64,000 bases of DNA. Source: Prosthecobacter sp. (lineage in GTDB: Bacteria; Verrucomicrobiota; Verrucomicrobiia; Verrucomicrobiales; Verrucomicrobiaceae). A program made the translations under genes and the position numbers. Positions 1 to 64,000 of the stretch are shown in pieces. Position 1 is the first letter of the stretch. Every line of letters begins with the position of its first letter. The notes below the pieces were generated by a model. It searched no databases, had not been told where the DNA came from, and saw nothing but the letters and a program-made list of their open reading frames with translations. The stretch spans positions 1 through 64,000 of the forward strand of contig JAIPJY010000031.1 in assembly GCA_021733925.1 (NCBI GenBank), given 5' to 3'.

Positions 1-588
1 TTAGAGTGTCATACCTCATGAATCTCAATAAGAGCCTCCAAATTCGGCCCCAGTCTCAATTCCAGATGTGTCGTGATGAATCGAGAATCGTACAGCCGAT
101 TCTCAGCGTCTTTAATTTCTAAGTCCGACAGTCTGCTAGGTCCATACCGTTATCCCTATTCAGGGATGTATGCCGAAGGCATGCGAGAAGCGTTCTGCTT
201 CCTTTGGAAGCTCATGGCTGGGCGCCCCGATATTTTATCGGCTCCGGGCGCACGTCCCTGCCGCGCCACTTCGCCACATACTCCGCCGAAAAACCTGCGC
301 ACACTCTCATCATCGCCCCACCACACCTCAATCCAATCAAACCCTTTCCCCATTCCTTTGCTCCCCATTCCCTTGCCAAAAACAAACGCCCCCTTTCGCC
401 CACAACCCTCTAACACCCCCCATCCTCCCAGGTGCATTTTAGATACATCCTTGTGCGCGTATCACCGCCACGACCTGACAGATTCAAACACCCCGACTTG
501 TAGCCTCCATCGTCATCCCCCGCACCGCCCGCAAGAAACACCCACGCTCCCCCGTTTCTACTTGTGCAAACACTTTAGCATATAGAAA
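1..588. other. Non-coding C-rich leader region with hairpins
   Basis: No convincing gene is seen here. Open frames on both strands overlap each other and have low-complexity Pro/Ser/His-rich translations, as expected from C-rich DNA. Positions 290-430 are strikingly C-rich and G-poor on the plus strand, with a near-duplicated CCCCATTCC motif. Several short inverted repeats lie between 150 and 255. The region probably carries the promoter of the IclR gene that follows, but no clear -35/-10 pair could be chosen by eye. Confidence 0.5.
222..251. repeat. Hairpin-forming inverted repeat
   Basis: GCGCCC (222-227) pairs with GGGCGC (246-251). Inside it CGATA (228-232) pairs with TATCG (236-240) around a TTT loop, leaving five unpaired bases (241-245). 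There is no T-tract, so it is not a standard terminator. It may be part of a degenerate intergenic repeat or the end of an upstream transcript. The role is unknown. Confidence 0.4.
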
Positions 589-1425
589 ATGCCAGCCGCC
601 CGCTCAACCCGCCGCCAGCCAAGGACAAAGCCAAAACCCAAAGCCCCCGTCCACGACTCCGGCTTCAGCACCCCCAGTCTCGACCGCGCCCTGGCCGTGC
701 TCCAATGCCTCGGCGGACACCCCCAAGGCCTCACGCTTTCCGAGATCGCCGAGGCCCTCAAACTCTCCGTCAATTTCGTCTATCGCGTCACCCAGTCCCT
801 CGTCTCCCACGGCTACCTCGTGCGCGATGCCGAAAAACGCTTCAGCGTCGGCTCCGCCATGCTCAAACTCTGCCAGCCCGTCATCGATGACGTCCCCCTC
901 ACCGAGGCCGCTCTCCCCGCCATGCGCTGGCTCAGCGATCAAACCGGCGAAGCCGCCCACCTCGGCATCCTCAGCGGCTCCGAAGGCATCGTCCTCGAGC
1001 GCGTCATCGGTCGCGCCATGATCAAATTCTACGTCGAGCGCGGCACCCGCTTCCCCCTCCACACCAGCGGCCCCGGCAAGGTCATGCTCGCATTCACGCC
1101 GGAGGCCGAGCGCGACGAAATCATCACCGGCATGAAGTTCGAGCGCTTCCAACCATGGACCATTTCGAGCCGCAAAGATTTCCTCAAGTGCCTCGACCTC
1201 GTGCGCGCCCAAGGCTACGCCGTCGATGCCGGCGAGCACCTGGAGGGCCACAATTGCCTCGCCGCTCCCATCTTCGATGCCGAAGGCCACGCCATCGCCA
1301 GCCTCTGGATCACCGGCCCCAGCCAGCGCCTCAGCGAGGAGCGCATGCTAAAGCTCGCCCCTGTCGTGAAGCAGGCCGGCCACATGGCCACTGCAGCCTT
1401 AAATCCCCGTGCAGTCGCCCGATGA
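589..1425 (+). CDS. IclR-family transcriptional regulator
   Basis: A 278-aa DNA-binding regulator. A basic N-terminal tail (about residues 1-25) precedes a winged helix-turn-helix (about 30-95: SLDRALAVLQCL, LTLSEIAEALKLS, VYRVTQSLVSHGYL). An IclR effector-binding domain follows (about 105-270, with the recognisable stretches RGTRFPLHTSGPGKVMLAF and NCLAAPIFDAEGHAIASLWI). The length is usual for IclR apart from the tail. Its TGA overlaps the ATG of the next gene, so it is co-translated with a secreted propeller and a DUF1592 cytochrome and probably controls that operon in response to a small molecule. IclR proteins often bind aromatic or sugar-acid metabolites, but the ligand here cannot be read from sequence. 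No clear ribosome binding site precedes the chosen ATG. Confidence 0.93.
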   Translation: MPAARSTRRQPRTKPKPKAPVHDSGFSTPSLDRALAVLQCLGGHPQGLTLSEIAEALKLSVNFVYRVTQSLVSHGYLVRDAEKRFSVGSAMLKLCQPVIDDVPLTEAALPAMRWLSDQTGEAAHLGILSGSEGIVLERVIGRAMIKFYVERGTRFPLHTSGPGKVMLAFTPEAERDEIITGMKFERFQPWTISSRKDFLKCLDLVRAQGYAVDAGEHLEGHNCLAAPIFDAEGHAIASLWITGPSQRLSEERMLKLAPVVKQAGHMATAALNPRAVAR

Positions 1426-2405
1426 AACTCACGCCCTTCATCCTCACGCTCGCCTGCCTGCTGGCATCCATGCACGCCGAAGAGCGTTTCCTGCTCGCCG
1501 CAGATAACCAGGTCATCGAGATCAACCGCGCTGGCAAAGTGACCGACATTCTGAAGCACCCGCGCCACATCGGCATCTACGATGCCTGGCGCCTGCCTGA
1601 TGGTGGCATCGCCTACGCCCATCGGGGTGGACTTGCGGTCTTCGACTCAGCCCACAAGCTCTTGCTGGACCACCCCGCCCGCGCAGGAGCCACCGGCACC
1701 GAGGCCAGCAGCTGTGCCGTTCTCGATGGAGGGTCGAAGTTCGCTCTCATGGACAGCGGCGCGTGCCAGATCCGTGTGGTGGACCGCAGTGGGTCCGTCA
1801 TCAGCGAAACGCCCCTGCCAGATCTCGCCGCCGAGCCGCTTCACTTCCGCTATCGAATGATCCGCACCGTCCGGGGCGAGGACTCCTTTTGGGTCGCCCA
1901 GTACGCTCGCAAAACCCTGCTCAAGGTGCAGGTGCAGACAGGCAAAATTCAGCAGACCATCCCATTGGAGCCGCTTCTGAAACAAACGCCCACCACGAAG
2001 AAGGCCTTCGCTGTGCTGCAATCAGGGGATGGCTCTCTGTTCGTCTCCACCTCCACCGGCTGCCAGTTGCTGCATCTCGATGAATCCGGCAAAGCTCAGC
2101 AGTGCTGGACCCGCGAGGACCTCGGTCTCTCCTGCCGCTACCTCCTCGGCATGTCGCAGTTGAGCAATGGCAATGTCCTCATCGCCTGTGGTGATTATCA
2201 TCTTCAGCAGCCAGACGAAGGCCGCGACCTGCTCGCCGAAATCACCACCGATGGCAAAGTCATCTGGCGCTTCACTCGCGACCAGTTGGTGGATCAGATC
2301 GAAGGCGCCGTCGATCCCCGCACCAAGCTGGAGGAGATGCGCATCACCCACGTGCATGCCTATGACACCGAGCGTGCAAACCAATGCCTGGAGGTGAACC
2401 GATGA
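1422..2405 (+). CDS. Secreted beta-propeller protein (PQQ/NHL-like)
   Basis: A 327-aa protein starting at an ATG that overlaps the IclR stop (ATGA). Residues 1-19 form a Sec signal peptide (MKLTPFILTLACLLASMHA). The rest is a run of beta-blade-like segments such as FLLAADNQVIEINRAGKV, YDAWRLPDGGIAYAH, GNVLIACGDYH and DLLAEITTDGKVIWRF. The last resembles PQQ-like or arylsulfotransferase-like propellers that read 'tag of a substance, then W'. No catalytic residues are recognisable. Its end overlaps the start of the DUF1592 cytochrome by 4 nt, so the two are translationally coupled and probably meet in the periplasm. A ligand-binding or scaffold role is inference. A longer frame upstream of 1422 is out of register with the IclR gene and is rejected. 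Confidence 0.8.
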   Translation: MKLTPFILTLACLLASMHAEERFLLAADNQVIEINRAGKVTDILKHPRHIGIYDAWRLPDGGIAYAHRGGLAVFDSAHKLLLDHPARAGATGTEASSCAVLDGGSKFALMDSGACQIRVVDRSGSVISETPLPDLAAEPLHFRYRMIRTVRGEDSFWVAQYARKTLLKVQVQTGKIQQTIPLEPLLKQTPTTKKAFAVLQSGDGSLFVSTSTGCQLLHLDESGKAQQCWTREDLGLSCRYLLGMSQLSNGNVLIACGDYHLQQPDEGRDLLAEITTDGKVIWRFTRDQLVDQIEGAVDPRTKLEEMRITHVHAYDTERANQCLEVNR

Positions 2406-4903
2406 ACCGCCCCCTTCTCATTCTCTGTCTTTTCCCGCTCTCTGCGGCATGGCCTCAATCAGCCCCCCCGCAGATCGACAAGAGCTGCATCGAATGCCAC
2501 GACAAAGACACCACCAAAGGCAGCCTCGATCTCACCGCGCTCCCCTTCGATCTCACCAACCCCGCCACCCGCGACCGCTGGATCCGCATCCACGACCGCG
2601 TCGAAAAAGGCGAGATGCCACCCAAGTCCGAAGACCTGCCGAAGGAGCAGCGCGCCGAACTCGTCAAATCCCTCTCCACATCCATCACCACCGCCGATCA
2701 CGCCGACATCCTCGCCCACGGTCGCGGCCCCCTCCGCCGCTTAAACCGCGACGAATACGAACAAAACCTGCGCGACATCCTCCAACTCCCCGACCTCGAC
2801 ATCCGCGACATCCTCCCCGAAGACCGCGAAGGCCACCGCTTCAACAAAACCACCGACATGCTCGACATGTCCCGCGTGCAGCTCGTCGCCTATCTGGATG
2901 CCGCAGAGGCCGCGCTGCACACGGCCATGACCACCGAAGCAGCACCACCTCCGGCAATCAAATATCGCGCCGTCGGAACCGATCTCTTCCCCGGCACCGG
3001 CACCTTCGGCAATCGCGAGGCCATGTTCTTCGCCCGTGACAACAAGGCCATGGAATTCAAAGGCCAGCGTGATAAATCCGAAAAGGACGTCGCCAAAGAC
3101 GAAACCATCGAGATGGCTTTGTTCCGCTCAGCAAGCTGGCCCTACCTCGGCACTCCCAAACACTTCACCGCCAAACGCACCGGCAACTACAAGGTGCGCT
3201 TCTCCGCCCGCGCCGTGCTACAGCAGCCCGGCTACGTGATCACCCCGGCCACACACCCTGTGCCGATGACCTTCCGCACTCGCAAGCCTGCAGGGGTGGA
3301 CATCATCAATGAAGTCCACGATTCGGGCGGCATCCTCGACATCCAACCCACCCAGCGTGTGTTCGAAACCACCGTGCGACTGCGCCAAGGCGAGGCCATC
3401 GAATACAGCCTGCTCGGTCAGCCGATGCCGCTGGCCATGAATCCCAACGGCTCCGCCCCCACCTACCGCTACCCACCCTTTCCCGAAGGCGGCCAGCCCG
3501 GCATCGCCGTGCAGTGGCTCGAAATCGAAGGCCCCATCGAATCGCAAACCTGGCCACCACCATCTCACCGTATCCTCTTTGATGACCTCGGCGTCGAGGT
3601 CAAACCCAAGGACCCGCAGCAAGAAGCCAAGCGCCTCCTCCGCCGCTTCGTCAAGCTCGCCGCACGCGAGCCCGTGCCCGAAGAAGACTTGCAGATGTTC
3701 GATGCCCTCATCCAGGCCCAGCTCGCCAAAAACACCTCATTCGCGGAAGCCATGCTCGCAGGCTACAAAGCCTTCCTCGCCTCCGGCGACTTCATCTACG
3801 TCCGCGAACCCGTGAAGGCCGACGATCACTTCGCCATCGCCTCCCGCCTCTCCCACTTCCTCACCAACTCACGCCCCGACGCAAAGCTCATGGACCTCGC
3901 GCAAAACAAAAAGCTGCGCGATCCCCAAGTTCTCCGCGCCGAAACCGAACGCCTCATCGCCAGCACCGGCTTCGACCGCTTCGTCAAAAACTTCACCGAC
4001 TGCTGGCTCAACCTCCGCCACATCCGCCGCGACGACCCCGACATCCGCCTCTTCCCTGAGTATCGCTTCGACGAATACCTCGTCGAAAGCATGGAGCGCG
4101 AAACCCGCACCTTCTTCACCGCCATGATCCGTGAAAACCTGCCCGCCAGTGTGCTGGTAAAAACAGACTTCGTTTTCGCCAACGACCGCCTCGCCAAACA
4201 CTACCAGCTTCCACCACTCACCGGCTCCGCCATGCGCAAAGTCACCCTGCCCAAGGACAGCCCCCTCGGTGGTCTGCTCACTCAGGCAGCCGTTCTCAAA
4301 GTCAGCGCCAACGGCACCAACACCTCACCCGTCGTGCGCGGAGCCTGGGTCATGGAGCGCCTCATCGGCCAGCCACCCCCGCCTCCCCCATCAAGCGTCC
4401 CCGCCGTCGAGCCCGACATCCGCGGAGCCAAAACCATCCGCGATCTCCTCGCCCTCCACACCCAATCCAAATCCTGCGCCGCCTGCCACGCCCGCTTCGA
4501 TCCCGTCGGCCTCGCCTTGGAAAACTTCGACATCCTCGGCGGCTGGCGCACCCACTATCGTGGCCTCGAAGAAGGCCAGCCCGTCACCGGCATCGACCGC
4601 GCCGGCCACAGTTACAGCTACACCCTCGCCACCCCCGTGGACACCACCGGCAAACTCCTCGACGGCCGCACCTTCAATAACATCAACGACCTCAAAACCC
4701 TCATCGCCGCCGACCCCCGCCAGCTCGCCCGCAACCTCCTCCATCAGTTCACCATCTACGCCACCGGCACCCCCGTCCGTTTCTCCGACCGCCCCGAAAT
4801 CGAATCCCTCCTCAACACCTGCGCCAAAAACAACTACCCCATCCGCGACCTCCTCCACGCCCTGATCCAAAGCCCCATCTTCCTCGGACAGGCAGATAAA
4901 TGA
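2402..4903 (+). CDS. DUF1592-family planctomycete-type cytochrome (copy 1)
   Basis: An 833-aa exported multidomain protein. It has a signal peptide (about 1-20), an N-terminal c-type haem site CIECH (C29, C32, H33) and a long middle part with DUF1587/DUF1595/DUF1592 character (RRLNRDEYEQNLRDIL near 118, SRLSHFLTNSRPDAKL near 480). The C-terminal DUF1588/DUF1585 part has a second haem-like site CAACH (C692, C695, H696), followed by ARFDPVGLALENFD. The family is abundant in Planctomycetes and Verrucomicrobia. It is thought to be periplasmic redox machinery for polymer breakdown, but its reaction is unproven. The start ATG overlaps the preceding stop. The usual DUF1552 partner is not adjacent: a SUKH gene, an antitoxin-like gene and repeats intervene. 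Third codon positions are very C-rich compared with copy 2. Confidence 0.9.
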   Translation: MNRPLLILCLFPLSAAWPQSAPPQIDKSCIECHDKDTTKGSLDLTALPFDLTNPATRDRWIRIHDRVEKGEMPPKSEDLPKEQRAELVKSLSTSITTADHADILAHGRGPLRRLNRDEYEQNLRDILQLPDLDIRDILPEDREGHRFNKTTDMLDMSRVQLVAYLDAAEAALHTAMTTEAAPPPAIKYRAVGTDLFPGTGTFGNREAMFFARDNKAMEFKGQRDKSEKDVAKDETIEMALFRSASWPYLGTPKHFTAKRTGNYKVRFSARAVLQQPGYVITPATHPVPMTFRTRKPAGVDIINEVHDSGGILDIQPTQRVFETTVRLRQGEAIEYSLLGQPMPLAMNPNGSAPTYRYPPFPEGGQPGIAVQWLEIEGPIESQTWPPPSHRILFDDLGVEVKPKDPQQEAKRLLRRFVKLAAREPVPEEDLQMFDALIQAQLAKNTSFAEAMLAGYKAFLASGDFIYVREPVKADDHFAIASRLSHFLTNSRPDAKLMDLAQNKKLRDPQVLRAETERLIASTGFDRFVKNFTDCWLNLRHIRRDDPDIRLFPEYRFDEYLVESMERETRTFFTAMIRENLPASVLVKTDFVFANDRLAKHYQLPPLTGSAMRKVTLPKDSPLGGLLTQAAVLKVSANGTNTSPVVRGAWVMERLIGQPPPPPPSSVPAVEPDIRGAKTIRDLLALHTQSKSCAACHARFDPVGLALENFDILGGWRTHYRGLEEGQPVTGIDRAGHSYSYTLATPVDTTGKLLDGRTFNNINDLKTLIAADPRQLARNLLHQFTIYATGTPVRFSDRPEIESLLNTCAKNNYPIRDLLHALIQSPIFLGQADK

Positions 4904-4930
4904 TCGAAACTTCCCAACTCTGCACAAACA

Positions 4931-5359
4931 ATGTCTATCACCAAGGTCATTGACGATCCCTCCGCCGACTGGCTGCGGGAAGCCCCAGCGTCGGAGTCAG
5001 CGATCACCAGTTTGGTCGCCTCATCATCATGGGAGCTTCCAGCCGATTATTTGGATTTCCTCCGCCTCTCAAATGGTGGTGAAGGAGAGCTGGGAATTCA
5101 GCCATGCTGGTTTTGCATGTGGAGAGCTGAAGAAGTCATCGCGTTTGCGACCGACTACCAGGTGGCTGACTACGCGCCAGGCTTCTTCGCATTTGGCACA
5201 AACGGCGGCAGCGAACTCCTTGCATTCGACTGCCGCAGTTCGCCTCCTTGGCCAGTCGTTGCTCTACCATCCATCGGCTTGGAACCCGATGAGGCCATGC
5301 CCGTGTCCGCGAACTTTGGCGACTTTGCCCAACAAATGGGAAGAAGTTATAAAGAGTAA
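4931..5359 (+). CDS. SMI1/KNR4 (SUKH) family protein
   Basis: A 142-aa soluble protein with the SUKH pattern: an N-terminal helix, then LPADYLDFLRLSNGGEGELG (about 37-56), then aromatic-rich strands (AEEVIAF near 73, FFAFGTNGGSELLAFDCR near 90). SUKH proteins act as immunity proteins against contact-dependent or polymorphic toxins in many bacteria, and as general cytoplasmic interaction domains in others. No toxin gene is visible beside it. It starts 27 nt after the DUF1592 gene and ends exactly where a convergent antitoxin-like gene ends. Lower C bias than the flanking cytochrome gene suggests it was inserted between the cytochrome and its DUF1552 partner. Confidence 0.85.
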   Translation: MSITKVIDDPSADWLREAPASESAITSLVASSSWELPADYLDFLRLSNGGEGELGIQPCWFCMWRAEEVIAFATDYQVADYAPGFFAFGTNGGSELLAFDCRSSPPWPVVALPSIGLEPDEAMPVSANFGDFAQQMGRSYKE

Positions 5360-5572
5360 CTAGTTATGAATGCCTTCGCCTTCAAGAACTCCCAACAACA
5401 TCTGCGCCGCCCTATCCTCGAACTGAGGCGATTGAAGCGCATAAGTCCGACCATGCTCCAGAGGCGCGACGCTGTCTTCGTTGTCAATATCCACCGCCAG
5501 ATAGCGAATCAAACGAAGCTTGTCGACCGCCGGCAGCAACAGGGCCGATGGCAGGATTTCGCTGAGAGTCAT
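5360..5572 (-). CDS. Small antitoxin-like protein
   Basis: A 70-aa protein that begins with a helical segment (MTLSEILPSALLLPAVDKL, then RLIRYLAVDID). This resembles the short VapB/DUF2281-like antitoxin-type proteins often found upstream of PIN or RelE toxins, in which residues 5-30 form the helix pair. The C-terminal part (HGRTYALQSPQFEDRAAQMLL) is acidic and mixed, as in toxin-binding tails. No toxin frame is adjacent: the downstream neighbour is the convergent SUKH gene, and upstream lies the tandem repeat. It may be a solitary antitoxin remnant or a free-standing regulator. Assignment is from pattern only. Confidence 0.55.
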   Translation of the reverse strand: MTLSEILPSALLLPAVDKLRLIRYLAVDIDNEDSVAPLEHGRTYALQSPQFEDRAAQMLLGVLEGEGIHN

Positions 5573-5698
5573 GGGTCAAGGTTAACCGTTTGAACATTCA
5601 AAGTCAAAGTTCAATGAATCCCCCCTACATTGCCTATTTTCTCTCCCGTTGCTACTCCTCGCGACCTCCCATCGAGGTCACTAAGTCGCATATCTTTC
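5573..5698. other. Spacer before the tandem repeats
   Basis: This 126-bp AT-richer stretch lies upstream of the antitoxin-like gene and should hold its promoter. No coding sequence or clear operator is seen. A frame running through it into the repeats (to 6060) has no recognisable protein and is considered spurious. Confidence 0.4.
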
Positions 5699-5911
5699 CG
5701 ACACCGTCCTTCGCCACTCCACTCCGCCGTACACCAGCCCCAACGGGGCTGCGTAATACAGCCCAGGGGTGCCGAGCTTTAGCGAGTGCTCCCCTGGGTA
5801 TAGCAACACCCGACCGGGAAGCAAACCCACCGCTCCATTGCACCCAACGGTCACCAGCAGCGTCTGCAAAACGCTCCGCCTCATATCTGCTCACGCGTTT
5901 ACTTCGCAAGC
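5699..5911. repeat. Tandem structured repeat, copy 1
   Basis: First of two direct copies about 213 bp apart, both beginning GACACC-TCCTTCGCCACTCC and ending in a GCGTTTAC/GCGTTAAC-like tail. It contains a short hairpin AGCCCC-AAC-GGGGCT (5736-5750), the conserved linker GCGTAATACAG, and a second hairpin with arms CCCAGGGG (5762-5769) and CCCCTGGG (5791-5798). The arms differ between copies while pairing is kept. Related intergenic repeats (GGGGCTGCGTAATACAGCCC type) are widespread in Planctomycetes and Verrucomicrobia; their role is unknown. Confidence 0.8.
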
Positions 5912-6115
5912 TGACACCATCCTTCGCCACTCCACTCCGCATCACACCAGCCCTGAAGGGGCTGCGTAATACAGCCCAGGGTCAGCCGAGCCTAAGCGAG
6001 GCGACCCTGGGTTTTGCGCCATCAATCCGGGAAGCAAACCCATCACTCCGCCACACCTGACGGTCACCAGCAGCGTCTGCAAATCGCCCCGCCACGCATC
6101 TGCCCGCGCGTTAAC
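5912..6115. repeat. Tandem structured repeat, copy 2
   Basis: Second copy, directly following the first. The small hairpin is AGCCCT-GAA-GGGGCT (5949-5963). The large hairpin has arms CCCAGGGTC (5975-5983) and GACCCTGGG (6003-6011). Relative to copy 1 the arms have changed on both sides, so pairing is preserved. The flanking phrases (GGGAAGCAAACCCA, CGGTCACCAGCAGCGTCTGCAAA) are nearly identical. It ends about 23 bp before the DUF1552 start, so it may lie in the leader of that gene. Confidence 0.8.
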
Positions 6116-6138
6116 TCACTGCCCCATACGATTGTCTC

Positions 6139-7437
6139 ATGAACGCCCCCCACATCGCCAAACCCCTCTCTCGCCGCCGCCTCCTCCGCAGCGCAGGCGT
6201 GACACTGGCGCTCCCAATGTTGGAATGCCTGCGTCCGGTGTTCGGACGCGCCGCACAGGTAAAGCCCCCCCAACGCCTCCTCATCATCTCCAACAATCTC
6301 GGCTTCCTTCCGAAACCCTTCTTCCCCAAAAACACCGGCCGGGACTACGAACTGTCGCCAACTCTTTCGGGACTCAGCGACGTCCGCAACGAGTTCACCC
6401 TCTTCAGCGGCATGTCGCACCCGGACGTCAATGGCGGCCACAGCGCAGAGAACTGCTTCCTCACCGCCGCACGCGGCCCCACGAAGAGCGGCTTCCGCAA
6501 TCAGATCTCCCTCGATCAATACATCGCCGAAAAGCTCGGCCAGCAGACCCGCTATCCAACGCTGAACCTCGGCGTCAACATCGACAAAGCCAACCGCAGC
6601 CTCTCCTGGACCCGCGACGGCGTCCTCCTCCCCGCCGAAGACAGCGCACCCGCCCTCTTCCGCCGCATGTTCGTCCAAGGCGATCCCGCCGCCGTCAAAA
6701 AACAACTCCAGCAGCTCGACGAACGCGGCAGCATCCTCGACACCCTCATGGATCAAACCAAGCGCCTCAGCCGCGACCTCGGCAGCACCGACCGCGCGCG
6801 TCTCGATCAATACCTCACCTCTGTCCGCGAAGTCGAAGAACGCCTCCTCACCGCCCGCGAATGGGAGCTCAAACCCAAGCCCGTCGCCACCCAGCCCGAG
6901 CCCAAAGACATTCAAGACAAGAAGCTCATCTTCGAAAAATTCGACCTCATGCTCTCCATGGCGCAGCTCGCCTTCGAGTCCGACTCCACCCGCATCGTCA
7001 CCCTCATGGTCGATGCTTTTGCCACACCCGCCTTCCATCTGCCCGGCGCTGACAACACCACCGAAGGCTACCACGGCCTCAGCCATCACGGTCAGTCCGA
7101 AGAGAAAGTGCGCCAGCTCGCCGAAGCCGATCGCGAACAAATGCGCCTCTTCAAAAAACTCATCCAAACCCTCGCTGCCAAACGCGAAGACGAAGCCCGT
7201 CTCCTCGACCGCACCATGGTCCTCTTCGGCAGCAACATGGGCGACGCCAACACCCACGACAACTACAACCTCCCCATCCTCCTTGCCGGTGGCGGTTTCA
7301 AACACGGCCAGCACCTCGCCTTCAAACGCGACAACAACCTCCCCCTCAGCAACCTCTTCGTCTCCCTCCTCCAACACCTCGGCGTCGAATCCAACAACTT
7401 CGGCTCCAGCACCGGCACGCTCACCGGTCTGACCTAA
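6139..7437 (+). CDS. DUF1552-family Tat-exported protein (copy 1)
   Basis: A 432-aa protein with a twin-arginine type N-terminus (SRRRLLRSAG, residues 11-20, then a hydrophobic stretch). The body is typical of DUF1552: ISLDQYIAEKLG near 119, LDQYLTSVREVEERL near 222, and the C-terminal MVLFGSNMGDANTHDNYNLP near 360 and LLAGGGF near 380. DUF1552 proteins are nearly always encoded beside DUF1592 cytochromes and have an alkaline-phosphatase/sulfatase-like DUF1501-related fold; their activity is not established. Here the expected partner (DUF1592 copy 1) ends 1.2 kb upstream, separated by the SUKH/antitoxin genes and tandem repeats. It has the same C-rich third codon positions as that partner, supporting an original pairing. 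Confidence 0.88.
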   Translation: MNAPHIAKPLSRRRLLRSAGVTLALPMLECLRPVFGRAAQVKPPQRLLIISNNLGFLPKPFFPKNTGRDYELSPTLSGLSDVRNEFTLFSGMSHPDVNGGHSAENCFLTAARGPTKSGFRNQISLDQYIAEKLGQQTRYPTLNLGVNIDKANRSLSWTRDGVLLPAEDSAPALFRRMFVQGDPAAVKKQLQQLDERGSILDTLMDQTKRLSRDLGSTDRARLDQYLTSVREVEERLLTAREWELKPKPVATQPEPKDIQDKKLIFEKFDLMLSMAQLAFESDSTRIVTLMVDAFATPAFHLPGADNTTEGYHGLSHHGQSEEKVRQLAEADREQMRLFKKLIQTLAAKREDEARLLDRTMVLFGSNMGDANTHDNYNLPILLAGGGFKHGQHLAFKRDNNLPLSNLFVSLLQHLGVESNNFGSSTGTLTGLT

Positions 7438-7464
7438 CACGGCGATATCCCAGAACTTGCGCAT

Positions 7465-7493
7465 AAAAAAAGATGGGGCCGAATGCCCCTCTT
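7465..7493. terminator. Candidate intrinsic terminator after DUF1552
   Basis: A stem of GGGGC (7475-7479) and GCCCC (7485-7489) with loop CGAAT is extended by AAGA (7470-7473) pairing with TCTT (7490-7493). A run of seven A precedes it, which would read as a T-tract on the minus strand; the plus-strand tail is only TCTT. It sits 28 bp after the DUF1552 stop and is a plausible transcript end. Confidence 0.45.
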
Positions 7494-7535
7494 AAGAGCT
7501 GAGTGCATCGAACAATCCAGCGCTGTACTGTAGTA

Positions 7536-7549
7536 CCGGCTTTAGCCGG
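7536..7549. repeat. Palindrome CCGGC-TTTA-GCCGG
   Basis: A perfect 5-bp inverted repeat around TTTA in the leader of the histidine kinase gene. The same GC-TTTA-GC core with different but still complementary arms occurs at 33056-33071. It is therefore probably a short palindromic intergenic repeat and not a dedicated operator. Confidence 0.55.
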
Positions 7550-7661
7550 AATCTGGTTCTGGAAATCCGTTTTTATAACAACCGGAGTTTTTCAGGCTTC
7601 ATGCGTAAATCATAAGCCCTGTCCCGCCTTCGCGTGGGTTGCACTCGTCCCATTGTCAGGA

Positions 7662-9557
7662 ATGGTTCCCCCTTTGAAACCAGCCCTGCTCATCTTTGCG
7701 TCCATCTCATGGACGTGGTTGAATCCACAGCTTTCCAGCCTGGACCATCGAGAGCATGAACTGCATGCGAAGCTATCACAGCTTCCCGCTCTTCCTGCAC
7801 CCCAACCCCAAGAGCACGCCGGCTTCCACAGCGGCCTCGCCCCCCACGCCGATTCCGTCCGCTGGGTCCAGCTCGATCTCGGAACCGAACATGCTTTAGA
7901 CTCAGTCATCGTCATCCCCGCCATGCTCGGCGTGGCCGAAGCCTACGGCTTCCCCCAACGTTTCCGCATCGATGCCTCAAACGACCCTCTTTTTGCTGAA
8001 TCCGACACACTGCTGGATCAAACGTCCGCCGATGCACTTCCATCCCTTGCGCCCTGGTGCGTCATCACAAAAAACATCAAAGCCCGCCACATCCGCTTCA
8101 CCGCCACCAAACTCGCCGCCCAGCCCCACCAAACCAGGCGCTTCATCTTCTGCCTCGGTGAACTTCTAGTCTTCAGCCAAGGCCGCAACGTAGCCCTCCA
8201 TGCCCAGGTCCTGGCCCCAAACTCCGTCGAGACCCTCCCCACCTGGTCCCCCCGCCATCTCGTCGATGGCGCCTACGCACTTGGCCTGCCAGTGCAACCT
8301 GATGAAATAAACGGCAACGGCTGGCACAGCGGCATTTCCACCACCACCGATACAACAAAATGGGTGCAGGCAGATCTAGGCTCCCCACACCCCATCGACG
8401 AGATCCGCCTCATCCCCGCACACCCCCGTGACTACCCCGAGCGCTCCGGCTTCGGCTTCCCCCGCCGCTTCAAAGTGGAAGCCGACGGCAAAACAATCTT
8501 CGATGGCACCACCGCAGACTTCCCCAATCCCGGCGACACCCCTGTCGCCTTTCCCACCCCCGGCCTGCACGCCCAGAGCATTCGTTGCACCGCCACGCAA
8601 CTCTGGGAACGCAGCGGCGACTTTGTGTATGCCCTTGCAGAACTGCAGGCTTTTGATGCAGGTAAAAACATCGCCCGCGAGTCGGTTATCACAAGTTCCG
8701 ACGACACCATCACCCCCTCGTGGAGCCGCGAAGGTCTCATCGACGGACGCAGCAGTTCCGGCGTACTCCTCGATGAAGCCACCTGGCTCTCGGATCTCTC
8801 TCAACGCCGCCAGATCACAGATGAACTCGCCGCTCTGGAAGTTCAGCGCACCACAGCGCTTATCATTGCACAAACACGCATTGCATGGCTGGCGGTCGGT
8901 GTGTTTTGTATCGCCATAGCCATCGCTTGGCTGATGGTAGTGCGCTCGCGTCGCTCTCGTCGTCGCGAGATGGAATCACTGCGCCAACGCATCTCACGTG
9001 ATCTGCATGACGACATCGGCAGCCACCTTGGCAGCATCCGCCTCATGTCCGAACTGGCCTTGCGCGACGGTTCCGCATCCGACTCACTTGAGGAAATCCA
9101 TCGTCTAGCCGGTGAAGCCGCCGAATCCATGCGCGGCATCATCTGGCTTGTGCGCGAAGGCGATGCGCCACCGGTTGCCAGCCTCGTCGAAGCCATGCGT
9201 CAAAGTGCTGCAGTCTTGCTAAAAGACACCGAATGGCAAATGGAGGCACCAGACGGCAATTCAGCCACCGCCTCGCTCGAATTCCACCGGCAGGTCTTCC
9301 TCCTCTTCCGCGAAGCTGCGCACAACATCGCCCGTCATGCGCATGCTGCAAAAGTGCGCATTGAAGTGCACTGGAAAGCAAAACGTTTCCACCTCCACAT
9401 CGAAGACAACGGCTGCGGCTTTGATGTCGCCGCCATCACTGCTGGCAACGGCCTCGCCAATCTCCACCACCGCGCCAAAGTACTCGGCGGCACCTTGCAG
9501 ATCACCAGCAGTCCCGCTGCCGGCACCCGCATCACCTTGGAGGCCGATTTCTCATGA
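7662..9557 (+). CDS. Sensor histidine kinase with two discoidin-like domains
   Basis: A 631-aa NarL-type (HisKA_3) kinase. The open frame extends back to 7503, but the ATG at 7662 begins a hydrophobic anchor (LLIFASISWTWL), so it is preferred. The periplasmic part has two F5/8C (discoidin)-like domains (about 45-175 and 205-340), each with a WVQ-DLG strand and a G-FP-RF strand. A short coil and one membrane segment (about 407-430) follow. The dimerisation helix RDLHDDIGSHLG has the predicted phosphoacceptor H449. The ATPase domain has FREAAHNIARHAHA, DNGCGFD and GNGLANLHHRA. It overlaps the response regulator by 4 nt. The ectodomain resembles the insert in the PSD1 cytochrome at 15356, so it may sense the same carbohydrate or polymer. 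Confidence 0.92.
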   Translation: MVPPLKPALLIFASISWTWLNPQLSSLDHREHELHAKLSQLPALPAPQPQEHAGFHSGLAPHADSVRWVQLDLGTEHALDSVIVIPAMLGVAEAYGFPQRFRIDASNDPLFAESDTLLDQTSADALPSLAPWCVITKNIKARHIRFTATKLAAQPHQTRRFIFCLGELLVFSQGRNVALHAQVLAPNSVETLPTWSPRHLVDGAYALGLPVQPDEINGNGWHSGISTTTDTTKWVQADLGSPHPIDEIRLIPAHPRDYPERSGFGFPRRFKVEADGKTIFDGTTADFPNPGDTPVAFPTPGLHAQSIRCTATQLWERSGDFVYALAELQAFDAGKNIARESVITSSDDTITPSWSREGLIDGRSSSGVLLDEATWLSDLSQRRQITDELAALEVQRTTALIIAQTRIAWLAVGVFCIAIAIAWLMVVRSRRSRRREMESLRQRISRDLHDDIGSHLGSIRLMSELALRDGSASDSLEEIHRLAGEAAESMRGIIWLVREGDAPPVASLVEAMRQSAAVLLKDTEWQMEAPDGNSATASLEFHRQVFLLFREAAHNIARHAHAAKVRIEVHWKAKRFHLHIEDNGCGFDVAAITAGNGLANLHHRAKVLGGTLQITSSPAAGTRITLEADFS

Positions 9558-10186
9558 AAACGCTCTGGATCGTTGAAGACCACGCTGCCTTTCGCCGCAC
9601 TCTCGTGCGCGTCTTGAATGCCGAGACCGACCTGAAATGCACTCGCGATTTCGACTCCTGCGAAAAACTGCTCACCGCACTGGCCAAGCCGGATGTGCCC
9701 GATTTGATCCTCCTCGATGTCGGGCTGCCCGGCATGAGTGGGCTTGAAGGCATTCGTTTGATCAAGGAGCGCGCACCCAAGGCGCTCGTCGTCATACTCA
9801 CCGTTTTCGAGGACGATGACAAAGTCTTCCAGGCCATCTGCGCCGGAGCAGCCGGATATTTGTTGAAGACCAGCAGCGCTGCCGACATCACGCAGGCGGT
9901 GCGCGATGCGCTGGCGGGCGGATCGCCGATGAATCCGCGCATCGCCCGCCGCGTGCTCGAGATGTTTTCCAAGTTCGCCCCGAAGCAGAACGACTACGGT
10001 CTCAGCGAACGTGAAAAGGAGATCCTTCAGCTCATGACCACCGGTCTCATTAAAAAGGAGATCGCTGACAAGCTCATGCTCAGTGTACATACCGTCGACA
10101 CCTACCTCCGCCGCATCTACGAAAAACTGGCGGTAAACACGCGCACGGGGGCCGTGGCCAAGGCGCTCAAGGAAGGGTTGGTATGA
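9554..10186 (+). CDS. NarL/FixJ-family response regulator
   Basis: A 210-aa partner of the kinase, starting inside its stop codon. The receiver domain (about 1-120) has the acidic pair E8/D9 (IVEDH), the phospho-acceptor D55 (LILLDVGLPG), T83 (VILTVF) and K104 (GYLLKT). The C-terminal LuxR-type HTH (about 147-205) reads LSEREKEILQLMTTGLIKKEIADKLMLS then VHTVDTYLRRIYEKL. It should be a DNA-binding activator switched by the discoidin-domain kinase. The DUF1592 gene 40 bp downstream is the obvious candidate target. No terminator is seen between them, so they could be one transcript. Confidence 0.95.
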   Translation: MKTLWIVEDHAAFRRTLVRVLNAETDLKCTRDFDSCEKLLTALAKPDVPDLILLDVGLPGMSGLEGIRLIKERAPKALVVILTVFEDDDKVFQAICAGAAGYLLKTSSAADITQAVRDALAGGSPMNPRIARRVLEMFSKFAPKQNDYGLSEREKEILQLMTTGLIKKEIADKLMLSVHTVDTYLRRIYEKLAVNTRTGAVAKALKEGLV

Positions 10187-10226
10187 GGAGGCATGTAAAA
10201 AACGCTGCGTCTGCCGTATAAACTCT

Positions 10227-12629
10227 GTGATGTTAACGACTCGATTTCTCCTGCCACTATTCACGCTTTCATGGGTGATTGCAGGCAACGCCGCAGATGT
10301 GCTGGAGCCTTATTTCAAGGAGCACTGCCTGCGCTGCCATGGTGAGAAGAAGCAGAAGGGGGATCTGCGGCTGGATACGCTGGCGCGGGATTTTACGGGA
10401 GGCTCGGAAACGGAGCGCTGGTTTGAGATAATCACCCGCATTGGCTCGGGCGAGATGCCGCCGGAGGATGAGCCGCAGCCGTCGGCAGATGCTTCGGGGC
10501 GGGTCATGGAGTGGCTGTCTGCACGGATCAAAGAAGGGGAATCGGCACGCATGGCGAAGCGCGCGCCAGTGGCCCACTATCGGCTGAGCCGGGAGGAGTA
10601 TTCGTTCACGGTCGCGGATTTCCTGGGCGTGCAGTACGACACCCGCGCGCCGGGGGCGTTTTCCGAGGACCCGCAGTGGCAGGGTTTTGAAAGGCTTGGC
10701 AGCGAGCTGTCGCTTTCACCTTCGCATGTGGAAAAATACCTGAAGGCGGCGGCGGAGATCATTGATCTGGCCTTTCCAGACAAGAAGCCGTTTCAGGTGA
10801 AGTCGCATGTGGATGCTCTGTACATGGACTGGCAGAACGCAGGAAAGCGCAAGGAACTGGACGCCATCGGCATTACGCCCAAGATTCGGACATTGTTCTG
10901 GCCGGGGCACATCCTGTCCAATGTGCGTCCTGACGGCGGCTATCGGCAGGCGGCGGGTCGCTATCGCGGACGAATTCAATTGAGCGGACTGACTCCTGCG
11001 GGCGGACGCACGCCGCATGTGACTCTGTATTCCAAGGAGCTGGACCGCATGATTTTCGAGGCCGATGTGCTCGCCCCGGAGGACAAGCCTGCGGTGCTGG
11101 AGTTCGAGGTCTTCCTGCCAGCGGGCAAGTGGGACGTTGCCATCAGCAACGCGGTGCCGGGACCGTCGAACCTGCCCCATGCGGGTCGGCCGGGCGGTGC
11201 TGTTTTAACCACGCTGAAGGATCCAAAATCGCGTGAGCCGTGGCAGCGCAAGATGACGGATGATGAAGGCAAGCCGCTGTATCCGCTGCTGATTGTGGAC
11301 TGGATCGACTGGGAGGGGCCGCTGGTAAGCCCTGAGGACCTGCAAAAACGCGAGGGCCTCTTTCCGGCTGACAACGCCGATGCGAATGCTGTGCTGGCCT
11401 GTCTCACGCGCTTTGCCGAAGGTGCATGGCGCCGACCGGTGATGGCGGAGGAAGTGCGGCCCTACATGGGCATTGTGGAGCATGAGCAGGCGGCGAAAAC
11501 TCCCCTGCGAGCGGCTTATAAAACAGCGCTGCTTGGCGTGCTGGCATCGAAGAATTTCACTTATCTCACGGAGGGTTCGCCGGGAGAGAAACGAATGCTG
11601 CTCAATGACTGGGAACTGGCCTCGCGGTTGTCCTATTTCCTGTGGAGTTCTGCGCCGGATGCGAAGCTGCGTGCTGCGGCCACAAGTGGGGCACTGCGCA
11701 CGAGCGAGGGCTTGCGTGCAGAGGTCGTGCGCATGCTGGCGGATGCCAAGACTGCGCGCTTTGCGGAGGTGTTTCCTCGCCAGTGGCTGCAGTTGAAACG
11801 AGTCGGGGAGTTCCCGCCGGATGAGAAGCTCTACCCTGACTACGAAGCGTGGCTGGAGCACAGCATGGTGCTGGAGACCACGAGCTACTTTGCCGAAATG
11901 TTCCGCCAAAACCTGCCGCTGCGCGAGTTCATCGACTCGAACTGGACCATGCTGAATCCGCGGATGGCGCTGCACTACGGCATCACTGCGCCAGATAGCG
12001 CCGATTTTCAGCGGGTTGCGCTCAGCCCCGAGCAGCATCGCGGCGGGCTGCTCACGCAGGCGTCCATTCTCAGCCTGAGTTCGGATGGCACGAGGCATCG
12101 CCCGGTGCATCGCGGTATCTGGGTTTCGCAGGCCATTCTGGGCAAGACCCCGCCACCACCGCCGCCGAATGTCAGCGCGATTCAACCGAACCCCGTGAAT
12201 GAACCCAAGGCCACGATCCGCCAAAAGCTCGCCGCGCATAAGGCGAACCCCAACTGCGCCGCCTGCCACGCGAAGATTGATCCGCTTGGGCTGGCCTTTG
12301 ATCATTACGACGCCATTGGCCGCTGGCGCACGGAGGAAGTCGTACCCACGGGCAAGGGGAACAATCCGCCCGTGGATGCCAGCGGTACGCTGTCGGACGG
12401 ACGCCACTTTGCCGACTCTGCCGAGTTTAAAAAGCTGCTCGCCGCGAAACCGGAACCGTTTGCCCATGCATTCGTCAGCAAGCTGGCGGTGTATGGCCTG
12501 CGCCGGGCGGTGACGCTGGATGATGAAGCTGCCCTTAAGGCCATCGTCGAGAAGTGCAAGAGCAGCGACTATGCTCTGCGTGATGTCATTGAAGCCTTTG
12601 TATTGTCAGACCTTTTTCGGAAGCGTTAG
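10227..12629 (+). CDS. DUF1592-family planctomycete-type cytochrome (copy 2)
   Basis: An 800-aa exported protein with the same order as copy 1: signal peptide (1-22), N-terminal haem site CLRCH (C34, C37, H38), DUF1587/DUF1595/DUF1592 middle (HYRLSREEYSFTVADFLG near 117, ASRLSYFLWSSAPDAKL near 467, PRQWLQLKRVGEFPPDEKLYPDY near 513) and C-terminal DUF1588/DUF1585 with CAACH (C677, C680, H681) and AKIDPLGLAFDHYDAIG. Two adjacent ATGs (10227, 10230) could start it. It lies 40 bp after the response regulator and 24 bp before its DUF1552 partner. Third positions are G/C-mixed (GCG, CTG), unlike copy 1. Confidence 0.92.
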   Translation: MMLTTRFLLPLFTLSWVIAGNAADVLEPYFKEHCLRCHGEKKQKGDLRLDTLARDFTGGSETERWFEIITRIGSGEMPPEDEPQPSADASGRVMEWLSARIKEGESARMAKRAPVAHYRLSREEYSFTVADFLGVQYDTRAPGAFSEDPQWQGFERLGSELSLSPSHVEKYLKAAAEIIDLAFPDKKPFQVKSHVDALYMDWQNAGKRKELDAIGITPKIRTLFWPGHILSNVRPDGGYRQAAGRYRGRIQLSGLTPAGGRTPHVTLYSKELDRMIFEADVLAPEDKPAVLEFEVFLPAGKWDVAISNAVPGPSNLPHAGRPGGAVLTTLKDPKSREPWQRKMTDDEGKPLYPLLIVDWIDWEGPLVSPEDLQKREGLFPADNADANAVLACLTRFAEGAWRRPVMAEEVRPYMGIVEHEQAAKTPLRAAYKTALLGVLASKNFTYLTEGSPGEKRMLLNDWELASRLSYFLWSSAPDAKLRAAATSGALRTSEGLRAEVVRMLADAKTARFAEVFPRQWLQLKRVGEFPPDEKLYPDYEAWLEHSMVLETTSYFAEMFRQNLPLREFIDSNWTMLNPRMALHYGITAPDSADFQRVALSPEQHRGGLLTQASILSLSSDGTRHRPVHRGIWVSQAILGKTPPPPPPNVSAIQPNPVNEPKATIRQKLAAHKANPNCAACHAKIDPLGLAFDHYDAIGRWRTEEVVPTGKGNNPPVDASGTLSDGRHFADSAEFKKLLAAKPEPFAHAFVSKLAVYGLRRAVTLDDEAALKAIVEKCKSSDYALRDVIEAFVLSDLFRKR

Positions 12630-12653
12630 CCATCCTCTGAACCCATCTCTCAT

Positions 12654-14024
12654 ATGAATTTCCTATCACAATCTTGGCTCATTGGCCGCCGCCATTTCCT
12701 GCGCGGTCTGGGTGTCTCCGTCGGTCTGCCCTTGCTGGACTGCATGAGCCCGCTGCGGGCTGCTGCTGCCCCGCCGAAGGCCAAGCGCAGTGTCTTTGTG
12801 TATCTGCCTAATGGAGTAAACACGCTCGACTTTCAGATTTTGGATGCGGGCAAGGACTACCGTATCAGCCGTGGACTGAAGCCACTGGAACGCCACCGCG
12901 CCAACATCACGCCGATCTCGGGGCTGCATCATCCGCATGGGCTTGGGCATCATCATGGCTGCCAGAGCATCTGGCTCACGGGCGCGGAGATCGGCCAGGG
13001 GAAGCGAAACAGCATCAGCCTGGATCAGATGATCGCCGAGAAGCTTGCGCCGCACACAAGGTTTTCCTCGCTGGAGATCAGCGATACAGGACGCTCGCTG
13101 GCCTACAATGGTGATGGCATCAACCTGCCCGCTGAAATCAAACCGCGCGATGTGTTCCGGCGTTTGTTTGAAGCGCCTGAGGGTGGTCTGGAAAAAGAGC
13201 GTGAGGGGCTGCGTCGTCGCGGAAGCGTGCTTGATGTCGTGCTGGATGAGGCGCGCGCTTTGGATAAAAAAATCGGCAGCGAGGACCGTGGCCGGCTGGA
13301 TCAGTACCTCAGCTCCGTGCGTGAGGTGGAGGTGCGTACCGAGCGTGCCGACCGCTGGCTCGATGTGCCGCGCCCGCTGGTGCCGGAGGCCATCCGCAAG
13401 AACCTCACCCGCGACGTCCCGCAGACCAAACCGGGTGACTATTACCGCACCTTTTATGACCTGATGCTGCTCGCTTTTCAGACCGACACGACGCGTGTCA
13501 TCACCTTCAGCACCGGAGATGAAGGCAAGGGCCTGCCCATTCCAGAACTCGGCATCAACCAGACGCGGCATTCGCTTTCGCATCACAACGGTGACCTCGA
13601 ACAGATGGACCGCCTGACGCAAAGTGACATGTTCAACATTGAGCAGTTCGCGTACTTTCTCGACCGCCTTGCTGCGACGAAGGATGGCGACACGGCGCTG
13701 CTGGATCTTACTGTCTCGCTCTATGGCAGCGGTATGGCCTACGGACACAGTCATGGCAATGCAAATTTGCCCACGGTCGTCGCTGGTGGACGAGCGCTCG
13801 GCTTGAAACACGGCACGCATGTGGATCTCAATCAGGGGCACTTCAACGGCTATGACCTTGATGAAAACGGTGGGCTGAAGACGACCCACTACGAGCTGTG
13901 CTCGCGTCCGGTGAATGACAAAGGCCGGCTGAGCAACTTGCTGCTCACCCTCGCGCAAAAGATGGACGTCGAAACCGCCGCCTTTGCCGACAGCCTCGGC
14001 ACACTCTCACAAATCGAAGGCTAA
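12654..14024 (+). CDS. DUF1552-family Tat-exported protein (copy 2)
   Basis: A 456-aa protein with a twin-arginine start ([10 protein letters not shown], residues 11-20, then [10 protein letters not shown]). It shows the family landmarks: [14 protein letters not shown] near 47, [20 protein letters not shown] near 120, [14 protein letters not shown] near 213, and [21 protein letters not shown] then VVAGG near 355. It directly follows DUF1592 copy 2, the canonical arrangement. The pair is presumed to act together in the periplasm; the reaction is unknown. Its TAA overlaps the next ATG by one base. Confidence 0.92.
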
Positions 14025-15292
14025 TGCTCATGCGTGTTTTGTCCTTCCTCGCTGCAATCAGCAGTCTTATCGCAGCGGCGTCTGCTGTGGAGCCAGCCGA
14101 TCCGCGCATCGCTCTCGACAGCGCATTTCCTGATGCCAAGTCGGGCAAGCCTTTTGCGGGTGAACTCATCCTTGTGGAGCATGTGACGCGGCGTGGCATT
14201 TTGCGGCTGGATCGCGATGGCACGATCAACAAGTACTTCTGGGATCTGCCGCACCATTTTCAAATGCTGCCTTATGCCGCGATCAACCTGCATGGGGCAC
14301 CCGCAAGTTTCGAGGACCTGCCGCTGGGCACGCATTTGCATGGTGTCTTTTACCTTGGGCCTGAAGGTGATTTTCAAGTGAAGCCGCCTGAAACCGGCTA
14401 CGACGCCAGTAAAATGGCCAACCCGGATCTGCGGTCCATCGTCTCGCAGTATTCACGTGTGCTCACGCTGGAAGACGACTTCAGCTACCATCAGAAGCGT
14501 GGTGAAGGCTGGAAGATCACCGCGTTTGGGCCGGACAAGAGCAACGTCACTGTGGAGCGCGTCCTACTGGCCAATGGCAGCGCGGTGAAGGATGCCAGCG
14601 ATGGCATCAAGTCCACGCAAGTGCTGCATCTTGACCCTGGCACGCGCATTTGGAAAGGCCGCGAGATCGCCGCGCTCGAAGACCTCAACGTCGGTCAGAT
14701 CGTGCAGCTCAATCTCACCTGGGCCATGCTCTATGCTTCCATGAAAGAAGATGGACTGTGTCGTGACATCTGGATCGACGCGGCCAGCCGCGAGACCGCT
14801 GTGAAGCAGCAGCGCCAGATTTACATCGCCCAGCAGAAGCGCCTGGGCATGCCGGGCCTCATCCTCAAGACTGAACCCATCCCAGGCCAGGGCTCGAGCG
14901 GGTATATCACGGTGGCCCTGCCTGCGGGCATCGACGCTGAACTGATGGATGCCATCAAGCCCAAGACGGGACTCGATCTTTGGCCCGTGGAGCCCAATCT
15001 GCGCCATTGGGGCAGCTATGGCAGCGGGGGCATTGAAGAAGTGACGCGCATCGAAAATCCACCCGCCGGGCACAGCGGGGTGCAGATCAAGCTGCGCTTC
15101 TATGAGATGCTCGAAGGTTTCCGTGCAGGACGCACGGTACGAATGATGATCCGAGTGCCGAATGTCAAAGGGCGCCCCAGTGAGGACTATCCACGCGAGC
15201 TTTCACTATATCCCAACGACACGCGTATTTTTCACGTCGGGCCAACGCCTGTGGCAGGCCGCGAGAAAGAACCGGAAGCGCCGAAGAAGTGA
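14024..15292 (+). CDS. Secreted protein of unknown function
   Basis: A 422-aa protein with a Sec signal (about 1-22, VLSFLAAISSLIAAASA). An alternative ATG at 14030 would shorten it by two residues. It has no domain I can name. There is an N-terminal block around a HAS-like strand set (RRGILRLDRDGTINKYFWDL; LPHHFQMLPYAAINLHG), a block with GTHLHGVFYLGPEGDFQV, and a C-terminal block rich in Gly/Pro (SSGYITVALPAGIDAELMDA) ending in a charged tail. It overlaps the DUF1552 stop by one base, so it is part of the DUF1592-DUF1552 operon and probably an accessory periplasmic factor. Function is not assignable from sequence. Confidence 0.75.
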   Translation: MLMRVLSFLAAISSLIAAASAVEPADPRIALDSAFPDAKSGKPFAGELILVEHVTRRGILRLDRDGTINKYFWDLPHHFQMLPYAAINLHGAPASFEDLPLGTHLHGVFYLGPEGDFQVKPPETGYDASKMANPDLRSIVSQYSRVLTLEDDFSYHQKRGEGWKITAFGPDKSNVTVERVLLANGSAVKDASDGIKSTQVLHLDPGTRIWKGREIAALEDLNVGQIVQLNLTWAMLYASMKEDGLCRDIWIDAASRETAVKQQRQIYIAQQKRLGMPGLILKTEPIPGQGSSGYITVALPAGIDAELMDAIKPKTGLDLWPVEPNLRHWGSYGSGGIEEVTRIENPPAGHSGVQIKLRFYEMLEGFRAGRTVRMMIRVPNVKGRPSEDYPRELSLYPNDTRIFHVGPTPVAGREKEPEAPKK

Positions 15293-15355
15293 GAAGGGGA
15301 GTGTCCCGCGCTTGCGTGGCATGAAAAGGCCGGGTGAGCGCCGTATGAGTGATCC

Positions 15356-18289
15356 ATGCGACTTCCTGTTTTCATCTTCTTCGCCGCCGTGCCTGCCTTC
15401 GCGGTCGATTTTGTGCGTGAGGTGCAGCCGATTTTTTCAAAGCACTGCTATGAGTGTCATGGTGCGAATAAACAGAAGAACGACTACCGGCTCGACATCA
15501 AGGCCATCGCCTTGACTGGTGGCGAGGATCATGCGCCGAACATCGTTCCGGGTAAAAGCGCTGAGAGCCCGCTGTTTCGCTTTGTGAGCGGAGCGGACGC
15601 GAAGATCGCGATGCCGCCGAAGTCCAAGCTCAGCAGCGCGGAGTTGGAGGTGATCAAACGCTGGATTGATGAAGGGGCTGTGTGGCCGGAAGGCGCGGAT
15701 GTGGCCAAGGTGGAGGACCGGCTCGACTGGTGGAGTTTCAAGCCGCTGGTGAAAAGGTATGGAGGCATTGATGATTTCATTCGTGCGAAGCTCACGGAAC
15801 AGGGACTTAAGCCAGCACCTGCAGCCGATACGCGCACTTCGATTCGTCGGCTTTATTTTGATCTCACCGGCCTGCCGCCTTCGCCGGCGGATGTGGAGCG
15901 CTATGCGGCGCTGTCGTACGAAAAGCTGGTGGATGATCTGCTGGCCTCGCCGCGCTATGGCGAGCGCTGGGCGCGGCACTGGCTGGACTTGGTGCATTAC
16001 GGTGAAACGCATGGCTATGACAAAGACAAGCCGCGCATGAACGCGTGGCCGTATCGTGACTACGTCATCCGTGCGCTAAACAGCGACAAGCCTTATGCGC
16101 GTTTCATCGAGGAGCAGATCGCGGGGGATGTGCTGCATCCCGGCACTACAGACGGCATCACGGCGCTGGGGTTCATCTCCGCCGGGCCGTGGGATTACAT
16201 CGGGCACGCGGAAGTGCCGGAGTCGAAGCTGGATGGTAAAATCGCCCGGCATCTGGATCGCGATGACATGGTGCAAAACACGATGGGTGCGTTTTGCTCG
16301 CTCACCGTCGGCTGCGCGCAATGCCACTACCACAAGTTTGATCCCATCTCGCAGGAGGACTATTATTCGTTGCAGGCGGTGTTTGCGGCCATTGATCGTA
16401 CGGACGTGAACTACTATCCCGATGACGCTTCGATGCAGCGGTTTGTGGGTTTGGAACAGCAGCGCCAGAAAATCGCCGACAGCATCACGGCGCTGGAGGA
16501 GCCGCTGAAACAGAAAGCAGGTGAAGCTTACACGGCGCTCAGCAAGCGCATCGACGGCGCTGCTGACAAGGCATCCAAGGCGAATCCGAATGTGAAACCC
16601 GACTTTGGTTATCACAGCGCCATCGCGATGGAGCAAAACACGGTGAAGTGGGTGCAGGTGGATCTCGGCAAAAGTGTGGAGATCCAGCGCATCGTGTTGA
16701 AGCCCTGCTACGATGACTTTGGCGGCATCGGCGGCGGCTTTGGGTTTCCGGTGCGATTCAAGATCGAGGCGAGTGATGATCACACATTTAAGACCGGTGT
16801 GACCCTCATCTGGCGGAAGCACGACGCGACGTTCATGAACGACTTCAAAAATCCCGGCCTCATGCCTTTTGAAACGGGCACGGCGGAGGATGACGGTGCC
16901 AGGGGCAGATATGTGCGCGTCACGGCGGTGAAGATGGCGGAACGCAAGAACGACTACATCTTTGCGCTGGCGGAGATGGAGGTCTTTGCGGGGAAAGACG
17001 GGCCGAATCTCGCCGCAGGACGCCCTGTGACGGCGCTCGACAGCATTGAGGCCGCGCCACGCTGGCAGAAAGAAAACCTCACGGACGGCATCGCGCCCGA
17101 AGCACGCACGCAGGAGGACAAGCAGCGGCTCATCAGCGAGCGCGACGCGCTCATGCTCGCGCAAGCGGATGTGGCGACGCGCCAGCAACTCACCAACGCT
17201 CGCAAGCAGCGTGCGGTCATTGAGGCGGAGATCGGCAAGCTGCCAAAGCCGGGCAAGGTGTATGCGGGTGCCATTCACACGGGCACGGGGGCCTTCAAAG
17301 GAACGGGCAACGAAGGCGGGAAGCCGCGAGTGATTCAGGTGCTCAAGCGCGGTGATATGAAACAGCCAGCGAAGGAAGTCGGGCCGCAGAGCATTGCGGC
17401 GCTCAGCGAAGCCTTCCATGATGTGTATCATCTCACCGGGAAGAGTGAATCCGCCCGTCGCGCTGCTTTGGCGAAATGGATCACCGACAAGAACAACGTG
17501 CTCACGTGGCGCAGCATCGTGAACCGCATGTGGCAGCACCATTTTGGCCGGGGACTGGTTGAAACTGCGAGTGACTTTGGCCGTATGGGTGGCAGACCGA
17601 GCCATCCTGAGCTGCTCGACTGGCTGGCGGTCACGTTCCGTGATGATCTCGGCGGCAGTTTGAAGAAGCTTCACAAGCTCATCGTGATGAGCGACACATA
17701 CCGACAGTCGTCCGACAAGGCGGAGCCGGTGGATGCGAACAACGTTTTCCTCTCGCACCAAAACCGCCGCAAGCTCGATGCGGAGTCGATTCGCGACTCC
17801 ATTCTCGCCGTGAGCGGCAAGCTGGATCTCAGCATGGGGGGGGCGAGCTTTCAGGACTTCGTCATCGAGAAGCCGCAGCACAGTCCGCATTACGAGTATC
17901 AGCTGCACGACCCCGAAGATCCGAAGTCATGGCGGCGGAGCATCTACCGCTTCATCGTGCGTTCGCAGCAGCAGCCCTTCATGACGACACTTGATTGTGC
18001 CGATCCCTCCATGAGGGTGGAGAAGCGCAATGAATCGCTCAGTCCGCTGCAGGCGCTGGCCATGATGAACAACGGGCTCGTTGTCTCCATGGCGAAGCAT
18101 TTTGCAGAGCGTGTGACGAAGGAGGAGCAAGGGCTTGAGGCCCAGACACGACATGCTTTTGTGCTGGCGCTCTCACGCAGTCCAACGGCGGATGAACTCG
18201 CGCCGTTGCTCGAATACGCGAAGCGGGAAGGTCTGGAAAACACCTGCCGCGTGATTTTGAATCTGAATGAATTCAGCTTTGTGGACTGA
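15356..18289 (+). CDS. PSD1 cytochrome with embedded discoidin domain
   Basis: A 977-aa exported protein. A signal peptide (1-17) is followed by the PSCyt1 haem site CYECH (C31, C34, H35), then PSCyt2/DUF1549 (about 150-350: RRLYFDLTGLPPSPADVERY, SPRYGERWARHWLDLVHYGE, second site CAQCH at C320-H324 and YHKFDPISQEDYY). The C-terminal DUF1553 (about 660-977) has WRSIVNRMWQHHFGRGLVET, LHKLIVMSDTYRQSS and NRRKLDAESIRDSILAVSG. Between them (about 353-655) is a variable insert with a coil and a discoidin-like domain (about 415-545: KWVQVDLG, GFGFPVRFKIEASDD, FALAEMEVFAG). No DUF1501 partner follows; the nearest unpaired one is at 31611. The insert closely resembles the ectodomain of the kinase at 7662. 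Confidence 0.9.
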   Translation: MRLPVFIFFAAVPAFAVDFVREVQPIFSKHCYECHGANKQKNDYRLDIKAIALTGGEDHAPNIVPGKSAESPLFRFVSGADAKIAMPPKSKLSSAELEVIKRWIDEGAVWPEGADVAKVEDRLDWWSFKPLVKRYGGIDDFIRAKLTEQGLKPAPAADTRTSIRRLYFDLTGLPPSPADVERYAALSYEKLVDDLLASPRYGERWARHWLDLVHYGETHGYDKDKPRMNAWPYRDYVIRALNSDKPYARFIEEQIAGDVLHPGTTDGITALGFISAGPWDYIGHAEVPESKLDGKIARHLDRDDMVQNTMGAFCSLTVGCAQCHYHKFDPISQEDYYSLQAVFAAIDRTDVNYYPDDASMQRFVGLEQQRQKIADSITALEEPLKQKAGEAYTALSKRIDGAADKASKANPNVKPDFGYHSAIAMEQNTVKWVQVDLGKSVEIQRIVLKPCYDDFGGIGGGFGFPVRFKIEASDDHTFKTGVTLIWRKHDATFMNDFKNPGLMPFETGTAEDDGARGRYVRVTAVKMAERKNDYIFALAEMEVFAGKDGPNLAAGRPVTALDSIEAAPRWQKENLTDGIAPEARTQEDKQRLISERDALMLAQADVATRQQLTNARKQRAVIEAEIGKLPKPGKVYAGAIHTGTGAFKGTGNEGGKPRVIQVLKRGDMKQPAKEVGPQSIAALSEAFHDVYHLTGKSESARRAALAKWITDKNNVLTWRSIVNRMWQHHFGRGLVETASDFGRMGGRPSHPELLDWLAVTFRDDLGGSLKKLHKLIVMSDTYRQSSDKAEPVDANNVFLSHQNRRKLDAESIRDSILAVSGKLDLSMGGASFQDFVIEKPQHSPHYEYQLHDPEDPKSWRRSIYRFIVRSQQQPFMTTLDCADPSMRVEKRNESLSPLQALAMMNNGLVVSMAKHFAERVTKEEQGLEAQTRHAFVLALSRSPTADELAPLLEYAKREGLENTCRVILNLNEFSFVD

Positions 18290-18331
18290 GGGGCTGCGTT
18301 TTGTCGGACTGGAGATTGCCTGCATGCTTGA

Positions 18332-18835
18332 TCAGCCTTGGAGCCCACGGTGCGGACGCCGCCATTCCAGAAGGCTCAGCCACAGGGAGGCAGCCAGCCC
18401 AAGCCATCGCACCACACCGTGGCCAAAGATGACCGTGGCGTTGAACCACACGAACGCCAGGAAGCCCTGCAACAACCACTCGGCACTGCGGCTGCGTGAG
18501 GCGTGGCGGGCAGGGACCAGCCACCACCAGCAGACATCGAGAAACCACACTGCCAACACCGCATAATTGACCCACACGCCGGCGCCCGAGACAAGGCCGG
18601 TGACCGCTGCGGTTTGCTGTGCCGTGGCCTCATAGGCCGCGCGGTGGCTCCAATGGTGCACGAAGTGAAACGCGCATGCCACATGCACGAGAAGCGCCAG
18701 GCATCCCGCCGTCCACCAGGCGCGTCCCGCATTCACGCGCGCTCCGTTCCTCATGAGTCGCTGTCCCAGCGCAGCGATGTAAGCGAGAAAGGCCACGCCA
18801 GCCGTGGTGTGCACCAGCAGAGAGGAGAACTTCAT
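18332..18835 (-). CDS. Polytopic membrane protein of unknown function
   Basis: A 167-aa protein with about five hydrophobic segments. The open frame extends upstream to 19081 in antisense of its neighbour, but the ATG at 18835 overlaps the stop of the upstream gene (ATGA) and begins a sensible membrane helix, so it is chosen. A His-rich motif FHFVHHWSH (about residues 57-65) sits at a membrane edge, followed by a conserved-looking ATAQQTA, and could bind a metal or haem. No family can be named. It is co-transcribed with the membrane protein encoded immediately upstream. Confidence 0.7.
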   Translation of the reverse strand: MKFSSLLVHTTAGVAFLAYIAALGQRLMRNGARVNAGRAWWTAGCLALLVHVACAFHFVHHWSHRAAYEATAQQTAAVTGLVSGAGVWVNYAVLAVWFLDVCWWWLVPARHASRSRSAEWLLQGFLAFVWFNATVIFGHGVVRWLGLAASLWLSLLEWRRPHRGLQG

Positions 18836-19374
18836 GAGCGTTGCATCCTCGCAAAGGCAAAGCCGATGCCGGCTCCAAACCCGAGTCCGTAAAGGGCGCC
18901 CCAGGCCAGTTCGCTCATCACCGAATGCAGAGAGGTATAGCACACATGCGCGCCTGCAAAATAGCCGGCGGAATGAAGGACGAACATCATCAGGGCAGAC
19001 GGCAACATCACGCGCCAGCCGTGGAGCGTGGCCGCCATCACCGCTGTGAAAGCCGTGCAGCCCACGAGAGAGCCCAGCCATTCACCCAGCCCCATCCCTA
19101 GCAAAAACCAGCCGGCACACCAGGCGATGGCATAGGCGAGGAAGGCAGTGAAGAAGAAACGGTAGAATTGTCCCAGGGTGCCCCGCCAATTCAGCATGGG
19201 CCGCAGCACCACACCAGAAAGCAGGATGAAAACCACGCAGCAGCCCGCATACATGCCTGCTTCGCCGCCGAGCCGGACAAACCATGAGGAGCCCAGGGCC
19301 CACACGGCAAAGGCCGCAGTGCTGACGACGGCAAATCCAGCGCCGCCACGAATCATGAACCCAAGTGTCTTCAC
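18832..19374 (-). CDS. Polytopic membrane protein of unknown function
   Basis: A 180-aa protein with about five or six membrane segments (AVVSTAAFAVWALG, AGCCVVFILLSGVVL, FFTAFLAYAIAWCAGWFLLG, LVGCTAFTAVMAATLHG, WGALYGLGFGAGIGFAF). It is followed by the 167-aa membrane protein with a 4-nt overlap, making a two-gene unit transcribed towards the PSD1 gene. No motif gives a function. An alternative start is at residue 7. Confidence 0.7.
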   Translation of the reverse strand: MKTLGFMIRGGAGFAVVSTAAFAVWALGSSWFVRLGGEAGMYAGCCVVFILLSGVVLRPMLNWRGTLGQFYRFFFTAFLAYAIAWCAGWFLLGMGLGEWLGSLVGCTAFTAVMAATLHGWRVMLPSALMMFVLHSAGYFAGAHVCYTSLHSVMSELAWGALYGLGFGAGIGFAFARMQRS

Positions 19375-19774
19375 GCACCACGAAACGTTGCCGCCTAGGC
19401 CCGCCTGTCAGACATGCACAGCAACTTTTTCCTGCGTGGCTCAGGCGAGTTCACATTTCAATTTCTTCGACAAGCACGGCAACCTGCTAAAATCCACCGG
19501 CGAGCTCAAGGAGGCGGCGCAGCTCATGTGGCGTTGCCAGAGTGACCGACGCACCTTCGTAAAGGGGGATGAGGAACAATGACACAAACGACGGCAGGCA
19601 GCGATTGTTCCGTCGGCACCGCCCGACTATGCCAACGGACCTATTTTCATTCACAAGGTTGATGATCTGGTCTGCGCCTCATTGGTTGCCACCGGACCGT
19701 AATTCCAATTCCTGCCGCAAGATGTCTGTGGACAAAACATCCGGCTTTCTTTCATACTCACCCTCTCCTCACCC
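19375..19774. other. Divergent intergenic region
   Basis: A 400-bp gap between the minus-strand membrane pair and the plus-strand glycolate operon, expected to hold both promoters. It contains one short frame of interest (19436-19582, listed separately). Beyond that there are no hairpins with T-tracts, no RNA gene and no clear operator palindromes visible by eye. Confidence 0.5.
19436..19582 (+). pseudogene. Possible short gene or gene remnant
   Basis: From a GTG at 19436, 48 codons encode a hydrophilic peptide containing FNFFDKHGNLLKSTGELKEA and QLMWRCQSDRR, ending TGA. The composition looks protein-like, more so than other shadow frames, but there is no ribosome binding site and no known domain. 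It could be the tail of a decayed gene or chance. Confidence 0.25.
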
Positions 19775-20884
19775 ATGAACACCCAATTCCCTGCTGAACG
19801 CATTCTTCTCGGCCCTGGCCCCAGTCCTGTTCCTTCACGCGTGCTGCGTGCGCTTGGCGCGCCGACGCTCGGCCATCTGGATCCGCAGTATCTCACGATC
19901 ATGGATGAGGTCTGCGAAATGCTGCGGCAGGTGTTTCGCACGAAGAATGCGCTGACCTTTCCCGTGAGCGGCACTGGCATGGCAGGGATGGAGTGCATCG
20001 CCACGAACCTCATTGAACCCGGTGATGAAGTGATCGTCTGCGTGAATGGTGTCTTCGGCGGACGCATGAAGGACGTGATGGAGCGCTGCGGTGCCACGGT
20101 GCATGCCGTTGAAGCGGCGTGGGGCGATGTCATCGAGCTGGATCAGATTGCCGCTGCGCTCGATCAGCATCCGAAAACGAAGCTTGTGGGCATCGTGCAT
20201 GCCGAGACCAGCACCGGCGCGCATCAGCCGCTCGAAGGTTTTGCTGATCTCGTGCACAGCAAAGGTGCGCTGCTGGTGGTGGATGCTGTCACCAGTCTCG
20301 GCGGTCATGAATTGAAGGTGGATGAATGGGGCATCGACGCGATCTACAGCGGCACGCAGAAGTGCCTGAGCTGCCCGCCTGGGCTTGCGCCTGTGAGCTT
20401 TGGCGATCGCGCCCTCGCCATCATGGATGCGCGCAAAACGAAGGTGCAGTCTTGGTATCTCGATGTTTCGATGCTGCGCAAGTACTACACCGGCGGCGGT
20501 GGAGGCCGCGTGTACCACCACACAGCGCCGATCAACATGACCTACGCGCTGCATGAGGCGCTGAACATTGTGCTGGAGGAAGGGCTGGATGCACGCATCG
20601 CCCGGCATGAGAAGATGCATCTGCGCCTGCGGGCCGGTCTGGAGGCCATGGGCATCAGCTACATTCCGAAGCGCTCGCTGCATTCGCTCAACTGCATCAG
20701 CATTCCTGCTGGAGCCGATGATGCGGGCACGCGCAAACGTCTGCTTGAAGAGTATGGCATTGAGATCGGCTCAGGACTCGGCGTCATGGCTGGCAAAGCC
20801 TGGCGCATCGGCCTCATGGGCCATGGCTCGACGGCGCGAAATGTTGATCTCGTGCTCACCGCCCTGCGTGAAGTGCTGAAATAA
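19775..20884 (+). CDS. Class V PLP aminotransferase (alanine/serine-glyoxylate type)
   Basis: A 369-aa cytosolic enzyme of fold type I. The N-terminal [14 protein letters not shown] and HLDPQY are typical of the AGXT family. The cofactor region includes SGTGMAGME, the Asp of VDAVTSLGG and the Schiff-base lysine K196 in [12 protein letters not shown]. The C-terminal domain ends with [19 protein letters not shown]. It should transfer an amino group (from alanine or serine) to glyoxylate, giving glycine. It lies 9 bp before glcD and opens the glycolate operon, so glyoxylate made by glycolate oxidase is its likely substrate. This matches a photorespiration-like salvage route. Confidence 0.92.
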
Positions 20885-20893
20885 TCGCCGCCA

Positions 20894-22336
20894 ATGTCCG
20901 CCGCGCTCGAACGACTCGCCGAGCTGCTGCCACCCGGGCGTCTGCTCGTGCGGCCGGTCGAGCTGGCGGCGTATGAGAGCGACGCCCTCACCGCCTTTCG
21001 CACGCGCCCGCTGGCGGTGGTGATGCCGGAGACGGAGGAAGAGGTGATCGCCATCGTGAGGCTGTGCCATGAGTTGAAGCTGCCCTTTGTTGCCCGTGGC
21101 AGCGGCACCAGTTTGTCGGGCGGATCGCTGCCCATTGCGGAGGGCATTGTGATCGCCTTGAACCGGCTGAACCGCATCCTGAAGCTCGATCCGGTGCAGC
21201 GCATCGCGGTGGTGCAGCCGGGTGTGATCAACACGCAGGTCACCACGGCAGCGGCTCCGTTTGGACTGCATTACGCGCCCGATCCCTCTTCGCAATCCAT
21301 CTGCACCATCGGAGGCAATGTGGCCTTCAATTCCGGCGGTGCTCATTGTTTGAAATATGGCATGACGTCGAATCATGTACTCGGCATTAAAGCGGTGCTT
21401 GGTACAGGTGAAGTCGTCGAATGGGGTGGTGGCAGTCGTGAGCGCCTTGGGCCGGACTGGTGCGGGCTGTTTGTGGGCAACGAAGGACTCTTTGGCATTG
21501 CCTTGGAAATCACGCTGCAGCTGCTGCCGAAGGCCGAGTGCTTTCACACGGTGCTGGCGGGTTACCGCACCCTTGAACAGGCAGGCGATGCCGTTTCCGC
21601 CGTGATCGCCAGCGGTTTGCTGCCGGGTGCCATCGAGATCATGGATGCGCTGGCGCTGGAGGCTGCTGTGGCCGCCGTGCATGCGGAATATCCGCCGGGA
21701 TGCGAGGCGGTGCTCATCGTTGAGCTGGAAGGTCCACGTGAAGTCGTGGCCATCGAACGTGAGCGTCTTGATGCCATTCTCGCGGCGAGTACGCCCGTGG
21801 AAATGCGTCCGGCGCGTGATGCTGACGAACGCCTGGCCATCTGGAAAGGTCGCAAAAGCGCCTTCAGCGCCGTGGGCCGGCTCTCGCCCGATTTCATCGT
21901 GCAGGATGGCGTGGTGCCACGCCGCAAGCTCGGCGAAGCTTTGCGACGGATCGCTGAAATGTCCCGAGAGACTCGCATTCGGGTCGCGAATGTTTTTCAT
22001 GCGGGTGATGGCAATCTGCATCCGCTCATTCTCTTTGATGGTCGCGAGGAAGGGGCGTTGCAGCGCGCCGAAGATCTCGCGGGCCGTATCTTGAAGATGT
22101 GCGTCGAAATGGGCGGCTCCATCACCGGCGAGCATGGCATCGGCGTGGAGAAACGTGATTTCCTCGGTGACATGTTCACGCCTGATGAGATCGACTGCAT
22201 GCAGCGCCTGCGAGCCGCGTTCGATCCGCTTGGCATTGCGAATCCCGGCAAGATGTTCCCTGGCAAAGAAGCGCCTGCTATGTCGCACGTTGGTCTGCAT
22301 CCGCTGGAGAAGGCCGGCATCATTTCACGCGAATGA
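20894..22336 (+). CDS. glcD: Glycolate oxidase subunit GlcD (FAD-linked)
   Basis: A 480-aa FAD-binding oxidase. The PCMH-type FAD domain (about 35-215) has the nucleotide-binding pattern [37 protein letters not shown] and [20 protein letters not shown]. The C-terminal cap (about 250-460) has [20 protein letters not shown] and [18 protein letters not shown]. It oxidises glycolate (or D-lactate) to glyoxylate (or pyruvate) and passes electrons through GlcF. Its TGA overlaps the glcE start (ATGA). Close relatives include D-lactate dehydrogenases, but the glcDEF order and the adjacent aminotransferase favour glycolate. Confidence 0.95.
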
Positions 22337-23277
22337 TTTCTCCTGCGTCACTCACCGAACTTCGTGATGCTGTGCTTTCAGCGCCGCGCGTCATTGCTGT
22401 CGGTGCGGAGACGAAGCCACGGCTCTCGGCGGTGGATGCGGTGAAGATTTCGATGCGGCAGCTAAGTGGCATCACCGAGTATGATCCGAGCGAGTTCACC
22501 TTTAACGCGCTCGCAGGCACGCCGGTGCGCGAGATCATCACGGCGCTGGAGGAGAAAGGGCAGTATCTGCCGTTTGATCCGCTGCTCGTCGAAGCAGGCA
22601 GCACGATCGGCGGCGTGGTGGCTTCGGGCTTGAGCGGGCCGGGGCGCTTCCGCTTTGGAGGTGTGCGCGATTTCATTCTCGGCGTGCGGTTTGTCGATGG
22701 CATGGGCCGTCTGCTGCGGCTCGGCGGCAAGGTGGTCAAAAACGCGGCGGGATTCGATGTGCCGAAATTTCTGGTCGGCAGCCTCGGACGTTTTGGTGTG
22801 ATCGGCGAAGTGACGTTCAAGGTTTTTCCAAAGCCAGCGGCGACGCTCACGCTGTCCATGCCGTTTGAGGCGGACAAGATGGCGCGCATCGCCAATTCAC
22901 GCTTCGAGGCGGCTGCTCTGGATGTGCTGCCAGGTGGCGAAACTCTGCTGGTGAAGCTCGCCGGACCGGGGGCCGCGCTGGAGGTGCTGGCGCGGGAGAT
23001 TGGCGGTGAGATCATCGACAACACGATCTGGGATGAGATTCGTGAAACGCCGTGGAGCTACAAGACGGACATAACGCCGGATCAAATCAGCGATTTCAAG
23101 GCCGCGCATGTGAGCTGCGGCGGCAGCATGGCTTTTTCTCACTCACTGCCCGTGCGTGGCATGACGCTGCGCGGAGATGCGCCGCTGTGGATTGGCGGCA
23201 GGCCGCGCTTTGCCATTGAGGCTGCGGTGAAGCAGGCGCTTGATCCGCAGCAGCGTTTTCCAACTCTTGACGACTGA
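22333..23277 (+). CDS. glcE: Glycolate oxidase subunit GlcE (FAD-binding)
   Basis: A 314-aa second FAD-binding subunit. It has a PCMH domain without the full GlcD cap: [18 protein letters not shown] near 50, [20 protein letters not shown] near 78, [18 protein letters not shown] near 110 and [18 protein letters not shown] near 136. This is the standard GlcE signature set. It is translationally coupled to glcD and to glcF, whose ATG shares a base with its stop codon. It is needed for glycolate oxidase activity in Escherichia coli. Confidence 0.94.
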
Positions 23278-24527
23278 TGCTCCACGCCATTCCAACCGAA
23301 AAACTTGGCCCGCTGGGCGAACCGATGGCGAAGGCGGTGTCGGCCTGCGTGCATTGCGGTTTTTGTCTGGCGGCGTGTCCGACGTATCGGGAGCTGGGGC
23401 AGGAGATGGACACGCCGCGCGGGCGCATTGTGCTGATGAAGGAGGTGCTCGAAGGCACGATGAGTTTTGAAGCTGCGCAGCCGCATGTGGACCGCTGTCT
23501 GGGTTGTCTGGCGTGTGAGCCTGCATGCCCGAGCGGTGTGCCGTATCGTGATTTGATCAGTCCGTTTCGTGCGCTGGCGCAATCGAAGTTCAAGCGCGGC
23601 ATTGCTGAACGGCTGCGGCGCTTTGTGACGGCGCAGACGATTCCTTATCCGCAGCGATTTCGTGTTGCGATGCGACTAGGCAGTCTGGCGAAGGCGGTGC
23701 TGCCAAAGCGTTGGCAGTCGATGCTCGAACTGGTGCCGGAGGCACTTCCTGCGGCGCAGTCATGGAATGAGGTTTATCCAGCGAAGGGTGAGAAGCGTGG
23801 GCGTGTGGCGTTGCTGATTGGCTGCGCGCAGCAGGTGCTCGACCCTGACATCAATACGGCGACGATTGAAGTGCTGACACGCAACGGGGTGGAGGTCGTT
23901 ATCCCGAGTTCCCAAGGCTGCTGTGGGGGACTGGCGTGGCACACGGGTGATCTTGCTGCGGCGCGGGCTTTTGCGCGGCGAAACTTGGAAGCATTTCCAG
24001 CGGATGTGGATGCGATTTTGACGAATGCCGCAGGGTGCGGATCGGCGATGCATGAGTATCACCTAGTTTTGCGCGGAACGGAGAATGAAGCACGGGCCGA
24101 AGTGTTTCGAAATCGTGTGATGGATGTGAGCGTGTTTTTAATGAAGCTCCGGCTGCGTGAGCCATTGCGGGAAACGAATCTCAAAGCCGCGTACCATGAT
24201 GCCTGCCATCTGGCGAATGCGCAGAATGTGCGTCGACAGCCGCGCGAGCTGCTGAAAGCGATTCCCGGTTTGCAGCTGCTCGAAATCACGGACGCGCATC
24301 TCTGCTGCGGCAGCGCGGGCAGCTACAACATGGATCAGCCGGAGATCGCGTCATCGCTGGGAGAGCAGAAGGCGAAAGCGGTCATCGCCACGGGAGCGGA
24401 GATCGTGGCGAGCGGCAACATCGGCTGCTTGACGCAGCTGCAGATGCATTTGAAGAGGCTCGGTTCCAGCATCGAGGTGAAACATACGATGCAGGTACTT
24501 CGTGATGCACATGCTCTAAACTCATGA
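23277..24527 (+). CDS. glcF: Glycolate oxidase iron-sulfur subunit GlcF
   Basis: A 416-aa electron-transfer subunit. Two ferredoxin-like 4Fe-4S motifs are clear: C24-C27-C30-C34 and C74-C77-C80-C84 (CLGCLACEPACPSG). Two CCG domains follow: LLIGCAQQVL with GCCGGLAWHTGD, and AAYHDACHLANAQNV with LCCGSAGSYN. It carries electrons from GlcD/GlcE towards the quinone pool. It overlaps the permease start by 4 nt. Confidence 0.95.
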   Translation: MLHAIPTEKLGPLGEPMAKAVSACVHCGFCLAACPTYRELGQEMDTPRGRIVLMKEVLEGTMSFEAAQPHVDRCLGCLACEPACPSGVPYRDLISPFRALAQSKFKRGIAERLRRFVTAQTIPYPQRFRVAMRLGSLAKAVLPKRWQSMLELVPEALPAAQSWNEVYPAKGEKRGRVALLIGCAQQVLDPDINTATIEVLTRNGVEVVIPSSQGCCGGLAWHTGDLAAARAFARRNLEAFPADVDAILTNAAGCGSAMHEYHLVLRGTENEARAEVFRNRVMDVSVFLMKLRLREPLRETNLKAAYHDACHLANAQNVRRQPRELLKAIPGLQLLEITDAHLCCGSAGSYNMDQPEIASSLGEQKAKAVIATGAEIVASGNIGCLTQLQMHLKRLGSSIEVKHTMQVLRDAHALNS

Positions 24528-26146
24528 CCTGGACCCAAAACTACGATCCATTCAGCAATCTTGTTCTCTCATCCTGCATCGCGGCGGTGCCGGTGGTGGT
24601 GCTGCTGGGGCTGCTGGCGTTCTGGCATGTGCGGGCACAGCTTGCGGCGGGTGCAGGACTGCTGACGGCGATGGGGATCGCGGTGCTGGTCTATGGCATG
24701 CCTGCCGGGCTTGCGGGCATGGCAGCGGTGAACGGGGCCGTGTTCGGGCTGTTTCCCATCGGGTGGATCGTGCTGAACGCGATGTTTGTTTACAACCTGA
24801 GCGTGGAGACGGGGCAGTTCGCCGTGTTGCAGCGGCAGATCGCGAGCGTGTCGGGGGACCGGCGAATTCAGGCGCTTTTGATCGCGTTCAGCTTTGGCGC
24901 GTTCATCGAGGGTGCGGCGGGCTTTGGTGCGCCGGTGGCGATTACGGGAGCGCTCATGATCGGCCTTGGCTTCAAACCGCTCGAAGCCGCGAAGCTGGCG
25001 CTGATCGGCAACACAGCGCCGGTGGCATTTGGATCACTCGGTACGCCCTTGACGACGCTGGCGGACATCACCCATCTCGATCTGCATCAGCTCAGCGCGA
25101 TGGTCGGCAGGCAGCTGCCGATTTTCTCCCTGGCAGTGCCATTCTGGCTGGTTGCGGCCCAGGTTGGCTGGCGTGGCATGCTGGGTGTGTGGCCGGCGTG
25201 TTTCGTGACTGGGTTGAGTTTTGGCGTGATGCAGTTCCTTGTGAGCAACTACCATGGTCCGTGGCTGGTGGATATCATCAGCGCGGTGGTGGCGATGGCG
25301 GTGCTGGTGCTGTTCATGAAAGTGTGGAAGCCCAAGGATGAGTGTGAAAAACCAGTCGCAGCCGTGGTGCGTGATGCCGCGCCCTGGAAGGCGTGGCTGC
25401 CGTGGGTGTTTCTGACAGCGCTGGTGTTTGCCTGGGGCATGCCGGCGGTGAAGAACGGGCTGAATGCTGTGTTCAATGCGGAGATCAAGGTGCCGCTGCT
25501 GCATCTGGCGGTGGAGCGTGTACCACCCGTGGTGGAGCATGCGGAGCTGGAGAAGGCGGTGTTTAAATTCAATGCCCTTTCGGCCACCGGTACGGCGGCA
25601 ATGCTCGCGGGAATGCTGGCGGGGCTTTGTCTCGGACTGTCGCCGACTCGCATCGCCAAACTGTATGGCACGACGATCTGGAAACTGCGCGTGCCGCTCC
25701 TGACGATCGCGCTCATGCTCGCGCTGGGGTATGTGACGCGCTACAGCGGCACGGACACGACGATGGGTCTTATGATGGCCGGCACCGGTATGCTGTTTCC
25801 GTTTTTCTCGCCCTTGATCGGCTGGCTCGGCGTGACGCTCACGGGCAGTGACACGGCCTCGAATGTGCTGTTTGGCAATCTGCAGCAGGTCACGGCGAAC
25901 CAGCTGCATCTCTCGCCCATTCACATGGCGGCGTCGAACAGCTCCGGCGGGGTGATGGGCAAGATGATTGATGCGCAAAGCATCGTGGTGGCGGCGGTGG
26001 CGACGGGCGGCCGTGAGGACAGCCCTGACGCGGGCACGGTGCTGCGCAGTGTGTTCTGGCACAGCATCGCGCTGGCGCTGCTCATGGGCGTGCTGGTGAT
26101 GGTGCAGGCGTACTGGATGCCGTGGATCATCGTCGGTGCGAAGTAA
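24524..26146 (+). CDS. glcA: LctP-family glycolate/lactate permease
   Basis: A 540-aa inner-membrane proton symporter with about 12-13 hydrophobic helices. The family hallmark SFGAFIEGAAGFGAPVAITG (about 125-144) is intact, as is the C-terminal GSDTASNVLFGNLQQVTA (about 445-462). LctP proteins import L- or D-lactate and glycolate. Coupling to glcDEF argues for glycolate uptake, hence the glcA symbol, although lactate cannot be excluded. It is the last gene of the operon; a hairpin overlaps its stop codon. Confidence 0.9.
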   Translation: MTWTQNYDPFSNLVLSSCIAAVPVVVLLGLLAFWHVRAQLAAGAGLLTAMGIAVLVYGMPAGLAGMAAVNGAVFGLFPIGWIVLNAMFVYNLSVETGQFAVLQRQIASVSGDRRIQALLIAFSFGAFIEGAAGFGAPVAITGALMIGLGFKPLEAAKLALIGNTAPVAFGSLGTPLTTLADITHLDLHQLSAMVGRQLPIFSLAVPFWLVAAQVGWRGMLGVWPACFVTGLSFGVMQFLVSNYHGPWLVDIISAVVAMAVLVLFMKVWKPKDECEKPVAAVVRDAAPWKAWLPWVFLTALVFAWGMPAVKNGLNAVFNAEIKVPLLHLAVERVPPVVEHAELEKAVFKFNALSATGTAAMLAGMLAGLCLGLSPTRIAKLYGTTIWKLRVPLLTIALMLALGYVTRYSGTDTTMGLMMAGTGMLFPFFSPLIGWLGVTLTGSDTASNVLFGNLQQVTANQLHLSPIHMAASNSSGGVMGKMIDAQSIVVAAVATGGREDSPDAGTVLRSVFWHSIALALLMGVLVMVQAYWMPWIIVGAK

Positions 26147-26168
26147 GCGCGTGGGGGCTGCTACTTCG
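26139..26168. terminator. Hairpin between convergent genes
   Basis: CGAAGTA (26139-26145) and TACTTCG (26162-26168) are perfectly complementary around a 16-base G-rich loop. The stem spans both stop codons of the convergent permease and cytochrome-peroxidase-like genes, which lie only 14 bp apart. It could act as a shared terminator but lacks a T-tract. Confidence 0.35.
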
Positions 26169-27888
26169 TGAATTTTTCGTCCGTCAGCGTCTTCAGGAAG
26201 GCGACGAGCGCGGCTTTGTCGGACGCGCTGAGGCGGATGCCGGTCGGCGGATGTTTGGCAAGGTTGGGGTCCAGCGTGTCGGTGCGGCGGAGATTGTGAT
26301 CGTAATGGGCGATGACTTCTTCCAGTGTCTGAAAGCGACCGTCATGCATGTAAGGCGCGGTGAGGGCGATGTTGCGCAGGCTGGGCGTGGAGAACTTGTA
26401 GAGATCCCGGTCATTCTGTGTGACGCGGTGGCGGCCCGTGTCTGATTCGACGGGGCTGAGGCCGTTGTTGTGAAACTGATGGTCGGTGAAGAGCGGGCCG
26501 CCGTGGCAGTGGAAACAGTCGGCGCCGCGCTGACCCATGCGCGGCTCGTATTCGGTCATGAAGAGCTCGAAGCCACGCTGCTCCTCCGGGGTGAGCTGTT
26601 CCTTTCCCTGCATGCTGCGGTCGAATTTGGAGTCGTAGGAAGTGAGGGTGAGGAGGTAGTTCTCGATGGCGAGGCCGATGCGTTCGGGCGTGATCTCGGC
26701 GCTGTCGAAGGCGCGGGCGAACTGTTCCTTGGAGGTCTTCTCCAACTTGGCGACGACGTTTTCGAGCTTCTCATCCATTTCGAGGTGATCCTGCACAGGC
26801 ATGAGGGCCTGGGCGCGCAGCGAGGGTGCGCGGCCATCCCAGAAGAAGCTGGTCTTCCAGGCGAGATTGAAGAGCGGCATGCCATTGCGAGTGCCGATGC
26901 GGTCTTCAACGCCGGTGCTGAAACGACGCGGATCGGTGAATGCATTGGCGCGTGTGTGGCAGCTGGCGCAGGAGAGCGTGCCATCGCGCGAGAGGGCGGT
27001 GTCGTTGAACAAGCGCTCGCCTAGCGCGACGCGCTCTGCCAGCAGCGGATTGTCCCGTGGCAGCGGCGGGATGGGAAAGTAGCGGCTCATGGTGAAGCGA
27101 TAGGCCACGGGCTTTTGCGGAAGATAAAGAGGCCTGATGGTCGAGGGCCGTGCTATGGCGGGGATGCTGCTGGAAATTTGCCGGAGCGTGAATGCCGCAG
27201 AGAGATTGGCTTTGAGCGCGGCCACGACGGGATCGCCAGCGTGCGAATGCGTGGAGAGGCCGTCTTTGACGAAGGAGAGAGGCTGTGGGCCACCTAACAA
27301 CGTGTGGAGGTCGAAGGTGAACGCGGCGCTGGCATCGGCGGTGAGATTGAAATCGCCGGTAAAGTTGAGCGCGGTGCGGTTGGGATCGCGCGCGAGGTGG
27401 TAGGAATAGCCGCCGAGTGCCTGCCCGGGGACACGGAAGCTGCCTTCGAGCGCGAGAAAGATGTAACCGCCCTGCCAGCTCCAGTGCAGGCCGTTTAAAT
27501 TGGGATTCAGCGGATGATCGGGCGCGTACTGTGCGGGAGAGGCGGCATTGGTTTTCGCATCAAGGCCCAGGTGGAGGCGCATCGCCTGGTATTTGCCCGC
27601 AGGGATGTTTTCCAGCGCGGTGTCGAACCTGCGTTTTTCAGCATCGATCCACGCGATATGATCGGGTGCCTCCCACCACGTGCCATCCGCTTTTTGCAAG
27701 GCAAAGCCGCTGAGCAAAAAACTGCAGCGCGTGACCGAGAAGGTTTCACCCGCCTGCGTGCTGTAACGCAGGGAGTCGAGCAGCAGCGGCGCTTTCTCCG
27801 CCACCGGCGTGAGGGTGAGATGCAGCGTGCTGGCCGCCGCGACATGCGCGAGGGCAAACAGGGCGCAGAGATGGATGCGGAACTGCAT
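26161..27888 (-). CDS. MbnP-like / MauG-like di-haem peroxidase fusion
   Basis: A 575-aa exported protein. The ATG at 27888 is chosen because it starts directly at a signal peptide (MQFRIHLCALFALAHVAAA); an upstream ATG at 27918 would add 10 residues. Residues about 20-240 resemble MbnP-like proteins: a beta-rich domain with Trp-rich stretches (GTWWEAPDHIAWIDAEKR, LHWSWQGGYIFLALEG). Residues about 275-575 are a cytochrome c peroxidase/MauG domain with CASCH (C307-H311) and CFHCH (C458-H462), plus PSLRNIALTAPYMHDGRFQT. In the methanobactin system the separate di-haem enzyme MbnH converts a Trp of MbnP to kynurenine to make a copper site. Here enzyme and substrate would be one chain. A YHYH protein is encoded 56 bp upstream. 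The copper role is inference. Confidence 0.85.
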   Translation of the reverse strand: MQFRIHLCALFALAHVAAASTLHLTLTPVAEKAPLLLDSLRYSTQAGETFSVTRCSFLLSGFALQKADGTWWEAPDHIAWIDAEKRRFDTALENIPAGKYQAMRLHLGLDAKTNAASPAQYAPDHPLNPNLNGLHWSWQGGYIFLALEGSFRVPGQALGGYSYHLARDPNRTALNFTGDFNLTADASAAFTFDLHTLLGGPQPLSFVKDGLSTHSHAGDPVVAALKANLSAAFTLRQISSSIPAIARPSTIRPLYLPQKPVAYRFTMSRYFPIPPLPRDNPLLAERVALGERLFNDTALSRDGTLSCASCHTRANAFTDPRRFSTGVEDRIGTRNGMPLFNLAWKTSFFWDGRAPSLRAQALMPVQDHLEMDEKLENVVAKLEKTSKEQFARAFDSAEITPERIGLAIENYLLTLTSYDSKFDRSMQGKEQLTPEEQRGFELFMTEYEPRMGQRGADCFHCHGGPLFTDHQFHNNGLSPVESDTGRHRVTQNDRDLYKFSTPSLRNIALTAPYMHDGRFQTLEEVIAHYDHNLRRTDTLDPNLAKHPPTGIRLSASDKAALVAFLKTLTDEKFTK

Positions 27889-27973
27889 GGAGGAGATGAG
27901 CGCGGAATGCTGCGGCATGAAATCAGTTTTTGCACCGCCGGTTGCGAGAACCGACTGCCTTCAGGAGCGCAGC

Positions 27974-29752
27974 TTAGTTGATCGTCAGCGCGCCTGTCAT
28001 TGTGTAGGTCGGGTTGGGGTTGAAGGTGACCACGATGTTCTGCGCGCCCGTGGAAGCGTTGGCTGGGATCACAAAGGTGGCGATCACCGTGCCCTGCGCC
28101 GGGCGCGAGATGCTGGTGCCGCTGATGCTTCCCGCCAGCGTCACGCCAGTGGGAATGAGGTTGGCCGGCGGCTGTGGTGGTGTGGTGGGCAGCGTGATGG
28201 TGACGGTGACCGTGGTGCCCCGTGTCACCGTGTCGCCGGGAGCATTCGCAGTGCCATTTCCGGTGGTGCTCGTGGCGTAGTCGAAGCCCATGCTGTCAAA
28301 GTTCGCGAGCGCTTCAGCGCGGGTGATCCGGTAAAAGCGAGGGCCGTTTCCGGCGCCTCCCGCGTCCACGGCCTGTGCTTGATCATCACCGCTCAGCGCA
28401 CCGGAGGCGATGTCCGACCAGTTGCTGAGGTCCGTGCTGGCCTGCACCGTGTAGCTGCCACCCTCGATACCGCTCCAGGTGATCGTGACGTCGCTGGCGC
28501 CCACGGCTGGCGCATTGAGCACATCGGTTTTGTTGGGACCGCCGCTCCAGCTGGTCGTGACCGTCTCCGTGATGCTGGTGACGCCACCGCCGGTGGGGCT
28601 GCCGTAATACTGACGGCCGGTCGTGTAGGGATACTGGGGCGTGCCGTCGGCATTGATCGGCGTGAAGTACGCCCAGGTGCCGGAGGGATATTCCGGTGTC
28701 ACGCAGTAGCGCACGTTCTGCTCGTTCAGGTCAAAGTCGCGTACCGTCGATCCGGTCGTCTGCGTCTGGCTCAGGTCACCGCGGTAGTCGAAGTCCTCGA
28801 TGTAGTGCCCCAGCGCGTAGGTGGTGTTCACGGCCGGCCCATACTGAGCGCTCGTCAGCGTGGTCTTGTTTTGAATGCGTTGCGCCCAGAGCGGCAGCAC
28901 CTGCCGGACGGTGATGGCGGTCGTGCCTTGGGTGCCGTCCCGCAGCACAAAGCCGGAGATCATGCGCCGCACACCGCTGGCGGGATTGGTCGGATCAGAG
29001 TAGCCATACGGCCCGTAGATGGGCAGTCCGTCCGCCGCCCAGGCGAGAATGGGCGAGTGCTTCGTGGCTGTCCCGGCGCTTTCCACGTAGCGGTTGGTGG
29101 TGGCGTTGTAGTCCACGTGATCGCCAAGCTGATAGCGCAGGCCGATGGGTTGCGCGTGGTAGTGGTAGTTGTTGCCCGCCTGATGTGCGAGCGCCGGGTC
29201 AAAGGTGACTCCTTCATTAAAATAGCCGTCGCGGTTCCAGATGCCATCTCCGGTGAGGCCGTTGGTCGGTGTGGCGTCTGTGCCGCTTGCATTCACATAG
29301 GAAAAGGCGTCACGGCTGTCGAAGATGGACACGCCATTGACCGCACGGCCCGTGGAGCCGAGACCCGTGCTCGTCTTGGTGCCGGGAATCACCGGCGTGC
29401 GCGGGATGCGGTAGATCGTGGCCGTGTTGGAGGGGAAGTTGGGAAAGTTCTGTGTCTTCGACGAATCCAAATACCACGGCCCCATCATGTGGCTGGCCAG
29501 GCCGGTGGTGCGAATGTACACCCAGGAGGCGGAATAGAGGATCTCGCTCACGCCCGCGTAGGTGGGGCTGCTTTGCGTGCCGGAACCCCGGCTCCAGGTG
29601 GTGGACTTGGTGCCGGCGCTTTCGGCGCTGGTGTCCTGGTAAAGACGGGCGTACTGCCCCGAGTCGGTGGTGTACCACGAAGAGAGCTGGGGATCTGCAT
29701 GCACCATAGTGGCGGCGGCGAGCAGCAGGAGCGAAACAAGGCGCGGTGTCAT
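27974..29752 (-). CDS. Secreted YHYH-domain protein
   Basis: A 592-aa secreted protein. The ATG at 29752 begins a signal peptide (MTPRLVSLLLLAAATMVHA); a TTG 24 nt upstream is less likely. The central YHYH domain (about 85-330) has the signature NNYHYHAQPIGLRY (near residue 193) and ILAWAADGLPIYGPYGY. A fibronectin-like or Verrucomicrobia-type module with YTVQASTDLSNWSDI follows (about 430-490). A C-terminal Thr/Pro-rich beta domain (TVTVTITLPTTPPQPP) ends the protein and may be for surface or outer-membrane attachment. YHYH proteins are poorly characterised; the paired His/Tyr suggest metal binding. It is first in a two-gene unit with the MbnP/MauG-like fusion. Confidence 0.85.
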   Translation of the reverse strand: MTPRLVSLLLLAAATMVHADPQLSSWYTTDSGQYARLYQDTSAESAGTKSTTWSRGSGTQSSPTYAGVSEILYSASWVYIRTTGLASHMMGPWYLDSSKTQNFPNFPSNTATIYRIPRTPVIPGTKTSTGLGSTGRAVNGVSIFDSRDAFSYVNASGTDATPTNGLTGDGIWNRDGYFNEGVTFDPALAHQAGNNYHYHAQPIGLRYQLGDHVDYNATTNRYVESAGTATKHSPILAWAADGLPIYGPYGYSDPTNPASGVRRMISGFVLRDGTQGTTAITVRQVLPLWAQRIQNKTTLTSAQYGPAVNTTYALGHYIEDFDYRGDLSQTQTTGSTVRDFDLNEQNVRYCVTPEYPSGTWAYFTPINADGTPQYPYTTGRQYYGSPTGGGVTSITETVTTSWSGGPNKTDVLNAPAVGASDVTITWSGIEGGSYTVQASTDLSNWSDIASGALSGDDQAQAVDAGGAGNGPRFYRITRAEALANFDSMGFDYATSTTGNGTANAPGDTVTRGTTVTVTITLPTTPPQPPANLIPTGVTLAGSISGTSISRPAQGTVIATFVIPANASTGAQNIVVTFNPNPTYTMTGALTIN

Positions 29753-29900
29753 GGTCGGGAGGAGTTGGTTGCCCAATCAAAGACCGCCGACATGAACCCA
29801 GATTCCCGGAGAAGATGAATTTGCGTTTATTTTTCCATTCACCTGACGGCGTTGTGATGGCCGCAGTGGCTGACCCGCCCTCCGCCAGCCTGCGGCATGC
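29753..29900. other. Intergenic region upstream of the YHYH gene
   Basis: 148 bp between the end of the minus-strand MFS gene and the YHYH start. It should contain the promoter of the YHYH/MauG unit. GAGGAG (29760-29765 region on the minus strand reads CTCCTCC) does not give a Shine-Dalgarno in the right sense. No operator is obvious. Confidence 0.3.
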
Positions 29901-31487
29901 TCACGGCTTCACGTCCCGCAGGTTGACCATGAGCAGGTGTCGCACGCGCGGTGGTTCGGAGCCGCGATGGAAGCTCTGCACGGCGCGCTCGATGCGCTGG
30001 TCGTCCATGGTGGCGCGCTCGTGCTGCCGCAGATGTTCGGCCCAGGAGCCGACGAGGAAGGTTTCACGGTAGTGCGTGGGATCTTCGAGGTCTGCGAAGA
30101 GTGAGCAGCGGAAGGCGCCATCTCGCAGCCGGGTCTCTCGCAGCTGCAGCATGGCGGCCCGAAAGGCGGGGGCGTCTTGGGGATCGATGTGATACTCAAG
30201 GGTGATGAGCACGGGGCCGTCGCTGGGGGCGGGCTCGGTGGTCATGGCGCTGTGAGGCAGCATGTGACCGGAAGGGCTGAGGTCGAGCTTTTCGACATGG
30301 CTGATGGGCAGCAGACGCGCGAGCAGGGCGCTGAAGAGCAGACAGCCTGCGGCAATGCCGAGCGCGACCGGCGCATTGAGATGGCTGGTGAGTTGACCCC
30401 AGGTCAGGGCACCGATGGCAAAAGCGCCCTGCATCACGACCAGATAAATCGCGGAACTGCGGGCACGAACCCAGTTCGGGAAGACGCTTTGTGAGGCGAC
30501 GCTGAAGGTGTTCATGCCGCTGATCCACGCCGCACCTGTGACCATGAGCACAAGGCCCATGGCCAACTTTCCAGGCACCAGTGCGATGATGGAGGTGGCC
30601 ACAGCCGATACGACGCTGGCACCGAGCAGCACCTGATCGAACGAAAAGCGCTCGCGCATCTTTGGCAGCCACAGCAGAGCCATGAGGATGGCCCCGGCGC
30701 CGTAGCAGCCCATGAGCACACCGAAATCTGCGGCGGTCCATTGCCGCGAATGGACGATGACCGGCAGCAGCACCACCGGAGCGACGGCGGCAAACATGTG
30801 GATGCCGCCACGGCAGAGCACCGCCTGCATGGCACGTGCATGGCGAGCGTAGCGGATGGCAGCGGCCATGGCTCCGAGCATCTGCTCCTGCTGCGCGCTG
30901 CGCGGCGTGGCGATGTAGCTGCCGGTGCACATCACACCAATGACCGCGAGAAAAGACAGGGCGTTCAATGCGAACACCGGGGCCGGTCCCAGCGCTGCGA
31001 GCAGCAGTCCGCCAAGGATGGGGCCGAGGGAGCGGGCGATGTTGAAGCCCACACCATTGAGAGCGATCGCGGAAGACAGTTGCTCGCGGCCCACCACTTC
31101 CGGTATAAGGGCCTGCCAGGCGGGCATGGTGAAGGCGGCGGCGACGCCGAGCTGAAAAGTGGCGAGAAGGAGCAGGGTCTGTGTGAGAGCACCATACCAC
31201 GCCAGCAGCGCCATGCCGACGGCGGTGAGCAGGGCGCCGGTTTGCGCGATCAAGATCAAGCGCCGACGGTCCACCAAATCTGCCAGCGCTCCGGCAGGCA
31301 GCGCCAGCAGGAAGAGCGGCAGGCTGGACATCGTCTGCATCAAGGACACGAGGTAGGGCGAACTCGTCATCGTGGTCATCGTCCAGACCGCCGCCGTGTC
31401 ATTCATCGTCGTGCCTATATTTGACCCGATGCTGCCCAGCCACATGGCACGATAGACAGAATTGCGGAGCGGAGACCAGGCTGACAT
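29901..31487 (-). CDS. MFS transporter with C-terminal monooxygenase-like domain
   Basis: A 528-aa protein. Residues about 15-410 form a 12-helix major facilitator domain of the EntS/DUF894 type (FRNSVYRAMWLGSIGSNIG-like start; LVSLMQTMSSLPLFLLALPAGALADLVDRRR, the loop 2-3 motif; LNGVGFNIARSLGPILGG). Residues about 425-528 form a soluble ferredoxin-like domain of the antibiotic biosynthesis monooxygenase type (VLITLEYHIDPQDAPAFRAA; YRETFLVGSWAEHLRQHERAT). This fusion is a known family, annotated as an exporter of small molecules or siderophores. It is divergent from a DUF1501 gene, so the 123-bp gap should hold both promoters. Confidence 0.9.
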   Translation of the reverse strand: MSAWSPLRNSVYRAMWLGSIGSNIGTTMNDTAAVWTMTTMTSSPYLVSLMQTMSSLPLFLLALPAGALADLVDRRRLILIAQTGALLTAVGMALLAWYGALTQTLLLLATFQLGVAAAFTMPAWQALIPEVVGREQLSSAIALNGVGFNIARSLGPILGGLLLAALGPAPVFALNALSFLAVIGVMCTGSYIATPRSAQQEQMLGAMAAAIRYARHARAMQAVLCRGGIHMFAAVAPVVLLPVIVHSRQWTAADFGVLMGCYGAGAILMALLWLPKMRERFSFDQVLLGASVVSAVATSIIALVPGKLAMGLVLMVTGAAWISGMNTFSVASQSVFPNWVRARSSAIYLVVMQGAFAIGALTWGQLTSHLNAPVALGIAAGCLLFSALLARLLPISHVEKLDLSPSGHMLPHSAMTTEPAPSDGPVLITLEYHIDPQDAPAFRAAMLQLRETRLRDGAFRCSLFADLEDPTHYRETFLVGSWAEHLRQHERATMDDQRIERAVQSFHRGSEPPRVRHLLMVNLRDVKP

Positions 31488-31610
31488 GTGTATTGAGGAT
31501 AACGATTATGCACGGCTCCGCGACTGTGCAATTCGCTTCCTGCCAGACCTCGCGCGAATGCGTGACAAGGGACGGCTCGCCAGCAGCGTATGAATGCCTA
31601 CTGTTCTGCC

Positions 31611-33044
31611 ATGTTCACCCGCCGCCAGCTTTTGCAAACCGCCGGACAAGGCTTCGGCGCGCTCGCGTTTCATTCGCTGGCCAGCGCGGAGACGACGCAT
31701 CGTTCCCAGGTGGTGGCCCCGAAGGCCAAACGGGTAGTGCAGCTCTTCATGGGCGGCGCTGCGAGCCACATTGACCTGTTTGATTACAAGCCCGCGCTCA
31801 TCAAGCACCACGGCGAAGACGCTGATTTCGGCGAGAAGGTGGAGGCCTTTCAAAACGGGCTCGGGCCGTGGAAGAAACCGGTGTGGGACTTTAAGCCCTA
31901 TGGCCAGAGCGGACGGATGCTGAGCGAGGCCGTCGCGCCACTGGGTGCCTGTGCGGATGACATGGCCTTTGTGCACAACATGGTCGGCAAGACCGGCGTC
32001 CATTCGCAGGGCACGCTGCTGCAGGCCACGGGCTTCAATCTGCCGGGCTTTCCAGGTGTGGGCTGCTGGGTGAGTTACGCGCTCGGCTCCCTCAGCGACA
32101 ATCTGCCGACTTTTGTCGTGCTGCCGGATCATCGCGGCTTTGCCTCGAACGGGCCGAAGAACTGGGACAGCGCGTTTTTGCCCTCGCAGCATGCGGGGAC
32201 GATCATTTATCCCGGTGCGCAGACGCCCATCGCCGATCTGTTTCCGCACAAGGCCGGGCGCTACATCAGCGCGAAGTCAGACCGCGAGGGGTTTGCGCTG
32301 CTGGAGCAGCTCAATCGCAAACACATGGCGGTGCGCGAGGAGGATTCGCGCCTGGAAAGCCGCATCCAGAGCTACGAACTCGCCGCCAAGATGCAGCTCG
32401 CCGCTCCGGAGGCGCTGGACATCTCAAAGGAGTCCGACGCGATGAAGGCGATGTATGGCATTCAGGAACATCGGAAAGTCTGGCCCACGGAGATCAATCC
32501 CGAAGAAGAGGCCGACTACATGGGCCGCAAGTGCCTGGCCGCGCGCCGACTGCTGGAACGTGGCGTGCGCTTTGTGCAGATCTGGAGCGGCAACGACAAC
32601 GGCTTCCCGCGCCGCAACTGGGACAGCCACGAAGACGTCGAGCGCGATCACGGCCCGCTCGCCTGGGGCATGGCCAAGGCTGTCTCGGCATTGATTCTCG
32701 ATCTGAAACAGCGCGGGCTGCTCGATGACACGATCATCCTGTGGACCACGGAGTTTGGCCGCATGCCCAGCACGCAGGGCGGCAAAGGGCGCGATCACAA
32801 TCCGTATGTTTTCACCAACTGGCTCTGCGGCGGTGGCATCCAAGGCGGCGTCACCGCTGGCGAGAGTGACCAATGGGGCTACAAGCCGCTCGACCGCGCG
32901 AATCCCACCACCTGCTACGACATCCATGCCACGCTGCTGCATCAGCTTGGCATTGATCACACGCAGCTCACTGTCCGACATAACGGCATTGATCGGAGGC
33001 TGACGGATGTGCACGGGCAGGTGATCCGGGGATTAGTAGGGTGA
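31611..33044 (+). CDS. DUF1501 Tat-exported protein (unpaired)
   Basis: A 477-aa protein. The ATG at 31611 is chosen over 31590 because it begins the twin-arginine signal MFTRRQLLQTAG. The DUF1501 body (alkaline phosphatase/sulfatase-like fold) has VVQLFMGGAASHIDLFDYKP near 38, VHNMVGKTGVHSQGT near 120, TTEFGRMPSTQGGKGRDHN near 383 and DIHATLLHQLGIDHTQL near 438. These include the usual Asp/His positions for metal binding. DUF1501 genes normally follow a PSD1 gene; here the upstream neighbour is a divergent MFS gene. A PSD1 gene lacking DUF1501 ends at 18289, so the two may be a separated pair. Confidence 0.88.
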   Translation: MFTRRQLLQTAGQGFGALAFHSLASAETTHRSQVVAPKAKRVVQLFMGGAASHIDLFDYKPALIKHHGEDADFGEKVEAFQNGLGPWKKPVWDFKPYGQSGRMLSEAVAPLGACADDMAFVHNMVGKTGVHSQGTLLQATGFNLPGFPGVGCWVSYALGSLSDNLPTFVVLPDHRGFASNGPKNWDSAFLPSQHAGTIIYPGAQTPIADLFPHKAGRYISAKSDREGFALLEQLNRKHMAVREEDSRLESRIQSYELAAKMQLAAPEALDISKESDAMKAMYGIQEHRKVWPTEINPEEEADYMGRKCLAARRLLERGVRFVQIWSGNDNGFPRRNWDSHEDVERDHGPLAWGMAKAVSALILDLKQRGLLDDTIILWTTEFGRMPSTQGGKGRDHNPYVFTNWLCGGGIQGGVTAGESDQWGYKPLDRANPTTCYDIHATLLHQLGIDHTQLTVRHNGIDRRLTDVHGQVIRGLVG

Positions 33045-33055
33045 GGCATGTACTC

Positions 33056-33071
33056 ACGAGCTTTAGCTCGT
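33056..33071. repeat. Palindrome ACGAGC-TTTA-GCTCGT
   Basis: A perfect 6-bp inverted repeat around TTTA, directly after the DUF1501 stop and before a convergent gene. It shares the GC-TTTA-GC core with the palindrome at 7536 but has different complementary arms. The phrase TACTCACGAGC in front of it is typical of dispersed intergenic repeats in this group of bacteria (recalled, not checked). It may also end transcripts. Confidence 0.55.
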
Positions 33072-33106
33072 TCTCGGGCAGAGGGGCCAACCCGGTGAAC
33101 TTCAAT

Positions 33107-34075
33107 TCATCCCCCCTTTTTGCCATAGCTTCCATCCCCTTGCCGTTCCCACTCCTCCCAAAAGCCATTAGCATTGTTAACAAAAATCTTCGTTATCCCA
33201 CGGGCTGGAAGACTGGGCAGTACATCTGTGGCAAGTGCCCACCTTGGCTGAGCCTCAGCGCCATCTCCAAATTTAGAAAGTTTCAAATTTTTGGAGAGCT
33301 GGAGTCTTTCCGCCGTGCTGAGTGATTTCTGGTTGTCCCAACAGAAAGTCACAGTCATGGCACCGGGTAGGAGCAGCGTGGCTGTCTCCAGAGGTTCCCG
33401 TATTTCATCCTTAAAATAACAGATAAAGCCAACCTGGTTCCACGGCAGGTTGGATCCCAAACACTCAAGCAGACTGGCCTTGTCATCGGCCTGACTGATT
33501 CGAAGTTTGCCAAGGCTATCCAAAAACGCTACGGAATCAAAAAGGGCGCCGTCGCGATGTGCCGGAAGAGCATTCCATTCCACACATGAAGCTTCTCCAT
33601 GCGGCTTTGTCATGTCGGTCCACGGCGATTTCACTTCGCCGGTGAAAACACTTTTTCTATGCGCCTCCACTTCCAGATGCTGGTTGATCACCGCACGCAC
33701 GCTGACTCCCTCGGAATGCTTCAGGTCAATCCCTTGGGGTTGAGTCCAAAGAGTGACGAGGTCGAAATCGAATGTTCTCGTCTCGCCTGGTTTGAGCTCA
33801 TAGGCCAATGCGAAGTTGCGTTTGTAAGATCGCGGTTTGTAGGCTGATTTTCCCGCGGGTATTCCGGTGCGGTCGAGAAATTCGAAATGAAGGGTGTAGT
33901 CGCCCCACGACATACCGCGTTCCCAAAGCCTGACATTGCGAAGGGCATCGGTGTTTTTTATCGTCAGTGTGAGCTTGGGCAGCGCAATCTTTGTAATCGA
34001 AAGCTCCAGGGGAGATGATGCGCGAGCGGTGGCGCTTACAGCACACGCCAAGGCAATGAGAAGAAAGCTTTTCAT
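33107..34075 (-). CDS. Secreted protein of unknown function
   Basis: A 322-aa protein with a clear signal peptide (MKSFLLIALACAVSATARA). The N-terminal half looks like an immunoglobulin-like beta domain (LELSITKIALPKLTLTIKNT, then NVRLWERGMSWGDYTLHFEF, KPGETRTFDFDL). The C-terminal half has a strand-rich region ending in a basic Gly-Lys tail. No family is recognised. Base composition is visibly lower in GC than its neighbours, suggesting recent acquisition. Confidence 0.7.
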   Translation of the reverse strand: MKSFLLIALACAVSATARASSPLELSITKIALPKLTLTIKNTDALRNVRLWERGMSWGDYTLHFEFLDRTGIPAGKSAYKPRSYKRNFALAYELKPGETRTFDFDLVTLWTQPQGIDLKHSEGVSVRAVINQHLEVEAHRKSVFTGEVKSPWTDMTKPHGEASCVEWNALPAHRDGALFDSVAFLDSLGKLRISQADDKASLLECLGSNLPWNQVGFICYFKDEIREPLETATLLLPGAMTVTFCWDNQKSLSTAERLQLSKNLKLSKFGDGAEAQPRWALATDVLPSLPARGITKIFVNNANGFWEEWERQGDGSYGKKGG

Positions 34076-34219
34076 GGGACGAGTACATCCGAATCATGAA
34101 GATATGTCCAGTCAGCAGATTTGAAATAGGCTGCCCCACCGAATCGATTGGGCAGTCCATCCAGTGACGAAATCCAGAATCTGTTTGAGAGCTTGCTGCA
34201 CGGCCCCCGTAGTGAAGTC

Positions 34220-35563
34220 ATGAACAAGCTTATCACTTTCCTGGCGCTGCTGACATTCCCGGCCTTCGGCGAATCCTTGCGGCTGACGACGTTTCGTGCG
34301 GATGTCACGCCGCCGGTGGGTGCGCCGTTGTGCGGTGGGCTGGTGAAGCCGGTGGTGGGGGTGAGCGAGCCGTTGCTGGCGCTGGGGGTGGTGATCCTGA
34401 GCGATGACAGGCCGGTGGTGCTGTGCGCGGTGGACTGGTGTGAGATTCGCGCGGGAGATCATGTGCACTGGCGGGAGGTGCTGGCGCAGGCGGCGGGGAC
34501 GACGCCGGAGCGTGTGGCGGTGCAGAGTCTGCATCAGCACAATGCGCCGTTGGCGGATTCGGCATCGCACCGGCTGCTGGCGGGCTGTGCCTCGCCGCCG
34601 AGCGTGATTGACATCGAATGGGCCGAGCGTGCGCTGAAGGGCGTGGCGGCGAGCCTTGAGGCGGCGCTGAAGAAGGCTGAGCCGGTGACGCATATGGCGC
34701 ATGGCGAGGCGGCGGTGGAGCATGTGGCGTCCAACCGCCGGATCATGGGTGAGGATGGAAAGGTGGCGAAAATGCGCCTGAGCTCGACGAAGGATGCGGC
34801 GCTGCGGGAACTGCCGGAAGGGGTGGTGGATCCGCAGCTGAAGACGATCAGTTTTTGGAATGGCGAGAAGAAGATCGCGGTGTTGCACTACTACGCGACG
34901 CATCCCATGAGCTACTACGGCGACGGCATGGTGACGTCTGACTTTGTGGGCACGGCACGTGAGCGGCGCACGCAGGACGATGGCGTGCCGCATCTGTACT
35001 TCACCGGCTGCGGAGGCAACATCGCGGCGGGCAAATACAATGACGCCAGCAAGGAGTCGCGGGTGCGGCTGGGTGAAAACATCCATGCGGCGATGGTGAA
35101 GTCCGAGCAGCAGATGAAACGACTGCCGCTGACGAAGATCGAGTGGCGTGCGCGTCCGGTGGTGCTGAAGTCGAATCCTGAGTTTCCCGAAGAGCGCATG
35201 CTGAAGGTGTGTGAGAACGCGACGACGGCGGCCTCGACGCGTATCAGCGCCGCGTTTCGTGTGGGCTTCATCCGCCAGAGTGCGGCGGGCGTGCCGATTC
35301 AGTTCACCAGCCTGCATCTGGGAGACGACGTGTGCCTGCTGCATCTGCCGGGCGAAACCTTCATCGAGTATCAGCTCTTTGCGCAGCAGCAGCGCCCCGG
35401 CGGATTTGTTGCCACAGCGAGTTATGGTGACGGTGCGCCGGGCTACATTCCTCTGGAAAAATCCTTCGTCGAAGGCGGCTACGAGCCCACGCAGGCCTTC
35501 GCGGCACCGGAGTCGGAAAAGGTGATGCGGGAGACGATTGTCGAGTTGCTCCGTGCGAAGTGA
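34220..35563 (+). CDS. Neutral/alkaline ceramidase-like secreted protein
   Basis: A 447-aa protein starting at the ATG at 34220, which opens a signal peptide (MNKLITFLALLTFPAFG); the frame upstream is not signal-like. The core matches the N-terminal domain of neutral/alkaline ceramidase-like proteins: RADVTPPVGAPLCGG near 26, VVLCAVDWCEIRAGDH near 67, SLHQHNAPLAD near 102, YYATHPMSYYGDG near 227 and YFTGCGGNIAAGKYND near 258. The conserved His residues (HQHNAP, THP) suit zinc binding. In this group many such proteins lack proven ceramidase activity and may act on other amides or be carbohydrate-related. It ends 19 bp before a YhcH-family gene. Confidence 0.82.
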   Translation: MNKLITFLALLTFPAFGESLRLTTFRADVTPPVGAPLCGGLVKPVVGVSEPLLALGVVILSDDRPVVLCAVDWCEIRAGDHVHWREVLAQAAGTTPERVAVQSLHQHNAPLADSASHRLLAGCASPPSVIDIEWAERALKGVAASLEAALKKAEPVTHMAHGEAAVEHVASNRRIMGEDGKVAKMRLSSTKDAALRELPEGVVDPQLKTISFWNGEKKIAVLHYYATHPMSYYGDGMVTSDFVGTARERRTQDDGVPHLYFTGCGGNIAAGKYNDASKESRVRLGENIHAAMVKSEQQMKRLPLTKIEWRARPVVLKSNPEFPEERMLKVCENATTAASTRISAAFRVGFIRQSAAGVPIQFTSLHLGDDVCLLHLPGETFIEYQLFAQQQRPGGFVATASYGDGAPGYIPLEKSFVEGGYEPTQAFAAPESEKVMRETIVELLRAK

Positions 35564-35582
35564 CTCGGTAACTGTCGGCCTC

Positions 35583-36041
35583 ATGATCCTCGACACTCTC
35601 GATAATTCCGCCCGCTATGAAGCCCTGAATTCGCGTTTTGCGAAGGCCTTTGCGTATCTCCGCACCGTGGACGGCACGCAGCCGCTGGGCCGTTTTGATC
35701 TCGACGGGGATCAGTGCTTTGCGTTGGTGCAGACATATGAGACGAAACTGATGGAGAAGGCGAAGTTTGAGGCGCACCGGAAGTACATTGACGTGCAATT
35801 CATTTACAGCGGACGGGAAACGATCCTCTGGGCTCCGCTGGCGTCGATGCAGGAGGAGACGATGGCCTACAACGAGGAAAAAGAGGCCGCGCTGTGGAAA
35901 CTGATCCCTGATGTGACGCCGCTGCACCTGAGCGGCGGGCATTTTGCGATTTTGTATCCGGAGGACGCGCATGCGCCGTGCATCGAGTGGGACAAGCCGG
36001 AGCAGGTGTTCAAAGTGGTGGTGAAAGTGGCGGTGGAGTAA
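35583..36041 (+). CDS. YhcH/YjgK/YiaL (NanQ/EbgC-like) family protein
   Basis: A 152-aa cupin-like protein starting at the ATG at 35583 (MILDTLDN). The family signature FEAHRKYIDVQFIYSGRETI (about 58-77) contains the His and Glu that bind metal, followed by YNEEKEAALW and GHFAILYPEDAHAPCIEW. Members include NanQ (N-acetylneuraminate anomerase) and the beta-galactosidase-associated EbgC. It may open or anomerise a sugar taken up by the cell. Nearby genes include a sialidase-like protein (50311) and sugar-acid-type transporters, which would fit. Confidence 0.88.
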   Translation: MILDTLDNSARYEALNSRFAKAFAYLRTVDGTQPLGRFDLDGDQCFALVQTYETKLMEKAKFEAHRKYIDVQFIYSGRETILWAPLASMQEETMAYNEEKEAALWKLIPDVTPLHLSGGHFAILYPEDAHAPCIEWDKPEQVFKVVVKVAVE

Positions 36042-36088
36042 TCCGCCGCAAAAACGGGCGTACTGGGGGCGTAGGTTTGTCCCCCCTG

Positions 36089-38701
36089 ATGAAGCTGACA
36101 CCTGCTGTTCTCTTTTGCTCCCTCGCCGTGACCGTCCGCGGCGCGGAGCGCCTGCTCACGTTTGAAAAGGACGTGCGGCCCATCGTGAAGGCGCATTGCA
36201 CGCACTGTCACGGCGAAGAGGAAAAGCCCGAAGGCGGGGTGGATCTGCGGCTGCGGCGCTTTATGGACCTGAAGCTTGAGAGCGGCAGCCATGTCGTCGT
36301 GGCGGGGCAACCGGCGCAGAGCGAACTGGTGCGCCTGATCAAAAGCGGGGAGATGCCGAAGAAGGGCAAGCAGGTGTCCGAGAAGGATCTGGCGGTCATT
36401 GAGAAATGGATCGCCCAAGGAGCAAAGACCGCGCGGCCCGAGCCGCTGGCGCTGGCCCCCGGACCGATGATTTCGGATGATGACCGCGAGTACTGGGCCT
36501 TTCAGCCGGTGAAACGCCCTGCGGTGCCCAGACAGGTGGATGCGAAGCAGGTGCGCACTCCGGTGGATGCTTTTCTGCTGAAGTCGATGGCGGACAAGGG
36601 GCTCAGCTTTGCGCCAGAGGCCGACCGTAGAACTTTGATCCGCCGCGTGTCACTTGACCTCACGGGACTGCTGCCGACGCCGGAAGAGGTGCAGGCGTTT
36701 GTGAATGACAAATCGCCGCTGGCTTATGAGCAGCTGGTGGAGCGCCTGCTGGCCTCGAAAAACTACGGCGAGCGCTGGGCGCGGCATTGGCTGGATGTGG
36801 TGGGCTACGCGGACTCCAACGGCTATTCGGAGGCCGACTCGGTGCGGCCGCAGGCGTGGCGTTATCGTGATTACGTGATCCGTGCAATGAACGCGGACAA
36901 ACCCTGGGATGAATTCATTCAGGAGCAGTTGGCGGGGGACGAGCTCGCCGGTGCGACACATGCGGACTTCCAGCAGGCGGTGCTCGATCCGCATCGTACG
37001 GATCAGCTCATTGCCACCGCGTTCCTGCGCATGGCGCCTGATGGCACGGGCGATGCGCCTGATGATGCAAAGCTCGCGAAAAACCAGGTCATTGCCGAGC
37101 AGATGAAGGTCACCACCTCGTCGTTGATGGCCATGACGGTGGCGTGCGCGCAGTGCCATGATCATCGCTACGATCCGATTACACAGGCCGATTACTACCG
37201 CCTGCGTGCCGTGTTTGATCCGGCCTACAACTGGGAGGCGTGGCGCGCACCGGCGCAGCGTTTGTACTCGCTTTACTCGCCGGAAGAGCGCGCCAAGGCG
37301 GCGGAGATTGAAGTCAAAGCCAAGGAGATCGAGGTCGAGGCGCGTGCGATGAGCAAAAAATTCCTCGATGAGATTTTCGAGGTCGAGATCAAGAAGGTGC
37401 CCGAGGCTGAGCAGGCGGCCTTCCGCATCGCCCGCGACACGCCGAAGGACAAACAGACGCCGGAGCAGAAGGCGCTCATCAAAAAGTATCCCTCCGCGCT
37501 CGCGACTTACTCGCTCGATCTCTACGACAAGAAGAAGCAGGACATCGTGGATGCGAAGATGGCCGAGGCCAAAAAGCTGCGGGACACGAAGCCGGCGGAA
37601 GGCTTTGTGATGGCGCTGATGGAAGTGAAGGGGCAGGTGCCTGTGACCAAGCTTTTCAATCGTGGCGATCATGATCAGCCGAAGCAGGCTTTGACGCCCG
37701 GTGAGTTGAGTGTCCTCGCCAGTCCGCAGATCGAGCCTTTCAAACCAGTGCCGGTGAGCAGCGGGTCCAGCGGGCGTCGCCTTGCCTATGCGCAGTGGCT
37801 CACCAGTGGCAAACATCCGCTGACGGCGCGGGTGCTGGTGAACCGGTTTTGGATGAATCACATGGGGCGTGGCATCGTGAACACACCGGGTGATTTCGGT
37901 CGTCAGGGCGAGCTGCCCACGCATCCGGAGCTGCTCGACTATCTCTCCGACGAGTTCGTGAAGAGCGGCTGGAAGCTGAAGTCACTGCATCGTCTGATCC
38001 TGCTGAGCAGCGCCTACCGGCAGTCGTCGGTGAACAACGCCTCAATGCACAGCGACCCCGAAAACAGATTCTATGCGCGGTTCAAACTGCGCCGCATCGA
38101 TGCTGAGACGCTGCGCGACTCCTTGCTGGCCGTGACCGGCACGCTGGTGCAGTCGAGCTACGGACCGCCCAGCGGCATTGGTCGTGACCCACAGGGGCGC
38201 GTGGTCACGGGCATCGACAAAGGCACGATCACGCTAAACAAGGTTGATCCCGGCGGTGCGGACGATTTCCGCCGCTCCATCTACGTGCAGGTGCGCCGCA
38301 GCAAGCCCGTCACGGTGCTCGACACCTTTGATGCGCCGATCATGACGCCCAACTGCGAACTGCGCGCGCAAACCACCGTCGCTCCACAGTCCCTGCTGCT
38401 CATGAACGACACCTTCGTGCTCGACAGCTCGCTCCGCCTTGCCGATCGCCTGGAGGCTGCGGCGCCGGGTAACCGTGCCGAGCAGATCAAGCGCGCCTGG
38501 GAACTTCTCTTTGGCAAACCGGCGACCCAGGCTGATGTCGCTCGTGGCATCGCTTATCTGGATGAGCAGACGAAGGCGCTGACTCAATACCACCACGACA
38601 TCCAGCACGCGAAAGGCGTCGTGCCCAATCCGCCGCAGGAGGCCATGGCCAGCCTGTGCCAGATCCTTTGCAGCTCAAACCGTTTCCTCTACGTCGAATG
38701 A
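36089..38701 (+). CDS. PSD1 cytochrome (copy 2)
   Basis: An 870-aa exported protein. The ATG at 36089 begins the signal peptide (MKLTPAVLFCSLAVTVRG). PSCyt1 has CTHCH (C37, C40, H41). DUF1549 (about 180-385) has RRVSLDLTGLLPTPEEVQAF, NYGERWARHWLDVVGYADSN and the second site CAQCH (C353, C356, H357). The variable slot (about 394-507) holds a highly charged helical, Lys/Glu-rich segment. DUF1553 (about 540-870) has ARVLVNRFWMNHMGRGIV, LHRLILLSSAYRQSS and FKLRRIDAETLRDSLLAVTG. It overlaps its DUF1501 partner by 4 nt. Periplasmic redox function on complex substrates is presumed, not shown. Confidence 0.92.
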   Translation: MKLTPAVLFCSLAVTVRGAERLLTFEKDVRPIVKAHCTHCHGEEEKPEGGVDLRLRRFMDLKLESGSHVVVAGQPAQSELVRLIKSGEMPKKGKQVSEKDLAVIEKWIAQGAKTARPEPLALAPGPMISDDDREYWAFQPVKRPAVPRQVDAKQVRTPVDAFLLKSMADKGLSFAPEADRRTLIRRVSLDLTGLLPTPEEVQAFVNDKSPLAYEQLVERLLASKNYGERWARHWLDVVGYADSNGYSEADSVRPQAWRYRDYVIRAMNADKPWDEFIQEQLAGDELAGATHADFQQAVLDPHRTDQLIATAFLRMAPDGTGDAPDDAKLAKNQVIAEQMKVTTSSLMAMTVACAQCHDHRYDPITQADYYRLRAVFDPAYNWEAWRAPAQRLYSLYSPEERAKAAEIEVKAKEIEVEARAMSKKFLDEIFEVEIKKVPEAEQAAFRIARDTPKDKQTPEQKALIKKYPSALATYSLDLYDKKKQDIVDAKMAEAKKLRDTKPAEGFVMALMEVKGQVPVTKLFNRGDHDQPKQALTPGELSVLASPQIEPFKPVPVSSGSSGRRLAYAQWLTSGKHPLTARVLVNRFWMNHMGRGIVNTPGDFGRQGELPTHPELLDYLSDEFVKSGWKLKSLHRLILLSSAYRQSSVNNASMHSDPENRFYARFKLRRIDAETLRDSLLAVTGTLVQSSYGPPSGIGRDPQGRVVTGIDKGTITLNKVDPGGADDFRRSIYVQVRRSKPVTVLDTFDAPIMTPNCELRAQTTVAPQSLLLMNDTFVLDSSLRLADRLEAAAPGNRAEQIKRAWELLFGKPATQADVARGIAYLDEQTKALTQYHHDIQHAKGVVPNPPQEAMASLCQILCSSNRFLYVE

Positions 38702-40149
38702 ACCGTCCCAAGCTCTGCTCCCGCCGTCACTTCCTGCATGCCAATGGCTACAGCCTTGGCACGCTGGCCCTTGCCTCGCTGCTGGAGCGCGATGGTTTGC
38801 TCGCCGCACCCGTGAAGCCGGAGAGTGTCACCGGGGAGATACGCTACGATCTGAATCCGAAGAAGCCACACTTTGAGCCGCAGGCGAAGGCGATGATCTC
38901 GATGTTCATGATGGGTGGGCCGTCGCAGATGGACCTGTTTGATCCGAAGCCGATGCTCACGAAGTACGACGGGCAGAAGTTTCCCGGTGAGATCAAGTAT
39001 GACAACCTCGCGCAGGCTTCATCGAAATGCTTTGGCTCGCCGTGGAAGTTTGCGAAGCATGGCGAGTGCGGCATGGAGATCAGCGAGCTGCTGCCGAACC
39101 TGAGCAAGGTGGTGGACGAGATCACGCTGATCCGCTCAATGACCTCCGGTGTGAGCAATCACGCGCAGGGTCTGTATGCGATGAACGGGGGCCGTGTCAC
39201 TGCCGGGCGTCCGGCACTGGGCTCGTGGCTGACCTATGGTCTGGGCAGTGAGACGGATGAACTGCCCGCCTACATGGTGCTCTCACATCCCGGTGGACTG
39301 CCTACCTTCAGCGGCGAGCACTTCACCAATGGCTGGCTGCCCTCGCTGTTTCAGGGCACGCTCGTGCGCGCCGCCGAGCCGCGCATTCTGAATCTTGATC
39401 CGCCGCCTTCGCTCTCCGGTGCGCCGCAGCAGCGTCAGCTGGATCTGCTGAAGGCCTTCAACGAGGACCATCTCGCGCTGCATCCTGGGGAGCTCGATCT
39501 GCAGGCGCGCATATCCAGCTATGAACTCGCGGCCAAGATGCAGGTGGCCGCGAAAGAGGCGCTCGATATTTCGAAGGAGCCTGAGTACGTCAAAAAGCTC
39601 TACGGCGTCGATAATCCGATCACCAAAGACTACGCCACGCGCTGCATCATTGCGCGGCGGCTCGTCGAGCGCGGTGTGCGCTACGTGCAGGTGCTGAATG
39701 CGGGCCAGTCATGGGACCAGCACGGTTCGCTCATCACGGCGCTGCCCAAGAATTGCCAGGCCACCGATCAGCCGAGTGCCGCGCTGCTCATTGATCTCAA
39801 GCAGCGCGGATTGCTCGACAGCACCGTCGTCCACTGGGGCGGCGAAATGGGCCGTCTGCCCGTGCTGCAAAACGATGCGGGCCGCGAGAAGTGGGGCCGC
39901 GACCACAACACCTACGGCTTCAGCATGTGGATGGCCGGCGGCGGCTTCAAGAAAGGCTACGTCCACGGCGAGACGGATGAATTTGGCCACAAGGCCGTCA
40001 TCGACGAAGTGAAGCATTATGACTACCACGCCACGCTGCTGAAGACCTTTGGTCTCGACCACACCAAGCTGACCTACAAGCGCAACGGCCTCGCCGCCTC
40101 GCTCACGGATAATCAGGGTGCGAAGGTGGTGGATGAGCTGCTGGCCTAA
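38698..40149 (+). CDS. DUF1501 Tat-exported protein (partner of PSD1 copy 2)
   Basis: A 483-aa protein starting at the ATG at 38698, inside the PSD1 stop region, with the Tat motif CSRRHFLHANG (residues 7-17). DUF1501 landmarks: MISMFMMGGPSQMDLFDPKP near 64, SGVSNHAQGLYAMNGGR near 150, VVHWGGEMGRLPVLQND near 379, GRDHNTYGFSMWMAGGGFKK near 399 and DYHATLLKTFGLDHTKL near 441. It is translationally coupled to PSD1, as usual. Confidence 0.92.
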   Translation: MNRPKLCSRRHFLHANGYSLGTLALASLLERDGLLAAPVKPESVTGEIRYDLNPKKPHFEPQAKAMISMFMMGGPSQMDLFDPKPMLTKYDGQKFPGEIKYDNLAQASSKCFGSPWKFAKHGECGMEISELLPNLSKVVDEITLIRSMTSGVSNHAQGLYAMNGGRVTAGRPALGSWLTYGLGSETDELPAYMVLSHPGGLPTFSGEHFTNGWLPSLFQGTLVRAAEPRILNLDPPPSLSGAPQQRQLDLLKAFNEDHLALHPGELDLQARISSYELAAKMQVAAKEALDISKEPEYVKKLYGVDNPITKDYATRCIIARRLVERGVRYVQVLNAGQSWDQHGSLITALPKNCQATDQPSAALLIDLKQRGLLDSTVVHWGGEMGRLPVLQNDAGREKWGRDHNTYGFSMWMAGGGFKKGYVHGETDEFGHKAVIDEVKHYDYHATLLKTFGLDHTKLTYKRNGLAASLTDNQGAKVVDELLA

Positions 40150-40173
40150 TGTTTCGATCTGCGCGCACCTGAC

Positions 40174-41436
40174 ATGACCGCCGCCGCTGCTCCGAATCCA
40201 CTGCATCGGTCGGCGGCGTGGAAGTGGACGATCTGCGGCCTGCTGCTGCTTGCCTCGGCGATCAACTACATGGACCGCCAGACGCTGGCGAATGCGGCGG
40301 TGCGCATCACCAAGGAGTTTCAGCTGTCGCAGGAGCAGTATGGCCACATCGAGGCGGTGTTTGCCTATGCGTTTGCGGCGGGGTCCCTTGTGTTCGGGTG
40401 GCTGGCGGATCGTTTTTCCGTGCGCTGGCTTTATGCCATCGTGCTGACGATGTGGTCGCTGGCCGGACTGGCAACGGGCTTTGTACACAACGAGCAGGAA
40501 CTGCTGTGGTGCCGCATGGCGCTCGGTTTTTTTGAGGCCGGTCACTGGCCCTGTGGCATTCGCACCACGCGGGCGCTGCTGGATGCGCGGGAGCGCTCGT
40601 TCGGCAACAGCGTGCTGCAAAGCGGAACCTCCGTTGGGGCGATCATCACACCGCTGATCATGAGCGGCCTCATGACGGCCGAGCTCGGGAGCTGGCGCAC
40701 GGCGTTTCAAGTCGTCGGCATCACCGGCTTTGGCTGGCTGGTGCTGTGGTTTGCACTCGTGCGCAAGGCGGATCTGCCTGCGCCGGTTCGTTTGAGTGAG
40801 AGCTCGGACAAAAGCGATGGTGCCAGTCTGTGGAGTCTCATCCTCAGCCGCCGCATGATCATCATCTTTGCGGTTATCGCCGGGATTAATACCACGTGGC
40901 AGATCCTGCGTGCATGGCTGCCCAAGATTTTGCAGGAAGGCCGGGGCTACTCGGAGGCGGAGACGCTCTGGTTCACCTCGGCATGGTATGTCGCCACGGA
41001 CGTCGGCTGTCTCGGTGCGGGGGCTCTCGCCGTGTGGCTGGGGCGGCGCAAGCTGTCAGTGCATGCCGCACGTGTGATTGTCTTTGCCGGCTGCGGGGCC
41101 TTGTGTGCCTCCTGCGGGCTCACGCCGTGGCTTGAGCATGGCTGGGTACTCCTCACGGTGTTCATGCTCGCGGGTGCCGGGGCGTTGGGAGTGTTTCCGC
41201 TGTATCATGCTTTCACGCAGGATCTCTCGGGACGGCATCAGGGCAAGATCACTGGCATTGCCGGAGTGGTGGCGTGGGTGCTGCCGGCGGAGGCACAGCA
41301 GTTCTTTGGCAGGCTCGCGGATCGCACTCACTCGTTTGATCAGGGGCTGATGCTGGCCTCATGCCTGCCTCTCATCGCGGTGCTGCCGCTGTGGCTGTTT
41401 TGGGAAAACAAATCTGAACGCACCTCCTCCTCATGA
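40174..41436 (+). CDS. MFS transporter (hexuronate/sugar-acid type)
   Basis: A 420-aa anion:cation-symporter-type MFS protein with about 12 helices. It has the start-of-family motif INYMDRQTLANAAVRITKEF (about 29-48), GWLADRFSVRWLYAIV (about 74) and RMALGFFEAGHWPCGIRTTR (about 112). The family imports hexuronates, galactarate or related acids. It lies 24 bp after the DUF1501 gene and overlaps the next gene by 4 nt, so it likely imports the product of the PSD1/DUF1501 system. The substrate is inferred only. Confidence 0.88.
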   Translation: MTAAAAPNPLHRSAAWKWTICGLLLLASAINYMDRQTLANAAVRITKEFQLSQEQYGHIEAVFAYAFAAGSLVFGWLADRFSVRWLYAIVLTMWSLAGLATGFVHNEQELLWCRMALGFFEAGHWPCGIRTTRALLDARERSFGNSVLQSGTSVGAIITPLIMSGLMTAELGSWRTAFQVVGITGFGWLVLWFALVRKADLPAPVRLSESSDKSDGASLWSLILSRRMIIIFAVIAGINTTWQILRAWLPKILQEGRGYSEAETLWFTSAWYVATDVGCLGAGALAVWLGRRKLSVHAARVIVFAGCGALCASCGLTPWLEHGWVLLTVFMLAGAGALGVFPLYHAFTQDLSGRHQGKITGIAGVVAWVLPAEAQQFFGRLADRTHSFDQGLMLASCLPLIAVLPLWLFWENKSERTSSS

Positions 41437-42689
41437 GCTCATCATCCTGGACCCGCCGCTCCTTCCTCATGGCCAGTGCTGCTGCTGCTGCCACGGCCCA
41501 TGCCGCACCTGCGCCAGCACGCAAAAAGGTCGCGCTGATCGCGACGGTGATGTTCAAGAACTCGCATGCGATGCATTTCGTGGACCGGCTTGCCATGGGC
41601 TACGTCTGGGCCGGACAGTGGCTGCCACCGCAGACGGATCTGGTGTCTCTGTACATCGCGCAGTTTCCGGAGACCGATCTCGCGCGGGGGCGTTCGGAGC
41701 GCTACCACATTCCGATCTATCCCAGCATCGCCGAGGCGCTCACGCAGGGAACTGGCAAGCTCGCGGTCGATGGTGTCGTCCTCATTGGTGAGCACGGCGA
41801 CTACCCTGAGAATGAGAAAGGGCAGACGCTGTATCCGCGCTACGAGTTCTTCAAAGAAATCGTGAAGGTCTTCGAGGCCAGCGGTCGCAGCGTGCCTGTC
41901 TTCAACGATAAACATCTCTCCACTGAATGGAGCAAATGCACCGAGATGGTCGCGGATGCGAAACGCCTTGGCTTTCCCTTTCTCGCCGGGTCCTCATTGC
42001 CCGTGACACGTCGTCTGCCTGCGGTGGATCTGCCGTGGGGCACGCCGCTGGCGGAGAGCGTGGCCGTCGGCTACGGTGGCGTCGAGAAATACGATTTTCA
42101 CGGTCTCGAAACTGCGCAGTGCATGTCCGAGCGCCGTCGTGGTGGCGAGGTCGGAATCAAGAGCGTGCGCGCTCTGCGTGGAGAAAAGATGTGGGAGCAT
42201 GCCGCCACGCGGAAGCAGACGCAGCGTCTGCTCGGCGCAGCGCTCACTCGCAGCCACACCTGGCCTGTCGAGGGCTACCCTCTGGAGCCCGTCAGCTTTG
42301 ACTGGGCGCGCAAGACCTTCCCCGACGCCTACGCCTACTTCATCGAACATCTCGACGGCTTCCACACCACGCTCTTCATGCTGTCCGTGCGCGACTTCAA
42401 CTACGCCGGCCTCAACAGCGAAACCGGCGAGATCACCTCCTGCCAGATGTTCCTGCCCATGCCGGGCTCCAGTTCGACTACCGCCGACTTTTTCAATCCG
42501 CTCGTCCATCACATCGAAGACATGATCCTGAACAACCGTGCGCCCTATCCCGTGGAGCGCACGCTGCTCACTTCCGGCATGCTCATCGCTGCGATCGAGT
42601 CGCTGTACCGCAAGGGCGTGGCCATCCAGACACCGGAGCTGGCGGTGGCTTACACGGCGCCGAAGGAGTCGTTGTACTGGCGCGAGTGA
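41433..42689 (+). CDS. Tat-exported protein of unknown function
   Basis: A 418-aa protein with a twin-arginine signal (WTRRSFLMASAAAAATA, residues 6-22). The body has no family I can name: it has a Rossmann-like start (KKVALIATVMFKNSHAMHF), VDGVVLIGEHGDYPENEKGQ near 105, YEFFKEIVKVFEASGRSVPV near 128, a C-terminal region with HTTLFMLSVRDFNYAG near 312, and a final helix LLTSGMLIAAIESLYRKG. It overlaps the MFS gene start-to-stop (ATGA), so it is the last gene of the PSD1-DUF1501-MFS operon and a candidate enzyme for the imported or exported substrate. Confidence 0.72.
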   Translation: MSSSSWTRRSFLMASAAAAATAHAAPAPARKKVALIATVMFKNSHAMHFVDRLAMGYVWAGQWLPPQTDLVSLYIAQFPETDLARGRSERYHIPIYPSIAEALTQGTGKLAVDGVVLIGEHGDYPENEKGQTLYPRYEFFKEIVKVFEASGRSVPVFNDKHLSTEWSKCTEMVADAKRLGFPFLAGSSLPVTRRLPAVDLPWGTPLAESVAVGYGGVEKYDFHGLETAQCMSERRRGGEVGIKSVRALRGEKMWEHAATRKQTQRLLGAALTRSHTWPVEGYPLEPVSFDWARKTFPDAYAYFIEHLDGFHTTLFMLSVRDFNYAGLNSETGEITSCQMFLPMPGSSSTTADFFNPLVHHIEDMILNNRAPYPVERTLLTSGMLIAAIESLYRKGVAIQTPELAVAYTAPKESLYWRE

Positions 42690-42698
42690 TCGACCAGA

Positions 42699-44228
42699 TC
42701 ACTGCAGAGGCAGACGCAGGCAGGCGGCTTCACGATCATTGCGCACCAGCAGCAGATCGCCAGCGAGGGCGATAGGGTTCCAGGTCTTGGAGTTGAACAC
42801 GCGAATGCGGGCGAGTTCGTTGGGCGCAGCGCGCGTTGGGCGCAGCAGCACCAACTCGCCGCTCTCAGCCATGAGCAGGTAATGATCGCCAACTACGAGC
42901 CCCTGACCGTGGCCATAGCGTCCTTCGCGCCATTGCCTGGAGCCGTCCTTCAAATCGACGCATGCAAAGATCCCGTCATCGAGTCCGAATACGCAGCCGT
43001 CGTGGGTGAAGAGATGGGAAAACTTGGCCTTCATGCGATTGGACTGCCACAGGCTTTGCACCTGCAAGCCCGTGTCATTGCGCGACAGCTTAAGCAGCTC
43101 CGCTCCAACGCCGTAGCCACTTGAAAACAGCACCTCGTCCGCGCCGATCACGAGTGGTGATGCGCAGGCGACGTTGCCATTGCCCCAGGGCCGCTGCCAA
43201 AGTTCGGCACCCGTCTTCACGTCATGGCCCGCGATGCTGCCGTGGTGAAAGGCGAGCACTTGAGGCACGCCTGCGAGTGTGGCGAAGACCGGTGTGGCGT
43301 AGCTGGGAGTTTTGCCGGCTTTCCAGACGAACTCGCCATCACTGCAACTCAGGGCCACCAGAGAATGAGTTCCCTCCTCACCGCCATGCACGATGACCAG
43401 GTCATCCACGATCAGCGGAGAACTCGCCATGCCCCAGGTGGGCGTTTTGCCTGCCACGACTTTCACCACATCGCGGGTCCAGATGACCTTGCCGCTGGCA
43501 AGTTCAAGGCAGTTCAGAATGCCTGTGGCACCGAGGGCAAAAACGCGGCCATGGTCAATGGTGGGTGTCGCACGCGGACCTGCGCCTCCAATCGTGGTGT
43601 CAAAGTGTGCCTCGTCGTTGTGGCTCCATCGCTGCTGGCCTGTGGTCAAATCGTAAGCGGTGACGCATTCATTGTCTTCGTGCTGCTCCTGAGTGATGCA
43701 AAGGTCGCCGACGATGGCGAAGCCAGACCAGCCTGCGCCGACGGCATGCTTCCAGATGAGCTGTGGCGGGTGCTGCGCCCAGTTATCCGCCAGCGCAGGT
43801 CCTGCCAGAACCCCATTACAATCAGGCCCATAGAACTGCGGAAAATCTGTGTGGGGAACTTTGGCCGAGAGATACGGGATGCTGGTTGCAGCGAGCTCTG
43901 CCTGCCTGCTCCAGCGCCAGCCGAAGATGGGCAGCATATCACCGCTGACTCCGGTGATTTTGACCAGCGAACCCACTGCCAGGCCCATGAGTAGGATCAC
44001 ACCCAGGACACGCATGCGCAGTGCCAGAGGTGCACGCGAGAGAAAGAGCCACCAGATCAGCAGCGCGATGCAGATCACGAAACCGATTTCATAGCTGATC
44101 AGATTGCGTCTCTGAAAGGGCCATTCTTCATAGAACTGCACCCCGATGATTGTCACCATGCCAAGCAGTGCGATGCGTACGCCTGGCTTCCAGCGAACAG
44201 CCTGGGTGGAATGTGGTGGGGTGTTCAC
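42699..44228 (-). CDS. Membrane-anchored PQQ-like beta-propeller protein
   Basis: A 509-aa protein with three N-terminal membrane segments (about 15-35, 45-62, 70-92) and a large periplasmic beta-propeller. Blades have the PQQ/BamB-like pattern AYDLTTGQQRWSHND, ASGKVIWTRDVVKV, DVKTGAELWQRPWG and DLKDGSRQWREGRYG. A DxDx calcium-type motif is not evident. It lacks the complete active site of PQQ dehydrogenases, so a scaffold, binding or quinoprotein-like role is possible. It is convergent with the unknown Tat gene (10-bp gap) and monocistronic. Confidence 0.83.
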   Translation of the reverse strand: MNTPPHSTQAVRWKPGVRIALLGMVTIIGVQFYEEWPFQRRNLISYEIGFVICIALLIWWLFLSRAPLALRMRVLGVILLMGLAVGSLVKITGVSGDMLPIFGWRWSRQAELAATSIPYLSAKVPHTDFPQFYGPDCNGVLAGPALADNWAQHPPQLIWKHAVGAGWSGFAIVGDLCITQEQHEDNECVTAYDLTTGQQRWSHNDEAHFDTTIGGAGPRATPTIDHGRVFALGATGILNCLELASGKVIWTRDVVKVVAGKTPTWGMASSPLIVDDLVIVHGGEEGTHSLVALSCSDGEFVWKAGKTPSYATPVFATLAGVPQVLAFHHGSIAGHDVKTGAELWQRPWGNGNVACASPLVIGADEVLFSSGYGVGAELLKLSRNDTGLQVQSLWQSNRMKAKFSHLFTHDGCVFGLDDGIFACVDLKDGSRQWREGRYGHGQGLVVGDHYLLMAESGELVLLRPTRAAPNELARIRVFNSKTWNPIALAGDLLLVRNDREAACLRLPLQ

Positions 44229-44262
44229 GGCCTACCCTACGGCAGCGAATGTGCTGATCAAG

Positions 44263-44433
44263 TCAGTGGCAGCCAGCGAGGTGGATTGCCCGGTGCAGGG
44301 CCTGGCTCATGTAAACGTAGCGGGAATCTAGATCCTTGATCACAAATATCGCGCACGGGATACGCTCCAGGGGATCAAGCAGCTGGCACAGGTCGGCCAC
44401 CTCGGTGAAGAATTGTTTCTGCAGTGGTTTCAT
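44263..44433 (-). pseudogene. Truncated PAS-like fragment
   Basis: A 56-codon frame from an ATG at 44433: MKPLQKQFFTEVADLCQLLD, then a PAS-like strand set IPCAIFVIKDLDSRYVYMSQ, ending abruptly after HLAGCH. This looks like the first third of a PAS domain, as at the N-terminus of some PAS-HTH regulators, with no downstream continuation. It is most likely the remnant of a deleted regulator that once faced the PSD1 gene. It could also be a functional micro-protein. Confidence 0.5.
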
Positions 44434-44555
44434 GACGGATGATCGGATTTTACCAATTTTTGCGGGTATGGCCACGGAGAGAATGCTCTCTGGCGGCGTT
44501 GGTTCATTTGCATGAACTCGTTCACCACCATCGCCTGGCTTGCTGCACAAGACCG

Positions 44556-47500
44556 ATGAAGTCGTTCGCGACCATGGCATGTCTGCTCACCGCCTCTGTC
44601 ATGAACGCGGAGGACATCTTTGTCTCAAAGGTGGAGACCTTGCTGAAACAGCGCTGCTTTGAGTGCCATTCGCATGAGAAAAAAATCAAAGGCGGCCTCG
44701 CCCTTGATTCGAAATTGGGCTGGGAAAAAGGGGGGGCGAGCGGTCCTGCCATTGTTCCTGGGAAGCCGGAGGCAAGCCTGCTGATGCAGGCGCTGAGTCA
44801 TGCGGAAAAGGATGTCAAAATGCCGCCGAAGAAGATGCTTCCTGCGTCGGAGATTGCAGTGTTTGCGGAATGGATCCGGCTGGGAGCTCCCGATCCGCGC
44901 GTGTCAGAAGTGAAAAACACCCAGGATCTCGTAGCGGATGACACCTGGGGGGGCGAGTTCCACAAGCGCCTCGACTGGTGGAGCCTCAGGCCCATGCTCA
45001 AAGCCGAACCGCCGGGGGTGGACGATGAGACATGGTCAAAAGAGCCGGTGGATCGTTTTGTGCGCGCGGCGTTGGCTGCCGCCAAAATCCAGCCAGCCCC
45101 ACCTGCGGAGCCGGGAGTGCTGAGGCGGCGGCTTTCGTTTGTACTTACGGGGCTGCCGCCCTCATCGGCATCAGCATCCTTGTCTGACGAGGCCTATGTG
45201 GACATGTTGCTGCAAAGCCCCCGCTTCGGAGAGCACTTCGCACGGCACTGGATGGACGTCGTGCGCTACACGGACACCTATGGCTACGAATGGGACAACC
45301 CGGCCAAGGGTGCCTACGAATACCGTGACTACCTCATCCGCGCCTTCAACGACGACATCAGTTTCGCTCAGTTCGTGCGCGAACAGATCGCGGGCGATCT
45401 CCTGCCGGTGCCGCGCATCAACACCGCCTCACAAACCAACGAAAGTCTCATCGGCCCCATGTTTTATCATTTGGGGGAACACCGCCACGGCAGCAGCCTG
45501 ATGTTCAACGGCATTCATCAGGAGATGGTGAACAACAAGATCGACGCCTTTTCCAAAGCTTTCCTCGCCACCACCGTGGCCTGCGCACGCTGTCACGATC
45601 ACAAGCTCGAAGCCGTCTCGCAGCGCGACTACTACGCTCTCGCCGCCGTCTTCACCACACCACGCTGGACTTCCCGTGTGATCGATGCGCCGAATAAAAA
45701 CGATGTGGCCATCGCCAAGCTTAAAGAGCTGCGCGCGGCGATCCGTGCCGAGTTGGCAGTTGTGTGGGCAAAGCCGTTCGAGGCACCCTTCCTCAAACAG
45801 TGGGCGGAGACGCACGGCAACGAATTGAAGGGCGTCGGTGCACCGCTTGCAGCGCCAGGTCAATTCACACAAAAAGCTGCCGAGTGGCGCAAGGCCCGCG
45901 TGGCCGCTCAAAACTCCAACGCCATGTTCAAACCCTTGGCAGATCCCGCCAAGGCGCAGCTTCCTCACGGCTGGGTGATTGAGGGCGACGGGATGAAGCA
46001 CGGCTTTGCTGAAGAGGGCACGCCCCTTATCGCGCTCGAAGGCGATGCCGTCATTGCGCGCCTCCTGCCACGTGGCTGGCACACGCACGCATTGTCCTCC
46101 AAGCTGCCCGGAGCACTCCGCATGCCGCCTGAGCATCTCATCCCGGGCAGGTTCGTGAGCCTTGACCTCGCAGGCGGGGAATTCGGCGGCCAGCTCGTGA
46201 TTGATGATCATGCGTTTCAAAACGAAACCATTTCTTTCTACACCAATACAATCCCCGCCTGGAGGGCCTTCGCTGATGCCGAGCTGAAGAATGGCGTTCA
46301 GCAGGTCACCGTGGAGTTTGCCACCTCGTCGTTGAACCCGAATTTCCCACCGCGAACCGGTCTGGCAAAGGGGCTCAAGAACAATGACTTCGGCTACGAT
46401 AAACGCAGCTGGCTGAGCGTCTGCGGCATTGTCTCGCATGACAAGGCAGGCGCGCCGCAGGATGAACAGGCTGCGTTTGCCGGTTTGTATGACGCAGCCG
46501 GTTCCCTGGACTCCTGGGAGTGCATCGCCGCATGGTTCAACTCTGCCGTCACGCGATGGTGCGAAGGCAAAACGCAGCCGGGTGATCAGCCCGTTCTCGA
46601 CTGGCTGCTCAGCAGTGGTTTGCTGCCAAACAAGGCCGAACCCGGAAGCAGGCTCGCGACACTGGTGGCCGAATATCGGAGCGTCGAGGCAGGCATCGAT
46701 TTTTCGCGCACGGTCAACAGCATGGACCAGCGGGAAACGTCCCCCGCCAGTTACCCGCTTAACGTGCGCGGCAATGTGGATGTGCCCGGCACTCTGGTGC
46801 AGCCTGGATTTTTGAAAATGTTGGACCCAGGGGCGCTGGTGTCTGACCGCCTGGCACTCGCCGAGTCACTGCTGGATCCCGAGCATCCGCTGACTGCTCG
46901 TGTCTATGTGAACCGGGTATGGCAATGGCTCTTCGGCACCGGACTCGTGGCCACCCCGGATGATTTCGGACGCCTCGGAGACAAGCCCTCGCATCCCGAG
47001 CTGCTCGACTGGCTGGCACGCGAGTTCATTCGCGAAGGCTGGTCCACCAAGAAGCTGGTGCGGCGTCTCGTCTTAAGCCAGGCTTTCCGGCAGTCCGGGC
47101 TCGTGGCCGAAGCCGCGCGCGAACGTGATCCGGCGAACCGCCTGCTGCATCACTACCCCACGCGGCGGCTGGAGGCGGAGGCCATTCGCGATTCACTGCT
47201 CGCGATCTCCGGTCATCTCGACTCGCAGCTTTATGGCCGCCCTGTCCTGCCGTTTCGCAGCACCGAGGACGCTGCCAAGCGCCTTTTCAGCGGTCCGCTC
47301 GACGGCCGTGGCCGCCGCTCGATCTACCTGCAGATGTCCATCATGGACCCGCCGAAATTTCTCGTCGGCTTCAATCTTCCAGATCTGAAACTGCCCGCTG
47401 GCAGACGAGACGTCACCAATGTTCCCGCCCAGGCGCTGATCATGCTGAATGATCCTTTTGTAAACGAGATGGCGAAATGCTGGTCGGCTGGTTTGTTGAA

Positions 47501-47690
47501 GGACACGGGCAAGGACCGCGAAGACCGCGTGCGTCAGATGTTCGGGCAGGCCTTGGCTCGCAAGCCAGACGCAGTCGAATTGAAACGCTGGACTGCCGCC
47601 TTGCAGGACTTTGGCGGCGACACGCCGGATGCATGGGAACGCCTTGCTCATGCGTTATTCAACACCAAGGAGTTTCTCTACTACCGCTGA
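44556..47690 (+). CDS. PSD1 cytochrome with large insert (copy 3)
   Basis: A 1044-aa exported protein. The ATG at 44556 starts the signal peptide (MKSFATMACLLTASVMNA). PSCyt1 has CFECH (C34, C37, H38). DUF1549 (about 165-370) has RRRLSFVLTGLPPSSASASL, SPRFGEHFARHWMDVVRYTD and the second site CARCH (C343, C346, H347). The variable slot (about 371-728) is unusually long and contains a beta-rich domain (LPHGWVIEGDGMKHGFAEEG near 468, RFVSLDLAGGEFGGQLVIDD near 532). DUF1553 (about 738-1044) has ARVYVNRVWQWLFGTGLV, LVRRLVLSQAFRQSG and YPTRRLEAEAIRDSLLAISG. It ends one base before the spacer to its DUF1501 partner. Substrate unknown. Confidence 0.91.
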   Translation: MKSFATMACLLTASVMNAEDIFVSKVETLLKQRCFECHSHEKKIKGGLALDSKLGWEKGGASGPAIVPGKPEASLLMQALSHAEKDVKMPPKKMLPASEIAVFAEWIRLGAPDPRVSEVKNTQDLVADDTWGGEFHKRLDWWSLRPMLKAEPPGVDDETWSKEPVDRFVRAALAAAKIQPAPPAEPGVLRRRLSFVLTGLPPSSASASLSDEAYVDMLLQSPRFGEHFARHWMDVVRYTDTYGYEWDNPAKGAYEYRDYLIRAFNDDISFAQFVREQIAGDLLPVPRINTASQTNESLIGPMFYHLGEHRHGSSLMFNGIHQEMVNNKIDAFSKAFLATTVACARCHDHKLEAVSQRDYYALAAVFTTPRWTSRVIDAPNKNDVAIAKLKELRAAIRAELAVVWAKPFEAPFLKQWAETHGNELKGVGAPLAAPGQFTQKAAEWRKARVAAQNSNAMFKPLADPAKAQLPHGWVIEGDGMKHGFAEEGTPLIALEGDAVIARLLPRGWHTHALSSKLPGALRMPPEHLIPGRFVSLDLAGGEFGGQLVIDDHAFQNETISFYTNTIPAWRAFADAELKNGVQQVTVEFATSSLNPNFPPRTGLAKGLKNNDFGYDKRSWLSVCGIVSHDKAGAPQDEQAAFAGLYDAAGSLDSWECIAAWFNSAVTRWCEGKTQPGDQPVLDWLLSSGLLPNKAEPGSRLATLVAEYRSVEAGIDFSRTVNSMDQRETSPASYPLNVRGNVDVPGTLVQPGFLKMLDPGALVSDRLALAESLLDPEHPLTARVYVNRVWQWLFGTGLVATPDDFGRLGDKPSHPELLDWLAREFIREGWSTKKLVRRLVLSQAFRQSGLVAEAARERDPANRLLHHYPTRRLEAEAIRDSLLAISGHLDSQLYGRPVLPFRSTEDAAKRLFSGPLDGRGRRSIYLQMSIMDPPKFLVGFNLPDLKLPAGRRDVTNVPAQALIMLNDPFVNEMAKCWSAGLLKDTGKDREDRVRQMFGQALARKPDAVELKRWTAALQDFGGDTPDAWERLAHALFNTKEFLYYR

Positions 47691-47691
47691 A

Positions 47692-49083
47692 ATGCAGTCG
47701 CATGACCATCGTCTTTGCTCGCGCCGCCAGATTCTGGCAGGTGCCTCCGCGGGTTTTGGCATGCTGGCGCTGCGCGCGATGGCGGGCGTGCCGCTTCATC
47801 GCCATGCACGGGCGAAGAACATCATCTTCTGCTTCATGGACGGCGGTCCCAGCCATGTGGACACCTTTGACCCCAAGCCCATGCTCAAGAAGTTCGAAGG
47901 CACAGCCATCGGCAGTGGCGCGGTGTCCAAGCGCTCGCAGTCAAATGCGGGCCGCGTCTGGTTTGGCAGTCCTTGGGAGTTCAAGCAGCGCGGGCACAGC
48001 GGATTGTGGGTGAGCGAGCTTTTTCCGCACATCGCTCAGGTGGCGGACAAGCTCTGCGTTGTACGCTCGATGGTCGGCGAACTGCCGCTGCATGGTCAGC
48101 AGAACCTGTTGCTGCACACCGGCCGCATCCTCGGTCAGGCGCCGAGCATCGGCGCCTGGGTCTCCTATGGCCTTGGCACGGAAAATCGCAATCTGCCAGG
48201 CTACGTCGTCCTCAACAACGACTGGGTGCCAAACGGCGGGCTCGAAAACTTCGGCAGTTCTTTCCTGCCCGCGAGTCATCAGGCCACCATGGTTCGTGCC
48301 AAGGGCGTGCCGGTCGATAACATTGCTCCGCATGATGCAGCGGTCATCCAGCGGCGCAAACTCGCGCTGCTGGCACAGCAGGACGCCGAGTTCGCGGCGG
48401 GCACCTCGGACGCACCGATTATTGAAGGTGCCATTGCGAACTACGAGACCGCGTTTCGCATGCAAAGCGCGGTTCCTGGCATTGCGGACATCGCTGGCGA
48501 ACCTGAATACATTCGCAAGCTCTACGGCGTGGATTCCACCGACGAACATCAGTGCTTTTATGCCACTCAGGCCCTGCGTGCGCGGCGCCTGGTGGAAGCA
48601 GGGGTGAGGTTTGTCGAAATCACCTGTCCGAGTTTCGATGGCAACAACTCGCCCTGGGATCAGCACGGGCAGATTCGCCAAAACCACACCAAAAATGCGC
48701 GCATCACCGATCAATCCGTCGCCGCGCTCATCAGCGATCTTGATCAGCGTGGCCTGCTCGATGAAACCATCGTGCTCTGGGCCGGCGAGATGGGCCGCAC
48801 GCCTCATACGCCCAAAATCAGCGAGTCGTGCGGTCGCGATCACCATGTAAACGGCTACACCATCTTCATGGCCGGCGGCGGTTTCAAAGGTGGCATGACC
48901 TTTGGCGAAACCGACGAGTTTGGCAACTCCGTCGCCAGCGATCCCGTGGACATCCATGACATCCACGCCACGCTCCTGCATCAAATGGGTGTGGATCACG
49001 AAAAACTCATCTTCCGCCACGGTGGTCGAGATCAGCGGCTCACCGACGTGCATGGGCGCGTGATGCGCGAGTTGACAGCCTGA
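47692..49083 (+). CDS. DUF1501 Tat-exported protein (partner of PSD1 copy 3)
   Basis: A 463-aa protein starting at the ATG 2 nt after the PSD1 stop, with the Tat motif CSRRQILAGASAG (residues 9-21). Landmarks: IFCFMDGGPSHVDTFDPKP near 45, VGELPLHGQQNLLLHTGR near 127, VLWAGEMGRTPHTPKISESC near 361, GRDHHVNGYTIFMAGGGFKG near 381 and DIHATLLHQMGVDHEKL near 422. It is the standard partner arrangement, followed 36 bp later by a TolB-like propeller. Confidence 0.92.
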   Translation: MQSHDHRLCSRRQILAGASAGFGMLALRAMAGVPLHRHARAKNIIFCFMDGGPSHVDTFDPKPMLKKFEGTAIGSGAVSKRSQSNAGRVWFGSPWEFKQRGHSGLWVSELFPHIAQVADKLCVVRSMVGELPLHGQQNLLLHTGRILGQAPSIGAWVSYGLGTENRNLPGYVVLNNDWVPNGGLENFGSSFLPASHQATMVRAKGVPVDNIAPHDAAVIQRRKLALLAQQDAEFAAGTSDAPIIEGAIANYETAFRMQSAVPGIADIAGEPEYIRKLYGVDSTDEHQCFYATQALRARRLVEAGVRFVEITCPSFDGNNSPWDQHGQIRQNHTKNARITDQSVAALISDLDQRGLLDETIVLWAGEMGRTPHTPKISESCGRDHHVNGYTIFMAGGGFKGGMTFGETDEFGNSVASDPVDIHDIHATLLHQMGVDHEKLIFRHGGRDQRLTDVHGRVMRELTA

Positions 49084-49119
49084 TTTGATGCACCGTACGC
49101 ACTCATCATTCATAGCACC

Positions 49120-50280
49120 ATGAAATCCACCGTTGCATTCCTTTCATTGATGACTGTCCACGGCCTTGCGGCTGACCCCGTCGCCGCTTGGTCCAAAGAT
49201 GTCACCATCAAGCCCATTTCGTCCATCGAGGGCCGCCACACCATCCACAGCTACTACCTGACCAATCCCGAAAGTCCGGACGGTGCACGGGTATTGTTTT
49301 TCACCTCCACGGATTCGCAGGGTCATTTGGGTGAGGTGCGCATGATGGAGCGAGCCACGGGGAAGGAGACGGTGCTGGCTGACAACGTGCACACGGAGGA
49401 TGCGCACCGCGTCGCATGCCAGCAATGGCTCTCCGGCGGCAAGCGGGTAGCGTTTCATGAGGTGATCGACAAGAAATGGCGCGTGGTCGTGGTGGATGTG
49501 GACACGCTGGCCAAGACGATTGTCGCTGAAGATCATCAGGTCGGCTTCGGCAGGCCGGATGGCGATCTGCTGCCGATGTATGGTTGCCATTGGAATCCGG
49601 GGCCGCATCGTGATCTCGAAGTGTGGGACGCTGCCACCGGCAAGACCACCACCATGGCGAAGATCAGCGAGGTGGAAGACAAGTATGGCGACTGGCTGCA
49701 GAAGGAGTTCGCGGGCAAACCCTGCTCCGTCTTCTTTCCCGTGCTCAGCCCGGATCTGAAGCGCGTGTTTTTCAAGGTCGCCGCAGGCAATGGCGGGGAC
49801 GACTACATGTCCAGCAGAGCCAGCCATCGCCAGGGCACGGTGGTCTATGACTTTGAAAAAGCTGCCTGCGTCTGGCAGCGCAACCGGTGGGGCCATCCGG
49901 CGTGGACGCCTGACTCGCAGCACATCTTTGAAGCCGGAAACATCAGCTTCGACATCCAGGACAACCCGGCCAAATACACCCGCCTCAAAGATGTGCCCGT
50001 CCTCGGTGGTACGCATCCGTCCGTGAGTCCAGATGGCACCCTGATGGTCACGGATGGTCTGAGCCGGAATGTGGGCGGCCAAGGTGATGAGTGGGGCATT
50101 CAGGTGGCGGACATGAACGGCGGCAAATGGGTGCTGCTGCACAGCTTTGCCCAAAACGGCGGTGCCAAATCCTGGCGGCGTAATCACCCGCATCCCGCCT
50201 TCAGCGAGGACGGCAAACGCATCTACTACAATGTCAGCGACGGCCCGTTCACGCGGCTGATGGTGGCGGAACGTCCGTAA
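49120..50280 (+). CDS. TolB-like / oligogalacturonide-lyase-like secreted propeller
   Basis: A 386-aa protein with a signal peptide (MKSTVAFLSLMTVHGLA). The body is a WD40/TolB-type propeller: RVLFFTSTDSQGHLGEVRMM, VACQQWLSGGKRVAFHEV, FPVLSPDLKRVFFKVAAG, HPAWTPDSQHIFEAG, HPSVSPDGTLMVTDG, and HPHPAFSEDGKRIYYNVSDG at the end. The His-rich and Gln positions resemble oligogalacturonate lyase-like proteins, in which metal-binding residues sit in the propeller pore. The activity is not certain. It is probably in the operon with PSD1 copy 3 and the sialidase-like gene. Confidence 0.78.
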   Translation: MKSTVAFLSLMTVHGLAADPVAAWSKDVTIKPISSIEGRHTIHSYYLTNPESPDGARVLFFTSTDSQGHLGEVRMMERATGKETVLADNVHTEDAHRVACQQWLSGGKRVAFHEVIDKKWRVVVVDVDTLAKTIVAEDHQVGFGRPDGDLLPMYGCHWNPGPHRDLEVWDAATGKTTTMAKISEVEDKYGDWLQKEFAGKPCSVFFPVLSPDLKRVFFKVAAGNGGDDYMSSRASHRQGTVVYDFEKAACVWQRNRWGHPAWTPDSQHIFEAGNISFDIQDNPAKYTRLKDVPVLGGTHPSVSPDGTLMVTDGLSRNVGGQGDEWGIQVADMNGGKWVLLHSFAQNGGAKSWRRNHPHPAFSEDGKRIYYNVSDGPFTRLMVAERP

Positions 50281-50310
50281 TGTGCGCCGAGTTTGCAGCG
50301 TTGGTTGCAT

Positions 50311-51384
50311 ATGAAATTCATCACTGCATGTCTGTTCGTGTTTCCGCTGGCTGGTTTGAGCGCGCAGGAGGCGGAGCCCAAAAACCTGCAACGCATCGTC
50401 GCCATCGAGAATGTGTGTGCGTGGCCTAATCTCACGCTGCTGCCCGATGGCACGATCCTAGCCATCCTGTTCAATCAGCCCGGCCATGGCACTCTGCAGG
50501 GAGATGTGGACTGCTATGCCAGCAGCGACGGTGTGAAATGGGAGAAACGCAGCACCGTCACGCAGCATGAACCGGACACGATCCGCATGAACCACGCGGC
50601 GGGTCTCGCAAAAAACGGCGATCTCATCGTGCTCTGCTCCGGCTGGACAAACTTGAAGCAGCCGCAGCGGCCCAAGCAGGCTGCGTTTCGAGATGCCGTG
50701 CTGCGCAGCTGGGTGCTGCGCTCAAAGGACGCCGGCCGTACCTGGAGCAAGAGTGATGTCTTCCCCGCGACTGAATCCGACGAATGGACCGAGCACATTC
50801 CGTTTGGCGACATCTGGGCGGCGCAGGATGGCACGCTGCGGACGTCCTGCTATCAGGGCCAGCTCACCGACCCGGTGAAATCGAGCAAGACCAAGGGCTG
50901 GCGCTCCTGGTGCTTTCGCAGCGATGACGATGGTGTGACGTGGCAGCCGCAGTCAATCATCGGACCCACGCACAATGAGACAGACATTTTTCCACTTGGC
51001 GGCAAAAGCTGGCTGGCCGCCGCGCGCACGACGCAGATGGAGCTGTTCCGCAGCGATGATGATGGAGTGACCTGGGGCGCACCTCTCAAAGTGACCGCAC
51101 GCAATGAGATCAACGGCCACCTTACCCGTCTCGCTGACAAACGCCTGCTGCTGAGCTACGGTGTGCGCATTGCGGGGCAGCATGGCGTCTGTGCGAAGTT
51201 CAGCAGCGACGATGGCAAAACCTGGAGTGCTTCCATTCGTCTCGCCCGCAGCGAGGTGAGTGACTGCGGCTATCCCGCCACTGTGCAGCTAGCGAACGGA
51301 AAACTCGTCACTGCCTACTACTCCAAAGCCGCGCCCGAATGTGATCACTATCACATGGGCGTGGCGGTTTGGGAGGCGCCTTGA
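50311..51384 (+). CDS. Sialidase-like (BNR-repeat) secreted protein
   Basis: A 357-aa protein starting at the ATG at 50311 with a signal peptide (MKFITACLFVFPLAGLSA). A six-bladed sialidase-like propeller is indicated by Asp-box repeats: SSDGVKWEKR, SKDAGRTWSK, SDDDGVTWQP, SDDDGVTWGAP and SSDDGKTWSAS. An Arg cluster and a Tyr/Glu pair as in true neuraminidases are not clearly identifiable, so it may be an exo-sialidase homologue acting on another sugar. It ends exactly at the convergent lipoprotein gene. The YhcH/NanQ-type gene at 35583 is compatible with sialic-acid-like sugar use. Confidence 0.8.
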   Translation: MKFITACLFVFPLAGLSAQEAEPKNLQRIVAIENVCAWPNLTLLPDGTILAILFNQPGHGTLQGDVDCYASSDGVKWEKRSTVTQHEPDTIRMNHAAGLAKNGDLIVLCSGWTNLKQPQRPKQAAFRDAVLRSWVLRSKDAGRTWSKSDVFPATESDEWTEHIPFGDIWAAQDGTLRTSCYQGQLTDPVKSSKTKGWRSWCFRSDDDGVTWQPQSIIGPTHNETDIFPLGGKSWLAAARTTQMELFRSDDDGVTWGAPLKVTARNEINGHLTRLADKRLLLSYGVRIAGQHGVCAKFSSDDGKTWSASIRLARSEVSDCGYPATVQLANGKLVTAYYSKAAPECDHYHMGVAVWEAP

Positions 51385-52194
51385 TTACCGGGTCACTGGA
51401 AACGCATTGGCGCTTTCGCGCACGAGCTGTTCGTGCCGCAGTTCCGCTTTCGCTCGGGCTTCATCTTCTTCAAAGACAGCCAGTCCGATGACTCCCACGT
51501 TGCTCGCTGCTCCTTTGGAGGCGGCCTTGGAGCGGGACACACTTCCAAATACAAACGATCTGACGGTCGAACTGTCTTTGCGGAAGCCATCGACATCGTA
51601 TGTCTGCTTGGGTTCAAACACAAAACCATGCTGGCTCGGGCTGGCCGACTTCCCCGTGAGAACGTTCAGGCCATCCACACTCAAAACGACTTCGATGCGT
51701 TTCTTGGAGCGGTTTTCGATTCTCACCGCGTAGTGACTGCCGTTATCTCCGATCACGATGCGCTTGCCACTGACATCATAGTGCGGGTAGGCATCGCCAT
51801 AGCGGACCAAGCCCACTTTCAGGCGTTCTCCAGCAGCCGGGAACAAGCCGCTGCGTTTGGAGATGCTGCCACCCAGAACTGCGGCCATGGCCTTGGCCCC
51901 CGCCTCGTCATTGTAGTGAAACGATTCCACCGCATCTGGTGTGTCCGACTTGCGGAGCATGCGTGTGCTCTCCAGCAGGGAATACTTCTCCTGACCGGCG
52001 GAGGTGCCAAGACCGGGGCGCTCATCGACTCGAAGATTCGAAGCATAACTCTCTGACCGGGAGCTGCCCGGAACCGCCATCATGGGCGGCGGAGGTGGCG
52101 CTGGAGAATTCATCGAGCCGCATGATGCAATTAACATGACGGCCAATGAGAGGGAGCAATAAGCAATCGAACGGAGGTGTTGGGCTGGGTTCAT
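51385..52194 (-). CDS. Lipoprotein of unknown function
   Basis: A 269-aa protein with a lipoprotein signal (lipobox LIASC, cysteine at about residue 25) and a Pro-rich linker (PAPPPPPMMAVP). The body (about 60-269) is acidic-basic mixed with YGDAYPHYDVSGKRIVIGDN and NGSHYAVRIENRSKKRIEVV; the latter is a beta-rich pattern. No family is recognised. It is divergent from the BlaI-type repressor gene, and its start codon abuts an inverted repeat (52195-52216) that resembles two others nearby. It is therefore probably under that repressor. Confidence 0.72.
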   Translation of the reverse strand: MNPAQHLRSIAYCSLSLAVMLIASCGSMNSPAPPPPPMMAVPGSSRSESYASNLRVDERPGLGTSAGQEKYSLLESTRMLRKSDTPDAVESFHYNDEAGAKAMAAVLGGSISKRSGLFPAAGERLKVGLVRYGDAYPHYDVSGKRIVIGDNGSHYAVRIENRSKKRIEVVLSVDGLNVLTGKSASPSQHGFVFEPKQTYDVDGFRKDSSTVRSFVFGSVSRSKAASKGAASNVGVIGLAVFEEDEARAKAELRHEQLVRESANAFPVTR

Positions 52195-52216
52195 AAATGC
52201 AGAAATATCAGCATTT
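52195..52216. promoter_or_regulatory. Putative BlaI-type operator 1
   Basis: AAATGC (52195-52200) and GCATTT (52211-52216) form an inverted repeat with a 10-bp spacer, beginning right after the lipoprotein start codon on the minus-strand upstream side. It has the same half-site and spacing as operator 2. Binding by the adjacent repressor would block lipoprotein expression. Confidence 0.6.
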
Positions 52217-52231
52217 GGAATTCTGGCAAGA

Positions 52232-52257
52232 TTAAATGCTGGAAAATATGCATTTAA
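52232..52257. promoter_or_regulatory. Putative BlaI-type operator 2
   Basis: TTAAATGC (52232-52239) and GCATTTAA (52250-52257) form a perfect 8-bp inverted repeat with a 10-bp spacer, in the middle of the divergent intergenic region. This is the strongest of three AAATGC/GCATTT sites. Confidence 0.65.
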
Positions 52258-52321
52258 CTTGAGCGAGTGTGTAGAGGCACTGCGTGGAGATAGGTTTCAA
52301 TCTGCACTTGCGATCCATCTT

Positions 52322-52334
52322 AAATGCAGCATTT
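52322..52334. promoter_or_regulatory. Putative BlaI-type operator 3
   Basis: AAATGC (52322-52327) and GCATTT (52329-52334) form a palindrome with a 1-bp spacer, just upstream of the blaI-like start codon at 52342. It fits autoregulation by the same repressor. The different spacing means the half-sites sit closer than in operators 1 and 2. Confidence 0.55.
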
Positions 52335-52341
52335 TCAGCAC

Positions 52342-52722
52342 ATGGCAGTCAAAGACGATCAACTTTCCAAGCGCGAGCGGCAGGCGATGGACATTGTCTA
52401 TCGGCTGGGCAAGGCGACGGCGGAAGAGATCCAGGAGGAGATGCCCGATCAGCCTTCTTACTCCGCCGTGCGTGCGCTCTTGAGCATCCTGGTGGGCAAG
52501 AAGCTGCTCAAGCACACTCGCGAGTCCCGCCGCTATGTGTATGAACTCGCCATCTCGCGTGACAAGGCGCGTGATTCGGCGCTGCGAAAGATCATGCGCA
52601 CGTTTTTTGACGGCTCGCCCGGCAAGCTGATGGCATCTCTGCTGGAAACGAAAGACCGCAAGCTGCCACCGGAGGAAGTCGCAGCGATCCGAAAATTGCT
52701 GGACGAGCAATCGCCTTCCTGA
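52342..52722 (+). CDS. BlaI/MecI/CopY-family transcriptional repressor
   Basis: A 126-aa protein starting at the ATG at 52342 (MAVKDDQLSKRERQAMDIVY); a frame from 52324 would include part of the operator and is rejected. The N-terminal winged helix (about 10-75: LGKATAEEIQEEMPDQPSYS, VRALLSILVGKKLLKH) and the C-terminal dimerisation helices (about 85-126, FFDGSPGKLMASLLE) match BlaI/MecI. Such repressors are inactivated by proteolysis triggered by their M56 partner, encoded 19 bp downstream. Three AAATGC/GCATTT inverted repeats lie in front. Confidence 0.92.
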   Translation: MAVKDDQLSKRERQAMDIVYRLGKATAEEIQEEMPDQPSYSAVRALLSILVGKKLLKHTRESRRYVYELAISRDKARDSALRKIMRTFFDGSPGKLMASLLETKDRKLPPEEVAAIRKLLDEQSPS

Positions 52723-52741
52723 TCCACTAAACACACACGTC

Positions 52742-53683
52742 ATGACCGCCTGCTGGATCGCCATTGCTCTCAAAGCCACATTGTGGGCCGTGCTCATGAG
52801 CGCCGCCTCACTCGTGGTGCCGGCGCAGCATCCGCAGGTGCGGCGTCGGTTTGCTTTGCTGGGCATGTGGGGGCTGTGGGTGCTTCCCTGGTTGCCTTTG
52901 CCATGGCAAGGTCTTGCAACGGCTTCGATCGCTGTTGCGACTGACAGTACCTCTCAGTCTGGCTGGTGGTGGCCTTTCCTGACTGCGGTTTGGGCTTTGG
53001 GAAGCTTGATCCTGCTGCTGCGTGTGGTGCGCGATGTCACTGGCATTTTGAAACTGGTGCGTCAGGCCGAGAAGTCCACGCTGAATCCGGGTGGTGCTGT
53101 CGAAGTGCGCTTCACGGCGGCAATCGAAGGCCCCTGCATGACAGGCTGGCTGCGGCCCTGTGTGCTGCTGCCACTGGCCGCAGCCTCCTGGCCTGAGGGA
53201 ACGCTGCGTGCGACCCTGCGTCATGAATGCCAGCATGCGCGGCAGGTGGACGGCCTGCACCGCTTCTGCGCCGCTCTCGTACGTGCCTGCTTCTGGTGGA
53301 ATCCTGCCATGCATGCGCTGTGCGGGATCTACGAGGCGGAGTCCGAAGTCTGCTGTGATGAGGAGGCTGCCACGGCATGCAGCCGTCGTGAGTATGGCGA
53401 AATGCTGCTGGCGCATGCCACCCAGATGCCGATGCCGGCATTCGCCATGTCCTTTGCCCGTCGCTCGGGCCTGCGTGTCCGCATTCAACGGTTGATTGCA
53501 ACGCGTCGGGACTCCCGCTGGATGCTCTCTGCACGCTGGCTGACGGCCTTGGCGCTCATCATCAGCGCGGCTGTTCTCATGGCCTCCATCCGGGTGATGC
53601 CGACTGAGATTACGCAAGGAAACTCGCTCAAAAGTGAGGCGCAGCTCCGTTTGAATGCAGATCCGTTTCCTGGAACGCCGTAG
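52742..53683 (+). CDS. Short BlaR1-like M56 metalloprotease
   Basis: A 313-aa membrane protein. Hydrophobic segments lie at about 5-25, 37-55, 75-95 and a final one at about 270-290. The zinc motif HECQH (H161, E162, H165) lies in a TLRHECQHARQVDG context, and a downstream Glu in EAESEVCCDEEA (about 198-207) completes the M56 pattern. Compared with BlaR1 (about 585 aa) the extracellular penicillin-sensing domain is missing, so the signal may be different. It should cleave or inactivate the BlaI-like repressor encoded just before it. Confidence 0.85.
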   Translation: MTACWIAIALKATLWAVLMSAASLVVPAQHPQVRRRFALLGMWGLWVLPWLPLPWQGLATASIAVATDSTSQSGWWWPFLTAVWALGSLILLLRVVRDVTGILKLVRQAEKSTLNPGGAVEVRFTAAIEGPCMTGWLRPCVLLPLAAASWPEGTLRATLRHECQHARQVDGLHRFCAALVRACFWWNPAMHALCGIYEAESEVCCDEEAATACSRREYGEMLLAHATQMPMPAFAMSFARRSGLRVRIQRLIATRRDSRWMLSARWLTALALIISAAVLMASIRVMPTEITQGNSLKSEAQLRLNADPFPGTP

Positions 53684-53729
53684 CCAGCACTGCTGCTGAT
53701 GGCGTCGCCGGGTTGGTGTCGCCTATTCC

Positions 53730-55121
53730 ATGAAAACACTCTGCTTTCTCCTGTTGTTCTCCGTCAGCGCTTTTGCGGCGAAGCCGAATATCATCGTCAT
53801 TTTCGTCGATAACTTCGGGAACGGCGACCTCGGTTGCTTTGGTTCGAAGCTGCATCGCACGCCGAATGTGGACCGACTGGCTGCGGAGGGAACGAAGTTC
53901 ACCAGCTTCTATGTGGCGAGCGGTGTCTGCACACCGAGCCGTGCGTCACTGATGACGGGCTGCTATCCGCGCCGGGTGAACATGCATGTGAGTGACACGG
54001 GCGGTGCGGTGCTGCAGCCGGTGGCTCGCAAGGGACTCAATCCCGCCGAGGTCACGATGGCGGAGGTTTTGAAAAGCGCTGGCTATGCGACGATGTGCAT
54101 CGGCAAATGGCATCTTGGAGATCAGCCGGGGTTTCTGCCGACGAAGCAGGGGTTTGATGATTTTTTTGGCCTCCCTTACAGCGATGACATGACGAAGGAT
54201 AAAAAGCCGGACGTGTGGCCGGAGCTGCCGCTGATGCGTGGAGAGAAAGTGATCGAGGCACCTGCGGACCGGGATCATCTGGTGAAGCGCTGCACGGAGG
54301 AGGCGGTGCGCTTCATTGAGAAGCATGCGGCGGAGCCTTTCTTTCTCTACCTGCCGCACACGATGCCCGGCTCCACCGCGCATCCGTTTTCAAGCGAGAA
54401 CTTTCGCGGCAAGAGTGCGAACGGGGAGTATGGCGACTCGGTGGAGGAACTTGACTGGAGCACCGGCGAGATCATGGCGGCATTGCAGCGGCTGAAACTT
54501 GCGGACAACACGCTCATCGTCTGGACCTCCGACAATGGTGCGGTGAAACGCAATCCGTCGCAGGGCAGCAACGCGCCCTATCGCGGCTCAGGCTATGACA
54601 CGTCTGAAGGGGCGATGCGCATGCCCTGCGTGATGCGCTGGCCGGGGAAGATCGCGGCGGGAGCGGTGAATGACGCGCTGTGCTCGACGATGGACTTGCT
54701 GCCGACTTTTGCGAGCCTCGTGGGTGCAAAGCAGCCTTCGCAAAAGCTCGACGGGCATGACATCTCTGCAATTCTCTTGGACGCCAGCAATACCACCTCG
54801 CCATGGGATGACGACGGCTTCTTCTTTTATCGCATGGATCAGCTTCAGGCGGTGCGTGCAGGAGACTGGAAGCTCTACCTGCCGCTCGAAGGCAAATTTA
54901 AAACCCTGAGCGCCAAGCAGGTGCCTTCCCCGATGGAACTCTTCGACGTGCGTCACGATGTCGGCGAGGAGCACGAAGCCTCCGCTCAGCATCCCGAGGT
55001 CGTTCAGCGCCTCACGCAGCTCGCAGAAAAAGCCCGCGCTGACATTGGCGATTTCAACCGCCCCGGTGCCGGCCAGAGGGAAGCAGGCATGGTGGAGAAA
55101 TCCGTGCCGCTCTTGCCCTGA
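53730..55121 (+). CDS. Formylglycine-type sulfatase (arylsulfatase A-like)
   Basis: A 463-aa exported sulfatase. It has a signal peptide (1-17), metal-binding NIIVIFVDNFGNGDLGCFG (about 20-38) and the sulfatase signature C67-T-P-S-R71 (SGVCTPSRASLMTG). Cys67 must be converted to formylglycine; no maturase is in the window. Further landmarks: GKWHLGD (about 126), PFFLYLPHTMPG (about 203) and VWTSDNGAVKRNPSQG (about 264). The substrate is likely a sulfated polysaccharide or glycan, as in many PVC bacteria. Confidence 0.94.
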   Translation: MKTLCFLLLFSVSAFAAKPNIIVIFVDNFGNGDLGCFGSKLHRTPNVDRLAAEGTKFTSFYVASGVCTPSRASLMTGCYPRRVNMHVSDTGGAVLQPVARKGLNPAEVTMAEVLKSAGYATMCIGKWHLGDQPGFLPTKQGFDDFFGLPYSDDMTKDKKPDVWPELPLMRGEKVIEAPADRDHLVKRCTEEAVRFIEKHAAEPFFLYLPHTMPGSTAHPFSSENFRGKSANGEYGDSVEELDWSTGEIMAALQRLKLADNTLIVWTSDNGAVKRNPSQGSNAPYRGSGYDTSEGAMRMPCVMRWPGKIAAGAVNDALCSTMDLLPTFASLVGAKQPSQKLDGHDISAILLDASNTTSPWDDDGFFFYRMDQLQAVRAGDWKLYLPLEGKFKTLSAKQVPSPMELFDVRHDVGEEHEASAQHPEVVQRLTQLAEKARADIGDFNRPGAGQREAGMVEKSVPLLP

Positions 55122-55146
55122 GCCGCATTGCCTGCTGTGTTGACGC

Positions 55147-55785
55147 ATGACCCGTGGCAGCCGCTCGCTCCTTCTTTTGATCCTCGTCATTCTGACGGGG
55201 ATCATCGTGCCGTTCGTGATCTGGGGGGCGCAGTTTGACCAGACGCTGAGTCTTGAGGGTGCGCGGAAGTGGATGGAGGGCTATGGCGCGTGGGCATGGG
55301 CGGCGGGGATCGCGCTGCTGGTGGCGGACATCGTGCTGCCGGTGCCTTCGACGGTGGTCATGTCGGCGCTGGGGTGGATGTATGGCTGGTGGGTGGGTGG
55401 CCTGGTCAGCGCGGCTGGATCGATGCTTTCCGGCATCATCGCCTATGCCGCCTGCCGCTGGCTGGGGCGTGGTGCGGCGCGCTGGATCGCGGGAGCGGAG
55501 GGGCTGAGCAAAGGAGAAGAAATATTCGAGCGGCGCGGCGGCTGGCTGGTGGCGCTCTCGCGCTGGATGCCGGTGCTGCCGGAGGCGGTGGCGTGCCTCG
55601 CGGGACTTTCGAACATGCGATGGCGAGTGTTTTTGCCAGCGCTGGCCTGTGGCTCGGTGCCTACGGGGTTTGTGTTTGCGGCGATCGGCCACCTCGGTCA
55701 AAGCGAACCCGCCTGGGCTTTTGCTTTGAGTGCCATTGTTCCAGTTCTGCTGTGGCTGGGTGCGGTGCGTGTGCTGAAGCGCTAA
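55147..55785 (+). CDS. VTT-domain (TVP38/DedA-like) membrane protein
   Basis: A 212-aa integral membrane protein with about five or six helices. The conserved SNARE-associated/VTT core reads PVPSTVVMSALGWMYGWWVG (about 59-78), then LSGIIAYAACRWLGRG (about 95) and SRWMPVLPEAVACLAGLSNM (about 138). The family is involved in membrane lipid or small-molecule homeostasis. It is 25 bp after the sulfatase and overlaps the convergent glycosyltransferase by 4 nt. Confidence 0.85.
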   Translation: MTRGSRSLLLLILVILTGIIVPFVIWGAQFDQTLSLEGARKWMEGYGAWAWAAGIALLVADIVLPVPSTVVMSALGWMYGWWVGGLVSAAGSMLSGIIAYAACRWLGRGAARWIAGAEGLSKGEEIFERRGGWLVALSRWMPVLPEAVACLAGLSNMRWRVFLPALACGSVPTGFVFAAIGHLGQSEPAWAFALSAIVPVLLWLGAVRVLKR

Positions 55786-58295
55786 CGCATTTCGATCAAT
55801 CCGGCGCTGGTGGCCGCCGAACGTGCGAGCTTGCACATCTCTCGCCGAATGATCCACGCGCCAAGCGGCACCAGCAGGACGATGGCAACGACTGCGACTA
55901 AGCCCAGAACGAGCAGCATGTGCAAACCTGCCGCCATCAAAATCGCGGTGACGATGAGCCAGAGCAGGAGATTCCACCCCAGACTGCGGCGGATGCGCAG
56001 GAGCAGCTTCACCCGCGTGAGGCAGCGGCCGTCGGCATGGAATTCCGTGACGCTCAAAAAGGCGCGTGATATTTCCGACCAAGGCCACGCCTCGATGTCA
56101 AACCAGCGCCAGCCGTCGTCCTCACGAAAGATGATGTGCGCAGAGCGGAGCACCTTGCGAAGCTCTTGTAACCAGGCGTCACGGGTGATGCCGGTTTCGC
56201 TCCAAAAGCACAGTGTACCCAAGCTGAGGGTGATTTTGTGCGGCCGCGTTGGAGGCATGATGTCTGGCAGCATCGGATGGCGGCTGGGACGTGCGCCTAA
56301 TTTTAGCATGCCACGCAGCCGCGCCCACTCACGCACCACGGGCTGCAGGAAGCTCAGCCACCAGAGCAGCAGACGATCCGGTACTCCCCGGATGCTGGCT
56401 GAGGCTGCATTGCGTGCGCTGACCTGCCATGCAGACCCACACGCAAAGCCAAGCAGCCCCAGGGCGAGCCATGGCTGCTGACATATCAGCGCGAGCAGCA
56501 GCAGCGCGAGCCACAGCAGGCCGGTAAACCATTCCCACCAGCGGAAGCTGGAGGAGGAGTAGATCACCTGGAAGGCACCGAGACCTAGCGGGCCGTGGAA
56601 GATGCTGCCTTCGACAGGATGATCCGCCGGATGCTGATCCCCATAAATGCCGCCACGCCAGCGCGCGCCGCCGAGAAAGCCGAAACGTTCGGGATGCTCC
56701 TTCATCAGCAAGGCTTCCGCACAGCCATAGCCAAACTGCTGCGTCAAATACGCTCGTATGGTGAAGCGCCGATGATGCCAGACCATCGCCCCGGGAACAA
56801 AGAGCAGCCGTCTGCCGGTTTCACGCAGCCGCCAGCAGACGTCCACATCATCACCCGCCGTTTTGAATTCCACACGAAAGCCGCCGATGAGATCGAGAGC
56901 GTCTTTTCGAATGGCGAGATTGCAGCCCGGGAGGTGCTCGGCCTCGGTGTCATTGAGCAGCACATGCGCGGGTGCACCCGGGGCGGCGGCCACCACGTGC
57001 TCGATGCGATTGCGCGGTGGAGGCGGGATGTTGGGGCCGCCTGCGGCGGCCACGGTGTCATCCGCGAAGGCATGGCTCAGGTGCAGGAGCCAGTCGGGGT
57101 GTGCAATGCAGTCATCATCGGTGTAGGCGATGATGGAGCCGGTGGCGATCCGGGCGCCGTGATTGCGGGCGGCGCTGAGGCCTGCGTGTTCCTGAAACTG
57201 GTAGCGCACCTGCGGATAGCCTTTTGCGATCTCCGCGATTTGCGGGCGGGAGCCATCGTCGATCAGCAGGATTTCGAAATCGGGATAGCGCAGCGCCACC
57301 AGGGAGTCCAGGCAAGGGCCGAGAGTGGCGGCGCCATTGCGCGTGCAGACCACGACCGAGATGCGTGGCGGTGTGGCGGGAGGCTGCCAGGTGAGTGAAA
57401 GCTCACGCTGCAGGGCGCAGGCTGGGCGTTCTTTTCTCTCACGATCCACGAGGCCAAATTGCCAGTCTGTGATTTCCTTGCCCCCCCGGTGCCATTCATC
57501 CGTGTAGGCAAACCAGACCCCGCCCGCGCAGCCACCGCCCAGCAGGCAGTTGTGCTGCCAGCGCATGACTTCCACCTGCCGCTCCGGCCCGTGGGCGGCG
57601 ACATCAAGACCGAATTCGGTGATGATCAGCGGCTGGTTGCCCGCGAGATTCTGCCATTGAGCGAGGCAGGCGCTGAAAGCGGCAGCGGATTCCAGATACA
57701 CGTTCACCGCGATGAAGTCGGCATTGCGTGGCACGAGATAGCCGGTGGACGGATACGTGGCGTAGCTGATGAGTGTCTGCGGCGCATTGCGGCGGGCGAT
57801 CAAGATCAGTTTTTCGATGAATGCCCGCACCCTTTGAGGCTTCATCCAGCGCACCAAAGTCTTCTCGATCTCATTGCCAACGAGGAATGCGGTGATGCAG
57901 GCGTGATTCCCCAGTCTGGCGCTGATGGCGGCGACCTGGGCTTCGATCTCACGGCGGAGCGAGCGGCTGGCGAGAAAATCGACATGCTCACTCCAGGGGA
58001 TGCCAACGATCAGTCGTAGACCGAGGGCTTCGACTTCGCGCAGCACGACTGCGGTCGGGGGCTCGTACAGCCGCACGGTGTTGAATCCTAGCGCAGCGAT
58101 GTGAAGGAGGTCGGCGGCCAGTCGGTCGTCCTCTGGAAAGGGCTCACCACGTGAGTTCGGTTTGAAGGGGCCATAACTGACTCCGCGCACGAAATGGGGG
58201 GTGCCATCGGCCAGTTGCAGGAACTTTCCTGCCGCCACCACACGCGGCCCGTGATTCACGGGCGGAAGGGTGGCAGGAGGGGTGGCGGAAGTCAT
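55782..58295 (-). CDS. Glycoside hydrolase-GT2 glycosyltransferase fusion
   Basis: An 837-aa protein with three parts. Residues about 20-300 form a TIM-barrel glycoside hydrolase related to GH2/GH5-type enzymes, with VRLYEPPTAV (about 74), acid/base FLVGNEIEK (N141, E142) and probable nucleophile in ITEFGLD (E227). Residues about 311-540 form a GT-A family 2 domain: SVVVCTRNGAATLGPCLDSL, metal-binding TDDD (392-395), GCNLAIRKDAL and the acceptor-site GDDVD (481-485). Two membrane regions follow (about 600-640 and 770-815), with a soluble segment between them. It may build and trim an envelope polysaccharide at the membrane. It ends in a 4-nt overlap with the convergent VTT gene. Confidence 0.85.
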   Translation of the reverse strand: MTSATPPATLPPVNHGPRVVAAGKFLQLADGTPHFVRGVSYGPFKPNSRGEPFPEDDRLAADLLHIAALGFNTVRLYEPPTAVVLREVEALGLRLIVGIPWSEHVDFLASRSLRREIEAQVAAISARLGNHACITAFLVGNEIEKTLVRWMKPQRVRAFIEKLILIARRNAPQTLISYATYPSTGYLVPRNADFIAVNVYLESAAAFSACLAQWQNLAGNQPLIITEFGLDVAAHGPERQVEVMRWQHNCLLGGGCAGGVWFAYTDEWHRGGKEITDWQFGLVDRERKERPACALQRELSLTWQPPATPPRISVVVCTRNGAATLGPCLDSLVALRYPDFEILLIDDGSRPQIAEIAKGYPQVRYQFQEHAGLSAARNHGARIATGSIIAYTDDDCIAHPDWLLHLSHAFADDTVAAAGGPNIPPPPRNRIEHVVAAAPGAPAHVLLNDTEAEHLPGCNLAIRKDALDLIGGFRVEFKTAGDDVDVCWRLRETGRRLLFVPGAMVWHHRRFTIRAYLTQQFGYGCAEALLMKEHPERFGFLGGARWRGGIYGDQHPADHPVEGSIFHGPLGLGAFQVIYSSSSFRWWEWFTGLLWLALLLLALICQQPWLALGLLGFACGSAWQVSARNAASASIRGVPDRLLLWWLSFLQPVVREWARLRGMLKLGARPSRHPMLPDIMPPTRPHKITLSLGTLCFWSETGITRDAWLQELRKVLRSAHIIFREDDGWRWFDIEAWPWSEISRAFLSVTEFHADGRCLTRVKLLLRIRRSLGWNLLLWLIVTAILMAAGLHMLLVLGLVAVVAIVLLVPLGAWIIRREMCKLARSAATSAGLIEMR

Positions 58296-58364
58296 GCTGG
58301 CGTCAGGTTCACATTCGGCGGGTCCGAAGGGTGAAACAGGTACGTGCCGAAGGCCAGTCAGACT

Positions 58365-58706
58365 TCAGACCTTGGGAGCTTTGTCACTGGGCGCTTGACC
58401 CAGGCTGAGGTCTTCCGGCGCCGCTGGGTCCTTGATCTCCATTTCCACCCAGCCATCGCCTTCGCGTTCGAGACGACGGGCATTGATGAACATCACGATG
58501 CAGAAACCGACAAAGGCCGTGCTGGTCTCCAGCACAAACGGAGTGGTGAAAAAGGTGAAGAAATAGGCCAAGCCCTGAGTCACGATCTCACGTGCGGTTT
58601 CATTCACATAAGCGGCGATGCCAACGCCGATGATGATGGCAGCGGACCACAGCAGTGATTCGAGCCACCAGAGGGATTTTTTGGGAATGGTTTCAGGCGC
58701 AGGCAT
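58365..58706 (-). CDS. Small membrane protein of unknown function
   Basis: A 113-aa protein with two helices (about 14-34, WLESLLWSAAIIIGVGIAAY; about 48-72, FFTFFTTPFVLETSTAFVGF) and a charged C-terminal tail. It starts 7 bp after the end of the RodZ-like gene, so the two are co-transcribed. No family is recognised. Confidence 0.65.
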   Translation of the reverse strand: MPAPETIPKKSLWWLESLLWSAAIIIGVGIAAYVNETAREIVTQGLAYFFTFFTTPFVLETSTAFVGFCIVMFINARRLEREGDGWVEMEIKDPAAPEDLSLGQAPSDKAPKV

Positions 58707-58713
58707 TCGCAGA

Positions 58714-59313
58714 TTAGTTCACAGGGGTAGCCTTATGGGCGGAGACCGGAAAATCCACCTGTTTTGTTGTCACATTCGCCGCATCGACCGTGGCTGAGGA
58801 GGCTGCCACAGGAGCGGGTGGGCTCTCGTCATCGTCTTCGACAGGGAGAGCCTTCAGCGCGGCAGGCTCCACCTGGCTGCGCATGTCAGCCACATGCTTT
58901 CCCCACATGGCGGTGCCGGCGAGAACGAACACAAAGACTGCGAGGGCCGCCGGCAGCGGTGATTTGATGGAGCGCACCTGGCCCGCAGTGGGTGAGGTGA
59001 TGCGCTCAGTGCGCGAGGCAGGTTCACGCAGCCACGCACCCTGAGAATGCGTCAGGTAACGATAATCACGCTCGCCCCCCAGGGCACCTTCGGGCAGTTC
59101 CTCCAGCATGGAAGTCGCATCCACTTCGAGAAAATCGCTGTACTGGCGAATGAACGAACGTGCATACGTCAGGCTTCCAAACGCCGCTATGTTGCCGCTT
59201 TCCAAGTAGCGCAGGCGTTGCGCCGGGATGCGTGTCTCATGGGCTGCGTCTTCGATGGACATGCCGCGCTTTTCACGTGCGGCGGTGAGCATCTGGCCAA
59301 AGGTAGCAGTCAT
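58714..59313 (-). CDS. RodZ-like HTH membrane protein
   Basis: A 199-aa protein. An N-terminal Xre-type HTH (about 5-60: GQMLTAAREKRGMSIEDAAH, ETRIPAQRLRYLESGN, then YARSFIRQYSDFLEVD) is followed by a linker, one membrane segment (about 118-136, LPAALAVFVFVLAGTAM) and a short Pro/Ala-rich periplasmic tail. This is the layout of RodZ, which links MreB to the cell wall, but it is shorter and lacks a large C-terminal domain. It is likely to help control cell shape or envelope assembly. Confidence 0.85.
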   Translation of the reverse strand: MTATFGQMLTAAREKRGMSIEDAAHETRIPAQRLRYLESGNIAAFGSLTYARSFIRQYSDFLEVDATSMLEELPEGALGGERDYRYLTHSQGAWLREPASRTERITSPTAGQVRSIKSPLPAALAVFVFVLAGTAMWGKHVADMRSQVEPAALKALPVEDDDESPPAPVAASSATVDAANVTTKQVDFPVSAHKATPVN

Positions 59314-59462
59314 TGTTTAGTTGGAATACGTTGAATGTGACATCGCCGGACGTGGAAGCGATGAAATTTTTTATGCTGCACAGGCTTGCAAATGCAGAAA
59401 AACAACGCGGGAGTAATCCCAGTGTTCTTGTAATCAAAGCACGGGAATACTAAAATCACGCC
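59314..59462. other. Divergent promoter region
   Basis: 149 bp between the RodZ-like gene and the desaturase gene. An inverted repeat GGGA-GTAA-TCCC lies near 59411-59422. It should hold both promoters; no clear boxes are chosen. Confidence 0.3.
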
Positions 59463-60614
59463 ATGAAAGCTCTCCACGAAACCCGTCTGAAGATTCGCCG
59501 TGAGCTGGAGGCACCACCTGCCTTGAGAAAATTTGGCAGCGGCTGGATCAGTGGTGTGCTGGGCATGATGTTCGGACTGGCAGCGCTCGGCAGCGTGCTG
59601 ATGATGCGCTTTCCAGGAGTGTTCACCATGAAGGAGAACGCAGCGGTGATCGGACATCCGGCCTTCCGCACCGGCATGTTCGTCCTGATGGTGCTGTCGT
59701 TTGTGTTTTCACTCCTCAGCCTTCTTCTGCGTCCGGGAAAAATCCTTGGCTTTACGGGCATGGTGGCGACGCTGCTGGCCGTGACGTTTGGCGGCACTTC
59801 AGCATCTGCGGTAGCCTCCGATCTGACGCCGGTGTATTTCGGCCTCGATTTTTTCATCCTGCGACTGCTGTTCACCGGCTTTCTCTTCATTCCAATGGAG
59901 ACGATTTTTCCGCATCGGGCGGAGCAGGGGATCTTCCGCCAGGAATGGCGCGAGGATCTGTTCTACTACCTTGTCAGCAGCATGATGGTCCAGGTGCTGA
60001 CCTGGCTGAGCTTCATGCCGGCGCAGACCTTGTTTAAACACACCACATGGACGGAGATGCGCGCCTGGGTGGCGGCGCTGCCGTTTCTCGTGCAGCTCAT
60101 CGCCATCATGTTCCTCACGGATCTGGTGCAGTACTGGGTGCATCGGCTGTTTCACCGCATCCCGGCCCTGTGGCGCTTTCATGCAGTACATCACTCGGCG
60201 CAGAGCATGGACTGGATGGCCGGAGCGCGGATGCACTTCTTCGAAATCCTCGTGCTGCGCGGCACCACGGTGTTTCCCATGATCCTCCTCGGTTTCAGCC
60301 AGACGGCGGTGAATGCGTATGTGCTGGTCGTCTATCTCTTCGCCACCTTCGCGCATTCCAATCTCGGCTGGAGGCTTGGCATCTTCGAGAAAGTCTTCGT
60401 CACCCCACGCTTCCATCACTGGCACCACGGCATTGAGAAAGAAGCCATCGACGTGAATTTCTCCATCCACTTTCCACTGTTCGACAAGATCTTCGGCACC
60501 CACCACATGCCGGAAAATGGCCGCTGGCCCGAAGGCTACGGCATCGGCGGCCATCCGGTGCCCCACGGCTACTGGCAGCAGTTCCTCCATCCATTCCGGC
60601 GGAAGAAAAAGTAA
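59463..60614 (+). CDS. Sterol desaturase/fatty acid hydroxylase family protein
   Basis: A 383-aa integral membrane di-iron protein with about six helices. The eight-histidine pattern is complete: HRLFH (H227-H231), HAVHH (H240-H244) and HHWHH (H318-H322), plus later His residues near FGTHHMPENG. Members hydroxylate or desaturate sterols, fatty acids or other lipids. The N-terminal about 120 residues are an extra hydrophobic domain not typical of the short family members. It abuts the convergent secreted gene. Confidence 0.85.
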   Translation: MKALHETRLKIRRELEAPPALRKFGSGWISGVLGMMFGLAALGSVLMMRFPGVFTMKENAAVIGHPAFRTGMFVLMVLSFVFSLLSLLLRPGKILGFTGMVATLLAVTFGGTSASAVASDLTPVYFGLDFFILRLLFTGFLFIPMETIFPHRAEQGIFRQEWREDLFYYLVSSMMVQVLTWLSFMPAQTLFKHTTWTEMRAWVAALPFLVQLIAIMFLTDLVQYWVHRLFHRIPALWRFHAVHHSAQSMDWMAGARMHFFEILVLRGTTVFPMILLGFSQTAVNAYVLVVYLFATFAHSNLGWRLGIFEKVFVTPRFHHWHHGIEKEAIDVNFSIHFPLFDKIFGTHHMPENGRWPEGYGIGGHPVPHGYWQQFLHPFRRKKK

Positions 60615-62948
60615 TCACTCATACTTCAACTGCGCCGTCGCTGTGCACGCGGCATCTGCCGTGACACGCAGCCAGCGCGCCTGCACCGCAGGCTCGAAAA
60701 CGATGTCGAGCCGCGCTCCTGCAGCCACCTTGGCTTCTTTGTACGTCACCCACAGACCGGTCCCGGTCAGATCCAGCTCCACCTTCAAGTTCACCGCCTG
60801 CGCATCATCAAGGCTCAGGGTCAGCGTGCGTTTGTCATAGCCCCACATGAGGTAGGGGTCGCTCGACTGACCTGCATTAACCTTCGTGCTCTTCCATGGG
60901 CCGCCTGCACCGCGTGGCTTGCCGAGTTTCCACAGATCATCAATGGCACCCGCCCAGAGCGCGGCTTTGCCGTCGTCACTGCGAAGGATGTGTTCACCGG
61001 CAGGCGCATCCGGTTGGATGCCGCTCATGAGAAACAGGCCACGGTAGCCGCCGAAATCGGTCACGCGCAGATCATGCGAAGCGATGGGCCGGATCTTCGC
61101 AAAGCCGTCCGCATTTTCGGCAGGGAGCTCGAAAAACGTGCCGCAGGCGCTCAGCATGTCGCGCTCCGTTGCCACTTCACGGCAGATGCGCAGCTCACCT
61201 GCATTTGTGGTGGCATCCAAAGCCGTGGTGGCACGTGGCAGACGCCAGCGCCGACCGCGATCATCCACCACCAGTACGCTCGCTTCATCCAGTGTGATGA
61301 CATGCTGCGGAATCGCCACCTTCGTCTTCACAAACTGCTCTGCTTTCGCGTCATTGATCCGTTGCAGCTTCAAAGCGGCGTCCAGTTCGTAATAACCCGC
61401 GTCGGCTGCCAGACTGAGCGTGCGCTTGTTTTCGCCACGAGCGCGGAAAACACCAGTCTGCACTTTCGCATCATCCACACGCGCCACGCCGTCAAAGATC
61501 GCATCCGCTTCAGTGCTGCGTTCTTCACCATTTGTCAGTGTGATGATCACGCTCACATCCTTCGCGTCCCGGTCGGCCTTCACTGTAAGCCACTCGGCGT
61601 CGCCGCTGATGTCTTCGCGTATCGCGGTGCCTGCAGTGTGATCAATCCGCCATAGGCTGCGGTGCTTCCACCCAGCCACCAGAAACGGGTCCGCCACATC
61701 GCCCGCCTTCACACTCTCATGCAGCCACACCGCACCGCTCGCATGCGCAGGGCCGAGCTTGTCCGGCGTCTCGGGACTCGTAAACCACAGATTCGACTGC
61801 GACTGCCCCACGCTGTCGATCCCGCCTTTGACGGCGCGTTTGTTGAGAAACTCCGACTTTGCCGAATCATCGCAGCCAAAAACCAACCGGTCATTCCAGC
61901 GGCAGAAGTCTCCGATCACTTTCATGTAAGCGCTCCTCACACGGATGCCGTTGGTATTGGCAGCGGAAAAGGTGCGCGGGAAGCGCCAGAACGCGCCGTG
62001 CATGGTCATGAGCAGATCATCTTCACCGATGTCGCGAATGCGCGGCCATTCGGTGTTCCAGCCGTGCGCGCCATCGTAGCTGTGGCTGACCTTGGGCAGA
62101 CGAAACGACTGCCATTGGCCGCCGTCCAGCAGCATCAGAATGAGCGACTTCGCATCCCAGCCGATGCTCCACACCGGCGCGTCCGTGGCGCTGCCCTGAA
62201 TGCCACCGGGGCCGGTGACTTCGGTGAATTGATTGCGCCGCACGAGCTGCCAGTCGTCACCGGGCTTGCTCCATTCGCCGAGCGCACCGCTGGGTGTGGT
62301 AGGGTCCGTGAGCACGCGTTTGTCGCGATCGCCGTTGTTGGCATAAATCAAGCGGCCTTGGGAGGAGTAGAGCCCTTTGCCGTGATAGCCGGGCAGTTGT
62401 GACTCCAGTTTCGTGAGGGGCGTCTCGACGGCGAAGCCTTTTTTCAATGGATTGCCGTCGCGGATCAGCGAGGTAACGGCCAGCGATTTCACATCCACCT
62501 CGTAGAGGCCCTCTTCCATCGTCGCATAATAAATTTTTCCAGCGGGATCGCTCAGATGGCGTGCATTGCCCGTGAGCCGTCCCGGCATCCTGTTCGGTGG
62601 AATCACGCGCACCGAGCGGTCAGCGTCGATCACATAAGGGCCGATGAAAAGCTGCTGCGACTCGGGATGAATCATGCGGTTCGCCGGCGTCCCGCCCACG
62701 CTTTCAGGCCGCACGATCTGTTTCAAATCAGGCGTGATCTCATAGAGCTTGTCGCTTGATCCAAAGGGAAGATGCGGGCCGTAGGTGATGACCCAGAGAC
62801 GGTCCGCCCATGGAACCACGGCACCCGTGCCGCATTCGCCTTCGTTGTTGAACATGGCGAGAGCCGGGTAGATGCCGCTGACATGACGTGGTTCCTCGGC
62901 GGTGAGAAAACCTGTGAATGCCGCGAGCAGCAGGAGGTTGGATTTCAT
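60615..62948 (-). CDS. Large secreted propeller-containing protein, unknown function
   Basis: A 777-aa protein. The ATG at 62948 starts the signal peptide MKSNLLLLAAFTGFLTA; a much longer frame upstream to 63371 is antisense to the AraC gene and is rejected. The N-terminal half (about 20-430) is a propeller or kelch-like array (ALAMFNNEGECGTGAVVPWA, YYATMEEGLYEVDVKSL, DVKSLAVTSLI). The C-terminal half has repeats of a beta-sandwich kind (SDPYLMWGYDKRTLTLSLDD; ADPFLVAGWKHRSLWRIDHT). No enzyme motif is evident. Divergent from an AraC-type regulator that probably controls it. Confidence 0.72.
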   Translation of the reverse strand: MKSNLLLLAAFTGFLTAEEPRHVSGIYPALAMFNNEGECGTGAVVPWADRLWVITYGPHLPFGSSDKLYEITPDLKQIVRPESVGGTPANRMIHPESQQLFIGPYVIDADRSVRVIPPNRMPGRLTGNARHLSDPAGKIYYATMEEGLYEVDVKSLAVTSLIRDGNPLKKGFAVETPLTKLESQLPGYHGKGLYSSQGRLIYANNGDRDKRVLTDPTTPSGALGEWSKPGDDWQLVRRNQFTEVTGPGGIQGSATDAPVWSIGWDAKSLILMLLDGGQWQSFRLPKVSHSYDGAHGWNTEWPRIRDIGEDDLLMTMHGAFWRFPRTFSAANTNGIRVRSAYMKVIGDFCRWNDRLVFGCDDSAKSEFLNKRAVKGGIDSVGQSQSNLWFTSPETPDKLGPAHASGAVWLHESVKAGDVADPFLVAGWKHRSLWRIDHTAGTAIREDISGDAEWLTVKADRDAKDVSVIITLTNGEERSTEADAIFDGVARVDDAKVQTGVFRARGENKRTLSLAADAGYYELDAALKLQRINDAKAEQFVKTKVAIPQHVITLDEASVLVVDDRGRRWRLPRATTALDATTNAGELRICREVATERDMLSACGTFFELPAENADGFAKIRPIASHDLRVTDFGGYRGLFLMSGIQPDAPAGEHILRSDDGKAALWAGAIDDLWKLGKPRGAGGPWKSTKVNAGQSSDPYLMWGYDKRTLTLSLDDAQAVNLKVELDLTGTGLWVTYKEAKVAAGARLDIVFEPAVQARWLRVTADAACTATAQLKYE

Positions 62949-63036
62949 GCGTGGATCAAAGCCATGCAGGCACCGCTGGCAACCGGAGTGAATTATGCCG
63001 GATTGAAATCGCTTACATCCCCCGCATAGCTGAACA

Positions 63037-63909
63037 ATGCCGAAACCGAAGGCCATCCACCTCTCCGCCGCTGTCTGGCGCAGTCTGCGCCATGAGTGGC
63101 TGTGGGTGTATCGTGGTCCCGTTCCGCAGTGCGAAGTATGGTCCGCCGAGATTCCGGTGCCTGCAGGAGTCTTCTTTGTGGAGCGCGGTGAAGTACGCAT
63201 CCGGGCGGATGGCAAAGAGACCCTCGTGCCGCGGGGGCAGGCATTTTTCTCATCGCCGAAGCTGCGGAAGCATCGGTTTGTGGCGGACACCTGCCTGCTC
63301 TCCGTCGGTTTCCGCAGCCAGTGGCCGGATGGCACGTCGTTGTTTCGTGATGCGCTGAATTTCGCCGCCAAGACCCCCGCCTTGCGAAAAGCGACACAAC
63401 GGCTGTTCTCCAGTATTCACGGTGCGAAGAAAGTCGTCACCTATCGTCAGGCCATTGAGGCTGCCATGTATTCCGCCAGCGGTTGGGCTGCGCGTGAGGC
63501 AGCCTTCGCCGCCTGGTTTGCAGTGTGGATCGAAACGCTGGAACAACTCGGCGTGCAACCTGCGCCCCAGGTGCGGGCGAGCCGCCGCCGTGTGGATCAA
63601 ATCGTTGCGTGGCTGCAGGCGCTGCCTCTGGACCAAACAACCCCCAGCCTGCCGCCGAATTTCCCCATTGGCAGCCGTCGTGCGGAACAACTGATGCAGC
63701 AGCAGTTTGGCAGCGGAATGCGGATGTTTATGGAACGCCGGCGGCTCGATGTCGCACGCGAGCGCATTGTGGCGGATCATGACACTCTCAAAGAAATCGC
63801 CTTTGCGCTGGGCTTTCGTCATGCGTCCCACTTCACCGCCTGGTTCCGCCGCCACACCGGAGTCTCGCCGTCTGAGTATCGCTTGAACGGGGTGGAACAG
63901 GCTGCGTGA
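63037..63909 (+). CDS. AraC-family transcriptional regulator
   Basis: A 290-aa regulator. The N-terminal part (about 1-140) is a cupin-like effector-binding domain (PVPAGVFFVERGEVRIRADG, VPRGQAFFSSPKLRKHRF). The C-terminal AraC-type double HTH (about 185-285) has RRLDVARERIVADHDTLKEI, AFALGFRHASHFTAWFRRHT and VSPSEYRLNG. Encoded 88 bp from, and divergent to, the large secreted protein, it is its likely activator. A GT2-type gene begins 57 bp downstream. Confidence 0.93.
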   Translation: MPKPKAIHLSAAVWRSLRHEWLWVYRGPVPQCEVWSAEIPVPAGVFFVERGEVRIRADGKETLVPRGQAFFSSPKLRKHRFVADTCLLSVGFRSQWPDGTSLFRDALNFAAKTPALRKATQRLFSSIHGAKKVVTYRQAIEAAMYSASGWAAREAAFAAWFAVWIETLEQLGVQPAPQVRASRRRVDQIVAWLQALPLDQTTPSLPPNFPIGSRRAEQLMQQQFGSGMRMFMERRRLDVARERIVADHDTLKEIAFALGFRHASHFTAWFRRHTGVSPSEYRLNGVEQAA

Positions 63910-63966
63910 ACAGTAAAGTCGATTGCCGGATCGGCCCTCGTGGACTCTTTTAGCGCCTCATCCTTC

Positions 63967-64000
63967 ATGCAACCCGACGTCTCACTCATCATTCCCGTTT
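63967..64000 (+). CDS. Start of a family 2 glycosyltransferase (partial)
   Basis: An ATG at 63967 opens a frame reading MQPDVSLIIPV to the window edge. The VSLIIPV strand is the usual beginning of GT2 catalytic domains (VSVIIPVYN). Only 11 codons are seen, so the assignment rests on that short match. Confidence 0.5.
   Translation, partial: MQPDVSLIIPV

Follow-up and report, generated by a model that had tools for sequence, protein, structure and literature searches.

The window is the whole 64,000-nucleotide stretch analysed here, from a Prosthecobacter sp. (contig JAIPJY010000031.1). On its minus strand, one open frame joins an MbnP-like domain to a two-haem MauG/MbnH-type domain, and a gene for a YHYH protein lies upstream, at a distance of 55 bp from the first and 85 bp from the second ATG of the fusion gene. 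The features are listed below, with residues numbered along the fusion protein.

26161..27918, minus strand: MbnP-MauG/MbnH fusion gene, an open frame of 585 aa
27888, minus strand: second ATG of the fusion gene, which begins a stretch judged by its appearance to resemble a signal peptide
27268..27831, minus strand: MbnP domain (PF20243), residues 30–217
Residues 80–85 of the fusion: TWWEAP motif
27463..27486, minus strand: HWSWQGGY motif, residues 145–152, with W146 the candidate tryptophan for kynurenine
27397..27399, minus strand: His174 codon, aligned to one of the two invariant His residues of six canonical MbnPs
27247..27249, minus strand: His224 codon, aligned to the sole invariant Met (start Met aside) of the six canonical MbnPs
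26164..27084, minus strand: two-haem MauG/MbnH-type domain, residues 279–585
26956..26970, minus strand: haem motif 1, CASCH, residues 317–321
26503..26517, minus strand: haem motif 2, CFHCH, residues 468–472
26302..26304, minus strand: Tyr539 codon, aligned to MauG Tyr294
27974..29752, minus strand: YHYH protein gene (PF14240), 592 aa, upstream of the fusion gene and with a start that looks by eye like a signal peptide

The original prediction had placed MbnP-like and two-haem MauG/MbnH-like domains on one chain, with a YHYH gene upstream on the same strand, and both points were borne out. Residues 30–217 matched the Pfam family PF20243 (MbnP; E 5.8e-30, 105 bits against a cut-off of 27), residues 295–441 matched PF03150 (CCP_MauG; E 1.1e-51, far over the cut-off) and the upstream protein matched PF14240 (E 1.5e-27, 97.2 bits against a cut-off of 25). 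Among NCBIfam models, the C-terminal half scored best with MbnH (TIGR04039, 220.1 bits) and second best with MauG (TIGR03791, 175.8 bits), below the equivalog cut-offs of 362.85 and 443.85, respectively. The N-terminal half reached 28.2 bits with canonical MbnP (TIGR04052), far below the equivalog cut-off of 140; matches to this model with E up to 0.001 were seen in all 46 fusions scanned. The fusion is a member of the MbnP family in the broad sense and of the MauG/MbnH group, outside the canonical equivalogs.

By sequence, the top PDB match of the fusion was MbnH (6e1c), and by structure matching the closest solved structure to the C-terminal domain was MbnH or MauG. Searched as a single sequence, the N-terminal piece had no MbnP match in the PDB, and its profile gave a weak match to MbnP 7l6g (E 0.16), the only match at E up to 5. 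The model of this domain matched the MbnP fold on which the original prediction depended. Since the PDB sequence matches of the N-terminal domain were absent or weak, its link to MbnP stands on Pfam, profile-profile comparison and structure. Taken together, the Pfam E-values and the structure match rule out chance for the domain assignment.

PF20243 was found in 49 of the 68 genomes of the window's family, in 156 of 386 sampled from its order and in 16 of 288 sampled across its phylum. Frames of at least 580 aa held 19 of the 22 matches in the phylum sample, the others being two stretches of one broken-frame gene (G174) and one truncated gene (G187). Both domains lay in a single frame at 130 of 134 loci, some of which overlap and two or more of which come from the window's genome; the four outside this count are L003–L005, taken for YHYH (L004 being a cropped view of the window), and L049. 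The window's genome carries a second fusion of 604 aa on a separate contig (L001). We also compiled 80 named loci, of which 79 have Verrucomicrobiota titles and one (L073) is titled just 'bacterium'. They rank at the top of at least 587 matches and were chosen for likeness to the window protein; as this is a biased sample, fusions may also occur in other phyla. The fused architecture is shared by many Verrucomicrobiota and common in the phylum; as a single-chain version of the MbnP/MbnH pair it is both real and conserved. Among the titles listed in our literature searches, which reached few subscription journals, none dealt with the fusion.

Among the PF20243 matches listed in frames shorter than 500 aa (12 places), there was no intact adjacent split MbnP/MbnH pair from the phylum: ten lay at contig ends (G588, G581, G617, G431, G422, G007, G008, G457, G367 and G005) and the other two were a frameshifted fusion (G559) and an MbnP-only protein (G009). 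None of 364 matching plasmid records spanned 80% of the fusion. A tree built from 31 C-terminal domains put the 21 chosen fusions in one clade (support 100/99) beside, and not within, six split MbnH proteins (100/99), although the join between the two was weak (91/76). A single fusion event would be the simplest reading of this tree, which holds few split forms. The fusion might instead be an ordinary domain shuffle in which no self-modification takes place. Nothing direct speaks for this beyond the fact that domain fusions are common, and the fusion is kept phylum-wide with both active sites conserved and a single clade in the tree, so we give it almost no credence.

Some unusual frames were also seen. 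In G020, two fusion frames (L147:3536-7012 and L148:3062-6316) have approximately 500–600 open codons ahead of MbnP that match no Pfam family and may be partly untranslated. In G187 (L049), a YHYH gene is followed by an MbnP gene that, by eye, is truncated by a transposase-like gene; this locus falls outside the window's class. A 1647-aa frame in G392 (L156) that appeared to join MbnP, MauG and YHYH was rejected as an assembly-gap artefact: it crosses unknown bases and its YHYH part has its own signal-peptide-like start.

Residue conservation was counted over 118 aligned fusions, comprising the window and 117 distinct rows, with identical rows merged and the window's second view (L002) excluded. 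The original prediction had drawn attention to Trp-rich motifs and had required a conserved Trp in homologous fusions. Such a Trp exists: W146 is present in 117 of the 118 rows and in all 117 that reach it, the exception (L119) being cut at a contig end. The WxW of HWSWQGGY is strictly conserved (W148 and H145 each in 115 rows), but in the TWWEAP motif W81 is kept in only 102 rows and position 82 is mostly not Trp. The description 'Trp-rich' is thus broader than the alignment warrants, with one WxW pair conserved. H174, H224 and Tyr539 are each found in 117 of the 118, the haem Cys and His residues in 117–118, and W360, Q370 and E380 in every row.

The first Trp of WxW we take to be the kynurenine precursor in MbnP; a 2021 study of Methylosinus MbnP reportedly showed its conversion to kynurenine and copper held by His and Met. 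Six split MbnPs from plasmids have an invariant WxW, two His, six Cys and one non-start Met (before Ser in five of the six). Profile-profile alignment of the fusion with split MbnPs (98.9%, E 2.1e-17) and a separate MAFFT alignment concurred in placing His174 on an invariant His and His224 on the invariant Met. No fusion of the 118 has four Cys in the MbnP domain, although 43 have at least one, and there is no conserved Met column, the best reaching 41 of 118. The placement of His174 and His224 on the MbnP His and Met thus leads to a predicted site of two His plus kynurenine, with ligands assigned by alignment. According to PMC3912023 (and, for MopE*, PMC3423442), crystal structures of CorA and MopE* have a site of two His and kynurenine; the former source adds water to these CorA/MopE copper ligands and names a di-haem peroxidase as the partner gene.

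One genome offers a natural comparison. Approximately 7 kb from its full fusion, G009 has an MbnP frame of 327 aa without a MauG domain (L146:11595-12575, minus strand). The WxW place there reads LHRGSRGG, so that both Trp are lost; the His at the 174 place is kept and the His224 motif appears by eye to be lost as well. Such a loss would agree with a Trp needed only where the enzyme domain is present in the chain, although it is one case and the gene may be decaying. A galactose-oxidase-like protein (L146:3-2210, minus strand) adjoins the full fusion of this genome.

At the second haem of classical bacterial cytochrome c peroxidases the axial ligand is Met. Residue 539 of the fusion aligns, within a gap-free stretch, with residue 294 of MauG, where Tyr294 is presumably the axial ligand; a Y294H MauG structure was among the PDB structure matches. 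The fusion therefore carries Tyr rather than Met at the axial place, which separates it from the classical peroxidases, and it has the two CxxCH motifs and axial Tyr of the MbnH/MauG group. Tyr is also found at this place in the Deinococcus enzyme described below and in three outgroup enzymes (MauG and two annotated peroxidases). The axial Tyr alone is thus no marker of a Trp-modifying enzyme; it sets the group apart from classical peroxidases and not from MauG-like cousins.

We then considered the YHYH gene. PF14240 occurs in 30 of the 288 phylum-sample genomes, which include all 16 that bear MbnP (hypergeometric 2e-18, a value that treats genomes as unrelated by descent). A same-strand YHYH gene lies within approximately 3 kb in 11 of the 16 (G000, G278, G301, G338, G085, G247, G285, G235, G174, G151 and G187); by coordinates, G002 has one 4 kb off on the opposite strand and no YHYH gene was found nearby in G206, G014, G018 and G046. 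Linkage at the named loci was counted with a core-only profile and could be tested at 70 of the 80, the other 10 having too little upstream sequence. YHYH was present at 36 of these 70, two of them (L075 and L080) by partial matches, and the nearest copy was on the same strand in all 36: directly upstream in 31, directly downstream in three and upstream with a spacer in two. The remaining 34 had no YHYH in the available sequence. L081 was rejected as a YHYH locus as its match is a multicopper-oxidase protein with no YHYH by Pfam. The proposed neighbourhood of fusion plus YHYH therefore recurs widely, but YHYH is missing at about half of the testable loci. In a tree of the 118 fusions, YHYH-linked members fall on either side of the midpoint root with 15 changes (labels that still included L081); this suggests an old link that has been lost many times. 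Among the matches listed for the window's family, few of the 49 MbnP-bearing genomes show the link: it is closest in G000, G031 and G005, and partial YHYH matches lie 3–7 kb upstream in G055, G037 and G048.

Four His (190, 197, 199 and 232) and several Asp/Glu residues are kept in all 37 YHYH rows, a pattern that would suit metal binding without proving it. The YHYH model found no match in the PDB. At L063, L116, L126 and L156, YHYH and a sulfatase domain share one frame adjoining the fusion gene. YHYH matches of at least 190 bits occur in 61 of the 68 family genomes, among the matches listed, and another contig of the window's genome holds a shorter, second type (L143:8072-9094, minus strand, 235 bits). 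A Deinococcus YHYH gene (L142) stands immediately ahead of a HupE/UreJ-family gene, which may be a further connection to metals.

The enzyme half might act elsewhere, on peroxide or on a protein such as YHYH, leaving the MbnP half as a copper or docking domain with an unmodified WxW. The C-terminal scores under the MbnH and MauG equivalog cut-offs would agree with this, as would YHYH proteins with an invariant Trp and Tyr adjoining the fusion at just over half of the testable named loci (36 of 70). We nevertheless consider it unlikely, because the axial residue is Tyr and not the Met of classical peroxidases, because W146 is invariant whereas W81 and residue 82 drift, and because WxW is lost in the MbnP-only paralogue.

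Neighbouring genes were surveyed on the same strand within 400 bp at the 80 named loci, as raw counts, with one Pfam-typed member per gene type as the query for similarity. Copper-type query genes were near the fusion at only five loci. CusA/CzcA pumps lay upstream at four, over the cut-off in the three scanned, and at L081 the multicopper-oxidase gene is followed by one for an RND adaptor (below the CusB cut-off) that includes a heavy-metal-binding domain. On a Deinococcus radiodurans plasmid (L159), split genes for a Cys-less MbnP and a peroxidase form a row with those for CopC and CopD. These contexts favour copper handling. The window's own neighbours, a lactate permease and an MFS exporter, give no pointer to copper; an MFS_3 exporter gene (29901-31487, minus strand) is immediately upstream of YHYH on the same strand.

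Sugar-dehydrogenase-like genes were found at five of the 80 loci, PQQ-propeller-like at eight, DUF7133-like at five and sulfatase-like at 12, several of the last lying inside the YHYH protein. A role near extracellular oxidases is possible. These counts, with the galactose-oxidase-like neighbour in L146, could mean that the system is for oxidising or desulfating extracellular carbohydrates and not for copper homeostasis, with the fusion providing a redox centre to exported dehydrogenases, oxidases or sulfatases. However, genes of these types may be frequent in the genomes concerned, and the neighbours vary while the WxW/His site is constant, which makes this reading quite improbable.

The fusion is likely to work like MbnP/MbnH, and self-modification is the leading reading of its chemistry. 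We regard it as probable, with the chemistry, the copper, the order of events and the role of YHYH being what we infer, that this is a secreted or periplasmic single-chain MbnP/MbnH that makes a Kyn146 copper site. Export and haem attachment would come first. The C-terminal two-haem domain would then be oxidised to a high-valent state by H2O2, or by O2 plus electrons, and would turn the leading Trp of WxW, Trp146, into kynurenine, either within its own chain or in an adjacent one. In the mature protein, Kyn146, His174 and His224 would hold a single copper ion and so serve extracytoplasmic copper handling. The YHYH protein encoded upstream would often accompany the fusion without being required, perhaps as an anchor or as an acceptor that binds metal. 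More tentatively, and with somewhat less than even confidence, the fusion may be a self-maturing copper protein, with its own kynurenine and a His2-Kyn site, to which YHYH adds a third, undescribed component; in that case YHYH would either accept copper or be another protein on which the MauG domain acts, and it would form a functional family and not just a motif name. The original prediction as a whole is partly supported.

If the self-modifying reading is true, enzyme and substrate in one chain would make Trp-to-kynurenine chemistry easy to study, with fixed stoichiometry and no complex to assemble. The MbnP site would tolerate a Met-to-His change, converging on the MopE/CorA site, and kynurenine copper sites would reach a large phylum far from methanotrophs. 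The YHYH family would gain a functional link.

Compared with known systems, MauG is a separate protein whose substrate is methylamine dehydrogenase, and the fusion falls below its TIGR03791 cut-off. The Deinococcus L159 pair shares a Cys-less MbnP, WxW (as WAW), the His174 motif and an adjoining two-haem enzyme, but it has two genes, its His224 place is not clearly conserved and its enzyme forms a long, unsure branch in the C-domain tree. The public records of L138–L141 give the two-haem gene that follows MbnP the name 'methanobactin export MATE transporter MbnM'; their matches and tree position show MbnH-type enzymes. With MbnP/MbnH of Methylosinus and relatives (7l6g and 6e1c), a pair conserved far outside methanobactin producers according to PMC3621798, the fusion has in common both folds, the gene order, WxW, one invariant His and the Tyr at the axial place. 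In contrast, it is joined, has no conserved Cys, carries His224 where the canonical protein has an invariant Met and lies below both equivalog cut-offs (TIGR04052 and TIGR04039), and we noticed no methanobactin genes alongside. MopE/SACCP and CorA/CorB of methanotrophs are encoded by separate genes, with a Kyn-x-His spacing in CorA, but their ligand set of two His and kynurenine is the set that alignment predicts for the fusion.
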